This document shows, one piece after another, positions 1 through 53,315 of a DNA stretch of 53,315 nucleotides. The notes below the pieces were generated by a model. It saw only the letters and a program-made list of their open reading frames with translations, was not told the DNA's origin and did no database searches. The translations under genes and the position numbers were made by a program. The stretch lies in contig NZ_VLLC01000024.1 of the NCBI RefSeq assembly GCF_007830435.1, forward strand, positions 1 to 53,315, read 5' to 3'. Within the stretch, counting starts at the first letter, position 1. Each line of letters opens with the position of its first letter. The stretch is from Desulfobotulus alkaliphilus (GTDB lineage Bacteria; Desulfobacterota; Desulfobacteria; Desulfobacterales; ASO4-4).

Positions 1-1
1 C

Positions 2-574
2 ACCTTAAAAGAATCCCTTTTTGCCCATTTTGCGGATCTGCATGAAAACATTCTGGCCCTGAAACTGGATGGCGCCACCAAGGAAAATTATGTCTGGGGC
101 CTAAGGGTCGGTTTCATGACCTATGGCACAAAGGTTTCAGGAGAAACGGCTCCCTTTTATGAAGCCCTGGAGAGAAAAACCGCAGGATGTATCCGCGGCA
201 CCATTTCCAATGCCTCCCATCTCGGCCAGCGTATTGTCCTCAAATCCATGCAGGACGAACGTTACAGCTCAGAGCATGCCCTGAAACATGAGATACTCAA
301 AGCCAGAGCCATGAAGGTTAAGGAAGTCCTGAAGGATCCCGTATATGCAGATGCCTTCACGCCTTACCCTTTCAATGCGGGCTATTTCATGTGCGTTCGT
401 TTAAAGGAGGTTGAAGCTGAAAAGCTGAGGATTCATCTGCTGGATACATACGGCGTGGGTCTCATTGCCTTGGGCAAATACGATATACGGGTAGCCTTCA
501 GCTGCATTGAGGAAAACGAAGTCAAACCCCTCTTTGACACCCTGCTGAAGGGGATTATGGATCTCAAGGCCTAA
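2..574 (+). CDS. PLP-dependent aminotransferase, class I/II fold (3' end only)
   Basis: The reading frame is open from the first bases of the window, so the gene starts upstream and only about the last 190 residues are present. The segment DGATKE, followed about 10 residues later by GLRVGF, looks like the PLP-binding lysine region and the following phosphate/substrate arginine of fold type I aminotransferases. The C-terminal part (PFNAGYFMCVRL, then a VAFSCIEE-like end) fits the small domain of aspartate/aromatic aminotransferase-like enzymes. It would transfer an amino group between an amino acid and a 2-oxoacid in the cytoplasm, but the substrate cannot be told from this fragment. An internal ATG at 116 is not a credible start because it falls after the active-site lysine. 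Confidence 0.75.
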   Translation, partial: TLKESLFAHFADLHENILALKLDGATKENYVWGLRVGFMTYGTKVSGETAPFYEALERKTAGCIRGTISNASHLGQRIVLKSMQDERYSSEHALKHEILKARAMKVKEVLKDPVYADAFTPYPFNAGYFMCVRLKEVEAEKLRIHLLDTYGVGLIALGKYDIRVAFSCIEENEVKPLFDTLLKGIMDLKA

Positions 575-643
575 AATAGGCCACAAGGGAAAAACCACAG
601 GGGCTGCCCCAAAGCCTGCCCCTGTATTTTCCCTCAGTAAAAT

Positions 644-1900
644 TTAATGCTTGAAGCTGCGCTGACCCGTAAAGACCATGGCAGCACCGTATTCGTTGCA
701 GGCTTCAATGGACTGATAGTCATTCATGGAGCCACCGGGCTGAATCACCGCAGACACGCCCTCCTTCAGGCCCACATCAATGCCGTCCCTGAAGGGAAAA
801 AAGGCATCACTCACCATGGAGGAACCGATGAGCCCCCCCTTTTCCGCAGTCACACGGGCATCAACCTCCGCCCTTTTGTCTTCATCCTCCAGAAGACTGT
901 AGGCCCTGCCACAGGACTCAAAGCTATAGCGGTCCGCAAGCTTTTTATAGGCCTTGTCCCTTGCAATTTCCGCAACCCCAACCCTGTCCTGCTCACCCGT
1001 ACCAATGCCCACGGTCACGCCATCCTTCACGTAGATGACAGAATTGGAGGTGACGCCGGACTCCACCAGCCAGCCAAAAAGAAGGTCTGCATATTCGGCC
1101 TGGGTAGGCTCCCGCTTCACACCATAGGTCTGCCCCTTGTAATCACAGACCGCAGGCAGGAGGTCCTCTTTTTTCAGGGTGGTCGGAACAAAACTCCACT
1201 GGGCCACCAGACCGCCGTCCATCAGACTTTTAAAATCCACCACAGGCTGCCCCACAAACTCCTGCAGCCTTGCCATGTTAGCAATGCGGATCACCCTGAG
1301 ATTTTTTCTGGCTCCCAGAATATCCATCACCCCCTCCTCAAAATCCGGGGCCACCACCACTTCGGCATACTGGGCAGCAATGGCCTCTGCCGTGGCCTTG
1401 TCCACGGAACGGTTCAGGGCAATGCATCCGCCAAAGGCAGCGATTCGATCGGCCATATAGGCTTTGTGGTAGGCCCTTTCCAGACTGGCATCCTTTGCCA
1501 CACCACAGGGATTGTTGTGCTTGACAATGACCACCGTCGGCGTATCGGTAAAATAACGGAGGATGTTCAGGGCATTGTCCGCATCGGTGAGATTGGTCTT
1601 TCCGGGATGTTTGCCGCTCTGGAGCAGCTCGATATCCGAAACAAGGTATTTTCCCGGCTGGAGGGTCCGGGTCTGCCCCAGAATAAGATTGCCGTTCACA
1701 AGGCGATAGAGGGCAGCCTCCTGGCCGGGATTCTCCCCGTAACGCAGCCCTTTCCGCACATCATCAATGGTCCATGCCACCTTTTCATAGTAAAGGGTCT
1801 GCCTGCTGGCGCCTTCCACAAAGCTGATTTCCATGGCAGAAGAAAAGGCATCATCCATTACGGTTCTATACATTTTTTTCAGATCCTGACTCATACTCAC
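644..1900 (-). CDS. purH: AICAR transformylase (phosphoribosylaminoimidazolecarboxamide formyltransferase), stand-alone
   Basis: Encodes 418 residues that correspond to the C-terminal half of bifunctional PurH. The enzyme formylates AICAR to FAICAR with 10-formyl-tetrahydrofolate, the ninth step of purine synthesis. The KHNNPCG motif contains the Lys-His pair of the transformylase active site, and LRYGENPGQEAALY and the end GGSMNDYQSIEACNEYG are typical of the family. It overlaps the upstream IMP cyclohydrolase gene by 4 nt (ATGA), so the two are probably translationally coupled. In most bacteria these are one protein of about 520 residues; here they are two genes. It is followed by a short convergent gap to the aminotransferase. 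Confidence 0.93.
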   Translation of the reverse strand: MSMSQDLKKMYRTVMDDAFSSAMEISFVEGASRQTLYYEKVAWTIDDVRKGLRYGENPGQEAALYRLVNGNLILGQTRTLQPGKYLVSDIELLQSGKHPGKTNLTDADNALNILRYFTDTPTVVIVKHNNPCGVAKDASLERAYHKAYMADRIAAFGGCIALNRSVDKATAEAIAAQYAEVVVAPDFEEGVMDILGARKNLRVIRIANMARLQEFVGQPVVDFKSLMDGGLVAQWSFVPTTLKKEDLLPAVCDYKGQTYGVKREPTQAEYADLLFGWLVESGVTSNSVIYVKDGVTVGIGTGEQDRVGVAEIARDKAYKKLADRYSFESCGRAYSLLEDEDKRAEVDARVTAEKGGLIGSSMVSDAFFPFRDGIDVGLKEGVSAVIQPGGSMNDYQSIEACNEYGAAMVFTGQRSFKH

Positions 1901-2580
1901 ACGCTCCGGTAACAGGGATTGACATCCGTAGAAAATTCAAGATTGCCAAGATAGGCGGCAATGGCTGTATCATAGGCTGCCGTATGGGCAAAGGCCTTTG
2001 CCGCCAGACGGTACCTCTGGGCCAGCGTGGTCTGGCCTTCATTTTTACGCATTTCCTCCACCAAAGAAGCGTAATCCTCAGGATCCACAACCGGTGCCAC
2101 CCGGATAAAGTTTTTGGCAGATGCCCGGATCATGCAGGGGCCGCCGATATCAATGTTGGCTCTGGCATCCTCTGCCGTGATACCCGCCTTTGCAACGGTC
2201 TCTTTAAATGGATAGAGATTGACCACCGTCATATCCAGAGGCACCGCCTGCGTACGTTCAAGGTCTAGCCGGTGGCTTTCATTGTAGGTCTCCGTTAAAA
2301 GTCCAAGATAGATCTTAAAATCCAAAGTTTTAACAAGCCCTCCCTGGGTTTCCGGCTGTCCCGTATAGTCAGAAACCTGCACGAGTGCGTCTTTGGCCCT
2401 GTCCCCCAGAATACCGGCAATGTACTGATACGTGCCGCCCGTGGAGTAAAAAACCACTTCAGGATTCACATCCATCAGCCCTTTTACCAGTATATCCAGA
2501 TAAGTTTTATCCGACACACTGACCAGCACCCGCTTAACCTTCACCCGTGAATCAATCCGATCCACCCTGTTCACCGTCAT
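1897..2580 (-). CDS. purH: IMP cyclohydrolase, stand-alone PurH N-terminal domain
   Basis: Encodes 227 residues matching the MGS-like N-terminal domain of PurH, which closes FAICAR to IMP, the last step of purine synthesis. Recognisable pieces are the opening RVLVSVSDKT, the STGGT loop, GGLVKTLDFKIYLGLL and DMTVVNLYPFKETV with the following IDIGGPCMIRASAKNF. The start ATG at 2580 has a GAGGAG ribosome site 7-8 nt upstream on the minus strand. It overlaps the transformylase gene by 4 nt and both should come from one mRNA. It is unusual in being separate from the transformylase; there is no sign that a frameshift produced the split, since both proteins have clean ends and the second has its own start. 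Confidence 0.92.
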   Translation of the reverse strand: MTVNRVDRIDSRVKVKRVLVSVSDKTYLDILVKGLMDVNPEVVFYSTGGTYQYIAGILGDRAKDALVQVSDYTGQPETQGGLVKTLDFKIYLGLLTETYNESHRLDLERTQAVPLDMTVVNLYPFKETVAKAGITAEDARANIDIGGPCMIRASAKNFIRVAPVVDPEDYASLVEEMRKNEGQTTLAQRYRLAAKAFAHTAAYDTAIAAYLGNLEFSTDVNPCYRSV

Positions 2581-2612
2581 ATAAAGACTCCTCTAATATA
2601 AACATCTTTTTT

Positions 2613-3311
2613 TCAGTAAAGCTCCATGATGCTGTGCCAGCGTGCCCGTGCCGTATCTGCGGCAAGACCCCGGCGGATGAGGAGCTTCGTCATCACCGGA
2701 TCATTGTAGCGCAGATAGGGGTTCACCCGCATTTCATCTTCAAGAAGCGAATATACATGCTCCGGATCCATACCCGAAAGAAAAGAATCCAGAAAGGGAT
2801 TTTCCGGCTCTATGCTCCTTGCAAAGGCCACGGCTTCCCTCACATAGTCATGGCCTGCGTACACCCTTGTGGCCGGAGGAAGGGCCAGAATCTCCCCAAC
2901 ACTGTTAAAAAAAGCATCCAGATCACCGGAAAAACAATTGCCCACGGTCCCGTTAAAAAGGGTGTCCCCGGCAATGAGGCAGCCTTCAGCAAAAAAACAA
3001 ACGGAATCAAGGGTATGACCCGGCGTGGCAAATACCCGGATAAAGATGCCCCCCAAAGACAGCCCACCCTTTGCCGCCAGCTCCCCGTGGTCAAGGAGAG
3101 GCGCTCCTGAGCGCCCTGCAAGGGTCTTGTTGCCCTGCACATGATCCGGATGACCATGGGTGGCCGTCACACCTGCAAGGTGCAGCCCCCCATCGGCTAC
3201 CTTCTGCAAAATGGCATCCACGGCACCGCCGTCTATGGCCAGTGCTTCCCCGCCTGCCTCCAGAAGATAGGCAAAATTATCTGAGTTGTAACGAAACTGA
3301 TGAACCCGCAT
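2613..3311 (-). CDS. MBL-fold metallo-hydrolase, glyoxalase II-like
   Basis: Encodes about 232 residues of the metallo-beta-lactamase fold. The THGHPDH segment is the HxHxDH metal-binding motif; ATPGHT and the later AGDTLF and YAGHDY supply the further metal ligands seen in hydroxyacylglutathione hydrolase-like proteins. It is most likely a cytoplasmic thioester hydrolase, but the substrate is not known. I place the start at 3311 rather than at the longer frame start 3371, because a strong GGGGAGG ribosome site lies directly upstream and the protein then begins MRVHQFRYNSDN, as in the family. The gene lies 32 nt upstream of the split purH pair on the same strand and is divergent from the dcw cluster. 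Confidence 0.82.
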   Translation of the reverse strand: MRVHQFRYNSDNFAYLLEAGGEALAIDGGAVDAILQKVADGGLHLAGVTATHGHPDHVQGNKTLAGRSGAPLLDHGELAAKGGLSLGGIFIRVFATPGHTLDSVCFFAEGCLIAGDTLFNGTVGNCFSGDLDAFFNSVGEILALPPATRVYAGHDYVREAVAFARSIEPENPFLDSFLSGMDPEHVYSLLEDEMRVNPYLRYNDPVMTKLLIRRGLAADTARARWHSIMELY

Positions 3312-3499
3312 AAAACCTCCCCGTTTCAGACCGCAGCCATGATGTTTTTTCAAGAACATACATTTTTTCATGGACCTTGAAAACAGGCAGAAAAACCAAA
3401 AAGCCTAAACCTCCGCAATTAAAAAGTTTTTCCCTTTAAAAAACCCGCATTTCCATCCCCGCAAAGCCCCTCCAACCCCATCCCTGGCAAGATCTGTCC

Positions 3500-3530
3500 T
3501 TGACCTTTTTTGTTTTTATTGTAGTCTAAT
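3500..3530 (+). promoter_or_regulatory. Candidate promoter of the dcw cluster
   Basis: TTGACC at 3500-3505 resembles a -35 box. Downstream, TCTAAT at 3525-3530 matches five of six bases of a -10 box but at a long 19-base spacing; TAGTCT at 3522-3527 gives a 16-base spacing with a poorer match. It lies just upstream of the MraZ-type repeats, the usual order in dcw promoters. Not tested, so modest confidence. Confidence 0.4.
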
Positions 3531-3535
3531 GGACC

Positions 3536-3552
3536 AAAGTGGGGGAAAGTGG
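3536..3552 (+). promoter_or_regulatory. MraZ-type operator repeats
   Basis: The 7-mer AAAGTGG occurs at 3536-3542 and again at 3546-3552, exactly 10 bases apart, giving TGGG/TGGA cores one helical turn from each other. MraZ of other bacteria binds short TGGG-type direct repeats with 10-base period in front of its own operon. The position, just after the candidate promoter and about 20 bases before mraZ, fits autoregulation. The number of repeats (two) is low. Confidence 0.5.
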
Positions 3553-3572
3553 AATCCGAAAAAGGAGAAACA

Positions 3573-4022
3573 ATGTTCCGGGGCAGTTCCACTCACAAAC
3601 TGGACCCAAAGGGTCGCATATCCATACCCACCCGTTTCAAGGCGGTGATGGATCAGGAAAACTGCCCCGGCCTGATGCTTTCCCGCATGGATCAGAACAT
3701 TGTGGCCTACACCTATGGACAGTGGGAAAAAATCGAGCAGCGCATCCTGAGCCTTGCGGAAAAAAGTGATGCCATGCGCCGTTTCAGGAGAGTTTTTGTG
3801 GGAGGTGCCCACGACTGCCCCCTGGACAGTCAGGGCCGCATTCTTATCCCCCCATCCCTGCGCAGCTACGCCGGTCTTGAAAAAAACATTGTGCTTGTCG
3901 GAGTGCTGGATCATTTTGAAATTCTTTCCGAAGAGCAGTGGAACAGAGAAACCGAACAACTGGAAACAGATATGGAAAACGATGAAACCTTACGGGCTGA
4001 AATCGCCAGACTGGGACTCTGA
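3573..4022 (+). CDS. mraZ: MraZ, transcriptional regulator of the dcw cluster
   Basis: Encodes 149 residues with two AbrB/SpoVT-like swapped-hairpin domains. The first contains KLDPKGRISIPTRFK, the second LDSQGRILIPPSLR, the duplicated D-x-K/Q-GR-I-x-I/L-P signature of MraZ. The protein forms ring-shaped oligomers that bind repeats upstream of the cluster and repress it. The start at 3573 (MFRGSSTHKL) is chosen over 3549 because an AAAGGAG site lies just upstream and the protein then begins as in the family. It is the first gene of the cluster and is followed 3 bases later by rsmH. Confidence 0.95.
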   Translation: MFRGSSTHKLDPKGRISIPTRFKAVMDQENCPGLMLSRMDQNIVAYTYGQWEKIEQRILSLAEKSDAMRRFRRVFVGGAHDCPLDSQGRILIPPSLRSYAGLEKNIVLVGVLDHFEILSEEQWNRETEQLETDMENDETLRAEIARLGL

Positions 4023-4025
4023 TTC

Positions 4026-4964
4026 ATGGACTTTCACCACATCTCCTGCATGCCCGATGAAGTCCTTGCCTTTCTGCAGGGAAAGGAAAAGGGCATTTAT
4101 GTGGATGCCACACTGGGAGGCTGCGGCCATTCCAGACGAATTCTCACCGAGGTACCCGAAAGCCACCTGATCGGGATTGATCAGGATCCCTATGCCATTG
4201 CCCATGCAAAAGAAGCCCTGGCCCCCTACGGCAACCGGGTCACCCTTGTCCATGGAAATTTTTCCGGCATCGGAAGTATCCTGAACGACCTGGGCATCAG
4301 CGCTGTAGACGGCATTCTGGCGGATCTGGGGCTGTCCCTGTATCAGCTGGAAGCCAGTGGCAGGGGGTTCAGTTTTAAAGGGGATGAGCCCTTGGACATG
4401 CGCATGGATCCGGCATCCCCCCGCAGCGCTGCGGATATAGTAAATCAGGAAAAGGAACAGACATTAAAGACCCTTTTCAGGGATCTTGGGGAAGAACGCT
4501 TTGCCGGTCCCATTGCCCGGAGGATTGTGCATGCGCGGGAAGAAAACCCCATTGAAAAGACAGGTCAGCTGGCGGAAATTGTACGCATGTGCATACCTGC
4601 AAAACACAGGGCAAAGCAGAAAATTCACCCTGCCACCAGAGTATTCATGGCCTTAAGAATTGCCGTCAATGAGGAACTTGAAAAACTGGATTTCTTTTTG
4701 AAGGAGGCCCCTTTGCGACTTTTGCCCGGTGGGAAAATGGTTGTTTTAAGCTTTCATTCCCTTGAAGACCGCAGGGTCAAGCAGGCCTTTCGTAAACTGG
4801 CCTTCCCCTGCACCTGCCCACCGGACTTTCCGCTGTGCAACTGCGGTGGCAGGGCGGACTTCCGCCTGCTGACATCAAAGGCCGTTAAGCCCGGAGAAAA
4901 GGAAATCCTTGCAAACCCCATGGCCCGGAGCACCCGCCTGCGGGCTTTGCAGCGCTTGCCATGA
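4026..4964 (+). CDS. rsmH: 16S rRNA (cytosine-1402-N4)-methyltransferase
   Basis: Encodes 312 residues, the usual length. It methylates N4 of C1402 in the decoding centre of 16S rRNA using S-adenosylmethionine. Seen motifs are VDATLGGCGHS (AdoMet loop), IGIDQDP, GILADLGLSLYQLE, the RGFSF..DEPLDMRMD block and VVLSFHSLEDRRVKQ. The C-terminal region has a CTCPP...CNCGG cysteine pair cluster. Second gene of the dcw cluster; its last 4 bases overlap the start of ftsL. Confidence 0.96.
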   Translation: MDFHHISCMPDEVLAFLQGKEKGIYVDATLGGCGHSRRILTEVPESHLIGIDQDPYAIAHAKEALAPYGNRVTLVHGNFSGIGSILNDLGISAVDGILADLGLSLYQLEASGRGFSFKGDEPLDMRMDPASPRSAADIVNQEKEQTLKTLFRDLGEERFAGPIARRIVHAREENPIEKTGQLAEIVRMCIPAKHRAKQKIHPATRVFMALRIAVNEELEKLDFFLKEAPLRLLPGGKMVVLSFHSLEDRRVKQAFRKLAFPCTCPPDFPLCNCGGRADFRLLTSKAVKPGEKEILANPMARSTRLRALQRLP

Positions 4965-5266
4965 ATCCAAAAACCTATACGCCGGGCCCTGGAGCCTGGA
5001 TCTGTCTTTTGAGTATTTCTTTTATCATTTTATTTGGTGCCACCTGGATCCGGACCCAGTGTACCAGTCTGAATTTTTCCATCAGCCAGATCCGGGAAGA
5101 AAAGGCAAGGCTGGTGACCCAAAACCGCAACCTTGAAATTGAACAGGCCAGACTGCGCTCCCCGGAGCGCATCCGGAACCTTGCTGAAAACCGCTTGGGA
5201 CTTTCCATTCCCAAACCTGAAAATATCATTGATCTCAGTGGGACTGTCCATGAAAAAGGTCCATAA
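4961..5266 (+). CDS. ftsL: FtsL-like cell division protein
   Basis: Encodes 101 residues with one membrane span near residues 13-28 (WICLLSISFIILFGATW) and a following leucine/charged coiled-coil stretch (about 36-75), then RIRNLAENRLGLSIPKPENII, which resembles the family's conserved end. FtsL forms the FtsQLB part of the divisome and spans the inner membrane. Sequence similarity among FtsL proteins is low, so the call rests on size, topology and position between rsmH and ftsI. It overlaps rsmH by 4 nt and ftsI by 17 nt. Confidence 0.85.
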   Translation: MNPKTYTPGPGAWICLLSISFIILFGATWIRTQCTSLNFSISQIREEKARLVTQNRNLEIEQARLRSPERIRNLAENRLGLSIPKPENIIDLSGTVHEKGP

Positions 5267-7022
5267 ACCCACATTTGCGAAACAACGCTTCCATCTGGTG
5301 GCCCTTATTTTTTCGCTTCTATTTCTGTCCGTTGCAGGCAGGGCTTTTCAGGTCCAGGTCCTGCAGAAAGACAGTCTTGCCCAAAAGGCCGAGCGCCACT
5401 TCAGGACGGCTTCGGTGTTTCATGGCAAGAGGGGAAATATTCTGGACACAAACGGTGCCCCCCTGGCCGTCAGCATGGAGGCCGCCAGCATTGCCATCCG
5501 ACCGGGCTTTTTCCCTGACAGACATGCCGCAGCCGAAGGCATTGCCCGCATACTGGGAAATACCACAGCAGAAATTCTCCCTTTTTTTGCAGAAGACCGC
5601 TTTACATGGCTGGCCAGAAGAATCCGTCCAGAAACCGCAGAGGAAATCCTTGCCTTCGGCAAAACCCTGGACATCACCGCAAGTCAGAGACGGATGGCCA
5701 TTCAGGTCTTTACGGAAAACAGCCGTGCCTATCCCAACCGGGAAATGGCTGCCCAGGTCATCGGGTTCACAGGAACCGACGGCGATGGCCTGGAAGGCCT
5801 GGAACACCGGTACAATGATCTGCTCAAAGGCAGTGCACAAAATATGAACATTATCCGGGATGCCAGAGGACGATGGTTCAGCGAAGGATCTTCCCTTCCA
5901 CAGGTGGAACCCGGTAAGGATATTGTACTGACCCTGGACAAAACCCTCCAGCACATAACGGAGTCGGCCCTCAATGAAGCCGCCGGACGCTCCGATGCCG
6001 CAGCTGGCATGGCCGTTGTTCTCTGTCCAAAAACCGGGGATATCAGGGCCATGGCCCATTATCCCTCCTTCAACCCCAATGACTTCAGGCACTACCCCAG
6101 AGAGTTCTGGCGCAACCGTGCGGTGAGTGAACCCTTTGAACCCGGCTCCACTACCAAGGTTTTTCTTGTGGCCGGTGCCATGGACAGAAATTATATCCGG
6201 CCGGACTCCATTTACCACTGCGGCAACGGTTCCTACCGCATCGGTCCCGTAACCATCCGGGATACAAGGCCCCACGAATGGCTTTCCGTTACCCAGATCC
6301 TGCAATTTTCCAGCAATATCGGCTCCGTAAAAATTTCTGAAGTCATGGGTGAAAAAGCCCTCTACGACACGCTGAAAAGCTTTGGATTCGGTGAAAGGAC
6401 CGGTATTGAATCCCCCGGGGAAACCAGGGGACTGCTGCGGGACTGGCAGCGATGGAGAGCCGTGGACACGGGCAACATTGCCTTTGGTCAGGGTTTTTCT
6501 GCCTCTGCCATCCAGCTGGCTGCTGCTGCAGGAGCCATTGCCAATAAGGGGGTCCTCATGCAGCCCCGCCTCGTAAGGGAAATCCGGAACACCTCCACCG
6601 GGGAAGTGGAAACGATCCCCCCCAGAGCCGTCCGCAGGGTTATTTCCCCTGAAACCGCAGCCACGGTAAAGGCCATGATGGCCACAGTGACCCAGACGGG
6701 CGGTACTGGAGTCGCCGCAGCTCCTGCGGGATATCGCGTGGCAGGAAAGACGGGAACCTCCCAGAAAATTGAACCCGACGGCAGCTATTCCAGAACCCGT
6801 TTCATGGCTTCTTTTTTAGGATTTGCCCCGCTGGATGATCCGGCCCTTGTCATTATGGTCATGCTGGACGAACCAAGGCGCAGCTATTATGGTGGCGTCG
6901 CTGCAGGTCCTGTTTTCCGGACCATTGTATCCGAAGGTCTTGCCTATCTGAACATTCCACCGGAACCCATGGGCCCCATCACCACAGCCATGGCGCAGGG
7001 AGACATCCATGAAGGTTTCTGA
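5250..7022 (+). CDS. ftsI: Peptidoglycan D,D-transpeptidase FtsI (PBP3)
   Basis: Encodes 590 residues. It cross-links septal peptidoglycan at the outer face of the inner membrane. An N-terminal membrane anchor (about residues 15-32) is followed by the PBP dimerisation domain and a transpeptidase domain with Ser300-x-x-Lys303 (GSTTK), Ser354-Ser-Asn356 and Lys500-Thr-Gly-Thr (GKTGTS). There are no PASTA repeats. The start at 5250 (MKKVHKPTF) is preferred to the far upstream in-frame start at 5133, which would lie deep inside ftsL. It overlaps ftsL by 17 nt and murE by 14 nt. Confidence 0.95.
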   Translation: MKKVHKPTFAKQRFHLVALIFSLLFLSVAGRAFQVQVLQKDSLAQKAERHFRTASVFHGKRGNILDTNGAPLAVSMEAASIAIRPGFFPDRHAAAEGIARILGNTTAEILPFFAEDRFTWLARRIRPETAEEILAFGKTLDITASQRRMAIQVFTENSRAYPNREMAAQVIGFTGTDGDGLEGLEHRYNDLLKGSAQNMNIIRDARGRWFSEGSSLPQVEPGKDIVLTLDKTLQHITESALNEAAGRSDAAAGMAVVLCPKTGDIRAMAHYPSFNPNDFRHYPREFWRNRAVSEPFEPGSTTKVFLVAGAMDRNYIRPDSIYHCGNGSYRIGPVTIRDTRPHEWLSVTQILQFSSNIGSVKISEVMGEKALYDTLKSFGFGERTGIESPGETRGLLRDWQRWRAVDTGNIAFGQGFSASAIQLAAAAGAIANKGVLMQPRLVREIRNTSTGEVETIPPRAVRRVISPETAATVKAMMATVTQTGGTGVAAAPAGYRVAGKTGTSQKIEPDGSYSRTRFMASFLGFAPLDDPALVIMVMLDEPRRSYYGGVAAGPVFRTIVSEGLAYLNIPPEPMGPITTAMAQGDIHEGF

Positions 7023-8514
7023 TCTCTTCTCCCCATGGGACAAATTCGGCAATTCACCCTTCATCCTGAGAGAAAGGTCTCCGGAAAACCCGGACATCCG
7101 GGGAATTCATTATAATTCAGAAAAAATCCAGCCCGGAGATCTTTTTGTCGCCGTTCCGGGTTTTGCAGCAGACGGTCACTGCTTTGCAAGGCAGGCGGCT
7201 GAAAAGGGGGCTGTTTTTCTGGTTGCAGAACGCCCCGTTCCCGAAGCCGGTCTTCCCACGGCCATTGTCAGTGACAGCCGCAAAGCCCTTGCCGCCCTCT
7301 CTGCGGCCTTTTACGGCTTTCCTGCCAAAGATCTTACCCTCATCGGCATTACAGGCACCAATGGCAAAAGCACCACGGCCCATATTCTTGAACAGATACT
7401 GATCCATGCAGGCCATGCAACGGGTGTGATGGGTACCATCGACTGGCACTATCCCGGTCACAGGGAGACGGTATCCACCACCACACCGGAATCCAGGGAT
7501 CTGCAGGCCAGACTGGCAGCCATGGGAGACGCTGGCGTGACCCATGTCATCATGGAGGTTTCCTCCCACGCCATCGACCTTGGCCGCATTGCCCACACCC
7601 CCTTTGATGTGGCCGTGTTCACCAATCTCAGTCAGGATCATCTGGACTACCACGGAAACATTGAAAACTACTGGAACTGCAAAAAAGGCTTCCTTGAAGG
7701 TACCCTGAACGGCCGTTACGGTAAAAAAGGGGCCTGCCTTGTTCTTAATATTGATGATCCGCGGGGAGAAAAACTGCTCAACGAATGTATTGCCCGCACC
7801 GGGGGGCACCGCCTTCTTTCAACGGGCCAGCATCCCGATGCCCTGATACGGCCAGGCGACCCCCGTTTTTCCCTTTCGGGCATCCGCTGCAGCATTGCCA
7901 CACCTGAGGAAACCATCCCCGTCCACTGCCCCCTTGTGGGAGCCTTCAATCTGGAAAATATCCTTGGAGCAGCAGCAGCAGCCCTTGCCTTGCAAGTGCC
8001 TCCCGAAACCATTAAAAAAGCCCTTGAAAGCCCCTTACGTGTACCCGGCCGCCTTGAACCGGTTTCTGACCCCAGGGAACGTTTTATTTTTGTGGATTAC
8101 GCCCACACCCCCGACGCCCTGAAAAAAGCACTGAGCGCCCTGAAAAAATCTACCCATGGCCGCCTCATTGTGGTATTCGGCTGCGGCGGCGACAGGGACA
8201 GAACCAAACGCCCCCTCATGGCAGGCATTGCCGCAGCCAATGCCGACTTCTGCGTCATTACCTCGGACAATCCCCGCAGCGAAAACCCGGAAGCCATCAT
8301 ACAGGACATTCTTCAGGGTATTCCCGAAGGCACCCCGTTTCTTGTGGAAAAGGACCGGGAAAAAGCCATCCTGGCAGCCATTGCCATGGCAGGCCCCGGA
8401 GACACCCTGCTCATTGCCGGCAAGGGCCATGAAAACTATCAGATTGTGGGGAATAAAATCCTGTCCTTTGATGACAGGGCCATTGCGCAGAAAGGAGTGC
8501 TTTCCCATGCCTGA
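7009..8514 (+). CDS. murE: UDP-MurNAc-L-Ala-D-Glu:meso-diaminopimelate ligase
   Basis: Encodes 501 residues. It adds the third amino acid to the peptidoglycan stem peptide. GITGTNGKST is the ATP-binding loop, TTPESRDLQ and EVSSHAIDLGRI are family motifs, and DNPR near residue 425 is the motif of enzymes that use meso-diaminopimelate rather than lysine. So the wall should be of the DAP type. It starts inside the end of ftsI and ends 8 nt inside murF. Confidence 0.95.
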   Translation: MKVSDLFSPWDKFGNSPFILRERSPENPDIRGIHYNSEKIQPGDLFVAVPGFAADGHCFARQAAEKGAVFLVAERPVPEAGLPTAIVSDSRKALAALSAAFYGFPAKDLTLIGITGTNGKSTTAHILEQILIHAGHATGVMGTIDWHYPGHRETVSTTTPESRDLQARLAAMGDAGVTHVIMEVSSHAIDLGRIAHTPFDVAVFTNLSQDHLDYHGNIENYWNCKKGFLEGTLNGRYGKKGACLVLNIDDPRGEKLLNECIARTGGHRLLSTGQHPDALIRPGDPRFSLSGIRCSIATPEETIPVHCPLVGAFNLENILGAAAAALALQVPPETIKKALESPLRVPGRLEPVSDPRERFIFVDYAHTPDALKKALSALKKSTHGRLIVVFGCGGDRDRTKRPLMAGIAAANADFCVITSDNPRSENPEAIIQDILQGIPEGTPFLVEKDREKAILAAIAMAGPGDTLLIAGKGHENYQIVGNKILSFDDRAIAQKGVLSHA

Positions 8515-9928
8515 CAGCCTGCCATGGACATGCAAGGACATTCTGGACGCCACAGGCGCTGACCTCCTTTCCGGCAAAGGAGAAAACCTTTTTTCCGCCA
8601 TTGCCACGGATTCCAGAAAAGACCTGCAAGGGGCTCTCTTTGTGGCATTAAAGGGAGAGAACCACGACGGTCATGATTTTTTAGAAAAGGCTCTGGCTGC
8701 AGGCTGTGCAGGCATTCTCATGGAAAAAACCCGCTGGCATGAAGTCCGTTATCTTTTCAGGGATAAAACGGCTTCCGTCTTCGGTGTGGAGAATACACTG
8801 AAAGCCCTGGGCCAGCTGGCCCGTCACCGTCTTTCCCTGTGCGGTTCAAAGGTACTGGCTGTCACAGGCTCCAACGGCAAAACCAGCACCAAGGAAATGC
8901 TGGGCTGCATTTTCCGCACAGCCGGTCCCTGCCTTGTTACGGAGGGGAATTTCAACAATGAAATCGGACTCCCCCTGACCCTTTTCCGGCTAAAACCCCA
9001 TGATAAATGGGCCATTCTGGAGCTGGGCATGAACCATCCCGGAGAAATGGAAAGGCTTTCTGCCATCTGCCAGCCAGACATGGCCATCATCACCCGCATT
9101 GCACCGGCGCACCTGGAAGGGCTGGGTTCCGTGGAAGGGGTGGCAAGGGCCAAGGGAGAAATCCTCTGCCACATGAAAAAGGGCAGCCGTCTCCTGATTA
9201 ACGGATCGGACCCCAACTCAGAACGTATCCCCCTGAAAGAAGGCATTGAGACCTTACGTTTTGGCAGGCATGCCGATTGTGATTATTCCATGGAAAACCT
9301 TAACTGCCACGCAAAGGGTTCATCCTTTACCCTGCACATAAAAAATGCTTCCCCCCTTGCCATTCACCTGAACGTCCCCGGTGCCATGATGGCAGAAAAC
9401 GCCATGGCAGCAGCAGCGGCAGCCTTAATCGCTGGCATACCTGAAGACATGGTGCAGGAAGGCCTTGCATCCTTCAGGGGTTTTTCCGGTCGTTTTCAGC
9501 CCCTTGCAACGGAAACCGGATTTATCATCATCAATGACACCTACAACGCCAACCCCGACTCCATGGAAGCGGCCCTGACCCAGACAGTGCGCATGGCAGA
9601 CAGGGGCAGAAGCTTTGCCGTTCTGGGCAGCATGGGGGAGCTGGGAAAAGATGCCGCAGCCCTGCACCGCCATGTGGGAGCGCTGGCTGCCCAAAAAGGC
9701 ATCCATGCCCTTTATGTCTGCGGTCCCCACGGAAAGGACTTTGCCGAAGGTGCCCGCAGCGCAGGAATGAAAAATATTGTCTGCGAGGATAAAGACAGGC
9801 TTGCGGCCATGATTTTTCCGGAACTGAAACCTTCAGACCGGGTTCTTGTAAAAGGTTCGCGCTCCATGACCATGGAAAGCGTTGTGGATCAACTGCTACA
9901 GGCTGCACGTACAGCTCAGGGGAAATAA
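8507..9928 (+). CDS. murF: UDP-MurNAc-tripeptide:D-Ala-D-Ala ligase
   Basis: Encodes 473 residues. It attaches D-Ala-D-Ala to the UDP-MurNAc-tripeptide. VTGSNGKTSTKEML is the ATP-binding loop; ELGMNHPGEM, IINDTYNANPDSM and VLGSMGELG are MurF family motifs. The frame is open far upstream (to 8156), but that stretch overlaps murE in another frame; the start at 8507 (MPDSLPWT) has AAAGGAG about 10 bases upstream and gives the family length. It overlaps murE by 8 nt and lies 6 nt before mraY. No ddl gene is present in the cluster, so D-Ala-D-Ala must be made elsewhere. Confidence 0.95.
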   Translation: MPDSLPWTCKDILDATGADLLSGKGENLFSAIATDSRKDLQGALFVALKGENHDGHDFLEKALAAGCAGILMEKTRWHEVRYLFRDKTASVFGVENTLKALGQLARHRLSLCGSKVLAVTGSNGKTSTKEMLGCIFRTAGPCLVTEGNFNNEIGLPLTLFRLKPHDKWAILELGMNHPGEMERLSAICQPDMAIITRIAPAHLEGLGSVEGVARAKGEILCHMKKGSRLLINGSDPNSERIPLKEGIETLRFGRHADCDYSMENLNCHAKGSSFTLHIKNASPLAIHLNVPGAMMAENAMAAAAAALIAGIPEDMVQEGLASFRGFSGRFQPLATETGFIIINDTYNANPDSMEAALTQTVRMADRGRSFAVLGSMGELGKDAAALHRHVGALAAQKGIHALYVCGPHGKDFAEGARSAGMKNIVCEDKDRLAAMIFPELKPSDRVLVKGSRSMTMESVVDQLLQAARTAQGK

Positions 9929-9934
9929 CCATCC

Positions 9935-11014
9935 ATGCTCTATCACCTGCTTTATCCTCTGCATACCTGGCTTTCTGCACTGAATGTATTCCGCTACATC
10001 AGTTTCAGAACCATCTATGCCACCATGACCGCCCTGCTGATCTGTATTCTGCTGGGACACTGGGCCATAAAAAAACTGAAAGCCATGCAGGTGGGGCAGT
10101 ATATCCGGGAAGAAGGACCCAAATCCCATCAGAGCAAGGCAGGTACCCCCACCATGGGCGGCCTCCTCATTCTGTTTGCCATTACAGGTGCCACCCTGCT
10201 TTGGGTGGATCTTAAGAATCTGTACCTCTGGATAGCCCTGCTCACCACTCTGGGGTTCGGACTCATCGGCTTTGTGGATGACTGGCTCATGCAGGTGAAA
10301 AAACACAACACGGGCCTTTCCTCCACCAATAAGTTTCTGCTTCAGGTTCTGCTTGCCCTCATGGCATCCATACTCATTTATCTCATGCCGGATTTTGATA
10401 CCCGGGTCACCTTTCCCTTCTTTAAAAATTTCAGCCCGGATCTGGGTATCGGCTATATTTTCTTTGCCACTTTTATCATTGTGGGTGCCTCCAATGCGGT
10501 CAACCTCACCGACGGCCTTGACGGGCTGGCCATCGGCCCTGTGACCATTGCCGCCGTCACCTTCACCATTTTTGCCTACATTGCCGGGCACTGGGGACTG
10601 GCCTCCTACCTGCAGGTGCCCTTTGTCAATGGTGCGGGAGAACTGGCCATCCTCTGTGGTGCCGTGGCCGGTGCCGGTCTGGGCTTTCTCTGGTTCAACA
10701 GCCATCCTGCCCAGGTCTTCATGGGGGATGTGGGCTCCCTGCCCCTGGGGGCCTTTTTAGGGGTGGTTGCGGTCATCACCAAACAGGAGCTGCTCCTTGT
10801 GATTGTGGGCGGTATTTTTGTCATGGAAGCCATCTCCGTTATCCTGCAGGTGGGATATTTTAAAATGACCGGGGGCAAAAGAATTTTCCGCATGGCCCCC
10901 CTGCACCATCATTTTGAACTGAAAGGGTGGAAGGAATCCAAAATCACCGTACGTTTCTGGATTATCGCCATCATTCTGGCCCTTGTGGCCGTGAGCACCC
11001 TCAAGATACGTTAG
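9935..11014 (+). CDS. mraY: Phospho-MurNAc-pentapeptide translocase (lipid I synthase)
   Basis: Encodes 359 residues with about ten membrane spans, the usual size for MraY. It moves phospho-MurNAc-pentapeptide onto undecaprenyl phosphate at the inner membrane to make lipid I. Seen motifs: [41 protein letters not shown] and MAPLHHHFE, including the aspartates and histidines of the active site. Starts with ATG six bases after murF. In order with murF and murD as in most dcw clusters. Confidence 0.96.
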
Positions 11015-11025
11015 GACCAGATTCC

Positions 11026-12351
11026 ATGCCTTCTTCATCACTTAAACATGCCATTGTCATCGGGCTCGGTATTTCGGGTATGGCCGCAGTACGCCTTCTC
11101 AAAAGCCAGGGCTGCCGTGTTACGGGCATGGATGAAAGGGCTGGCAGGTCAGATTATCAGGAAATCCCCGATGCCTTCATCCCCATGATCTGTCCGGAAA
11201 CGCTCCTTGGGGCGGATCTGATCATCCTCAGCCCCGGAGTGGATCCCAGGCGTCCGGAACTGGAAAAGGCCAGACAGAAAAAAATTCCCGTGATCGGAGA
11301 GCTGGCCCTCGGCCTGCGGCAGCTCACGCTTCCCTTTGTGGCCATCACGGGGACCAATGGCAAAAGTACGGTTACCGAACTTGTCGGTGCCATGCTGACA
11401 GCCTCGGGCAAAAAGGTGTTTACGGGTGGCAATCTGGGACTTCCCCTCTGTGATTTTGTTCTTCAGGGATGCCCTGCGGACATTGCCGTGCTGGAAGTTT
11501 CCAGTTTTCAACTGGATACCCTGGAATCCTTTACACCCGATGTGGCCGTACTCCTGAACATCAGCCCGGATCATCTGGACCGTTACCCGGACATGGCCGC
11601 CTATGCCACATCCAAGGCAAGAATTTTTAAGGACATGAAAAAGGGGATAGCCGTTCTCAACCACAAAGACCCCACAGTCCGGGCCATAGGGGAAAAGCTG
11701 TCCCTTACCACCCACTGGTATGACAGGGAAAAGGACGGAACAGGCATCCGGGAAAAAGGCCTCATCCTTGAAAACGGCAAGGTTCTTGATTTGAGCCATT
11801 TCCCCCTGCCCGGTCGCCATAACCTTGAAAATCTCGCAGCCGCCCTGCTGACGGCAAAGGCGGCCGGTGCCACGGAAGAAGGCATGGAAAAGGCCATTGG
11901 AAACTTCTGCGGATTAGAGCACCGCATGACACCCGTGGGCAGTATCCGCGGCATCCCCTGCTACGACGACTCCAAGGCCACCAACATGGACGCCGTGTGC
12001 AGGGCCCTTTCTGCCTTCAAGCGTGACGTGGTCCTCATCATGGGTGGCAGGGACAAGGGCGGAGATTACAGGGCCATGGAAGAAAGTGTGCGCAGATATG
12101 CCCGAAGTCTTATCCTCATGGGCGAAGCCGCCGATGCCATTGAGCAGGCCCTCGGACATATGGTCCCATGCAGGCGGGCAAAAGATATGGAAGATGCGGT
12201 AAAGAAAGCCGTACAGGCAGCGGACAGCCAGACCCCCATCCTGCTTTCACCGGCCTGTTCCAGCTTTGACATGTTCAGGGATTATAAAGACAGGGGAATG
12301 CAGTTCCGCAGGGCCGTGGTCCGTTTTGCCGCAGAGGAGGTGCTTCCATGA
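11026..12351 (+). CDS. murD: UDP-MurNAc-L-Ala:D-glutamate ligase
   Basis: Encodes 441 residues. It adds D-glutamate to UDP-MurNAc-L-Ala. The N-terminal GLGISGMAAVRLL is the Rossmann-like UDP-binding part, AITGTNGKSTVTEL the ATP loop, and NISPDHLDRY, YDDSKATNMDA and LSPACSSFDMF are characteristic of MurD. The start at 11026 follows mraY by 11 nt; the longer in-frame version from 10927 would overlap mraY. The last four bases overlap ftsW. Confidence 0.95.
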   Translation: MPSSSLKHAIVIGLGISGMAAVRLLKSQGCRVTGMDERAGRSDYQEIPDAFIPMICPETLLGADLIILSPGVDPRRPELEKARQKKIPVIGELALGLRQLTLPFVAITGTNGKSTVTELVGAMLTASGKKVFTGGNLGLPLCDFVLQGCPADIAVLEVSSFQLDTLESFTPDVAVLLNISPDHLDRYPDMAAYATSKARIFKDMKKGIAVLNHKDPTVRAIGEKLSLTTHWYDREKDGTGIREKGLILENGKVLDLSHFPLPGRHNLENLAAALLTAKAAGATEEGMEKAIGNFCGLEHRMTPVGSIRGIPCYDDSKATNMDAVCRALSAFKRDVVLIMGGRDKGGDYRAMEESVRRYARSLILMGEAADAIEQALGHMVPCRRAKDMEDAVKKAVQAADSQTPILLSPACSSFDMFRDYKDRGMQFRRAVVRFAAEEVLP

Positions 12352-13466
12352 AAACGACCTTCGACCATAAAGGGAAATTCAGGGAAGACCCCTGGCTATG
12401 GGCCCCCCTTCTCATCCTTATGGGCACCGGCCTTGTCATGGTTTACAGTGCCAGTGCCTCAAGGGCTGCACTGAGCTTTGGCTCGGAATACCATTTTATC
12501 TTCCGTCAGGCCATTTATATGACTGCCGGTCTTGCCGCCCTCTTTATCTTCCGCATCTTCCCCTACCGCTTTCTTGCCGGGCTGGCCTACCCCATTCTGG
12601 GCCTTGCCCTTCTTTTTCTTGCGGCGGTTCTTTTCAGTGATTACGGCCATAAAGCCGGTGGTGCCCAAAGGTGGCTGATCCTTGGGGGCATCAGTTTTCA
12701 GCCATCCGAATTTGCCAAGTATGCCCTCATCATTTACATGGCCTACTCCCTGAACAAAAAGCACGAACAGATAAAAAATTTTACCATTGGTTTTCTACCC
12801 CACTTTGTTGTACTTTCTTTCTTCGCTATCCTGCTGATACAGCAGCCGGATTTCGGGTCCATTCTGATTCTCATGGCCCTGGCCTGGATTCTCATGTTTC
12901 TCGCCGGTGTCCCCTTCCTTCACCTAGCCTGGCCCGTTATCCCCCTGGGGGCTTTTTTTACATGGATAATATACACAGCACCCTACCGCATGCGCAGGAT
13001 CTTAAGCTTCACCGATCCCTGGGCCCACGCACAGGATGAGGGGTATCAGGTATCCCGGGCCCTGATGGCCTTTGGCAACGGCGGTCCCCTGGGACAGGGA
13101 TTGGGAAATGGACGCATGAAAATGGAGTATATACCTGAATCCCATACAGATTTTATCTTTGCCGTCATTGGTGAGGAAACCGGTCTCTGGGGAGTCTGCA
13201 TGGTCCTTAGCCTCTTTGCCATTCTTTTCTGGCGGGGTATGCAGGTATCCATGGCCGCACCGGACCGTTTCGGCCTCTATCTGGGAACGGGCATTGCCGT
13301 GGCCCTTGCCATGCAGGTTCTCATCAACACGGGTGTAACACTGGGGATGCTGCCGCCAAAGGGGCTTACCCTGCCCTTTCTCAGCTATGGCGGCACTTCC
13401 CTTGTGGTCAATCTCGCTGCCATGGGTATTTTAATGAATATTGCCGCCTCAAGGAGCAAAGCATGA
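12348..13466 (+). CDS. ftsW: FtsW, septal peptidoglycan glycosyltransferase (SEDS family)
   Basis: Encodes 372 residues with about ten membrane spans. FtsW polymerises lipid II at the septum together with FtsI. Family marks include MVYSASAS near the N terminus, GGAQRWLILGGISFQPSE(F), QQPDFGS, and the C-terminal TGVTLGMLPPKGLTLPFLSYGG block. Overlaps murD and murG by 4 nt each, which suggests coupled translation. Confidence 0.95.
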   Translation: MKTTFDHKGKFREDPWLWAPLLILMGTGLVMVYSASASRAALSFGSEYHFIFRQAIYMTAGLAALFIFRIFPYRFLAGLAYPILGLALLFLAAVLFSDYGHKAGGAQRWLILGGISFQPSEFAKYALIIYMAYSLNKKHEQIKNFTIGFLPHFVVLSFFAILLIQQPDFGSILILMALAWILMFLAGVPFLHLAWPVIPLGAFFTWIIYTAPYRMRRILSFTDPWAHAQDEGYQVSRALMAFGNGGPLGQGLGNGRMKMEYIPESHTDFIFAVIGEETGLWGVCMVLSLFAILFWRGMQVSMAAPDRFGLYLGTGIAVALAMQVLINTGVTLGMLPPKGLTLPFLSYGGTSLVVNLAAMGILMNIAASRSKA

Positions 13467-14560
13467 ACGCAGAAAGCAATACCCGCCGCCTTCTCATTGC
13501 TGGTGGCGGAACCGGAGGGCACCTTTTCCCTGCCCTTGCCATTGCAGAAGAATTCCTTGCCCGGTCTGAAAAAAACAGGGTGCTGTTTGTCAATGCCGGC
13601 AGACCTCTGGACCATAAAATCCTCGATGGCCGGGGAATGCCCCACCAGACCATCACCGTTTCCGGCTTAAAGGGTATGGGATTTTTCCATAAGATCAAAG
13701 TGATGGGCGGCTTTCCTCTGGCCGTGAAAAAAGCTGCGGATATTCTGCGCTCCTTCCGGCCCCATGTGCTGCTTTCCGTTGGCGGGTACAGTGCAGCACC
13801 TGCGGCTCTGGCCGCAAAAATGATGGGGATTCCCGTCATCATCCATGAGCAGAACAGGCTGCCCGGCCTGACCACCCGCCTCCTCAGCCCCATGGCTGCC
13901 GAAGTACATGTCTCCTTTCCCGGAACCCCCCTTAAAACAGCGGGTAAAAAAATTCGCCTCACAGGAAATCCTGTGCGCCGGGAGCTTGTGGCATGCCGGA
14001 AAAAAAGGAGAAAAACAGGAGACAGCCTGAATCTGCTCATCCTTGGTGGCAGCCAGGGAGCAAGGGGACTGAACCGGGCTGTGTGTAAAGCCCTCCCCAT
14101 GCTGAAAGGACTGCCCATCCGGGTGGTTCACCAGACAGGCAGCGCCGATTTTGAAGAAGTCAGCCAGCATTATCATGGACTGGGTATGAAGGCTGAAATT
14201 ATTCCCTTTATCGAAGACATGGTTTCCTGCTATGCAGGGGCGGATCTTGTGCTTTCCAGAGCAGGAGCCACAACCGTTGCAGAGCTTGCTGCCGCAGGAC
14301 TGGGAGCCATTTTCATCCCCTTCCCCCATGCTGCGGACAACCATCAGTATCATAATGCCAAAGCCATGGCCGAAGCCGGTGCAGCCGTAATTTTTGAAGA
14401 GGACAGGCGGACATCTGAACTTTTAGTGGCAACCCTGTCGGCCTGTGCAGAAGACCCGGATACCACAGAGAAAATGGCCGGGGCGGCCCTTGGTCTTTCA
14501 CGCCCTGATGCGGCAGAAACCCTAACCAGTGCCATTATGGCCCATATGTCAGGGGTATAA
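13463..14560 (+). CDS. murG: Lipid II synthase (UDP-GlcNAc:MurNAc-pentapeptide GlcNAc transferase)
   Basis: Encodes 365 residues, the usual MurG length. It adds GlcNAc to lipid I on the inner face of the membrane. Seen: the N-terminal glycine loop GGGTGGHLFPALA, SVGGYSAAPAALAA, IHEQNRLPG, ILGGSQGARGLN and SRAGATTVAELAAAG with the following FPHAADNHQ. Glycosyltransferase family 28. It overlaps ftsW by 4 nt and is 4 nt from murC. Confidence 0.96.
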   Translation: MNAESNTRRLLIAGGGTGGHLFPALAIAEEFLARSEKNRVLFVNAGRPLDHKILDGRGMPHQTITVSGLKGMGFFHKIKVMGGFPLAVKKAADILRSFRPHVLLSVGGYSAAPAALAAKMMGIPVIIHEQNRLPGLTTRLLSPMAAEVHVSFPGTPLKTAGKKIRLTGNPVRRELVACRKKRRKTGDSLNLLILGGSQGARGLNRAVCKALPMLKGLPIRVVHQTGSADFEEVSQHYHGLGMKAEIIPFIEDMVSCYAGADLVLSRAGATTVAELAAAGLGAIFIPFPHAADNHQYHNAKAMAEAGAAVIFEEDRRTSELLVATLSACAEDPDTTEKMAGAALGLSRPDAAETLTSAIMAHMSGV

Positions 14561-14564
14561 TTTT

Positions 14565-15950
14565 ATGTATCAGAAAACCTATCATATTCACTTCGTGGGC
14601 ATTGGCGGCATTGGCATGAGCGGCATCGCCGAACTGCTCCTCAACCTGGGTTACAGGGTGTCGGGCTCGGACCTTGTTTCTTCGGATATCACCCGCAGGC
14701 TGGCTTCCCTGGGCGGACATATTTTTCAGGGCCATGGGGCTTCTCAGGTAGAAAACGCCGACGTGGTGGTTATTTCTTCGGCCATAGGCAAAGACAATCC
14801 GGAAATACTCCGGGCAAGGGAAAAATCCATCCCCGTCATCCCCAGGGCAGAAATGCTGGCGGAGCTGATGCGCCTGAAGTACGGGGTTGCCATTGCAGGC
14901 GCCCACGGAAAGACCACCACCACCAATCTCATGGCTGCGGTACTGGCTGAGGGCGGTCTTGACCCCACCATTATCATCGGTGGCAAACTGAAAAGCTCAG
15001 GCACCAACGCCCGCCTTGGCGAAGGGGATTTTCTTGTGGCAGAAGCCGATGAATCCGACGGCTCCTTTCTCCGCATGAGCCCGGCCATTGCCGTTGTGAC
15101 CAACATTGATCTGGAGCATCTGGATCATTATAAAGACATAGAGGAAATTAAAACGGCCTTTACGGAATTCATCAACAAGGTGCCCTTTTATGGTATGGGA
15201 GTTGTCTGTTTAGACAATGAACATGTACAGAATATCATTCCCCGCATAGGAAAACGTTTTATCACCTACGGTCTTTCGAGGCAGGCGGACTACCGGGCAA
15301 AGGATATCCGCAATGAAGGCATGAAAAATCGTTTTACGGTCCTGCACCATGGCAGAATTCTGGGAGATATCACCCTGAATCTTCCGGGACGGCACAATGT
15401 CACCAACGCACTGGCAGCCATTGCCACAGGCTGTGAGCTTTCCATTGATTTTAATCAGATCCGCAAAGCGCTGGAACAGATTTCAGGCGTTGCCAGACGC
15501 ATGGAAATCAAAGCGGAAATCAATGGCATCACCATCATGGATGATTACGGCCATCATCCCACGGAAATTCGGACAACCCTTGAGGCCGTTCGGGAAAGTT
15601 ACCCGGACAGACGGCTGGTTGTCGTTTTTCAACCCCACAGGTATTCAAGAACAGCAGCCCTTTTTGATGATTTTACAAGGGCTTTTTATGAATCCGATGC
15701 CCTGTTCATGCTTCCCGTTTACGGAGCAGGGGAATCCCCCATCGCGGGAGTGACAGGCATGCGTCTCTGTGAGGGTGTCAAGGCCCATGGACACCGGCAG
15801 GTTGTCTGTGTGGCGGAAAACAGCGACCCGGTGTCCCTGCTTCAGGATTTTGTGCAAAAAGGGGATGTGGTCCTGACCCTTGGTGCCGGCAATGTATACA
15901 AAACCGGTGAAAATCTGGCGGAGGTACTTTCCCGTGCAGCAGCCGCCTGA
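14565..15950 (+). CDS. murC: UDP-MurNAc:L-alanine ligase
   Basis: Encodes 461 residues. It adds the first amino acid of the stem peptide. HFVGIGGIGMSGIAELL is the N-terminal nucleotide-binding segment, GAHGKTTTTNL the ATP loop, EADESDGSF and DDYGHHPTEI are MurC-specific motifs, and FQPHRYSRT follows. I chose ATG 14565 (MYQKTYHIHFVG) since it gives the family's N terminus; an upstream in-frame start at 14529 lies within murG. Its 3' end overlaps the start of murB by 17 nt. Confidence 0.95.
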   Translation: MYQKTYHIHFVGIGGIGMSGIAELLLNLGYRVSGSDLVSSDITRRLASLGGHIFQGHGASQVENADVVVISSAIGKDNPEILRAREKSIPVIPRAEMLAELMRLKYGVAIAGAHGKTTTTNLMAAVLAEGGLDPTIIIGGKLKSSGTNARLGEGDFLVAEADESDGSFLRMSPAIAVVTNIDLEHLDHYKDIEEIKTAFTEFINKVPFYGMGVVCLDNEHVQNIIPRIGKRFITYGLSRQADYRAKDIRNEGMKNRFTVLHHGRILGDITLNLPGRHNVTNALAAIATGCELSIDFNQIRKALEQISGVARRMEIKAEINGITIMDDYGHHPTEIRTTLEAVRESYPDRRLVVVFQPHRYSRTAALFDDFTRAFYESDALFMLPVYGAGESPIAGVTGMRLCEGVKAHGHRQVVCVAENSDPVSLLQDFVQKGDVVLTLGAGNVYKTGENLAEVLSRAAAA

Positions 15951-16869
15951 CTACCATAAACTCATATCCAGATTTCCCGGTGTTTTCAGGGAAAACGAAA
16001 CCCTTGCCGCCCACAGCCGTTTCCGGGTGGGAGGACCTGCGGATCTCTTCTGCTGTCCGGAAGATATCCTCACCCTGACAAAAATCATGGCAGCAGCAAA
16101 AGAGGGGGATATTCCTGTATTCATCATGGGTGGGGGTACCAACCTCCTCATACGGGATGGCGGCCTGCGGGGGCTTGTGGTGAGGCTTGGCAATGGATTC
16201 AAGTATATCCGCACCGAAGGCAGGCAGCTCATTGCAGGATGTGCGGCCAAGCTTCCCAGGGCCTGTCTCCATGCCGCAGGCCAGGGACTGACCGGGCTTG
16301 AAAGCCTTGCTGGCATCCCCGGAACCGTGGGAGGCGCCATTGCCATGAATGCAGGCACACCGGAAGGAGCCGCCTGCGAACGTCTGGAGAGCCTTGTCGT
16401 TTGTGAAAAAGATGGCCATGTCCATACCCTGAAAGGGGAAGACTTTACCTTCGGGTACCGTCATTTTCACTGGAAGGACGGCACCCCTGTGGAAAACCGT
16501 ATTCTTCTGGAAGCCCGCTGGCTGCTGGACACCGGCAATGCAGCGTTTCTGAAGCATAAAATCCGCTCCTCCCTGATCCGGCGCAAGGCCAGCCAGCCTG
16601 TGGATGCGGCTTCTGCCGGGTGTATTTTTAAAAACCCCCTGCCCGACCTTCCCGCAGGCCGCCTCATTGATGAGGCCGGGCTCAAAGGAATGCAGCGGGG
16701 CGGGGCCATGGTTTCCAGAAGGCATGCCAACTTCATTGTCAATCGGGGAAAGGCCCGGGCCGCAGATATCCTTTCCCTGATGACATGGATACAGCAGGAA
16801 ATCATGGATACCCATGGTATCACCCTGGAAAGGGAGGTCCGCATTGTCGGTGAAAACACGCCGTGCTGA
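15934..16869 (+). CDS. murB: UDP-N-acetylenolpyruvoylglucosamine reductase
   Basis: Encodes about 311 residues. This FAD enzyme reduces UDP-GlcNAc-enolpyruvate to UDP-MurNAc. Family motifs: HSRFRVGGPADLF, MGGGTNLLIRDGG (FAD binding), GIPGTVGGAIAMNAG, FGYRHFHWK, AGCIFKNP and SRRHANFIVN. I choose GTG at 15934, which has GGAGG nine bases upstream and starts the protein near its conserved region; an ATG at 15880 in the same frame would overlap murC by 71 nt and lacks a good ribosome site. The 3' end overlaps ftsQ. Confidence 0.92.
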   Translation: MQQPPDYHKLISRFPGVFRENETLAAHSRFRVGGPADLFCCPEDILTLTKIMAAAKEGDIPVFIMGGGTNLLIRDGGLRGLVVRLGNGFKYIRTEGRQLIAGCAAKLPRACLHAAGQGLTGLESLAGIPGTVGGAIAMNAGTPEGAACERLESLVVCEKDGHVHTLKGEDFTFGYRHFHWKDGTPVENRILLEARWLLDTGNAAFLKHKIRSSLIRRKASQPVDAASAGCIFKNPLPDLPAGRLIDEAGLKGMQRGGAMVSRRHANFIVNRGKARAADILSLMTWIQQEIMDTHGITLEREVRIVGENTPC

Positions 16870-17704
16870 GGGCATTTCCGGGAAAAAAGGGCATAAAAAA
16901 ACAAAGCCCAACCGCAGAGTCAAAGATCCTGCGGTATCTCCACTGCGTCTGGGGACAAAAAAAATCTTTCCATGGGTATGGCGCAGCGCAGCCCTTTTAG
17001 TGCTGAGCCTTGTGATGATTTTTATCCATGATACCCTGACGCAGTCGGCTTTTTTTGAAATTCGGGATATCCGGATAAAGGGCAACGAAGGGATAGAGCA
17101 GGCAGCCATACTGGAACAGATCGCAATTCCAGAAAACAGCAACCTGCTCAGTCTGAATCTGAGGCTGGTCAGGCTCAGACTGGAAAGCCACCCCTGGATT
17201 CATCGGGCAGCCGTGAACAGGAAACTTCCCGGCTCCCTTGAAATAGAAATCAGGGAAGAGGAGCCCTTTGCCATGCTCAGCCCCACACCGGACCGGCGTA
17301 CAGCTTTCTGGGCAGACAGCACCGGCCGGATTTTCAAGGAGGTTACAGAAGAAGATCCCAAAAACTATCCGGCCATTATGGGCCTGCCCCTTGCGGACAC
17401 AAAGGAAAATGCCCTGTGGTTTGGCAGAGCAAAAAGCCTGCTGTCGCTCCTGCAGGGTCCACCCCATCCACTGCTTGAAAAGGATACCACCTTTTTCCTC
17501 TGGGTGGATCCTGACATGGGTCTGGGGCTGGCAGATACGGAAATGGCTTCACAGATCTTCTTCGGTTTTTCCGATTATGCGGCAAAAACCCGGAGACTTC
17601 GTATCCTGCTCCAGTACCGGAAGGTGCAGGATCAGACAGAGTCCATGGATACCATCGATCTCGTCCGGCCTGACCGGGTGGTCGTTATACCGGCTGCAGC
17701 CTGA
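16850..17704 (+). CDS. ftsQ: Cell division protein FtsQ
   Basis: Encodes about 284 residues: a basic cytoplasmic head, one membrane span (around VWRSAALLVLSLVMIFI), a POTRA domain beginning FEIRDIRIKGNEGI, and the FtsQ domain with HPWIHRAAVNRKLPGSLEIEIREEEPFA. FtsQ scaffolds the divisome through FtsL and FtsB. The start is uncertain: GTG 16850 and TTG 16844 are both possible, with AGGGAGG at 16831-16837; TTG has the better spacing and GTG the better codon. It begins inside murB and precedes ftsA by 30 nt. Confidence 0.88.
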   Translation: MKTRRAEGISGKKGHKKTKPNRRVKDPAVSPLRLGTKKIFPWVWRSAALLVLSLVMIFIHDTLTQSAFFEIRDIRIKGNEGIEQAAILEQIAIPENSNLLSLNLRLVRLRLESHPWIHRAAVNRKLPGSLEIEIREEEPFAMLSPTPDRRTAFWADSTGRIFKEVTEEDPKNYPAIMGLPLADTKENALWFGRAKSLLSLLQGPPHPLLEKDTTFFLWVDPDMGLGLADTEMASQIFFGFSDYAAKTRRLRILLQYRKVQDQTESMDTIDLVRPDRVVVIPAAA

Positions 17705-17734
17705 AGGCCTGCCGGCAGAAAAAAGGAGGGACGC

Positions 17735-18961
17735 GTGAACACAAACGGCGACATCATTGTAGGCCTGGATATCGGCACCACCAAAATCTGTGCGGTGGTG
17801 GGCGAAGTATCCGGCAATGAAATCCACATTATCGGTATTGGCACCCATCCCTCCACCGGATTGAGAAAAGGCGTGGTGGTCAATATTGATGCCACCGTAT
17901 CTTCCATACGCAAGGCCGTGGAAGAAGCCGAACTCATGGCAGGCTGCGAGATCAGCCGGGTCTATGCAGGCATTGCAGGAGGGCACATCACGGGCTTCAA
18001 TTCCCATGGCATCATTGCCATCAAAGGCCCGGAAGTGACGGAAGCGGATGTGGAAAGGGTGATTGAGGCCGCCAGGGCCGTTGCCATCCCCACGGACCGG
18101 GAAGTTATTCACGTCCTGCCCCAGGAATTCATTGTGGATGACCACTTCGGCATCCAGAACCCCGTGGGCATGGCAGGCGTCCGCCTTGAAACTAAAATTC
18201 ACATTGTCACCGGTGCGGTGGCCTCTGCCCACAACATTGTCAAGTGCTGTAACAAGGCAGGACTTGAAGTCATTGATATTGTGCTTGAATCCCTTGCATC
18301 GGGCGAAACCGTCCTTTCTGCCGAAGAAAGGGAACTGGGCACAGCCCTCATGGATCTTGGCGGAGGAACCACAGACCTTGCCGTCTTCTCTGGCAACAAT
18401 ATCCGCCACACCTTCATCCTGCCCTTGGGCGGTAACAACCTTACCAATGACATTGCCATCGGACTGAGGGCCCCCATTGCCGATGCCGAACGCATCAAAA
18501 TTAAACACGGAACCTGCCTTTCCGAAGAAATAAGCCCCGACGAGGAAATTGAGGTTCCGGGCATGGCAGGACGGGAGTCCAGGAAGCTGCCCCGCCAGAT
18601 TTTAGGAGAAATTATTGAGCCCCGCGCAGAGGAAATCTTCAGCCTGATCAAGCGGGAAATCTACCGGGCAGGCATGGAAAGCCATATTTCTTCAGGCATT
18701 GTACTCACGGGCGGGGGTGCCATGCTCCACGGCATCACGGAACTCTGCGAGTCTTTTTTCAATCTGCCTGCACGCATCGGCAATCCCAAAGGTGTCGGCG
18801 GGCTGAAGGACGTGATTCAGGATCCCAATTTCGCCACCGCCGTAGGGCTTGTTCTTTACGGAGCCAGACAGGATGAAAACTCTCAGGTAAAAGTGAAAGA
18901 AAAGGGTGGCTTTGCCGGGATTCTCGCAAAAATGAAAGAATGGTTTAAAAATGCCATCTGA
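17735..18961 (+). CDS. ftsA: Cell division protein FtsA
   Basis: Encodes 408 residues, an actin-like ATPase that anchors FtsZ to the membrane. VGLDIGTTKICAVVGE is the phosphate-1 loop, LMDLGGGTTDLAVF the phosphate-2 loop and GIVLTGGGAMLHG the adenosine segment. The last 15 residues (ILAKMKEWFKNAI) form the amphipathic membrane-targeting helix. The start is GTG at 17735, supported by AAAAGGAGGG 5 bases upstream. It lies 30 nt after ftsQ and 94 nt before ftsZ. Confidence 0.95.
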   Translation: MNTNGDIIVGLDIGTTKICAVVGEVSGNEIHIIGIGTHPSTGLRKGVVVNIDATVSSIRKAVEEAELMAGCEISRVYAGIAGGHITGFNSHGIIAIKGPEVTEADVERVIEAARAVAIPTDREVIHVLPQEFIVDDHFGIQNPVGMAGVRLETKIHIVTGAVASAHNIVKCCNKAGLEVIDIVLESLASGETVLSAEERELGTALMDLGGGTTDLAVFSGNNIRHTFILPLGGNNLTNDIAIGLRAPIADAERIKIKHGTCLSEEISPDEEIEVPGMAGRESRKLPRQILGEIIEPRAEEIFSLIKREIYRAGMESHISSGIVLTGGGAMLHGITELCESFFNLPARIGNPKGVGGLKDVIQDPNFATAVGLVLYGARQDENSQVKVKEKGGFAGILAKMKEWFKNAI

Positions 18962-19055
18962 GCCACGGGAAATCGTTATTGCGACAAAACAATCACCAGG
19001 TTGATGTGCACTGAATTTTTTGGAATCCAAAAGGGGACCGCAAAAAGGAGGGAAT

Positions 19056-20267
19056 ATGAGTTTCACCTACGTGGAAAATGAAAAAACTGCAAAAATCAAA
19101 GTAATCGGTGTCGGTGGTGCCGGCGGCAATGCCATCAACAACATGATTGACGCCAATCTTCAGGGCGTCAAATTCATTGCGGCCAACACCGATGCCCAGG
19201 CCCTGGACATTTCCAAAGCTCCCGTAAAAATCCAGCTGGGTACCACCCTGACCGAAGGTCTTGGTGCCGGAGCCAACCCCAGCGTGGGCCATGAAGCGGC
19301 CACGGAAAGTGAAGCGGAAATCCGGGAGGCGCTGAAGGACAGCCACATGGTCTTCATCACCGCTGGCCTTGGCGGCGGTACAGGCACAGGGGCTGCGCCC
19401 GTTGTTGCCCGCATTGCCAAGGAACTGGGGGCCCTCACCGTTGCAGTGGCTTCCAGACCCTTCAGTTTTGAGGGAAAAAAGCGGCTGCGTCAGGCGGAAG
19501 AAGGCCTTGAGGAGCTGAAAAATGTGGCAGATACGGTGATCACCATTCCCAATGACAGGCTCCGGGGCATTGCCCACAAAAATGCCCGCATGGTGGATAT
19601 GTTTAAAAAAGCCGATGAGATTCTCCACCACTCCGTCAAGGGTATCACCGATCTTATCATGGTACCCGGCCTTGTGAACCTGGACTTTGCCGACGTACGC
19701 ACCACCATGAGCAAGGCAGGGATGGCCCTCATGGGCATTGGGATTGCCGAAGGAGAAAACCGGGCCGTGGAAGCTGCAGAAAGGGCCATCAGTCATCCCC
19801 TGCTGGAAGATATCTCCATTGCCGGCGCCAAGGGTCTTCTCATGAACATCACGTCCACCAGCGAACTCACCATGGATGAAATGACCGAAGCCATGGACCG
19901 CATCTATGAAGAAGTGGGCGATGATGCGGAAATCATCTGGGGCCATGCCATTGATGAGAATCTCGGGGAAGAACTGCGCATCACCGTCATTGCCACGGGC
20001 ATCGGCAGCAAAGAGGAAATGCAGGCCAGAGCAGCCAACGTCATCCCCCACCGCAGCAGCAGCCGGTCAGCAGGTCCTGCAACCCGTGGCAAAATCCGGG
20101 AGCTTACCCCTGACGATCTTGAAAATCCCGGGCTTCACGATACTGGCATTATCCAGAGGAAAAAAGCCTCAGGGGATGACATGCAGGATATTCCTGAAAT
20201 CAGAAAAGGCAGCATAGACAGGGATGATCTGGAAATTCCCACTTTTTTGCGCCGCAAAGCAGACTGA
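19056..20267 (+). CDS. ftsZ: Cell division GTPase FtsZ
   Basis: Encodes 403 residues, the tubulin-like GTPase that forms the Z ring. IGVGGAGGNAINNM, NTDAQAL, GGGTGTGAAPVVA (the tubulin signature) and the T7 loop NLDFADVRT are present. The C terminus ends DDLEIPTFLRRKAD, the conserved peptide that binds FtsA and other partners, after a linker of about 60 residues. The start at 19056 (MSFTYVENEK) has AAGGAGGG just upstream; the longer frame from 19020 is unlikely. Last gene of the dcw cluster. Confidence 0.97.
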   Translation: MSFTYVENEKTAKIKVIGVGGAGGNAINNMIDANLQGVKFIAANTDAQALDISKAPVKIQLGTTLTEGLGAGANPSVGHEAATESEAEIREALKDSHMVFITAGLGGGTGTGAAPVVARIAKELGALTVAVASRPFSFEGKKRLRQAEEGLEELKNVADTVITIPNDRLRGIAHKNARMVDMFKKADEILHHSVKGITDLIMVPGLVNLDFADVRTTMSKAGMALMGIGIAEGENRAVEAAERAISHPLLEDISIAGAKGLLMNITSTSELTMDEMTEAMDRIYEEVGDDAEIIWGHAIDENLGEELRITVIATGIGSKEEMQARAANVIPHRSSSRSAGPATRGKIRELTPDDLENPGLHDTGIIQRKKASGDDMQDIPEIRKGSIDRDDLEIPTFLRRKAD

Positions 20268-20324
20268 GCTTCCGGGGTCTGCTGCAGGGCATTTTAAAAA
20301 AAATAACCGGAGTCCCTTCATCGG

Positions 20325-22121
20325 ATGAAGGACAAAAAACTCCCTGAATTCAGGCCTGATGCTGTTTTGACAGGCCCTTCTTTCGGAAACAACATGGCCA
20401 GAAAAAGCACCCCATCCTCCCATTCCCCTGTGTCCGAAACCGGAGTAATCCGCAAGGACAGCAGGGGGCGGGTGCGGGTAGGGCTTGTTTTTCCCAACAC
20501 CTATGCCGTGGCCATGGCCAACCTTGGTTTTCAGGCCGTCTACGCCCTTTTTAACGCCAGGGAGGATGTGGCCTGTGAGCGTTTTCTGCTCCCTGAAACC
20601 CCGGGACCAATCAAAAGCCTCGAATCCGGATGGCCTCTGGATCAGTGCGATATTGTGGCTTTTTCCCTTTCCTTTGAGAATGATTATCCAAATATCCCTG
20701 CCATTCTCCATCAAGGCGGCATTCCCTTTCTCCGGGAAAACAGAAACAAAAACCACCCCCTCATCCTTGCAGGCGGTGTGGCCACCTTCCTCAATCCCGA
20801 ACCCCTTGCGGATTTCTTTGACCTCTTTCTCATTGGTGAGGCGGAAGTTCTTACCCGTCCCTTTTTTAATCTTTTTGCCCGTTACCGGAATCTTTCCCGC
20901 AAAGAAAGTCTCTGTGCCATGGCAAAGGAGATGGACGGAATTTACGCCCCCGCATTTTATACGCCCCTTCGCAATGAAAAAGGAGACATCTGCGGATACA
21001 AAACCGAAGCCGGGCTGCCTGAAAAAATAAAACGGGTTTTTGACCCCCATGCAAAAAATCAGGCCACCTGCAGCGTGATCACCTCTCCGGACAGCGCCTT
21101 TGCGGATACCTTTCTCATTGAGGTCAGCCGGGGCTGTCCCCACGGATGCAGGTTCTGCTCCGCAGGCTTTGTATACCGCCCCCCCCGTTTCCGGAATATG
21201 GATGTGCTGGAAAGGGCCATGGCGGAAGGAAAAGCCAGAAACATGAAAATCGGCCTGATGGGAACCGCAGTATCGGACTTAAAGGACATCGACCGGATAT
21301 GTGCGGCAGCAAAAGACGGGAATCTGGTCTTGAGCTTCAGCTCCCTGCGGGCCGATGCCCTTACACCTGCCCTGCTGGATGCTCTCGTGGCAGGGGGCGT
21401 GAAAACCGCCACCATTGCCCCTGAGGCCGGCAGCCCCAGAATGAGGCAGGTGATCAATAAAGGGCTGGACACCCCCACCATACTGGAGGCGGCAGAAAAG
21501 CTGGTCTCTGCAGGTATTCCCAACATCCGTCTGTATTTTATGATAGGGCTGCCCGAAGAAAAGCCTGAAGACATTACAGCCCTGAAGGATCTTGTTCTGG
21601 AAATCAAGGCCCGCTTTCTGGAAGCCAGCCGCTTAAAAGGCTATATGGGCAGCATTACCGTAGGCGTATCCCCCTTTGTGCCCAAACCCTTCACCCCTTT
21701 CCAGTGGGCTGCCATGGAGAGTGAAAATCATCTGAAAAAAATTTTGAAAAGCCTGCGTAAAAGCTTTGCGCCCGTTCCCAATGTCCGGTTCCACGATGAA
21801 AATCCTAAAAACAGTATCCTGCAGGCCCTTCTGGCCAAAGGAGACCGGGACACATCCCGGCTGATCACTGCCCTGTGGCAGGAAAAGGGACACCTTGCAA
21901 GGGCATGCCGCTCCATTGACTTTGACCCCGGTCCCTGCCTTGAAGCCCGCAGCTTCGGGGATTATCTCCCATGGGAAATCATAGATAACGGCATACGCAG
22001 AAGCTTTCTTGAAAAGGAATATATGAAAGCGAAAAAGGCTTTACCCACACCGCCCTGCCCCATGAAAAACTGTGAAGACTGTGGCATATGCAGAGAAAAA
22101 GTTCCTTTTCCTCCTCCCTGA
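20325..22121 (+). CDS. B12-binding-type radical SAM protein (YgiQ/TIGR03960-like)
   Basis: Encodes 598 residues. The N-terminal part (about 50-230) looks like a cobalamin-binding-type Rossmann domain (VGLVFPNTYAVAMANLGFQ, ILAGGVATFLNPEP). The radical SAM core follows, with SRGCPHGCRFCSAGFVYRPPR holding the CxxxCxxC iron-sulfur motif, then GLMGTAVSDL and IAPEAGSPRMR. A second cysteine cluster at the C terminus (CPMKNCEDCGIC) may bind another metal centre. It resembles the first half of proteins that in other bacteria are fused to a DUF2344 domain; here that domain is absent. The substrate is not known. It follows ftsZ by 57 nt, with a weak ribosome site, so co-transcription is possible. Confidence 0.8.
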   Translation: MKDKKLPEFRPDAVLTGPSFGNNMARKSTPSSHSPVSETGVIRKDSRGRVRVGLVFPNTYAVAMANLGFQAVYALFNAREDVACERFLLPETPGPIKSLESGWPLDQCDIVAFSLSFENDYPNIPAILHQGGIPFLRENRNKNHPLILAGGVATFLNPEPLADFFDLFLIGEAEVLTRPFFNLFARYRNLSRKESLCAMAKEMDGIYAPAFYTPLRNEKGDICGYKTEAGLPEKIKRVFDPHAKNQATCSVITSPDSAFADTFLIEVSRGCPHGCRFCSAGFVYRPPRFRNMDVLERAMAEGKARNMKIGLMGTAVSDLKDIDRICAAAKDGNLVLSFSSLRADALTPALLDALVAGGVKTATIAPEAGSPRMRQVINKGLDTPTILEAAEKLVSAGIPNIRLYFMIGLPEEKPEDITALKDLVLEIKARFLEASRLKGYMGSITVGVSPFVPKPFTPFQWAAMESENHLKKILKSLRKSFAPVPNVRFHDENPKNSILQALLAKGDRDTSRLITALWQEKGHLARACRSIDFDPGPCLEARSFGDYLPWEIIDNGIRRSFLEKEYMKAKKALPTPPCPMKNCEDCGICREKVPFPPP

Positions 22122-22224
22122 AATCCCCTATGATCCAAAAATGGCAGAAGAAGAATGCCCGACGCCTGAATTATTTCCTTATGGCTTCACAATTTGGTCT
22201 TTTTACCGGGACAGGAGAACCGTC

Positions 22225-23022
22225 ATGATCCGCTTTCTTTTATCCTGCATCCTCTGTTTCTCTCTGCAGGTAAGGGCCCTTGCCGACCCCCTTACCCTGG
22301 TCTGTGATATCTGGCCCCCTTACCAGATACAGGAAAACAGCCATGTCTCCGGGTTCCGTACGGAACTGGTAAAAAATATTTTTGAAATGGCAGAAATTCC
22401 CATTACCGTCATCCACGCCTACCCCTGGAAACGGGCCCTGCTCATGCTGGAAAAGGGTGAGGTGGACGGACTTTTTTCCGCCAATCACACCCCTGAACGG
22501 GAAAGCTATGCCATGTATCCGGAACTTCCCCTGACCGAAAGCCCTTGGGTTCTCTGGACAAGGGAAGACTCGGGTATAAGCTACACATCCTTTGCGGATC
22601 TCAGGGGTAAACGCGTTGGTGTGGTCCGGGGCTATTCCTATACGCCGGAATTCTGGGAAATCCTTACACAATACGGACGTCCGGAGGAAGCCAGCAGCGA
22701 CGAGCTGAATTTCCGCAAACTGGCCGCAGGCCGTCTGGACATGATTGTGGCGGAGTTGAACAACGGCTATTTTATTATGCAAAAGGAAAGAATTCAAGGC
22801 ATACGTCCTTTTGCAGAATCTCCCGTCAAAACCGATGGCCTCTACCTCATATTCAACCGGAAACGGGTGGATGAAAAAACAGCAGAAAAATTTTCAAACG
22901 CTCTGAGGGAGTACCGAAATTCAGAAGCCTATAAACAGCTCCACAACCGGTATTTTAAGGCAGAAACCGAATCGTTCATTCCGGAACCTTCTCTCAGCTC
23001 CGGCAGCACAGACGGATTGTAA
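22225..23022 (+). CDS. Periplasmic solute-binding protein, family 3 (amino-acid type)
   Basis: Encodes 265 residues. An N-terminal signal peptide (MIRFLLSCILCFSLQVRALA) is followed by a bacterial extracellular solute-binding domain of family 3: LTLVCDIWPPYQI, FRTELVKNIFEMA, YPWKRALLMLEKGEVDGLF, DLRGKRVGVVRGYSY and an RLDMIVAELNNG segment. No transporter genes lie next to it, and the next gene is a membrane Cache-PAS-GGDEF protein. It may thus act as a ligand-binding partner for signalling rather than for uptake, but this is inference. The start at 22225 has ACAGGAG upstream; the frame is open further upstream without a signal peptide. Confidence 0.82.
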   Translation: MIRFLLSCILCFSLQVRALADPLTLVCDIWPPYQIQENSHVSGFRTELVKNIFEMAEIPITVIHAYPWKRALLMLEKGEVDGLFSANHTPERESYAMYPELPLTESPWVLWTREDSGISYTSFADLRGKRVGVVRGYSYTPEFWEILTQYGRPEEASSDELNFRKLAAGRLDMIVAELNNGYFIMQKERIQGIRPFAESPVKTDGLYLIFNRKRVDEKTAEKFSNALREYRNSEAYKQLHNRYFKAETESFIPEPSLSSGSTDGL

Positions 23023-23091
23023 AATTTCATCTCCTGCCTCAGGAGCATGGAATGCTGAGCCTTTACCCTTTTTCCATCCTAAGGATATACC

Positions 23092-25053
23092 ATGCTTCAT
23101 TCTCTCTGCCAGCGAAAAAGTCTTTACCTTCTTTTCTTTGTTTTTACGGGTATTTTTTTTATGGGCAGTCAGGCAGACAAAAAAAACGAGCTGGCTGGTC
23201 TGGCCCAGTTCCGCGACGCTGCCAATGCCCAGATGGATATCCTCATTGATACGGCCATTCTCAACTATATTAAAGATTTTGAACGATCCCTTGAAATACT
23301 AGCCCTTGATGATACTTTTCTCCAATTTGCCAGAGACCCGAAAAACCATGGGGCATTTGTGAGAAAGCAGTGGAAGGATTTTCTGGGAACACACCCCCAT
23401 GTTTACTATATTTATTTTGCCCGTATGGATGGCACCATTTTCTTTGAACCTGCGGCCCCGCTTCCCGAAGGATACGATGCCAGAAGAAGACCCTGGTTCC
23501 GCCACGCCCTGAATCAGCCCGGAGAAATCCTCTGGACCTCACCCTATGTGGAAGTCCCCACAAACAGGCGGGTCATCAGTGTCGTCACCACCATCCATGA
23601 CCCTGAATCCAATGAAATGACCGGGGTAATGGGCATGGATCTGCTGACCGAAGATCTGGACAGTTTCCTTGCCGCAGCACCCGCAGGAGAAAAGGGGCTC
23701 CTTGCCATTTTCGCCTCAGACGGACAGCTTGTGGCCTCCCCCCATCCCGAAAAGGTAAAGATTCTCCAGAAAAATCCCCTGCACCTTGTCACCATCCTCA
23801 ATCATGAAAAAGATATTATTAAAATGGATGAGCACACCCCTGAAATGCTGTTCACAACCCGCACCCTGGAACAGCCGCCCTGGCGTATTCTGCAGGGGCT
23901 TCCCCTTTCACTGCAAAACAGGCAGGGTCTCTCCATGCAGCAGACAGCCCTCATGGTCATGGCTGCCATCCTGATCTTTTATATTCTGATCCAGATACTT
24001 TTCCATGGAAAAGCCCGGCGGAAAATCAAAGCCTTTGAAAAAGACATCCACCTGATACAGATACGGGGCCCCGAACTCCTGCCCCTTTCCCACAAAAAAT
24101 TCACATCTCCCCTGAAAACACTTTGCAGACAGCTGGCCATAGATCTGTGGCGCAGTGAAGAAAAGAAGATCTCTTTAAAAAAACAGATGGAAACCCTCAT
24201 TGAAAGAGCTCCCATCGGTATTTTTATATCCACACCGGAAGGCCGTTTTATCCATGTCAACAAAGGCATGGCCCATATTCTTGAATATGAATCACCGGAA
24301 GACATGATTCTCCATATTCAGGATATTGCCCAGGAGCTCTATCTGGACAGGCAGGACAGAAAAATCCTTAAAAACCGTCTTATGGCAGGGGGTGTAGAAG
24401 ATTTTCCCACCCGGTTCCGGAGAAAAAACGGCACCGTCGGCCATGCTTCCATCACGGCCTATGCGGAAATGGGCCCGGACGGTCATATGCTGACCATACG
24501 GGGATTCTTTACGGATATCAGCAGGCAGCGCCAGCTGGAAAACCAGCTCCGCCATATGGCCCACACAGACCGCCTTACGGGGCTTCCCAACCGCCGGAGT
24601 TTCATGGAACTCATCACCCGTGAGGCCGGACGCTTCTGCCGTTACGGGACGCCCTTCGCCCTTCTTGTTCTGAACATGGACCACTTTCGGGACATCAACG
24701 CCCGCTATGGCCATGGAACAGGAGATAAAATTCTCTGTTCCCTGGCGGAAGGACTTTTACAGGCTCTGCGAAGCTGCGATACCCTTGCCCGCATTGACGG
24801 CGACACCTTTGCCATCCATCTGGCGGAAACGGACCTTGAAGAAGGGCTGAAAGCAGCCTTACGCTTTCAAAAGCAGATACACGGAAAAAAAATGGCAGAG
24901 ATGCCGGACATCTATACGACCTTAAGCATCGGTGTTGCCGTACCCACGGAAACCCTTCGCTGCCCGGATCTTCTGCTGCAGGCAGCGGAATCCCGGATGT
25001 ATCAGGCAAAAAAGAAGGGCGGTGCATGCATTCTCCCCGCCCCGTCATCATGA
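23092..25053 (+). CDS. Membrane sensor: Cache, PAS and degenerate GGDEF domains
   Basis: Encodes 653 residues. An N-terminal membrane span (about 8-26) and a second one (about 284-303) enclose a periplasmic Cache domain (YYIYFARMDGTIFFEP, RRRPWFRHA, VMGMDLLTEDL). A cytoplasmic PAS domain (about 365-485) and a GGDEF domain (about 490-648) follow. The expected GGDEF is DGDTF (569-573), so the metal-binding Glu is a Thr, and the catalytic loop is likely dead. The upstream inhibitory-site motif R560-S-C-D563, five residues before DGDTF, is kept. This suggests a c-di-GMP-binding receptor rather than a cyclase (inference). It is 69 nt downstream of the solute-binding gene; its stop codon abuts that of the convergent NYN gene with no bases between. 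Confidence 0.85.
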   Translation: MLHSLCQRKSLYLLFFVFTGIFFMGSQADKKNELAGLAQFRDAANAQMDILIDTAILNYIKDFERSLEILALDDTFLQFARDPKNHGAFVRKQWKDFLGTHPHVYYIYFARMDGTIFFEPAAPLPEGYDARRRPWFRHALNQPGEILWTSPYVEVPTNRRVISVVTTIHDPESNEMTGVMGMDLLTEDLDSFLAAAPAGEKGLLAIFASDGQLVASPHPEKVKILQKNPLHLVTILNHEKDIIKMDEHTPEMLFTTRTLEQPPWRILQGLPLSLQNRQGLSMQQTALMVMAAILIFYILIQILFHGKARRKIKAFEKDIHLIQIRGPELLPLSHKKFTSPLKTLCRQLAIDLWRSEEKKISLKKQMETLIERAPIGIFISTPEGRFIHVNKGMAHILEYESPEDMILHIQDIAQELYLDRQDRKILKNRLMAGGVEDFPTRFRRKNGTVGHASITAYAEMGPDGHMLTIRGFFTDISRQRQLENQLRHMAHTDRLTGLPNRRSFMELITREAGRFCRYGTPFALLVLNMDHFRDINARYGHGTGDKILCSLAEGLLQALRSCDTLARIDGDTFAIHLAETDLEEGLKAALRFQKQIHGKKMAEMPDIYTTLSIGVAVPTETLRCPDLLLQAAESRMYQAKKKGGACILPAPSS

Positions 25054-26439
25054 TTACTGTCTATGGAACCATCTCCGTAAAAGGGCCATCTCCGTTTCCG
25101 TCAGGGAAAGCTGGGCATTCTCGCAGAGGTTCAGGGTATTGGCCAGAAGGCGTTCTGCAAGGGTCCCGGCGGATTCCCGGCCCTCACCAAAACGATGTCC
25201 TGTAAAGGCAATCCCCCGCAAAACAAAATTGACATGCTGTCTGGCCACCGGCACTTCCTTTTCCTTGCAGCGGTCCCGGACTGCTTTGGACACCGTGGTC
25301 ATATTATAGCCTGACTGGTTGATTTCCTGGGCAATGGCGGAAAAAAGGACGCCGTAATGGGTAGGGGAAAGATAGGGTGTATCCGTGAGGTCATGGATTT
25401 TTCTGGCAAGGGCTGCCATTTCCGGTTCAGCAGCCTCAAATACCTCATCCCGGATTCCCGTATCTCCTGCAGGGGCCATGTGGCGCAGGGGGTCATATAC
25501 ATACCCCGGAATCACCGGGGAAGTGGCCAGGGTTCCCAGATCCAGCTCCGCAAGAAAGAGCTTGAAACTCCCCTTTCCCTGCCAGTCGAGACTCACTTCG
25601 GGAAAAGCCTGCCGGATACGGTAAGCAAGCTGGGCCATGGTAACGGCTTCCGGTGAGGACCGGACAAAGGTCTGCACCAGACGGGAACACTGTTCCTTCT
25701 GTTTTTCCATGCCGGTGCCCCCCCCATTCGGACGGGCATGGGGCGTATATGCACTTTTCTCCGGAGAAACAGGGGCAGGAATCTCCACATGTGCTGTACC
25801 AGACAGGTCAGAAATAAGGGCTGAGGTGCCATTCGCTGCCTGTGGTTCAGGTCGTCGGATAATGCGTGCAGGCTCCGAATACCCCATATTGCCTCCGCCA
25901 AGGGCTTCTTCGATGAATACATCCTGATCAATGACAAGGTCGCTGGCTGCCCTGTAGGCGGGGGAGGTGGAACCCACAGCCAGTACCGCCGTTCTCCGGT
26001 CCCACTTCCGTAATTTCAAAAGCACAGGCGTAAAATCCGCATCCGCACTCATGATGATGAATTCATCGTAATTGACCTTATGGTCCAGAAGATCCAGAAG
26101 ATCCACCACCATGTGCACGTCCGCACTGGTTTTCCCCTGGGTGGTCAGGCTGGGGCAATCCACGGTCTCAAAGGCTCCCCGGATAAAGTAAGGCCTGAAA
26201 TTCCCGAAACTTTTGGGATTCAGATAGCAGCGGCGCACCAGAATATTGCGCTTTGCCCCGGCATCAATGCCCGCATAGGGCGGCAGGGAATTTTCAAGCC
26301 ATGAAATCCAGTCCAGGGGACGCGTGGCAAAGGTTCTTGCAATATTTGCATCCAGCTCTGAAAGCCGGATGAAAATATTATCAAAATCCACAAATACAGC
26401 ACTGCGCATGGACCGTGTGTTACATTCCAGATATTGCAT
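25054..26439 (-). CDS. NYN-domain protein with OST-HTH/LOTUS domain
   Basis: Encodes 461 residues. Residues 12-170 form a NYN (LabA/DUF88, PIN-like) domain, with acidic residues in VFVDFDN (D18, D20), TSADVHMVVDLLD and IIMSADADF that match the metal site of these nucleases. Residues about 245-320 (LVQTFVRSSPEAVTMAQLAYRIRQAFP, with KLFLAELDL) look like an OST-HTH (LOTUS) RNA-binding winged helix, and a further helical domain fills the C terminus. It is probably an RNase acting on an unknown RNA. The ATG at 26439 has a strong AAAGGAGG site. The gene is convergent and abuts the Cache-PAS-GGDEF gene. Confidence 0.78.
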   Translation of the reverse strand: MQYLECNTRSMRSAVFVDFDNIFIRLSELDANIARTFATRPLDWISWLENSLPPYAGIDAGAKRNILVRRCYLNPKSFGNFRPYFIRGAFETVDCPSLTTQGKTSADVHMVVDLLDLLDHKVNYDEFIIMSADADFTPVLLKLRKWDRRTAVLAVGSTSPAYRAASDLVIDQDVFIEEALGGGNMGYSEPARIIRRPEPQAANGTSALISDLSGTAHVEIPAPVSPEKSAYTPHARPNGGGTGMEKQKEQCSRLVQTFVRSSPEAVTMAQLAYRIRQAFPEVSLDWQGKGSFKLFLAELDLGTLATSPVIPGYVYDPLRHMAPAGDTGIRDEVFEAAEPEMAALARKIHDLTDTPYLSPTHYGVLFSAIAQEINQSGYNMTTVSKAVRDRCKEKEVPVARQHVNFVLRGIAFTGHRFGEGRESAGTLAERLLANTLNLCENAQLSLTETEMALLRRWFHRQ

Positions 26440-26901
26440 GTTTCCTCCTTTCCCGCCTTAAAATTGCGGGAAAATATCAAGTGCAAAGAATCCCTTGCCG
26501 TTTACGGAAGGGATTCCTATTTTTTACGGACAGAAAAAAAATCTGCCCTTCTGCATGGCAAAGTGGATGAAAAAGCCGGGCCTTCATCCACAGCCCATAA
26601 GAATACCACTGCTGAATAAAAAAACCCACGGATTATCCTGCCCCCATGGCAGAAACATGGAAAAACCGAAAAAAAAAGGATTTTCTGATAAAAACCTCTG
26701 GCGCCTCCATTACCCCCTTTACTTTCCCACATTATTTCAGTTATATTGACCCATACTCTTTTTTGAAAACAGAAAAAACACCGTCCTTCGTATCCGATGC
26801 TCCAGAGCGCAGGATTATTTTACCAGAAATCCTCCATCCATGAACAAAAAAAACCCGTATAAACGCCTTTCACATATCTTCCCGGACAGGGAGCCTGCCC
26901 C
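26440..26901. other. Divergent intergenic region between NYN gene and TPR-barrel operon
   Basis: A 462-base stretch, A/T-rich in its right half, without a convincing gene. It must hold promoters for both flanking genes, but I see no clear pair of -10 and -35 boxes. Its most notable content is the hairpin at 26488-26516 (listed separately). Short open frames here have no ribosome sites or protein-like composition. Confidence 0.5.
26488..26527 (+). terminator. Hairpin followed by a T tract
   Basis: GAATCCCTT at 26488-26496 pairs with AAGGGATTC at 26508-26516, and inside these CCG pairs with CGG around a TTTA loop, leaving one bulged G. A T-rich tract follows at 26520-26525 on the plus strand. 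It looks like a rho-independent terminator, yet no plus-strand gene lies upstream. It may stop antisense transcription, or form a 5'-leader structure for the minus-strand NYN gene. Confidence 0.45.
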
Positions 26902-28407
26902 ATGAAAAAAAATATTTTTTTTATTCTGCCCTGTTTTTTTCTGACCTTTTCTTCCCTTGCCTTCTGCCTGCCTGCCGTGGCAGCCAACCCCCTTCTCAGG
27001 GGAATTGCCGAATACAGGGAGGAACGTTTTGAAGAGGCACTGATTTCATTTAAGCAGGCGGAAAAGGATGACCCCGCATCCTCCATCACGGCCTTTTATC
27101 TGGGACTGACTTTCAAGCAGACCGGAGATTATGAAAAAGCTGTCCGCCATTACCGAAAGGCCCTGATACTGAAACCCCGTATCAATGATGCCTATACAGA
27201 GATCATCGAAGTCCTGATGCGCATGGACCGTACCTCTGAGGCCAGCGGCTATATCCTTGAGGCGGAAAGCGAGGGCATACGGCCGGATCAGATCGCCTTT
27301 CTCAAAGGCCTGAATGCTGCCCGGAGAGGAAAAAGCGAAGAAGCCATCCAGGCCTTTCAGGATGCCATACAGAAAAACCCGGACCTGAGCACAGCCGCAG
27401 AACTCCAGATCGCAATGCTCCATGTGCAGGAAGGAAAACTCCGCCGGGCAAAAAACAGCCTGGAAGCCCTTTCCACCATGGCTCCTGATACGGATCAGGC
27501 AGACTTTGCAAAGGAATACAGCGAGTCCCTTTCCCTGCTCATGGAAAGGCACAGAAAGTGGCACTTCAGCCTTGGAGCCGAAGGCCGTTATGATGACAAT
27601 GTCATTGCCAGTCCATCGACCCGGATCAGGGGCATAGATATAACAGATAAAAAGGACACGGCCCTTTCCAGCTCTTTTCAGGTGCGCTTCAGTCCACTTC
27701 TGGACAGGCCTTTCTCCTTTAACGGCCGCCTTGCCATGAACAGCACAGTTTACAGGGATACATCCACCCACAACACCCTGATGCCATCCCTTTCCCTTTC
27801 CCCTGCCTTCCACTTCAAAGGAGGCAACCTGTCACTGCCCCTGCTTTGGGACCGAACCTGGCTGGGAGGGCACGAATACATGAGCAATGCCAGTATCCGG
27901 CCCACCCTTCTGGTGCAGATGCAATCGAATCATACCCTCCGCCTTTCCGCAGCCTATACCAGAAGGGAGATGCTTCAGGCACCAAGGCTGGCCGATGAAA
28001 ACCGGGACAGCGACATATACACTGCCTCAGCAGCCTATTTTTATTCATTCACGGAAGCCGGAGGGCTTTTTCATATCCGGTATGAGCATATCCGGGATGA
28101 GGCCGAAGGAAACAACTGGAAAAACAAAGGGCAGCGCTATGGCGCTGGCATCCTCATCCCCCTTCAGAAAAAAATCCGCCTGTCCTTCTCAGCAGAACAT
28201 CTGAAACAGGATTACAGCAAAGAACACTCCGTATTCGGCATTCGCCGCAGGGATAAGGACACAGCCTGGACCGCCCTTTTTCTATGGGATCTTTCTCCCA
28301 ACCTACTCTTCAGCCTGAGTTACACGGGCAGCAGGGATGATTCCAACATCCCAATTTATGAATACCGTCGCAATGTTTTAAGCGCAGGACTGGAATACCG
28401 CTTTTAA
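26902..28407 (+). CDS. TPR protein with C-terminal outer-membrane beta-barrel
   Basis: Encodes 501 residues. A signal peptide (1-27, ending PAVAA) precedes about four TPR-like helical repeats (30-190; AFYLGLTFKQTGDYEKAVRHYRKAL is typical). From about residue 200 the sequence alternates polar and apolar residues, with many Tyr/Arg/Phe pairs, and ends LSAGLEYRF with the C-terminal Phe of outer-membrane proteins. This is the build of periplasmic TPR plus barrel proteins such as surface-lipoprotein assembly modifiers and polysaccharide exporters. The cargo is unknown. First gene of a set with the FecR-domain and CHASE2-cyclase genes; 41 nt before the FecR gene. Confidence 0.75.
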   Translation: MKKNIFFILPCFFLTFSSLAFCLPAVAANPLLRGIAEYREERFEEALISFKQAEKDDPASSITAFYLGLTFKQTGDYEKAVRHYRKALILKPRINDAYTEIIEVLMRMDRTSEASGYILEAESEGIRPDQIAFLKGLNAARRGKSEEAIQAFQDAIQKNPDLSTAAELQIAMLHVQEGKLRRAKNSLEALSTMAPDTDQADFAKEYSESLSLLMERHRKWHFSLGAEGRYDDNVIASPSTRIRGIDITDKKDTALSSSFQVRFSPLLDRPFSFNGRLAMNSTVYRDTSTHNTLMPSLSLSPAFHFKGGNLSLPLLWDRTWLGGHEYMSNASIRPTLLVQMQSNHTLRLSAAYTRREMLQAPRLADENRDSDIYTASAAYFYSFTEAGGLFHIRYEHIRDEAEGNNWKNKGQRYGAGILIPLQKKIRLSFSAEHLKQDYSKEHSVFGIRRRDKDTAWTALFLWDLSPNLLFSLSYTGSRDDSNIPIYEYRRNVLSAGLEYRF

Positions 28408-28448
28408 TCCTAAAATAATGCCCGGCAAAAAAGAGCAAAGGAGGCCCC

Positions 28449-31400
28449 ATGTACAGTCAAAACAGTTTCCACAAGATATCCAGCCTGCTCTTTTTTTCCC
28501 TTTTATGCCTGCCTTTCATCCACACCCCAGCCCTGCACGCAGAGCAGGCGGTGGGATATTTTGACAGAATTTCCGGCACAGTGGATGTGTTGAAAGGAGG
28601 GAACCTCCCTGCTTTACCCGCAGAAATCAATATGCTGCTTTATGTCCATGATGTCATACGCACCCGTAGTGCAGGCAGCGCCTCCATTCTTTTCAAAGAC
28701 GGCAATCGTCTGGATATTGCGGAGCGCAGCCGCATCGACATTAAAGAATATCTGATGGGCGAAACCACGGGAAGCCATATCTTCTCCCTGCCCAGAGGAA
28801 AAACAAGAGCCATTGTAAACCCTGAAAACACAAAACGCCTTGCCCTTCCGGATTCCGGAAACCGCTTTGAGATCCATACCCCCAATGCCGTTGCAGGAGT
28901 AAGGGGAACCGACTTCATTGTTCTCCACGATAAAAACACCACAATGGTACTGGTGGATAAAGGACTTGTGGATGTTTTTAATCCCAAAAAACCCGAAATC
29001 CGGATAAGGCTGACTCCGGGCTATGCCAGCACCATCCTGCCGGGCCGGATACCCCAGAGCCCAAGATCCATAAAAACGAAAGAAATGCAAAGGCACCAGC
29101 AGGATACTTCCCGTGATGAGGCAGCAGATAGCGGAGAGGCTGAGGGCAGCCCCCCGGGTCCTGTCCCGGAAAAAAAGGGATTGGGTATCGCGCCCCTCTC
29201 CCTGGAAAGCCCTGATTTCAGCCCTCCCCTCCTTTTAGCGGATACGGAAAGAAGCATACTGGAAGCACCCCATAAAGGTACAGCTGAACCGCCGCCCATT
29301 ACGGATCCCATAAACCAGCAGCCCCCTTTTCCTGATCCCAAACCTGAACCCGAACCTGAACCTGAACCCGAACCTGAGCCCGAACCTGAACCTGAGCCTG
29401 AGCCTGAACCTGAGCCCGAACCTGAACCTGAGCCTGAGCCTGAACCTGAGCCTGAACCTGAGCCTGAACCTGAGCCCGAACCTGAACCTGAGCCTGAGCC
29501 TGAACGGGCTTCCCTTTCCATGGCAGAGGGAACAAAATTCACCCCCAGTTCCCATGGACAGTGGGTCATCGTAGCGGATACACCTGTGCTGTTCGAATAC
29601 CAGCTCAACGACAGTGGCAACTGGGTTGCATTAAACAGCACCCCGGAAGAAAGCATTAATTTTTATATCAATAATTTCGAAGAAGGCCTACATATCATTG
29701 ATATCAGGGCAAAAAACCAAAACGATGAAATCATTGGCAAGCTTTCGGAAACATTCTTTTACGGTGCTGATACCTGGCATCTGACTGGAAGAATCCACAG
29801 TGACACCACAGCCCCTGCGGATACTTACGGCAAGTTTTATATGCACAGCACAATGAAGGAAGGCGTGATCCATATCCCTGTCAGTCTCAGCCAGCCAGAA
29901 GGTCCGCCGGATCGTTTTTACGGAGGTGGTTTCGCCTATGGAGAAACCACAACCATGGATCACGGATTCTGGATCACCGAAATTCCTGCCATCGTTCAGA
30001 GGGATGGGAAGATGCTCCATGGAGAAGGCTTTCTGAGCTACATGGGCATGCGCTACATGGGAAAAGGCGGAGTCATCTTCAATGCATTTTCCGATACAGA
30101 CATGGTGGAAGGCCACGTCTCCACCTCGCTGGATCTTTTCACCAAACAGAAGCTGCGCATGACTCCCCTTGCCTTTGCCGCCATGCTGGACATGCCCATA
30201 GCCTTCTCTGGTAATCTTATTCCGGAAATTCACCACATGGAAACCATATGGGGAGGAGTCCATGACCAGAGCGGCAGCACTCTCTGGAACCTCCAGGCAT
30301 CACAGCTCCATCAGCCGGTGAGCCTCATGGGAAGGTATCCCGTTACGGATCTCCATACACCCCGTATCTTTACGGGAAGCATGGCAAGCTATAATTACGT
30401 GGACGGCTCCATGTCCACCTATGATGGCGGTGCTTTCAGCGGCTTCATTGGAGGTCGGCAGATTCATGACAATATGGAAACAAGAATACGTTCCCTTTAC
30501 CGGGATCCCTATAACAGAACGGGTATTTTCAGCGGAATCATGGGAGCTGCAGGGGAAAAAAACATTTTTGAGGGTATTTCCATGATGCACGTACAGGGGG
30601 GAATACAAAGCAGCGTTGCGCTGGCCAGCCGCCCGGACAGCGGTCCCCTTACCCCGATAAGCTATTACCTGAGCCTTTACTCCCGCCCAGGATCCTTTGC
30701 CAGCGGCGGTGCCATTAACACCGAAAACACCCTGGAACAGAACCTTCACATGATGCATCTTCCCGAATCTCCCTGTTGGGGAATCGCAAAGTTGCAGATG
30801 GGGGGCAGCTATACGGGAACGACGGGTCCGGACTGGCACCTGAAGGTACATACGGACGACAACCTTCCAGGCATAAACCTCCATGTTTCCATGACAGGAA
30901 ACAACTGGGAGGAGGACAGGATAAGCGGAAAAAGCATAGGATACTACAGTCGCTCCGATGCCGCAGGCAACTCGACAGGAATCTATATCGGAGAAACCGT
31001 AGGCACCTTTGATGCCGCAGGATGGCAGGCCTTTGATCTGGGCAGCTTTATGAACACGGTCATGCTCCTCAGCAAAACAGACACGGGCAGCCATCCGGAC
31101 ACGGAGGCCCTGATCCAGCTTCGCATACCCGCCTTTGAAGTAGGCCGTGCCACCCTCTTCGGCAATAAGGACAGTGGAAACGGTATCATCAATGTACATA
31201 TGAATGATGTCATCTTCCTTGCCCCTGTCACGGGTTCCCGTCCCCGCATCTGGGCCACAGAGAATATCTATGGCAACTACGGAAGCACCAGGGACTATCA
31301 GGGACTCACCGTCCCCCTTTCAGGAGATGGCCTGAGCACGAATTTCACCTTTCAAAAATTTGACACCGCCTTAAGGCAGTGGAAGGCCCATATCCATGAC

Positions 31401-31526
31401 GGTGCAGGCAACCTTACAGGAGGCAGCTATACCGGAACTGTCAGCTTTGAAGGGGTTGCCGCAGGCCCGATCCATACGGATCTGCATCAGTTTTCCGGAA
31501 CAGCCGCAGGCATTGTTGATCCATGA
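28449..31526 (+). CDS. Exported FecR-domain protein with Pro-Glu repeat spacer
   Basis: Encodes 1025 residues. A signal peptide (about 1-31) is followed by a FecR domain (about 38-200: [50 protein letters not shown]). Residues 299-352 are 27 straight Pro-Glu dipeptides, and the remaining 670 residues are a Gly/Ser/Thr-rich domain I cannot name. The protein is probably periplasmic or exposed on the surface, with the PE stretch as a stiff, acidic spacer. AAAGGAGG precedes the ATG. The last 4 bases overlap the CHASE2-cyclase gene, so the two are translationally coupled. Such FecR and CHASE2-cyclase pairs occur in other bacteria, but their function is not established to my knowledge. Confidence 0.8.
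29343..29504 (+). repeat. Hexanucleotide tandem repeat encoding (Pro-Glu)27
   Basis: Twenty-seven copies of CCY-GAR, in three variants (CCTGAA, CCTGAG, CCCGAA). The order is not random: a 36-base block of six hexamers is repeated exactly at 29373-29408, 29409-29444 and 29469-29504, with 24 bases of simpler repeat between the second and third. This pattern shows growth by duplication of the larger block. Changes in hexamer number keep the frame, so they would alter spacer length and not switch the gene off. Confidence 0.95.
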
Positions 31527-33586
31527 ACCCTTTTTTCCGGAGAAAATTTTCGGAGTCTTATCCCCTCGAAAATGGAAAAAAAACTCCGAAAATTTTTCTA
31601 TGCCATGTTTTCAAAACCCCCGAAGGCCTGCGAAAAAGCCTTTCCCTTGTCACGGGCATGGGAATTACCCTTTTCTGCGCAGGCCTTCTGTATGTTCAAG
31701 TCCCCTTTTTTGACCATGTGGAAAACAATCTTCTGGATTACCGTTTTAAAATGCGGGGCCCCCTGCCTGTTCCTGAAAATATTGTCATTGCAGCCATTGA
31801 TGAAAAAAGCCTTGCCCGCCTCGGCCGCTGGCCCTGGGACAGAAATGTCATGGCAGGGCTTGTGGAAAAACTTGGTGAAGCAGATGCCGCCCTCATTGTC
31901 TGGGACGTTTTTTTCACAGAACCCGAAAAAAACGATGCCATCCTTGCAGAAGCCCTGTATCAGGCAGGCAATGCCCTGCTTCCCCTGGTCATGGATTTTG
32001 AGCACAGCCCAAAGCCCTTATCCAGCCCCATCCCCCCCCTTTCGGCCCTGACATCCATCGAAAACAGCAGTGCCTTTTCCCATTATCCGCCCATCCTTGC
32101 CAAGCGCCTTCTCATGCCCATGGACATGCTCATGGAAGATGCAAGGGGTCTTGGACACATCAACATGTTTCCCGACAAGGACGGTTCCCTGAGGTGGGAG
32201 GCCCTTATCATTGCCCATGACGGATATCTCTATCCGGCCCTGAGCCTCAGGGCCGCTGCGGAATACCTTCAGGTTCCGCTGGAAAAAATCCGGGTGGAAG
32301 CCACCCGCAGCATACAGCTCGGTGAGCGCACCATTCCCACGGACCCCTGGGGACGCACCCTCATCAATTATTACGGACCCGGCCGCAGCTTTCCCCATGT
32401 CTCCATTGTGGATATTCTGGAAAACCAGACCGACAAAAAAAAGCTTTCCGGCAGCATTGTTCTTATCGGAGCCACCGCCGCAGGCATCTACGACCTGCGG
32501 GTAACCCCCTACAGTGCGGCCATGCCCGGCGTGGAAAAGCATGCGTCCCTCATTGCGTCCTTTCTGGAAGACCAGCCCCTTCAAAAAGCCCCCTTTACCC
32601 TGAATCTGGCCCTGCTCCTCGGCTCTGGCCTTCTGCTCACCCTTGCCATCACCCGTTTCAGAGCCATAGAAACCTCTTCCCCTCTGGCTCTGGGTTTTCT
32701 TCTGGCACTGGGTGCCACAGGCCATGCAGCCTTTACAGGATACGGACTCTGGCTGAACCTGACCCTGCCCTTCCTCAATACCCTGCTCATTTACAGCGGC
32801 GTCACCGCACTCCACTACGGCGTTGAAGAAAAAAACGCCCGCCGCATCCGTGCCATGTTTTCTTCCTATGTCACGGAAAGGGTTGTGAATGAACTGATAC
32901 AGCATCCTGAAATGGCAAAGCTGGGGGGGATCCGCAGGGAGGTGACCGTTCTTTTTTCCGATGTCCGGGGGTTCACCTCCTTTTCAGAAAAACATTCCCC
33001 GGAAGAGGTGGTCAGCATCCTCAATGAGTACCTCGGAGAAATGACAAGGGCCGTGTTCCGCCATGAGGGAACCCTCGACAAGTTCATCGGAGATGCTGTC
33101 ATGGTTTTCTGGAACGCCCCCATGCTTCAGCCCGACCATGCCGCCCTTGGGGTGTATTGCGCCCTGGACATGGTTGAAAGGCTTGAAAGGCTCCAGCAGA
33201 AATGGAAAAAGGAAGGAAAACCCCTTCTGGACTGTGGCATCGGACTCAACACTGGCGAAGTGCTGGTGGGCAACATTGGTGCCGAGGGCCAGAAAATGGA
33301 TTACACCATCATTGGCGATCAGGTGAACCTGGGGGCCAGACTGGAGTCCCTGACAAAAAAATATCAGGCCCGCATCCTGATCAGTGATGAGACCCTTAAA
33401 AGAATCCGGCCTTTCATGGAAGAGGGCCGCTTCCCCGGGCTGGTGGTCAGGGGCCGTGAAAGGGTCATTGTCAAGGGTAAGGAGAAGCCCGTCACCCTGT
33501 ACGAGGTGAGTCAGGAAAAAAACGCTTCTGCGGCCCAAATTATTCCATGCAGCCGGAACGATGTAGTAAAAATGACAGAAAAATAG
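31523..33586 (+). CDS. CHASE2-domain class III adenylate cyclase
   Basis: Encodes 687 residues. An N-terminal span (about 42-60) and a cluster of spans at about 355-440 enclose a periplasmic CHASE2 domain ([21 protein letters not shown], the family signature, at 85-107). The C-terminal class III cyclase domain (about 460-650) has metal-binding D480 (LFSDVRGFT) and D524 (FIGDAVM), adenine-selecting K520 and D593, and N602/R606 for the transition state ([16 protein letters not shown]). So it should make cAMP. It starts on the stop codon of the FecR gene (ATGA). The FecR protein is a plausible partner for its periplasmic part (inference). Confidence 0.9.
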
Positions 33587-33730
33587 TTGAAAAACCGCCT
33601 GCAATGTGTCACATGCAGAACTGGTTTCAGGCCCGCCGCCTTTGTCTTCACCATCCCGGCCTGTACCGGGCTTATCTGAAAACACAGCCCGGCACCAGAG
33701 ACCGGCAATCTCTCCTGGATGCGAGGCCCC

Positions 33731-34522
33731 ATGGACAAACTCCCTGTCTCTTTTCAGCAGGTCAGCTTCTCTTATGAAAACAGCATTCCCGTACTGGATG
33801 ATGTCAGTTTTGACATCCATGCAAGGGAACTGGTTGCCATGGTCGGCCCCAATGGCGGGGGAAAAACCACCCTTTTAAAACTCATGACCGGCATGCTGAC
33901 CCCGTCTTCAGGCAGCGTAAGTCTCTTTGGAAAAAAGCCCCTCTACGCCCGTCCCAGAATCGGATACATGCCCCAGTACCTGCACTTTGATCCCGATTTT
34001 CCCATTACAGTCCGGGAAGTGGTACTCATGGGCCGTCTGGGTCGCGGCGGCATTCGGGGCTTTCTGGGCTGGCCGGATAAAAAGGACCGCAGCAAGGCCA
34101 TGGAATGCCTTGCCCATGTGGAAATGGATACTCTGGCGGATCGTCCCTTTTCCGATCTGTCCGGAGGCCAGAAGCAGAGGGTTATGATTGCAAGGGCCCT
34201 TGCCTGCGAACCGGAACTTCTGCTTCTGGATGAACCCACGGCCAATGTGGATTCCCAGACGGAAAGCCGTTTCATGGCCCTTCTGGAAGAGCTTTCAGAA
34301 AAAATTACCGTAATCATGGTTTCCCATGACATGGGTTTTGTCAGTGCCCTTGTAAAGAGCGTTCTCTGCGTCAACAGAAAAGTGGTGGTGCATCCCACAT
34401 CGGAACTCACGGGAACGGCCATTCAGGATATTTATAACTGCAGCATGCAGATGGTCCGGCACGACCACCGCTGCACGGAAAAAGGGCATACCCATGTCAT
34501 CCCTGATCAGCGTTCTCTTTGA
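33731..34522 (+). CDS. Zinc/manganese-type ABC transporter ATPase (ZnuC-like)
   Basis: Encodes 263 residues. Walker A is GPNGGGKTTLL, the signature LSGGQKQR and Walker B LLLLDEPTAN; the H-loop is MVSHD. ITVREVVLMGRLGR is typical of the metal-import (ZnuC/MntB/SitB) subfamily. The C-terminal tail is histidine-rich (HDHRC, GHTH), which suggests metal sensing or binding. The start at 33731 (MDKLPVSFQQV) has GAGG just upstream. It overlaps the permease gene by 29 nt. No substrate-binding protein gene lies next to it. Confidence 0.85.
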   Translation: MDKLPVSFQQVSFSYENSIPVLDDVSFDIHARELVAMVGPNGGGKTTLLKLMTGMLTPSSGSVSLFGKKPLYARPRIGYMPQYLHFDPDFPITVREVVLMGRLGRGGIRGFLGWPDKKDRSKAMECLAHVEMDTLADRPFSDLSGGQKQRVMIARALACEPELLLLDEPTANVDSQTESRFMALLEELSEKITVIMVSHDMGFVSALVKSVLCVNRKVVVHPTSELTGTAIQDIYNCSMQMVRHDHRCTEKGHTHVIPDQRSL

Positions 34523-35363
34523 CCCGGATATCGTTTTTCTGCGTTATGCCTTTGCTGCGGGAATTCTGTCCAGCATCAGCTTCGGCGTGGTGGGCTCCTA
34601 TGTGGTGGCCAGACGCATCAGCACCATTGCCGGAGCCATTGCCCACTGTGTGCTGGGCGGTATCGGCTTTGCGCTTTTCATGCAGGAAAGGAGCGATTCC
34701 ATTTTGTGGACGCCCCTTACGGGTGCCCTGATGGCAGCCCTGATGGCGGCCTTTATCATAGGCCTGGTCAGCCTCAGGGCAGGACAGAGGGAGGATACGG
34801 TCATCAATGCCCTCTGGGCTGTGGGCATGGCCATTGGTCTTCTTTTCATGGCAAGGACATCGGGATACATTGATCCCATGAGTTTTCTCTTCGGTAACAT
34901 CCTCATGATAGGACCCGCCGACCTTCAGCTCATGGGCATCATGGCTGCCTTCATCATCCTGATGGTCGTGCTTTTCTACAACAAGCTTGTGGCCGTATGC
35001 TTTGACGAGGAATTTCTGGAACTCAGGGGGGTTCCCGCCCATTTTTATTATTTCATGCTCCTTGTTCTCACAGCTTTAAGTATTGTTCTTTTAATCCGGG
35101 TGGTGGGTATTGTGCTGGTCATTGCCATGCTGACCCTGCCCGCAGCCATCGCCGGCCAGCTCTCCCGGAGCCTTGCCGGCATGATGGGGCTTGCCGTTCT
35201 TTTTTCCATGGGCTTTACCACAGGAGGTATTGCCTTAAGCTTTGAAACGGATCTGCCCACAGGTCCTGTCATTGTGGTGCTGGCTGCGGCCAGCTATCTC
35301 TGCCTGCTGATCTACCGTTTCATTGATGGCAGGCTGAACAAAACCACCCTTCACTCAAAATAA
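34494..35363 (+). CDS. Metal ABC transporter permease (ZnuB-like, ABC-3 family)
   Basis: Encodes 289 residues with about eight membrane spans. SSISFGVVGSYVVARRISTIAGAIAHCVLGGIG near the start and VGIVLVIAMLTLPAAIA near the C terminus are ABC-3 family hallmarks. It forms the membrane channel with the upstream ATPase to import zinc or manganese (iron is possible). It overlaps the ATPase gene by 29 nt, a sign of coupled translation. The missing binding protein could be encoded elsewhere. Confidence 0.85.
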   Translation: MSSLISVLFDPDIVFLRYAFAAGILSSISFGVVGSYVVARRISTIAGAIAHCVLGGIGFALFMQERSDSILWTPLTGALMAALMAAFIIGLVSLRAGQREDTVINALWAVGMAIGLLFMARTSGYIDPMSFLFGNILMIGPADLQLMGIMAAFIILMVVLFYNKLVAVCFDEEFLELRGVPAHFYYFMLLVLTALSIVLLIRVVGIVLVIAMLTLPAAIAGQLSRSLAGMMGLAVLFSMGFTTGGIALSFETDLPTGPVIVVLAAASYLCLLIYRFIDGRLNKTTLHSK

Positions 35364-35370
35364 AACACGA

Positions 35371-35401
35371 GGCCCCGGAGTTTTTGTCTCTCCGAGCCTT
35401 A
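35371..35401 (+). terminator. Possible terminator after the metal ABC operon
   Basis: AGGCCCCGGAG and CTCCGAGCCT can pair with a small bulge around a loop containing TTTTT, placed 8-10 bases after the permease stop. No T tract follows the stem, so a factor-independent terminator is not certain; it could also be part of the speA leader. Confidence 0.3.
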
Positions 35402-35435
35402 AACACACAACATTAAAGAAAAAAAGGATCTGGAA

Positions 35436-37355
35436 TTGCTCGAAAAAAACTCCCTTGACCGCTGGGCCCTGGAAAATGCGCTGGATCTTTACGGCGTACG
35501 CAACTGGGGTGCCGGTTATTTCGACATTTCCCAGGATGGCGAGGTTATCATCACCCCCATTCCTGACCGTAAGGATCTGAGCATCAGCATCCCCAAACTC
35601 ATAGAAGGCATCCGGGCAAGGGGCAAGGAAATGCCCGTGCTGCTGCGCATAGAGAACATTCTGGATTCCCAGATCTCATGCCTGCACAATGCCTTTGCCC
35701 TTGCCATTAAAAATGCAGGATACAGGGGGAATTTCAGGGGCGTCTATCCCATCAAGGTCAACCAGCAGAAACAGGTGGTGGAAGAGGTGGCCAGCTTCGG
35801 TGCCCGCTACCATCACGGCCTTGAAGCCGGTTCCAAGGCAGAACTCATTGCCGCCCTCTCCTTCCTTAAAGACCCCGAGGCCTGCATCATCTGCAACGGC
35901 TACAAGGACGAGGAATTTGTGGATCTGGCCCTCTGGGCCTGCAAGATGGGCTTCCCCTGCTTCCTTGTGGTGGAGATGCCCGGAGAACTGGAACTCATCC
36001 TTGAAAGGGCTGCCATCATTGAGGTTCGGCCCCTGATCGGAATCCGCATCAAACTGGCTTCCAAGGCTGGCGGTCACTGGACGGACTCCGGAGGAGACCG
36101 CAGCATTTTCGGCCTTGATACCACCCAGGTTGTGGGCCTTGTGGACAGACTCCGGGAAGTTGACATGCTGGACTGCCTCCAGCTCCTTCACTATCATCTA
36201 GGTTCCCAGATACCCAACATCCGGGATATCCGTAATGCCGTACTGGAAGCCTGCCGCATTTATGCGGGTCTTATCAGCGAAGGGGCACCCATGGGCTATC
36301 TGGACCTTGGCGGCGGGCTTGCGGTGGACTACGACGGCTCCCACACCAACTTCTCCAACTCCCGCAACTACAGCATTGATGAGTACTGCGCGGACATTGT
36401 GGAAACCGTCATGGGTGTTATGGATGAGGAAGAACTGGAACATCCTACCATCATTACGGAATCCGGCAGGGCCACGGTAGCCTATTATTCCGTGCTTCTT
36501 TTCAACATTCTCGATGTCAGCCGTCTGGAACCCCAGCCCTTTCTCAGTGATATCCCCGAAGATGCACCGGATGTGATTGTCAATCTGGTGGATGTTCTGC
36601 ATTCCCTGACCCTGCGCAATCTTCAGGAATGCTTCAACGATGCCATCTATTACAGGGATGAACTGCGCCAGCGTTTTCAGCATGGCGCCGTTACCTTACG
36701 GGAGCGCTCCCTCGGTGAAACCATTTTCTGGCACATCATCCACACCATTGCCCAGGACGTGAAAAAACTCAAACGCATTCCACCGGAACTCAGTGAGCTG
36801 GATGATGCCCTCGCAGACATCTACTATGGCAACCTGAGTGTTTTCCAGAGCCTCCCCGATGCCTGGGCCATTGACCATATCTTTCCTATCATGCCCATTC
36901 ACAGGCTGCTGGAAAAACCCACACGCAACGCCGTCATTGCAGACATCACCTGCGACTGCGACGGCAAACTGGACAGCTTCATTGACATCCATGGTGTCAG
37001 AAGATCCCTGCCCCTGCACGAACTCCGGCCCGATGAGGAGTATTATCTCGGTGCCTTTCTGGTGGGTGCCTATCAGGAAACCCTTGGGGATCTGCACAAC
37101 CTTTTCGGGGATACCAATGTGGTCAGTGTCCGTATCCGGGAAGACGGTACCCTTGATTATGTCAAGGAAATGGAAGGGGATTCCGTGGCCGATGTTCTGA
37201 GTTATGTGGAATACAGCCCCAAAGCCATGGCTGAACGTTTCCGGCATACGGCAGAAATGGCCATCAAGGCCGGATTCATCAGCGTTGAAGACCGCTACAA
37301 GGTCATGAAAGCCTATGAAACGGGCTTACTGGGATACACCTACTATGAACGCTGA
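35436..37355 (+). CDS. speA: Biosynthetic arginine decarboxylase
   Basis: Encodes 639 residues, a fold III PLP enzyme that decarboxylates arginine to agmatine. YPIKVNQQKQV carries the PLP lysine, GLEAGSKAEL and HYHLGSQIPNI are family motifs, DLGGGLAVDYDG binds phosphate, and CDCDGKLDSFID holds the second-site cysteine. The length fits the SpeA family (about 630-660). The start is TTG at 35436, preceded by AAAAGGAT; no in-frame ATG is available between it and the upstream stop. First gene of a four-gene polyamine operon, 39 nt before the next gene. Confidence 0.93.
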   Translation: MLEKNSLDRWALENALDLYGVRNWGAGYFDISQDGEVIITPIPDRKDLSISIPKLIEGIRARGKEMPVLLRIENILDSQISCLHNAFALAIKNAGYRGNFRGVYPIKVNQQKQVVEEVASFGARYHHGLEAGSKAELIAALSFLKDPEACIICNGYKDEEFVDLALWACKMGFPCFLVVEMPGELELILERAAIIEVRPLIGIRIKLASKAGGHWTDSGGDRSIFGLDTTQVVGLVDRLREVDMLDCLQLLHYHLGSQIPNIRDIRNAVLEACRIYAGLISEGAPMGYLDLGGGLAVDYDGSHTNFSNSRNYSIDEYCADIVETVMGVMDEEELEHPTIITESGRATVAYYSVLLFNILDVSRLEPQPFLSDIPEDAPDVIVNLVDVLHSLTLRNLQECFNDAIYYRDELRQRFQHGAVTLRERSLGETIFWHIIHTIAQDVKKLKRIPPELSELDDALADIYYGNLSVFQSLPDAWAIDHIFPIMPIHRLLEKPTRNAVIADITCDCDGKLDSFIDIHGVRRSLPLHELRPDEEYYLGAFLVGAYQETLGDLHNLFGDTNVVSVRIREDGTLDYVKEMEGDSVADVLSYVEYSPKAMAERFRHTAEMAIKAGFISVEDRYKVMKAYETGLLGYTYYER

Positions 37356-37394
37356 GACCTTAAAAACGAGCAAAAAAAACAAGGGAGGTAACCA

Positions 37395-38573
37395 ATGTCC
37401 AGGGTTTTAATTATCGGTGCCGGCGGTGTCGGTCAGGTGGTGGCCCACAAATGCGCCCAGCTTCCCGACATTTTTTCCGAAATCATGCTTGCAAGCCGCA
37501 CAAAGGAAAAATGCGACCGCATTGCCGCCCAGTTAAAACGCCCCATACAGACGGCTGCTCTGGATGCGGACAGGGTGGTGGATACCGTGGCCCTGATCCG
37601 TCAGTTTCAGCCGGAAATGGTCATCAACGTGGCCCTGCCCTATCAGGATCTTGCCATCATGGACGCCTGCCTTGAAACCGGCGTACACTATCTGGATACG
37701 GCCAACTACGAGCCCCCGGATGTGGCAAAATTTGAGTATAAATGGCAGTGGGCCTATCAGGACCGATTCAAGGAAAAAGGCCTCATGGCCCTTCTCGGCA
37801 GCGGCTTTGACCCCGGTGTCACCAATGTTTTCTGTGCCTATGCCCAAAAGCATCACTTTGATGAAATCCATACCCTGGACATCATCGACTGCAACGCAGG
37901 GGACCATGGCCAGCCCTTTGCCACCAATTTCAACCCGGAAATCAATATCCGGGAAATCACCCAGAGGGGCCGGTACTGGGAAAGGGGCGAATGGGTGGAG
38001 ACCGATCCCCTTTCCTGGTCCATGACCTATGATTTTCCCGAAGGAATCGGCCCTAAAAAATGCTTCCTCCTCTACCACGAGGAACTGGAATCTTTGGTAA
38101 GGCATCTGAAAGGCCTGAAAAGGGCACGCTTCTGGATGACCTTTTCCGATGCCTACCTTACTCACCTGAAAGTCCTTGAAAATGTGGGCATGACACGCAT
38201 TGATCCGGTGGAAATCAAGGGCCAGCAGATTGCCCCCATTGAATTTTTAAAAGCCGTTCTCCCCGATCCGGGAAGTCTTGGCCCCCTTACCAAGGGGCGT
38301 ACCTGCATCGGCTGCCTCATGAAGGGTATAAAAGACGGCAAAGAAAAAACCGTCTATATCTATAATATCTGCAGCCATGAAGAGGCCTATGCTGAAGTGG
38401 GTTCCCAGGCCATCTCCTACACCACGGGGGTTCCGGCCATGATCGGTGCCAAAATGATGCTCTCCGGTAAATGGACGGGCAAGGGTGTTTTCAACATGGA
38501 AGAGCTGGACCCCGATCCTTTCATGGAAGCCCTGAACCTTCACGGACTGCCCTGGAAGGAAGTGATTCTCTAA
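37395..38573 (+). CDS. Carboxy(nor)spermidine dehydrogenase (saccharopine dehydrogenase family)
   Basis: Encodes 392 residues. The N-terminal VLIIGAGGVGQVVAHKCA is an NAD(P)H Rossmann loop, and the body (LGSGFDPGVTNVFCAYA, DCNAGDHGQPFATNF) fits carboxynorspermidine synthases. It should condense putrescine (or diaminopropane) with aspartate semialdehyde and reduce the product to carboxyspermidine. The putrescine reading is supported by its neighbours speA and speB, which make putrescine. AGGGAGG precedes the ATG. Its stop overlaps the nspC start by one base (TAATG). Confidence 0.9.
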   Translation: MSRVLIIGAGGVGQVVAHKCAQLPDIFSEIMLASRTKEKCDRIAAQLKRPIQTAALDADRVVDTVALIRQFQPEMVINVALPYQDLAIMDACLETGVHYLDTANYEPPDVAKFEYKWQWAYQDRFKEKGLMALLGSGFDPGVTNVFCAYAQKHHFDEIHTLDIIDCNAGDHGQPFATNFNPEINIREITQRGRYWERGEWVETDPLSWSMTYDFPEGIGPKKCFLLYHEELESLVRHLKGLKRARFWMTFSDAYLTHLKVLENVGMTRIDPVEIKGQQIAPIEFLKAVLPDPGSLGPLTKGRTCIGCLMKGIKDGKEKTVYIYNICSHEEAYAEVGSQAISYTTGVPAMIGAKMMLSGKWTGKGVFNMEELDPDPFMEALNLHGLPWKEVIL

Positions 38574-39742
38574 TGCTGACGGACTTCCTTGGAAAAGCCC
38601 TGGGCTTTGACCCCCACGACATCTCCACACCCGCCTTTGTGGTGGATGAAAGGCGCATAGAAAAAAACCTTGCCCGCCTGCGGGAGGTAAAGGAGCGGAC
38701 AGGATGTCACATCCTTCTGGCTTTGAAGGGTTTTTCCATGTTCTCCACCTTTCCCCTGATCCGAAAAAGCCTTGATGGGACCTGCGCCAGCTCCGTGCAT
38801 GAGGCCATGCTTGGAAAGGAAGCCTTTGGCGGCGAGGTGCACGCCTTTGCCGCGGCCTTCAGCAAAGAGGACATGGAAAGCTTTCTTTCCATCACAGATC
38901 ATCTGGTCTTCAACTCCTTTTCCCTGTGGGAGCGTTTTAAACCCATGGTGATGTCAGCCCCCAGGAAAATCAGCTGCGGAATCAGGGTGAACCCGGAGCG
39001 CTCCGTTGGCAGGGTTGCCATCTACGATCCCTGTGCACCCGGCTCCCGGCTGGGAGTCAGGCCAAAGGATTTCAGGCCGGATATGCTTGAGGGCATAGAT
39101 GGACTACATTTTCATGCCCTCTGCGAGCAGAACAGCCACGAACTTGAAATCGTTCTGGAAGGCTTTGTTCAGCACTTCGGAGAATTCATCCCCTCCATGA
39201 AATGGGTGAACTTCGGTGGCGGTCACCATATTTCAAGACAGGACTATGATCTGGAAAAGCTCTGCCGCCTGATCACGGATTTCAGAAAACGCTTCAACAA
39301 TATCCCCGTGTATCTGGAACCGGGAGAAGCCATTGCCCTGGACACGGGCTTTCTTGTGGCCGAGGTGCTGGACATCGCAGGCTCAGGCCCGGATACCCAC
39401 GCCATCCTGGACAGCTCCGCCACCTGTCACATGCCCGATGTGCTGGAAATGCCCTACAGGCCGCAGATCATCGGAGCCGGAGAAGAGGGAGAAAAAGCCC
39501 ATACATACCAGTTAGGCGGTCTTTCCTGCCTTGCCGGGGACAACATCGGCCGCTACAGCTTTGACGCCCCCCTTGCCGTGGGAGACCGGCTGGTCTTCAC
39601 GGACATGGCCCACTACTCCATGGTTAAAACCAATACCTTCAACGGCATTCCCCTGCCTTCCATCTACCGCATGGACATGGAAGGAAAAATGCATCTGGAA
39701 CGAAAATTCGGGTATCAGGACTTTAAAACCAGACTGGGATGA
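38573..39742 (+). CDS. nspC: Carboxy(nor)spermidine decarboxylase
   Basis: Encodes 389 residues, a fold III PLP enzyme. ILLALKGFSMFS carries the PLP lysine, GLHFHALCEQN and NFGGGHHIS bind the cofactor, YLEPGEAIALD and ILDSSATCHMPDVLEMPYRP are NspC marks. It removes the carboxyl group of carboxyspermidine to give spermidine, so AdoMet decarboxylase is not needed. The start at 38573 overlaps the previous gene's stop; the open frame reaching back to 38471 lies within that gene. It is 18 nt before speB. Confidence 0.93.
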   Translation: MLTDFLGKALGFDPHDISTPAFVVDERRIEKNLARLREVKERTGCHILLALKGFSMFSTFPLIRKSLDGTCASSVHEAMLGKEAFGGEVHAFAAAFSKEDMESFLSITDHLVFNSFSLWERFKPMVMSAPRKISCGIRVNPERSVGRVAIYDPCAPGSRLGVRPKDFRPDMLEGIDGLHFHALCEQNSHELEIVLEGFVQHFGEFIPSMKWVNFGGGHHISRQDYDLEKLCRLITDFRKRFNNIPVYLEPGEAIALDTGFLVAEVLDIAGSGPDTHAILDSSATCHMPDVLEMPYRPQIIGAGEEGEKAHTYQLGGLSCLAGDNIGRYSFDAPLAVGDRLVFTDMAHYSMVKTNTFNGIPLPSIYRMDMEGKMHLERKFGYQDFKTRLG

Positions 39743-39760
39743 AGATAAGGAAGTTTTTTA

Positions 39761-40639
39761 ATGGAAAATAACAACGCCTATCCTTTTTTTATGGCTAGTG
39801 AAAATCCGGGAAACAACCCGGACAAATGCCTCTTTCATGTCATTCCCGTACCATGGGAAGCCAGTGTATCCTATGGCGGAGGCACGGCCATGGGACCTTC
39901 GGCCATATTAAAAGCTTCGGACCAGCTGGAACGTTTTGACGGTGTGGATGAGCCTGCAAATCTTGGCATATGGACCCATCCGCCCGTGGCCTGCGAATCT
40001 TCCCCCGCCAAGGTGCTTTCCCGTATTGCCAAAGCCTGTGACAGTGTTTTTTCCAGATATGGCATTCCCGTACTTTTAGGGGGGGAACACACCGTGACAC
40101 TGGGCGGACTCATGGCTGCAAAGGAAGTTTTTGGAGAAATCGGCATCGTACAGATTGATGCCCATGCGGATCTAAGGGATGCCTATGAGGGGAACCCCTA
40201 CAGCCATGCATCCGTAATGCGCAGGGCACTGGATCTTGGTCATAGTGTATTTCAGGTGGGAGTCCGTGCCCTGTCCTCCGAAGAAGCGGACTTCAGGGAG
40301 GCCTTTCCTGTGGCACATCTGGATGCATCGGCCATTGCCCTTTCAGGTATTCCGAATAACCTTCTGCCCCATGATTTCCCTGAACGTATCTGGCTTACCA
40401 TTGATGTGGATGGCATCGATCCTACGGTGATGCCGGCCACTGGCACGCCTGTACCCGGAGGCCTGTCCTGGTATCAGACCCTTGATGTTATAGCGAAATC
40501 CGTATCCGGACGCAGAATTATCGGTTTTGACTGCGTGGAACTGGCCCCCATTGATGGCCTGCATCATTCGGATTTTACAGCGGCTCACCTGATTTATCAG
40601 ACCATGGGAATGATTCAGAGACAATCCAGACTTCCCTGA
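39761..40639 (+). CDS. speB: Agmatinase
   Basis: Encodes 292 residues of the arginase/agmatinase fold. It hydrolyses agmatine to putrescine and urea with two manganese ions. GGEHTVTLGG, IDAHADLRDAYEG and TIDVDGIDPTVMPATGTPVPGG hold the metal-binding His and Asp residues. ATG 39761 has AAGGAAG upstream. Last gene of the polyamine operon; together with SpeA it supplies putrescine to the carboxyspermidine pair encoded between them. Confidence 0.94.
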   Translation: MENNNAYPFFMASENPGNNPDKCLFHVIPVPWEASVSYGGGTAMGPSAILKASDQLERFDGVDEPANLGIWTHPPVACESSPAKVLSRIAKACDSVFSRYGIPVLLGGEHTVTLGGLMAAKEVFGEIGIVQIDAHADLRDAYEGNPYSHASVMRRALDLGHSVFQVGVRALSSEEADFREAFPVAHLDASAIALSGIPNNLLPHDFPERIWLTIDVDGIDPTVMPATGTPVPGGLSWYQTLDVIAKSVSGRRIIGFDCVELAPIDGLHHSDFTAAHLIYQTMGMIQRQSRLP

Positions 40640-40667
40640 ACCACCAAGTCCGGAAATGGTTTTTTAT
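40639..40667 (+). terminator. Weak candidate terminator after speB
   Basis: AACCA at 40639-40643 can pair with TGGTT at 40657-40661, followed by TTTTTA. The stem is only five pairs with a 13-base loop, so support is weak. The position, directly at the end of the polyamine operon, is right. Confidence 0.3.
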
Positions 40668-41322
40668 CTGGGCAACACAGCGTTCGGCAATAGTGAACAT
40701 CGGCTCTTTTGTATCCGCCACTTCGCCTGCTGCATCTTTTTTATCCAATCTTTTTTTCCTTTTCCGAAAAAAAGAACCTTATTCAGTACCAGAAAAAACA
40801 TCAAATCATAGACCAGGCCTTGCTTCAAAAAAATAAAAGCAATGTTTTCAAATACAAACACTATAAAAACACAAAACACCTAAAACATGGCACGCAAGAT
40901 GCAATACAATACTACGAATCCAAGTGATTCAATGACCTGCCCCGGTCGGGTTATCCTTAACAAGGTAACCTAGCCCACTTAAAACCGGAAATCATTCCGG
41001 TCCCATCCATATAACTCGCCAAATACCTGCCAGGCTGGGTGTCCCTTCGACCAGGACACCCGGCGATAACCCTCCCCCCATACTTTCAGAACATCTTCTT
41101 AAAAACCTACAGCACCCATAAAATTTCATATCCATAAATTCAGTGATTTACCCTCGACATAAAACACCCGGATATAATAATGCACCTTTCAACCAGCTTG
41201 AAAATCTTTCCCTTTGCCTGTAATTTGAAATCTGATACTGATTTCTTGGTTTGCACGCAAAAAATCATCAAATTCCCAATAAAAAATCATAACTGGTAAA
41301 ACAGAAAAGAAACGGAAAACAC
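40640..41322. other. Gene-free region before the GAF-GGDEF gene
   Basis: A stretch of 683 bases with no credible coding frame. The left third (40700-40920) is A/T-rich and carries only a low-complexity 72-residue open frame. The middle (40940-41075) is G/C-richer and strongly folded (listed separately). The right part (41080-41320) is A/T-rich and probably holds the promoter of the downstream gene, though I see no clear boxes. Confidence 0.6.
40940..41075 (+). ncRNA. Structured RNA candidate (leader or sRNA)
   Basis: Three hairpins and a closing helix are visible. ACCGGAA (40984-40990) pairs perfectly with TTCCGGT (40995-41001) around ATCA. GCTGGGTGTCC (41034-41044) pairs with GGACACCCGGC (41054-41064) around a nine-base loop, with one G-U pair. 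GGGTTATC (40948-40955) pairs perfectly with GATAACCC (41065-41072) and would close the domain. That same left arm can instead pair locally with AAGGTAACC (40962-40970). The strand is assumed from the downstream gene. It matches no riboswitch consensus I know, including the GEMM class. Confidence 0.45.
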
Positions 41323-42390
41323 ATGGGGCCTCTGGCAGAAGAAATGAATCAGCCACTTGAATCCAAGGCACTGCTGGCCTGCCTTGAGGTAGGAAAAACC
41401 CTGACATCCACCCTGGATCTCAACGAAATCCTACAGCTGATCATGGAAAAAATCAGCAGTTTTGTTGCAGCTGAGCACTGGTCTCTGCTGCTTCGAAACG
41501 AAGAGAGCGGTGAGTTGAGCTTTAAAATTATTGTTGGTATTGATAAAGAATTCCTTTCGGATGTCACCATTGAAAAGGGCAGAGGGATTGCCGGGTATGT
41601 GGCTGAAAGCGGAGAGTCCCTCTTTGTACCATCCGTAAAGAATGACCCCCGTTTTTTCCCGGGCATTGATGCCGTCACCGGCTTTGAAACCCGGTCCGCC
41701 TTCTGTCTTCCCCTGTGCATCCATGGTAAAGTTCTTGGCGTCATTGAAATTCTTAACCTTGAAGACGTAAAAATTTTTAAAGAACTGCATCTCCCCATTT
41801 TGACGCTGCTTGCGGATTACGCAGCCATTGCCATAAGAAATGCCCAGTTCCTGGACCACATTCGTCTTCTCAGCATTACAGATGAATATACAGGCCTGTA
41901 CAATGCCAGATACATGCATGAACTTTTAGAAAAAATGCTCCATGCGCTACACACTGAAAATAAAAAAGCGGCTGTGGTTTTTATGGATATGGATCACTTC
42001 AAAACAGTTGTCGATACAAGAGGACACCTGATGGGCTCAGAGGTTCTCCGTGAAGTAGGACAAACCGTAAAAGCAGCTCTGAGTAAAAAAGATATTGTAA
42101 TAAAATACGGGGGAGATGAGTATGTGATGATCTTTCCTGACTGCAACAGAATAGATGCCCATGAAAAATGTACGAAAATACTAAACGCCATCCGCAGAAC
42201 ACCCTTCCTGCAATCAGATCCGCAGCCCCCTGTACATGTAACTGCCAGTCTGGGCTTTGCTATTTATCCTGATGATGCCGTCACCAGAAAACAATTGCTT
42301 CTCCTTGCGGACCAGGCCATGTACAAGGCAAAAAAAAGGGGGAAAAACAGTGTTGTTTCCTGGGCAGAGGAAGGAAATGAAAACGCTTAA
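41323..42390 (+). CDS. GAF-GGDEF nucleotide cyclase with Hypr-type Ser (candidate cGAMP synthase)
   Basis: Encodes 355 residues, no membrane span. Residues about 25-180 form a GAF domain (LNEILQLIMEKISSFV, IAGYVAESGE) and about 190-350 a GGDEF domain. The active-site signature GGDEY (263-267) is intact. But the residues that contact guanine in diguanylate cyclases are changed: FKTVVDTRGHLMGS has V230 in place of Asn and S239 in place of Asp. Asp-to-Ser at this place is the mark of Hypr GGDEF enzymes of Geobacter and Bdellovibrio, which make 3',3'-cGAMP. The inhibitory-site Arg is lost (SKKD). So this is likely a cytosolic, ligand-controlled cGAMP or mixed-product synthase (inference). The start ATG has only a weak ribosome site. 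Confidence 0.85.
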   Translation: MGPLAEEMNQPLESKALLACLEVGKTLTSTLDLNEILQLIMEKISSFVAAEHWSLLLRNEESGELSFKIIVGIDKEFLSDVTIEKGRGIAGYVAESGESLFVPSVKNDPRFFPGIDAVTGFETRSAFCLPLCIHGKVLGVIEILNLEDVKIFKELHLPILTLLADYAAIAIRNAQFLDHIRLLSITDEYTGLYNARYMHELLEKMLHALHTENKKAAVVFMDMDHFKTVVDTRGHLMGSEVLREVGQTVKAALSKKDIVIKYGGDEYVMIFPDCNRIDAHEKCTKILNAIRRTPFLQSDPQPPVHVTASLGFAIYPDDAVTRKQLLLLADQAMYKAKKRGKNSVVSWAEEGNENA

Positions 42391-42419
42391 GGTAAATTTA
42401 CAAAGGCTAAATAAAACAA

Positions 42420-42557
42420 ACCTCCAAGGGTATCCTGACCGGGATCGATCCACGACACATACCGTTTCACTTATCGCTGCTTCCTTCCGGATCTGACGAG
42501 GTTCATGATGGTATGTTACGCAGCGGCCGGTCAGGATACCCCTGGAGGCTCATTCAC
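42420..42557 (-). ncRNA. ffs: Signal recognition particle RNA, small bacterial type (4.5S)
   Basis: On the minus strand the segment holds the SRP domain IV core GTCAGATCCGGAAGGAAGC, near identical to the conserved apical loop that binds Ffh. The ends pair over a long stem: CTCCAGGGGTATCCTGACCGG at the 5' end with the mirrored bases at 42421-42441, giving the rod shape of 4.5S RNA. The 3' end is followed by a T-rich stretch (TTTGTTTTATTT) that should stop transcription. It lies between the GAF-GGDEF gene and tilS, opposite to both. The exact ends are estimates. Confidence 0.93.
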
Positions 42558-42563
42558 TCGGGG

Positions 42564-42592
42564 AATATACAGCCCCATAAGCTTCTTGACAA
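42564..42592 (-). promoter_or_regulatory. Promoter of the SRP RNA gene
   Basis: On the minus strand TTGTCA (42587-42592) and TATATT (42564-42569) are separated by exactly 17 bases and lie about 7 bases before the expected 5' end of the SRP RNA. This is a near-consensus housekeeping promoter, as expected for an abundant stable RNA. Confidence 0.75.
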
Positions 42593-42634
42593 GACATTCT
42601 TCACTTAGTTTTTAAAAGAAAGCATAAACCACTC

Positions 42635-44047
42635 TTGAATACGCAGTCTTTTTTCCTAAAAAAAATTATCACGACCCTTACCATCCACAAAATGTGGCAT
42701 AAGGAAGACAGTATCCTGATCGCCGTGTCCGGTGGCGCCGACTCCATGGCCCTGCTCCATGGCCTTTCAGATCTCAAAGACCTGCATGGTGCTTTTATGG
42801 GAGTTGCCCATCTGAACCATGGTCTCAGGCCCGAAGCGGATGAAGAAGAATCCTTTGTGGCCGATCAGGCAGCACGGCTTGGCATGCCCTTCCACAGCCG
42901 CAAAGCCTGCCTTGAAAGGGAGCATCCCGGCCTCGGTTGCGAAGAGGCTGGTCGCGCAGCCCGGTATGACTTCTTTCATTTTTTAATGAAAACGAAAAAT
43001 TATACCCGGATTGCCACAGCCCACCATGCAGACGACAGGAGAGAGCAGATCCTCATGAATCTGGTCCGGGGCTGCGGTCCTGACGGCCTTGAGGGAATTC
43101 CTGCGGTGCGGGATGGATTCATTGTAAGACCCCTGATTACCACGGAGCGTGAGCCTATCATCACCTACCTTCAGACCAAAGGACTTTCCTGGAAGGAAGA
43201 TCCTTCCAACAGGGATACCCGCTTTCTGCGCAACCGCATCCGGCACCAGCTCATTCCCCTTCTGGAAGAGAATTTCAATCCCGCCATCCGCAAAGCGCTT
43301 CTGCGGACAGGAGACATAGCCGCTGAAGAGAACAGATGGATGAACACCATGGCGGAAAAAACATACGGCAGGCTGTTGCTAAAGGAAAACGGGAATTCCG
43401 TCAGCATGGACAAAAACGAGCTGTCAAAGCTTCTTCCCGGACATCAGGCCCGTGTTCTGCGCCATGCCATCTTCCGCATACAGGGGCACCTGCAGGCCAT
43501 GGGCCAGCCCCATATAGAAGCCATGCATAAGGCCCTTCAATCCACAGAGTCCAGCGAGCTTCATCTTCCAGGGAAAATTCTTGTCAGGCTTTCCCAAAAC
43601 ATCCTTGAAATCAAAAAAACAGGACATCCCCTGAGAAAAAAAGAAAGCCCTCTGCCTTTTTTTTCAAAGGAACTGCATCTGCCTGAAAAGCTGCCCGCAA
43701 GCATTCTCCTTCCCCATGATTTCGGAAGACTTGAGATTTTAGATCAGCAGCCATCCAATACTCCTGCGGATATGTACACATCGCTTTCAGACCGGCTGTT
43801 TCCGCTGACCATCCGTGCCCCCCTGCCGGGCGATCGCATGCATCCATGGGGCCGGGGAGGAAGCAGAAAACTGATGCGTCTGTTTTCAGAAAAAAAAGTC
43901 CCAAAAGAGCTTCGCCGAAAAAGGCCTGTTATTGCAGTAAAAGAAGGTATCATATGGGTACCGGGGCTGCCACCGGATGAAAAAAACAAGGCTGAAAACT
44001 CCAATGACAGGCCTGTATGGCTTTTATGGTATGATGAAAAACTTTAA
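42635..44047 (+). CDS. tilS: tRNA(Ile)-lysidine synthetase
   Basis: Encodes 470 residues. It converts C34 of the CAU-anticodon tRNA-Ile to lysidine with ATP and lysine, which gives the tRNA its AUA specificity. The PP-loop ILIAVSGGADSMALLHGL is near the N terminus, HLNHGLRPEADEEESFV, ATAHHADDRREQILMNL and the RNRIRHQLIPLLEE block follow, and the C-terminal TilS domain has APLPGDRMHPWGRGGSRKL. The start is TTG at 42635 with a poor ribosome site; ATG 42692 is possible but would remove the helix before the PP-loop. It is upstream of ftsH as in many bacteria. Confidence 0.92.
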   Translation: MNTQSFFLKKIITTLTIHKMWHKEDSILIAVSGGADSMALLHGLSDLKDLHGAFMGVAHLNHGLRPEADEEESFVADQAARLGMPFHSRKACLEREHPGLGCEEAGRAARYDFFHFLMKTKNYTRIATAHHADDRREQILMNLVRGCGPDGLEGIPAVRDGFIVRPLITTEREPIITYLQTKGLSWKEDPSNRDTRFLRNRIRHQLIPLLEENFNPAIRKALLRTGDIAAEENRWMNTMAEKTYGRLLLKENGNSVSMDKNELSKLLPGHQARVLRHAIFRIQGHLQAMGQPHIEAMHKALQSTESSELHLPGKILVRLSQNILEIKKTGHPLRKKESPLPFFSKELHLPEKLPASILLPHDFGRLEILDQQPSNTPADMYTSLSDRLFPLTIRAPLPGDRMHPWGRGGSRKLMRLFSEKKVPKELRRKRPVIAVKEGIIWVPGLPPDEKNKAENSNDRPVWLLWYDEKL

Positions 44048-44420
44048 AAAAAACATGAAGAACCTTCACGAAATTCCACCGGGTGTGTTATAGGAATAGG
44101 GATATTCGTTGTATTCAGTTTATCCTGAAGACAATGAAGGCCAGATTGCCCTGCACAAGGGAGCCAGCGGGCTATATACACCCGGGCTGACTTGCCTGAT
44201 GCAGGATTGTGATTATTATATGCAGGACGTTTTGTCATAAGGCAATTCCATATATGGTAAAAAATCCGCTGTTTCATCCGTATCAGGTAAAAGGTTTTTT
44301 TTGCGGCTTGTCAAGGATAGTATTAAAAAGATTACAATTCATTCCTGATTACATGGCCCGGAAATTTTTTCCATCCAACCTTTATTTTGCGGACAAACAT
44401 CCACGCTCCGGGAGGGCGCT
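44048..44420. other. Intergenic region between tilS and ftsH
   Basis: 373 bases without a credible gene. It holds the folded segment at 44079-44185 (listed separately) and, closer to ftsH, TTGTCA at 44308-44313 with TACAAT at 44333-44338. The latter two could be a promoter, but their spacing of 19 bases is long. The long leader before an ATP-dependent protease gene suggests some regulation. Confidence 0.5.
44079..44185 (+). ncRNA. Second structured RNA candidate (ftsH leader or tilS trailer)
   Basis: CCGGGTGT (44079-44086) pairs perfectly with ACACCCGG (44178-44185). After a small internal loop TATAG (44089-44093) pairs with CTATA (44172-44176). This closes a domain of about 80 bases that contains CCCT-GCACA-AGGG and a weaker AGGGATA/TATCCT helix, giving a branched fold. 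No coding frame crosses it. The family is unknown to me, and the strand is assumed from the flanking genes. Confidence 0.35.
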
Positions 44421-46445
44421 TTGAACCCATTTTACAAAAATCTTTCTCTGTGGCTCGTCATCATTCTCATGATGATCATGCTTTACAACATCTTTAACCA
44501 GCCCCAGTATGCCGAGGAAAGTATTGGATATTCCGAATTTCTAGCCATGGTGGACAGAGACCAGGTCTCCAATGTCACCATACAGGGCAATGATCTTCTG
44601 GTGGTCACACCGACCAACCAGCGTTTCAAGGTTTATGCCCCAGACGATACGGAACTCATTCCCATGCTCCGTACCAAAGGTGTTGCCATTAAAGCCAGAC
44701 CTCCTGCGGAATCTCCATGGTTTCTTACAGTACTGGTTTCCTGGCTTCCCATGCTTCTGCTGATAGGTGTCTGGATCTTTTTCATGCGCCAGATGCAGGG
44801 CGGAGGCGGCAAGGCCATGAGTTTTGGTAAGAGCAAGGCACGGCTCATGGATGAAAATACCACAAGGGTCACATTTGTGGATGTGGCAGGTGTGGAAGAA
44901 GCCAAGGAAGAGCTTGAAGAAATTGTAGACTTTCTTAAGGATCCCAAAAAGTTTACCCGCCTCGGCGGACGTATTCCAAAGGGTGTTCTGCTTACAGGAT
45001 CTCCCGGAACAGGCAAAACCCTACTGGCCCGGGCCGTTGCCGGAGAGGCAGGAGTTCCTTTTTTCAGTATTTCCGGTTCCGATTTTGTGGAAATGTTTGT
45101 GGGTGTCGGTGCTTCCCGTGTCCGGGATCTTTTCAATCAGGGCAAGAAAAATGCCCCCTGCATAATCTTCATCGATGAAATTGACGCAGTAGGCCGCCAG
45201 AGGGGTGCCGGCCTTGGTGGTGGACACGATGAAAGGGAGCAGACCCTTAATCAGATGCTGGTGGAAATGGATGGCTTTGAATCCAATGAGGGAGTCATAC
45301 TCATCGCCGCCACCAACAGACCCGATGTTCTCGATCCTGCCCTTCTGCGGCCCGGCCGTTTTGACCGGCAGGTTGTGGTTCCCCTGCCTGATATTGCAGG
45401 CAGAGAGGCCATTCTGCGCGTTCACATGAAAAAATCCCCCATAGGAAAAGATGTGAATATTAAGGTGCTGGCCAAAGGCACCCCCGGCTTTTCCGGTGCA
45501 GATCTCGAAAACATGGTCAATGAAGCCGCCCTGATAGCTGCCAAGCGGGACAAGGATTTCCTGGACATGAAGGACTTTGAAGATGCCAAGGATAAAGTTT
45601 ACATGGGCCTTGAGCGTAAATCCAATGTCATGAGTGAAGAGGAAAAAAAGGTAACGGCCTACCATGAAGCTGGCCACGCCCTTGTTGCAAGGCTTCTGCC
45701 ATTTACGGATCCTGTGAACAAGATCACCATTATCCCAAGGGGACGGGCTGCCGGTATCACATGGTTTCTTCCCGATGAAAGTGTATTCCGCTACAAGGAC
45801 CAGCTGATCAGCGGACTGTCCGTCGCCTTTGGCGGACGGGCTGCCGAAGAAATCATCTTCAAGCGCATCAGCACAGGTGCATCCAATGACATCAAGCAGG
45901 CAACTGATGTGGCTCAGCGCATGGTTCGCTCCTGGGGCATGAGCGATGACCTTGGCCCCATTTCCTATGCCAAGGGAGATGAACAGATTTTTCTTGGCCG
46001 GGACATTGGTCAGAACCGGGATTATTCCGATGAGACAGCGAGAAAAATTGATTATGAAATTTCCAGCCTTATCCATAATGCCTACCAGAACGCCCTGGAA
46101 GTACTTAAGGATAACCTTGAAATACTGCACAAACTTTCAGCCATGCTTCTCGACAAGGAAACTGTTTCCGGAAAAGAACTGGATGATCTGATTTTAACCA
46201 TACGCCCGGATATTATCTTTCCCTCCCATCTGCCGGAAATGGACGAGGACGACAATCTCTACGACGCACCGGAACGCAAAGGGCCGGAAAACTATACCGG
46301 ACAGGGAAAAGACGGAATCAGTCCGGATTCAGGAGATGAAAATCAGGATGACAAACAGGACGGAAATGACAGTCCTGAGCCTGAAGAACCCGGACAGCAG
46401 GAAGAAGACAGAGATAAAAAACAGGATGACGACACCCGGTCCTGA
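44421..46445 (+). CDS. ftsH: ATP-dependent zinc metalloprotease FtsH
   Basis: Encodes 674 residues. Two membrane spans (about 8-25 and 108-125) flank a periplasmic loop. The AAA domain has Walker [11 protein letters not shown], Walker [10 protein letters not shown] and the second region of homology [19 protein letters not shown]; the protease site is H415-E-A-G-H419. It degrades membrane and short-lived cytoplasmic proteins. The start is TTG at 44421 with a strong GGGAGGG site. The last 50 or so residues are an unusually acidic Asp/Glu/Gln-rich tail. Upstream lies tilS, downstream folP, a common order. Confidence 0.96.
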
Positions 46446-46474
46446 TCTTTGAAAATCGGTTATCAAGCATATTC

Positions 46475-46524
46475 ATACGGGCCTTTTTCCAGCCTTCTCA
46501 GGCAGAAAAAGGCCCGTATATTTT
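46475..46524 (+). terminator. Rho-independent terminator after ftsH
   Basis: A perfect 15-base inverted repeat, at 46475-46489 and 46505-46519, with outer sequence ATACGGGCC and its complement, encloses a 15-base loop and is followed by ATTTTC. It lies 30 bases after ftsH and 17 before the folP start, so it should end most ftsH transcription or limit read-through to folP. Confidence 0.75.
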
Positions 46525-46540
46525 CATTACAGGAGATTCC

Positions 46541-47422
46541 ATGCCGGAACTCATGCTTCAGACAGCAAGAACAACCCTTTCCATAAAAGGGCGCTGTGCA
46601 CTCATGGGCATTATCAACTGCACCCCGGACTCCTTTTCCGACGGAGGCCGTTTTATGGCTCTGGAAAAGGCACTGACCCATGCCAGAGATATAATTGATC
46701 ATGGTGCCGATATTCTGGATGTGGGAGGAGAATCAACCCGCCCCTTTTCCACGCCAGTGTCTGCAGAAGAAGAATGCCGGCGGGTCATCCCTCTGATCCG
46801 GGAACTGAGGCGGGAAACGAACCTGCCCATCTCCATCGATACCCGCAAAGCCAGCGTGGCTAAAGCAGCCATTGAAGCAGGCGCAGATATTATCAACGAC
46901 ATATCAGCACTGGAAGACCCGGACATGCTGCCCCTTTGTACAGACACAGGTGCAGCCATTGTTCTCATGCACATGCAGGGCACTCCGGCAACCATGCAGC
47001 TTCAACCCCGTTACAGCGATGTGGTCAGGGAAGTGTCAGACTATCTGCGTACAAAAAGCGAACAGGCCCTGAAAAGTGGGATAGCTGCCAATCGCATTGT
47101 TCTGGACCCCGGAATCGGTTTCGGAAAAAACCTGCAGGACAATCTTAAGCTGCTGGCCAACCTCAGCACACTTAATACCCTTGGCTTCCCACTTTTGCTG
47201 GGTACTTCCCGTAAAAAATTCATCCGGACCCTTTCTGCCAGCCATAAACAGGAGCCGGATGTACTTTCAATGGAGGTTCTGGCCGGAACGCTGGCCACCA
47301 GTATTGCAGGTTTTCAAAGCGGTGCATCCATACTGAGAATCCATGATGTGGCAGCCACCCGTTCTGCGCTGCAAGTTTATACAGCCATATGCAATGCTGC
47401 ACCTTCCGGAACATTCCCGTAA
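46541..47422 (+). CDS. folP: Dihydropteroate synthase
   Basis: Encodes 293 residues. It joins 4-aminobenzoate with dihydropterin pyrophosphate in folate synthesis and is the sulfonamide target. Seen: MGIINCTPDSFSDGG, ILDVGGESTRP, SIDTRKASVAKAAIEAGADIINDIS, VLDPGIGFGK and LLGTSRKKFI, the main pterin- and pABA-site motifs. ACAGGAG precedes the ATG. The strong hairpin just upstream separates it from ftsH, so read-through may supply part of its expression. Confidence 0.95.
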   Translation: MPELMLQTARTTLSIKGRCALMGIINCTPDSFSDGGRFMALEKALTHARDIIDHGADILDVGGESTRPFSTPVSAEEECRRVIPLIRELRRETNLPISIDTRKASVAKAAIEAGADIINDISALEDPDMLPLCTDTGAAIVLMHMQGTPATMQLQPRYSDVVREVSDYLRTKSEQALKSGIAANRIVLDPGIGFGKNLQDNLKLLANLSTLNTLGFPLLLGTSRKKFIRTLSASHKQEPDVLSMEVLAGTLATSIAGFQSGASILRIHDVAATRSALQVYTAICNAAPSGTFP

Positions 47423-47516
47423 AAAACATTCTGAGTCAGGCAGATGCCGCTTGACAAAAAGTTCTGTTTGCTGGAATCTTGCCACGCAATTTTCCAAAAC
47501 ACCATGAGGAGGTTCC

Positions 47517-48290
47517 ATGCTGCTGGTCATCGATGTTGGAAACACCAATACTGTCATTGGGGTTTTCGAGGAAACAATACTTCATAAAGACTGGCGCATC
47601 CCATCCAAACGGGATACCACGGCGGATGAATTTTATGTTCTGGTGAAAAACCTCTTTGAAGATGCCGCCATCCCCCTTAAAGAAATCCGGAAAACCATAA
47701 TTTCATGCGTTGTCCCGCCTATGGTTCCGGTACTGGATGCCTTCTGTCGCCGCCATATACAGGCCCCCCCACCCCACTGGGTTGATGCGGATTCCGTCAA
47801 AGGATGGATGCCCATCCTCTACACCAATCCCTCAGAAGTAGGTGCCGACCGCATTGTCAACAGCGTTGCCGCTTACCATCGATATCCCCAGGCACTTATA
47901 GTCATTGATTTTGGCACGGCAACGACCTTTGATGTCATTTCAGAAGCAGGAGAATATCTCGGAGGAGCCATCTCTCCAGGAATTGCAATTGCTGCGGATG
48001 CCCTTTTCCAGCGGGCCTCCAAACTGCCCAGAGTTGCCCTGTTCAACCCTCCTTCAAAGGTGATAGGCAAAGATACGGAAAGCAGCCTGAAATCCGGCAT
48101 AATACATGGATACGCCGCTCTGGTGGACGGTATGGTGGAAAAAATCCGTGAAGAACTACCAGCTCCGCTAAAAGTCATCGCCACCGGTGGCCTTGCTCCC
48201 CTTATGCAGGCAGTATCCCGCACCATTGAAGTAGTGGACAGCAACCTCACACTGGAGGGCCTTCGTCTCCTGAGTGAAAGAATGGAATAA
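47517..48290 (+). CDS. coaX: Type III pantothenate kinase
   Basis: Encodes 257 residues of the ASKHA fold. It phosphorylates pantothenate, the first step of coenzyme A synthesis. LLVIDVGNTNTVIGVFE is the phosphate-binding start, NPSEVGADRIVN and VIDFGTATTFDVIS hold the catalytic Asp and the second loop, and ISPGIAIAADALFQRASKLP is typical. GAGGAGG precedes the ATG. A TTGACA at 47452-47457 may be the -35 box of its own promoter, but the matching -10 box is poor. Confidence 0.95.
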   Translation: MLLVIDVGNTNTVIGVFEETILHKDWRIPSKRDTTADEFYVLVKNLFEDAAIPLKEIRKTIISCVVPPMVPVLDAFCRRHIQAPPPHWVDADSVKGWMPILYTNPSEVGADRIVNSVAAYHRYPQALIVIDFGTATTFDVISEAGEYLGGAISPGIAIAADALFQRASKLPRVALFNPPSKVIGKDTESSLKSGIIHGYAALVDGMVEKIREELPAPLKVIATGGLAPLMQAVSRTIEVVDSNLTLEGLRLLSERME

Positions 48291-48295
48291 ACAAC

Positions 48296-48322
48296 AAAAA
48301 CCCCGCCCTGTCAGAGGCGGGG
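48296..48322 (-). terminator. Rho-independent terminator of the yggT-pilT operon
   Basis: On the minus strand CCCCGCC (48316-48322) pairs with GGCGGGG (48301-48307) around an eight-base loop and is followed by TTTTT and further Ts. It sits 39 bases after the zinc-ribbon gene. On the plus strand no T tract follows the stem, so it should act mainly on the minus operon. Confidence 0.8.
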
Positions 48323-48360
48323 CCAAAGGAAGCTTGTCCGGAAGAATCAGCCTGTTCCGC

Positions 48361-49047
48361 TCAGACCCGTCCGCTTTCCCTTAAGGCATCAAGAAAAACC
48401 TCATAAAAGCGCTGATGATCTGCCAGCCCCTGACGGAGAAAGCCCTCAAGATCGGGCAGATGGCGTACATTCATCACCATATTGACACTCCGGATAAAAG
48501 CCATGAGGGAATCCAGGGTGCTGTGACGTTCAGAAAGCATCACCGCAAACATTTCCCTGCGCATGGACATGGGCAGACGTTCCAGATAAAGCAGCACTGG
48601 ATTGCGTTCACTGCCTCCCCCGCCGAAGGCCTCATGCACCATGACCAGCTTACAGGTATGCATACGAAGATTTTTAAGGGCTTCGTGGGGTTCCTTAACC
48701 GCTATCACCTGATATTCCATCAGTTCAAGGGCTTTCTGAATCTGTCCTTGCAATTGGGGATCTTCCACACAGATCAGGGCCAGCTCCCCCTCCTCTTCGG
48801 CAAAAACCAGAGAGGAAAAGGACTTGCGTTCATCCTCCTTGGCGGAAGCGCTTTCCACCACATCCCCGGATGAATCTTCAGTTTCAGTCCACCCGTTTCC
48901 GGCAGAAGGTGCCGTAAAGGAGCTGCGGTGCCAGCATTTCGGGCAGGTCATCCCCACGGTTTTACCCGGAGGCACCTTACCCTCGGGGATACGGAAGGAG
49001 GCATCGCACCCCTCACACACCAAGACCATCCCATCTTCCCCTGCCAT
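48361..49047 (-). CDS. Zinc-ribbon protein with receiver-like domain
   Basis: Encodes 228 residues. Residues about 8-45 form an MJ0042-type zinc ribbon with two CxxC pairs (VCEGC and TCPKC). An acidic linker follows, then residues about 85-200 look like a receiver domain (LALICVEDPQLQGQIQKALEL, YQVIAVKEPHEALKNL). The strand-3 end, where the phosphorylated Asp should be, reads LVMVHEA, so phosphorylation is unlikely and it is best called a pseudo-receiver. Its start shares one base with the stop of the PilT-like gene. Link to pilus retraction is likely from context but no function is known. Confidence 0.7.
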   Translation of the reverse strand: MAGEDGMVLVCEGCDASFRIPEGKVPPGKTVGMTCPKCWHRSSFTAPSAGNGWTETEDSSGDVVESASAKEDERKSFSSLVFAEEEGELALICVEDPQLQGQIQKALELMEYQVIAVKEPHEALKNLRMHTCKLVMVHEAFGGGGSERNPVLLYLERLPMSMRREMFAVMLSERHSTLDSLMAFIRSVNMVMNVRHLPDLEGFLRQGLADHQRFYEVFLDALRESGRV

Positions 49048-50222
49048 CAGAACCCTCCCTTGCGACCATACGTCCGGTCAATTTCAAGGTTGTCTATATC
49101 CGTTGTTTTCTCTCCCCTGGCCGATTTTACACGGTCAATGCCACGGGCAACGGATTCCCTCTTGGAAGCATAGGCCAGCGCCGTGGCCTCGGTGACAAGC
49201 CCCTTTTCATAAAGCTCGGTAATGGAATCATCAAAGGTGCACAAGCCCCGGTGCCGACCCGCCTGAATCATTTCATAAAAGGTCTTGCCATCGGATTCGC
49301 CGTGCATGATCACGTCCTTGACCCTGAGACTGGTGCCAAGAATTTCAAAGGCTGCGACCCGCCCCCCCCCCACCTTGGGCAAAAGACGCTGACACACAAT
49401 CCATTTGACGGAATCGGACAGGCGGATACGCATCTGCCTTTCCTCTTCCGTCTCAAACATACCGATGATACGGTTAATGGTTTTTCCCGCATCCACCGTA
49501 TGCAGAGTGGTCAGTACCAGATGCCCGGTTTCTGCGGCCCTGAGACCAATTTCCACGGACTCCCTGTCACGCATCTCACCTACCAGAATCACCTTGGGAG
49601 CCTGACGGAGTGCCGCACGCAGACCTGTGACATAGTCTGGAAAATCCACACCGTATTCCCTCTGATTAAAGGTGGATTTTTTCTGGGGATGCTGATATTC
49701 CACCGGATCCTCAAGGGTGACCACATGCACTTCCTGGGTATTGTTGATGGCATCCAGCATGGCCGCAAGGCTTGTGGATTTACCGGAACCCGTGGCACCC
49801 GTCACAAAAATCAGCCCGTTTTTTTCTGCGGCAATTTTATGGAACACGTCAGGAAGATTCAGGGTATCAATGGTGGGAATACGGGCCTCCAGTTTTCGAA
49901 GAACCGTGGAATAATTTCCTCCGGACTGGGAAAACACATTCACACGGAATCTGGCTTTACCGGGCAGACCATAGGAAAGGTCACAGGAACCCTCCTGAAC
50001 CAGCTGGCGGGCCATACGGCGATTCCTTCCCACAAGGGTCAGGGCCAGTATTTCCGTCTGATAAGGGGTCAGAGAAGGCAGTGGTGGTGTCATGGGAACC
50101 CCCAGCAGCCTGCCATCGCTCTCCACCTGTGGCGGGCGGCCTGCGGTAAAGTTGAGATCCGACACATTCTGCCTGTAATCCAGCATCTGCGTAAGAATAT
50201 GATCAATTTCCTGCTTTTTCAT
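49047..50222 (-). CDS. PilT/PilU-type twitching motility ATPase
   Basis: Encodes 391 residues of the secretion ATPase family. TGATGSGKSTSLAAM is Walker A, TLEDPVEY the Asp box, VILVGEMRDRESVEIGLRAAETGHLVLTTLHT the Walker B and His box region. It powers type IV pilus retraction from the cytoplasmic face. It differs from the upstream PilT in its N terminus and in an extra C-terminal tail (about residues 350-391), and resembles PilU-like second ATPases. An AAGGGG site precedes the ATG. It follows pilT by 55 nt. Confidence 0.88.
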   Translation of the reverse strand: MKKQEIDHILTQMLDYRQNVSDLNFTAGRPPQVESDGRLLGVPMTPPLPSLTPYQTEILALTLVGRNRRMARQLVQEGSCDLSYGLPGKARFRVNVFSQSGGNYSTVLRKLEARIPTIDTLNLPDVFHKIAAEKNGLIFVTGATGSGKSTSLAAMLDAINNTQEVHVVTLEDPVEYQHPQKKSTFNQREYGVDFPDYVTGLRAALRQAPKVILVGEMRDRESVEIGLRAAETGHLVLTTLHTVDAGKTINRIIGMFETEEERQMRIRLSDSVKWIVCQRLLPKVGGGRVAAFEILGTSLRVKDVIMHGESDGKTFYEMIQAGRHRGLCTFDDSITELYEKGLVTEATALAYASKRESVARGIDRVKSARGEKTTDIDNLEIDRTYGRKGGF

Positions 50223-50277
50223 AACATTCCCCTTTCCATTTTAAAGCCATCAGGATTTAAAACCATCAGGAATGATC

Positions 50278-51360
50278 TCAGACTTCCGTGAAATCCAGTG
50301 GCGGATTCTTAAGGAAATTGACAAAACGGGATTTTTCATTGGATTTGGAATAGGCATCATCGGCAGAGATAACACCCTTGGTGTAAAGATTCATAATGGC
50401 ATCATCCAAAAGCTGCATGCCGTATTTTTTACCCGTCTGAATCATGGAGGCTATCTGGAAGGTTTTTCCCTCCCGGATCAGGTTTCTCACCGCAGGATTG
50501 GCAATGAGAATCTCCATGGCAGCAACACGGCCCTTCTGGTCCACCCTTTTAAAAAGGGTCTGGGAAATCACAGCCCGGATGCTGTCTGCAAGGGTGGAGC
50601 GAACCTGAGCCTGCTGGTTGGCCGGAAAAACTTCTATGATGCGGTCAATGGTTTTGGCCGCACTGTTGGTATGGAGGGTGGCCAGTACAAGATGGCCGGT
50701 ACTGGCCGCCTCAATGGCCAGGGAGATGGTTTCCAGATCCCGCATCTCGCCCACAAGAATCACATCCGGGTCTTCACGCAAAGCCCCGCGCAGGGCCGCA
50801 GAAAAGCTTTTGGTATGGCTGCCCACCTCCCGGTGATTGATGAGGGCACTCTGGCTGGTGTGCACAAATTCGATGGGATCTTCCACGGTGATAATATGAT
50901 CTTTGCGATGGCGGTTGGCCACATCCAGAATGGCTGCAAGGGTGGTGGACTTACCGGAACCCGTAGGACCTGTGACCAGTACCAGTCCACGGGGCAGCAG
51001 GGCCAGCTTGGAAATCACCGTGGGCAGTCCCAGCTGTTCCGCCGTCAGGATATTGGTGGGGATTTCCCTGAAAACGGCCCCGACCCCGTTACGCTGGAGA
51101 AAAAAGTTGGCCCTGTACCGGGCAAGCCCTTGGATTTCATAACCAAAATCCACATCCCCCGTTTCTTCAAAGGATTTGATCTTATCCTCGGGACAAATCT
51201 CATACAGCATGGACCGCAGCTCATCATTGCCCAGCACCTTGTATTTGACCCTCTCCATATCCCCGTTGATCCGCAGGGCAGGCGGCTGCCCTGCCACAAG
51301 ATGCAGATCCGAAGCACCCTGATCATGCATGAGTTTGAAAAAAGCGTCTATCCTTGCCAT
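50278..51360 (-). CDS. pilT: Type IV pilus retraction ATPase PilT
   Basis: Encodes 360 residues, close to the usual PilT length. TGPTGSGKSTTLAAI is Walker A, VEDPIEFVH the Asp box, VILVGEMRDLETISLAIEAASTGHLVLATLHT the Walker B and His box. The start MARIDAFFKLMHDQGASDLHL is the family's. It hexamerises and pulls back type IV pili for twitching. A GGAG site lies 9 bases upstream of ATG 51360. Second gene of the yggT, pilT, pilT-like, zinc-ribbon operon. The genes for pilus assembly are not in this window. Confidence 0.94.
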   Translation of the reverse strand: MARIDAFFKLMHDQGASDLHLVAGQPPALRINGDMERVKYKVLGNDELRSMLYEICPEDKIKSFEETGDVDFGYEIQGLARYRANFFLQRNGVGAVFREIPTNILTAEQLGLPTVISKLALLPRGLVLVTGPTGSGKSTTLAAILDVANRHRKDHIITVEDPIEFVHTSQSALINHREVGSHTKSFSAALRGALREDPDVILVGEMRDLETISLAIEAASTGHLVLATLHTNSAAKTIDRIIEVFPANQQAQVRSTLADSIRAVISQTLFKRVDQKGRVAAMEILIANPAVRNLIREGKTFQIASMIQTGKKYGMQLLDDAIMNLYTKGVISADDAYSKSNEKSRFVNFLKNPPLDFTEV

Positions 51361-51428
51361 TTGTCATGTCTCCATAGAGTACAGCCATGCATGCCCCGGT
51401 AAGAGGTGCATGCCCCGGAAATCCATCC

Positions 51429-51731
51429 TCAGCCACCCATCATCATTCCCATCCTGTAAAGGGTCGAAACCAGCATCTGCTGAATAAAAACAATACCCAG
51501 AATGATGATTATGGGTGAAAAATCAATGCCACCAAACTGCAGGGGAATCCACCTGCGCACCCTGTCCATGACAGGATCTGTTACCTGATGCAAAAAGCGT
51601 ACAATGGGGTTGTAAGGATCGGGATTCACCCAGGACAATAAAGCCCGTGCAATGAGAATCCATACATAAATGGTCAGCACCATTTCCGTTATTTTCGCCA
51701 GTGCAATAAAAAAATTACCCAATAAAAACAT
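51429..51731 (-). CDS. YggT family membrane protein
   Basis: Encodes 100 residues with two hydrophobic spans (about 3-25 and 68-90) and the family segment RALLSWVNPDPYNPIVRFLHQVTDPVMDRVRRWIP. YggT proteins are inner-membrane proteins of uncertain role, linked to osmotic shock tolerance and to division in other bacteria. They are often next to proC, as here, though in this case the two genes are divergent. It lies 68 nt before pilT and probably starts that operon. The ribosome site is poor. Confidence 0.87.
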   Translation of the reverse strand: MFLLGNFFIALAKITEMVLTIYVWILIARALLSWVNPDPYNPIVRFLHQVTDPVMDRVRRWIPLQFGGIDFSPIIIILGIVFIQQMLVSTLYRMGMMMGG

Positions 51732-52099
51732 ACAGACAAGACCCTTTACGTTAATGGTTTAGAAATCCTTTCCCTGCTGATCTTCCTTAAAGAAGCAGGA
51801 GGAACTCTTTTCCTTTTACCTTAAAACAGTTTTGACAGAATCTGTCAGCAATGCTTTTTTTGCAAAAATCCTTAAACATATGCCGCAGCATACGGCATGC
51901 CCCTGAAACCGTCAAGAATCAGGACAGATCCCGCATCCCGGACTGGATTAAGCCCCACTAAACTGATATGAAAATATCTACCTCCATTATCAAGGGAGAG
52001 CGATGTCCAGAAAAAAGCTGGCATTTTTTGTCAAAAACAACCTTTTTTTTAACAAGATTAGATATTGTCCCTTTTCCCATACCCCGAAAGGACCCCCCC
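51732..52099. other. Divergent control region between yggT and proC
   Basis: A 368-base gap without a credible gene. It contains AAAACAGTTTT (51823-51833) running into the palindrome TGACAGA-A-TCTGTCA (51833-51847), and a second hairpin ATGCCG/CGGCAT (51880-51898). The palindromes are possible operator sites for one or both genes. An in-frame extension of proC back to 51968 has no protein-like start and is not accepted. Confidence 0.45.
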
Positions 52100-52969
52100 A
52101 TGTCTTCTGTGCTTACCGGAAAAACCACGGGTTTTATTGGTGCAGGCAATATGGCAGAGGCCATGATCCATGCCCTGCGTCACACCCTCGGACTTTCTCC
52201 GGAAAAAATCCTTGCATCGGATGCCAGCGAAATCCGCAGGCAACAGATCAGCAGACAGTATGGCATTGCAACCTTTGATGACAATATGGAAATTTTTCTC
52301 AGATCCGACATGGTCATCCTTGCCGTCAAGCCCCAGCAACTGCCGTCGGTAATCTCTTCCATGACCACAGATAAGCGCTATGGTCAGACAGCTTCCAGAA
52401 AACTAATAATCTCCATCGCTGCAGGCGTTGCCCTTGCAACACTGGAAAACCTGCTCACAGAGAGCCTGAGTCCGGAGCAGAAAGAAAAAATCATTCCCAT
52501 ACGCATCATGCCCAACACACCAGCCCTTGTGGGATGCGGCATGTCCGGCATCAGCCGGAGTGCACGGTCCAGCGATACGGACATGGAGCTGGCCATGGCC
52601 CTTGCCGCTTCCATGGGCAAGGTCTGCCTGCTGCCGGAATCCCTGATGGATGCCCTCACCGCCCTGTCCGGCTCCGGCCCTGCCTATGTTTTTCTTATGG
52701 CTGAAGCCATGATCCGGGCAGGAAGGGAAATGGGACTTTCCGAAGAAGACAGTCTGACACTCACGGTACAGACCCTGAAAGGTGCCGTAGCGCTGCTGGA
52801 AAAAGGAGATGCCGATGCCGCCACCCTGAGGCAGCGGGTGACCTCACCGGGAGGTACAACGGCAGCGGCCATTTCCGTATTCCAGAATACCGGATTTGAA
52901 GACCTTGTGGTAAAGGCCATTGCTGCGGCAAGGGACCGCTCGAGGGAGCTTTCAACACCCTCTCCCTGA
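52100..52969 (+). CDS. proC: Pyrroline-5-carboxylate reductase
   Basis: Encodes 289 residues. It reduces pyrroline-5-carboxylate to proline with NAD(P)H, the last step of proline synthesis. TGFIGAGNMAEAMI is the Rossmann loop, VILAVKPQQLPSV, RIMPNTPALVGCGM, LSGSGPAYVFLMAEAM and RQRVTSPGGTTAAAI are family motifs. The ATG at 52100 has GAAAGGA upstream and gives the normal N terminus. Confidence 0.95.
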   Translation: MSSVLTGKTTGFIGAGNMAEAMIHALRHTLGLSPEKILASDASEIRRQQISRQYGIATFDDNMEIFLRSDMVILAVKPQQLPSVISSMTTDKRYGQTASRKLIISIAAGVALATLENLLTESLSPEQKEKIIPIRIMPNTPALVGCGMSGISRSARSSDTDMELAMALAASMGKVCLLPESLMDALTALSGSGPAYVFLMAEAMIRAGREMGLSEEDSLTLTVQTLKGAVALLEKGDADAATLRQRVTSPGGTTAAAISVFQNTGFEDLVVKAIAAARDRSRELSTPSP

Positions 52970-53014
52970 TAAACAATGCTTTCTCTCTGTAACCTTCATG
53001 CATAAAATGAATCT

Positions 53015-53167
53015 TTAGCCCAAAGGACAGTTCAGATACAGGATACCGTCACGAACTGTTTTTTCAATCAGCAGACAGTATGATTTGACAATCTCTTTTA
53101 TCGCTGAGTCAGGAGTATCATCGGATTCTGCATTTTTTAATTTTTTGTAACTTCTGAGTAACTTCAA
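53015..53167 (-). CDS. Hypothetical small protein (doubtful)
   Basis: A frame of 50 codons from TTG at 53167, giving a basic N-terminal part (KLLRSYKKLKN) followed by an amphipathic segment (AIKEIVKSYCLLIEKTVRDG). The composition is protein-like, but the start codon is weak, there is no clear ribosome site, and I recognise no family. It could equally be chance. It lies just downstream of the terminator-like hairpin on the same strand. Confidence 0.15.
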   Translation of the reverse strand: MKLLRSYKKLKNAESDDTPDSAIKEIVKSYCLLIEKTVRDGILYLNCPLG

Positions 53168-53182
53168 AAGTTACTTTATGAC

Positions 53183-53201
53183 AAAACGCCGTAACACGGC
53201 G
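53183..53201 (-). terminator. Terminator-like hairpin for leftward transcription
   Basis: On the minus strand CGCCGT pairs with ACGGCG around a three-base loop and is followed by TTTTGT. It would end a minus-strand transcript entering from beyond the window's right edge. This argues against the minus-strand frame that crosses it (53118-53315) being a gene. Confidence 0.5.
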
Positions 53202-53315
53202 CGGGTTGCTGTTCAGCACCTTTTTCCAAAGACCATACCTGCAAGACAGATGCACAGGCCCCAGGCTATTTGCCCGTGACGCAATCTTATTCGGGAGCTT
53301 CTTGCCCTGTGCGGA

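Follow-up and report, generated by a model that had tools for sequence, protein, structure and literature searches.

A cAMP signalling unit that spans the cell envelope is not new in outline: the NsrA-CyaK pair of S. meliloti and a gene cluster of Campylobacterota have already been published. NsrA is an outer-membrane protein required for the perception of a plant signal and for cAMP signalling, as stated in the sections that deal with it (PMC7529298; PMC13001267), and, to judge from those sections, the route by which a signal passes from the surface to the inner-membrane cyclase seems still open even for this pair. The Campylobacterota cluster encodes a CHASE2 adenylate cyclase, a phosphodiesterase, a FecR outer-membrane protein and a TPR protein, for which the section concerned proposes a single pathway (PMC9239204). 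For type 11 secretion (Slam), proline-rich N-terminal repeats are described in some cargoes in the pertinent part of PMC12282271, and the main texts of that paper and of PMC8406197 mention neither FecR nor CHASE2 nor adenylate cyclase. A Lysobacter cluster, orf4990-4994, comprises, by its description in PMC11233812, genes for an RpoE-type sigma factor, a FecR regulator, a TonB-dependent transporter, a TbpB-like lipoprotein and a Slam protein.

We analyzed a stretch of 53,315 nucleotides from Desulfobotulus alkaliphilus (contig NZ_VLLC01000024.1), referred to in its full length as the window, in which three consecutive plus-strand open reading frames, 41 nt apart and then overlapping by 4 nt, form a trio. 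The first gene (26902..28407, plus strand, 501 aa) encodes a protein with a hydrophobic N-terminus and TPR repeats (TPR_2, E 5.8e-17), followed by a SlipAM barrel domain (PF04575, residues 220-492, 27559..28377, plus strand; E 2.3e-10, 40.9 bits against a cut-off of 22) and the C-terminal end EYRF, the last residue of which is aromatic; TPR_Slam (PF24575) is also matched, at 36.2 bits with a cut-off of 35.2. A first-pass annotation, made from the sequence alone, had recognized the gene order and spacing and an outer-membrane barrel with TPR repeats, both of which the coordinates and the Pfam matches bear out, and had missed the family: on the N-terminal TPRs and the SlipAM barrel that follows them, as well as its place in the barrel tree, the protein is classed with the DUF560/Slam (type 11 secretion) family. 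Because of this family membership, the FecR protein encoded next to it is perhaps an exported cargo and not purely a periplasmic bridge; the first-pass reading of it as a bridge across the envelope that tunes cAMP output is partly supported.

The second gene (28449..31526, plus strand, 1025 aa) encodes this FecR protein, which, from its domain matches and structural model, we propose to be an exported or tethered cargo. A hydrophobic export signal precedes the FecR domain (PF04773, residues 68-174, 28650..28970, plus strand; E 2e-14), and an uninterrupted (PE)27 spacer of 54 residues (residues 299-352, 29343..29504, plus strand) leads to a beta-rich C-terminal region; for residues 360-1025, neither Pfam nor NCBIfam gives a match at E values up to 0.1, which agrees with the exported FecR protein with a Pro-Glu spacer and an unknown C-terminal domain of the first reading. 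Spacers rich in proline, defined as a 40-residue stretch after FecR with at least 25% Pro, are found in 14 of 29 proteins that share the conserved C-terminal module of the window protein (CTD) and in 4 of 16 FecR proteins ending in TbpB_B_D; the figures are 1 of 11 for TPR fusions, 1 of 24 for small FecR proteins and 5 of 15 for the remaining ones. The CTD occupies residues 734-1025 (30648..31523, plus strand), on the evidence of alignments A1, A3 and A5, and the shortest FecR-CTD protein has 479 aa and the longest 2885 aa, CTD units being repeated. An AlphaFold2 model of its 292 residues is all-beta and barrel-like (pLDDT 78.6, pTM 0.82). A fold search with this model returned OmpX and dirigent proteins at Z 5.4, hemophilin at 4.7 and TbpB at 4.6, and thus did not rank Slam cargo, the C-terminal barrel of which is eight-stranded, above unrelated small barrels; an earlier 666-residue C-terminal model was poor (pLDDT 55), and its VIA list held many hemophilin, TbpB and fHbp rows, none with Z of at least 5. 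With neither C-terminal model did Foldseek yield a match at E 0.001. By sequence, the Slam-cargo domain TbpB_B_D (PF01298) is not matched in the window FecR protein, its module therefore lying outside that family to which the FecR proteins of some relatives do belong, and hhalign detected no similarity between the CTD and the FecR-TbpB_B_D proteins in local or global mode (probability 0.3 and 0.4 on the percent scale).

The third gene (31523..33586, plus strand, 687 aa) encodes a class III adenylate cyclase with a CHASE2 domain (residues 52-371, E 2.7e-63) and a catalytic Guanylate_cyc domain (residues 473-658, E 6.2e-26). Residues D480, K520, D524, D599, N602 and R606, which we take to be the metal, adenine and transition-state residues of the catalytic domain, are all present, within segments alignable to bacterial adenylate cyclases of known structure, and the initial description of a CHASE2 cyclase with a complete catalytic set is upheld on this assignment of roles. 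The window's own genome contains 12 cNMP-binding matches. In the window, CRP-like and promoter-like sites do not exceed chance (15 versus 18.5 and 4 versus 5.7 expected, respectively), and terminator-like sites number 16 versus 11.0 expected, 15 of the 16 on the minus strand. Two ABC genes and an arginine decarboxylase gene follow the trio, and the same genes follow a SlipAM/FecR-TbpB_B_D/CHASE2 trio in genome G022. By blastn and tblastn, the block 26645..33480 has no counterpart in a genome of the same genus (G002), in which both flanks are kept, as is a piece of DNA that corresponds to the final 106 nt of the cyclase gene; from its sequence, this remnant is probably a deletion scar.

The neighborhoods of these gene families were surveyed using small HMMs built in this analysis and mechanically called open reading frames. 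Among 150 listed FecR and 150 listed CHASE2 matches, 17 FecR matches lie within 5 kb of CHASE2 versus 0.80 expected, and 24 of 40 SlipAM matches (2 of the 40 below the Pfam cut-off) are followed on their own strand, at no more than 3 kb, by a listed FecR match versus 0.034 expected, the expected values ignoring contig ends and the downstream partner not always being adjacent (L098 and L099 have one intervening frame, L153 and L159 two). Chance adjacency of the trio was rejected on these counts. Since the genes are linked above chance, and same-strand trios recur, the idea of a cross-envelope cAMP unit survives the linkage survey that its own proponents had suggested; the S. meliloti parallel also speaks for it. 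What tells against it is the scarcity of cyclases: of the 24 SlipAM-FecR pairs listed for the order, 5 have a listed CHASE2 match within 8 kb and 19 do not. PF01298 is matched in only 2 of these 24 pairs, and many of the FecR partners are only about 320-480 aa long. Across 116 genomes of the order there are 9 PF01298 matches in 8 genomes, the best three of which (G011, G035 and G022) form the C-termini of FecR proteins encoded before a CHASE2 cyclase. PF01298 occurs in 14 of 395 genomes of the phylum sample, and 8 of these 14 loci, from four families, are same-strand SlipAM/FecR-TbpB_B_D/CHASE2-cyclase trios, in one of which (G316) the domain falls just below the Pfam cut-off; one further locus is interrupted by a contig end.

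Same-strand trios of barrel, FecR and CHASE2 genes were seen at L258, L260, L262, L264, L265, L266, L267, L157, L086 (barrel frame split) and L085 (barrel cut at the contig end). L157 combines the layout of the window with its CTD module, and in a Nitrospinota MAG (L115) a CTD frame cut at the contig end precedes a CHASE2 cyclase. None of the 9 other FecR-CTD stretches of the order contains a CHASE2 gene, the nearest listed one in G026 lying 9.7 kb off, just beyond the stretch; in the phylum, 16 of 23 such stretches lack it, several of those being cut by contig ends, and in 6 of the 7 loci with a cyclase it is convergent (L156, L161-L164, L174). A barrel gene is near the CTD gene in 17 of the 23 phylum stretches; of the six remaining, L152, L154, L171 and L173 lie at contig ends, and L168 and L170 are real misses. 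A recount of CHASE2 on unmasked frames at the CTD and TbpB_B_D loci left the counts the same, the L266 cyclase being seen on such frames, and a profile scan of contigs gave 7 loci, of which L119-L121 are the contigs of L096, L099 and L101.

The barrel clade, the C-terminal type of the FecR protein and the cyclase clade are co-inherited. In the barrel tree, one clade unites all 22 barrels scored beside FecR-CTD genes with two more for which the CTD is in the following frame, and a second clade holds 9 of the 14 barrels found beside TbpB_B_D. In the cyclase tree, six cyclases that lie near other FecR-CTD genes join the window cyclase in a clade with 100/100 support, the L115 and L157 cyclases make up a separate CTD-type clade, and 11 cyclases beside FecR-TbpB_B_D group together with one other row. 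FecR C-terminal type requires 16 label changes on the cyclase tree versus 37.8 after shuffling; the CTD label accounts for two of them, with 5 of its 9 rows from one family. In both trees the labels were assigned after the neighborhoods had been seen, and near-copies inflate the clustering. One cyclase of the window's clade, L024, is labelled "other", a label that covers short loci assigned to it, L024 included, mostly without inspection of the neighborhood.

In the model that we propose, the protein with TPRs and a SlipAM barrel acts as a translocon of the Slam type in the outer membrane, and the neighboring FecR protein would be its cargo. The beta-rich C-terminal part of this cargo would be carried as far as the outer membrane or across it, while the FecR domain, which is small and N-terminal, would be retained in the periplasm at the other end of a rod-like Pro-Glu spacer. 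There it may contact CHASE2 of the cyclase in the inner membrane; through such contact, the cAMP output, to be read by CRP-type proteins, would be set either by a ligand bound at the surface or by the state of cargo export. That the three proteins act together in cAMP signalling appears likely, and export of the FecR C-terminus by the barrel is somewhat probable; the combined unit, in which the barrel exports this C-terminus and periplasmic FecR gates CHASE2, both as stated, is plausible at slightly less than an even chance. The occurrence, in relatives, of a known Slam-cargo domain at the end of the FecR protein between barrel and cyclase counts for the export model, as do the linkage of the genes, the co-inheritance of barrel, FecR C-terminal and cyclase types, the S. 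meliloti parallel and the cNMP-binding matches of the window's own genome. The lack of relation between CTD and TbpB_B_D, the scarcity of CHASE2 near most listed SlipAM-FecR pairs, the mostly convergent cyclases at the FecR-CTD loci and the low share of listed pairs with PF01298 (2 of 24) count against it, and this last figure lowers our estimate for the combined unit. A further idea, unlikely as a whole, makes a signalling device of a type 11 translocon: a cargo headed by FecR would stay threaded through the outer membrane, its C-terminus exposed while FecR on the inner side is docked on CHASE2, so that cAMP would respond directly to events at the surface or to a failure of export; the CTD would be a second, unrelated cargo module, recognized by a barrel clade of its own.

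The barrel might instead be a surface receptor from which the TPRs and FecR relay a signal within the periplasm to CHASE2, with no export, as a split version of NsrA. The single S. meliloti polypeptide before CyaK, the need for NsrA in perceiving the plant signal (in the relevant part of PMC7529298), and the FecR-TPR proteins (1059-1274 aa) that adjoin CHASE2 cyclases at L083, L104, L106 and L107, in which the last residue is OMP-like but no Pfam barrel match is seen, are all consistent with such a relay. We nevertheless regard it as doubtful, given that the window barrel belongs to a secretion family, that the FecR partners in 8 trios bear a known Slam-cargo domain and that the fused-type cyclases, CyaK included, are set apart from the window's clade (support 88/64). 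This reading is the nearest to the view taken in the first-pass annotation.

Rather unlikely, in our judgement, is a scheme in which barrel and FecR protein serve only to export or anchor a surface protein or one resembling an adhesin and the cyclase is separate, at most regulating its expression. It accords with the many pairs without a cyclase, with the giant Ig/cadherin/laminin-G/PKD proteins that follow several pairs (L209, L215, L218, L219) and with the length and repeated units of the FecR-CTD proteins, but against it speak both the FecR-CHASE2 linkage and a cyclase clade that tracks FecR C-terminal type even where the gene order is rearranged, as at the convergent loci. A FecR domain downstream of an outer-membrane barrel also recalls FecIRA, and the Lysobacter cluster, as described, combines an RpoE-type sigma factor and a FecR regulator with Slam (PMC11233812); regulation of an ECF sigma factor by FecR, the cyclase being incidental, is nonetheless very improbable here, as the protein is large and exported, its FecR domain coming after the export signal and no cytoplasmic anti-sigma part being recognized in it, and FecR and CHASE2 genes are linked. 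FecIRA sigma signalling was rejected because a scan of eight proteins from the locus, namely the trio and five neighbors, revealed no sigma factor.

The recurrent trio, as read in the export model, offers a concrete and testable chain of translocon, FecR cargo and CHASE2. FecR proteins that lack a sigma factor would gain a partner from it, and the DUF560 proteins of environmental bacteria a proposed cargo and function; it would also point to a new kind of C-terminal module for targeting in that family.

Compared with the Campylobacterota cluster, the window brings together the same kinds of protein, but that cluster includes a phosphodiesterase and an outer-membrane protein that itself carries FecR, and its section does not mention a secretion family (PMC9239204). 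The BiofilmReg operon of Burkholderia likewise has an exported LysM-FecR protein adjoining a CHASE2 protein, which is a histidine kinase and thus differs in output, and its description makes no mention of an outer-membrane barrel (PMC5192318). FecR-family, TbpB-like and Slam genes are adjacent in the Lysobacter iron cluster too, but there FecR is paired with a sigma factor and encoded apart from the TbpB-like protein, and the account of the cluster names neither cyclase nor CHASE2 (PMC11233812). With the Slam systems, the TbpB_B_D cargoes of which include TbpB, fHbp and hemophilins, the locus shares a TPR and SlipAM protein and a neighbor with a C-terminal beta-rich module; it differs in that the candidate cargo starts with a FecR domain, precedes a CHASE2 cyclase and ends in a module that is not TbpB_B_D by sequence.

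In LapA/LapD adhesin retention, a periplasmic N-terminal part holds an exported protein and is read or controlled by an inner-membrane signalling protein, by way of type 1 secretion, c-di-GMP and proteolysis; we use it as a working analogy for the proposed trio and claim no homology. In S. meliloti, the gene directly before that for the CHASE2 cyclase CyaK encodes one large protein that combines FecR with TPRs and has a weak barrel match but no SlipAM match at E 0.01, and we presume this gene, the record of which reads FecR domain-containing protein, to be nsrA. Both loci thus place a FecR protein directly beside a CHASE2 cyclase, and FecR, TPR domains and an outer-membrane barrel directly before it. 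Unlike the single S. meliloti polypeptide, which has no cargo-like C-terminal module, the window distributes these parts over two genes, and its cyclase belongs outside the CyaK group, with those found near other FecR-CTD genes.

Three consecutive genes make up the trio: gene 1 (26902–28407, +) encodes TPRs and the DUF560/Slam barrel domain SlipAM (PF04575), gene 2 (28449–31526, +) a FecR domain, and gene 3 (31523–33586, +) CHASE2 and Guanylate_cyc domains, according to Pfam, which recognises no domain in residues 360–1025 of the FecR protein. The spacing described in the first-pass annotation, 41 nt between genes 1 and 2 and a 4-nt overlap between genes 2 and 3, was verified, as was the Pro-Glu spacer, an unbroken (PE)27 at residues 299–352 of gene 2; the cyclase keeps the catalytic residues expected of it. 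A dCache-PAS-GGDEF protein and a NYN-domain protein (23092–26439) adjoin the trio and are not part of it, since both are kept in two trio-less genomes of the same genus.

Within the order, the three genes are linked above chance, contrary to the survey result that would have told against the proposal of the first-pass annotation, but the tight pair is that of barrel and FecR protein, and the CHASE2 cyclase is a recurrent, optional partner of this pair. CHASE2 occurs in 91 of the 116 genomes, FecR in 84 and SlipAM in 30. The linkage counts used all 40 SlipAM matches and the 150 matches listed for each of FecR and CHASE2. Among the FecR matches listed, one lies on the same strand at most 3 kb downstream of 24 of the 40 SlipAM matches (0.034 expected); 17 of the 150 listed FecR matches lie within 5 kb of a listed CHASE2 match (0.80 expected), and 5/40 SlipAM matches within 8 kb of one (0.33 expected).

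A known Slam-cargo domain, TbpB_B_D (PF01298), forms the C-terminal end of some FecR proteins adjoining SlipAM barrels; it was first sighted within a FecR protein at locus L114. The order holds nine PF01298 matches in 8/116 genomes, with the cut-off passed in five of these genomes; the best three are C-termini of FecR proteins immediately before a CHASE2 cyclase (genomes G011, G035 and G022), and in G015, G016 and G059 a SlipAM match lies within 8 kb. Only two of the 24 SlipAM–FecR pairs among the matches listed carry the domain (G035, G015), so that its presence on the FecR partner is not a general rule. PF01298 was found in 14 of the 395 genomes of the phylum sample, and 8 of these 14 loci, from four families, are same-strand SlipAM/FecR-TbpB_B_D/CHASE2-cyclase trios (L258, L260, L262, L264, L265, L266, L267 and L086), counting L267, whose TbpB_B_D domain falls just under the Pfam cut-off, and L086, whose split SlipAM frame was detected only by an HMM built for this analysis (E 2e-4). 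L263 has the same layout but runs into a contig end, at L261 the frames are broken and adjoin a CHASE2 fragment, and no CHASE2 cyclase lies within the stretches L255, L256 (at a contig end), L257 and L259. At L255, a TbpB_B_D protein and SlipAM lie near a small FecR protein and a CHASE2 protein of 968 aa that gave no cyclase match.

The FecR protein of the window ends in a different module (CTD, residues 734–1025), which has no TbpB_B_D match in a Pfam search, shows no similarity to the FecR-TbpB_B_D set by profile comparison and constitutes a separate family. This family is present in 8/116 genomes of the order and 22/395 of the phylum sample, the window's own counted in both, and at seven loci, four of them new, in named MAGs, Nitrospinota and Nitrospirae included. 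An AlphaFold2 model from eight sequences predicts an all-beta, barrel-like domain (pLDDT 78.6, pTM 0.82). Structural comparison gives Z scores of 4.7 for hemophilin, 4.6 for TbpB and up to 5.4 for dirigent proteins, OmpX and designed barrels, values that speak neither for nor against a Slam-cargo fold. FecR-CTD proteins, in which CTD units are repeated, measure 479–2885 aa; proteins or frames of 2400–2900 aa with many units occur at L162, L164, L166 and L172, and length differs greatly among genomes. A proline-rich stretch (at least 25% proline) follows FecR in 14/29 CTD proteins, which makes the Pro-Glu run of the window a variant of a spacer type that is frequent within its own family, and in 4/16 TbpB_B_D, 5/15 other, 1/11 TPR-fusion and 1/24 small FecR proteins.

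Two genomes of the same genus, G001 and G002, retain the flanking genes and lack the trio. In G001, the homology gap spans window positions 26533 to 33788. In G002, blastn homology ends at 26644 and restarts at 33481, a point that falls in the terminal 106 nt of the cyclase gene, of which tblastn finds a remnant of 39 residues at 59%; because homology restarts within the gene end, the trio was probably lost from G002 as a single deletion. In G022, from a different family, a TbpB_B_D-type trio precedes the ABC and arginine decarboxylase genes that also come after the trio in the window.

The most likely reading of the trio is that the barrel exports the C-terminus of the FecR protein, whose FecR domain would stay periplasmic, held on its spacer, and there gate CHASE2; of this chain, we infer export, retention and contact. 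A SlipAM barrel lies near the CTD gene in 17/23 phylum stretches, four of the six misses being at contig ends, and, in the order, in six of the nine other stretches, with 10 CTD genes among them. In a FastTree phylogeny of 64 barrels, all 22 scored CTD-side barrels fall into a single clade together with those of L116 and L165, where the following frame encodes the CTD; 9/14 TbpB_B_D-side barrels form a separate clade. Agreement between the barrel and the C-terminal module of the neighbouring protein is the pattern expected of a translocon–cargo pair. A possible alternative is a split form of the NsrA receptor, with nothing exported: pSymB of Sinorhizobium meliloti encodes, immediately before CyaK, a 1190-aa FecR protein that contains TPRs and weakly matches a barrel, which we take to be NsrA. 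Cyclases beside such fused FecR-TPR proteins, CyaK included, group at 88/64 in the cyclase tree, on branches flagged as long.

It is also possible that barrel and FecR protein serve display only, the cyclase being a bystander. A CHASE2 cyclase is present at 7/23 phylum CTD loci, in tandem after FecR-CTD at L157, as in the window, and convergent with the CTD gene at L156, L161, L162, L163, L164 and L174; none lies in the 9 other CTD stretches of the order (in G026 one listed CHASE2 match is 9.7 kb off, just outside). Among the new MAG loci, L115 has one in tandem behind a CTD frame that the contig end truncates, and the stretches L116, L117 and L118 have none. Yet in the 65-row cyclase tree (rows labelled 'other' are mostly from short loci only) the window cyclase and six others from the vicinity of FecR-CTD genes make up a 100/100 clade; of its seven rows, five are from one family, so that independent events are fewer than rows. 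The L115 and L157 cyclases form a second pair at 100/100, the 11 cyclases adjoining FecR-TbpB_B_D cluster with one other row at 95/95, and the two other CHASE2 cyclases of the window genome are placed elsewhere. For the preferred reading, in which CHASE2 is gated, cAMP effectors are available, with 12 cNMP-binding matches in the window genome.

Other layouts occur around these families. At L209, L215, L218 and L219 of the order, giant proteins carrying Ig, cadherin, laminin-G, PKD or beta-helix domains come after the SlipAM–FecR pair, which suggests a cyclase-less adhesin export or anchoring variant. At L212 (2018–5302) the pair precedes a soluble class III cyclase that also has zinc ribbon, AAA and TPR domains, possibly another cyclase partner. 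In a second arrangement (L075, L076, L078, L079, L090 and L091), a CHASE2 cyclase of ~750–790 aa lies upstream of a small same-strand FecR protein (~240–280 aa), at times with several genes in between; L075 and L076 encode an additional CHASE2 protein, one that gave no cyclase match.

Connections between FecR and CHASE2 proteins have been described in several systems, and both names occur together in three papers of the literature covered. In S. meliloti, a plant signal raising cAMP-dependent expression needs NsrA and CyaK (PMC7529298; PMC13001267), and another FecR gene, smc02177, is dispensable for signal perception (PMC5498481). A FecR outer-membrane protein, a TPR protein and a phosphodiesterase cluster with CHASE2 cyclases in Campylobacterota (PMC9239204), a CHASE2 kinase is found with FecR in Burkholderia (PMC5192318), and in magnetotactic bacteria MtxA is encoded ahead of a CHASE2 cyclase (PMC4439547). 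On a Shinella plasmid, we found genes for a TPR protein, a FecR protein (weak FHBP_C match, E 0.0021) and a CHASE2 cyclase to be consecutive. In Lysobacter, a TbpB-like protein and Slam adjoin a FecR-family regulator in a sigma-factor iron cluster for which no cyclase is described (PMC11233812). Among the papers listed by our literature search, which covered main texts and few subscription journals, none was seen to tie Slam/DUF560 to CHASE2 or a cyclase. The proposal of a cross-envelope cAMP unit, with FecR bridging the envelope and tuning cAMP, is supported in part and in part already in print; its new element lies in the link with the Slam/type 11 secretion family and in the two alternative C-terminal modules of the FecR proteins.
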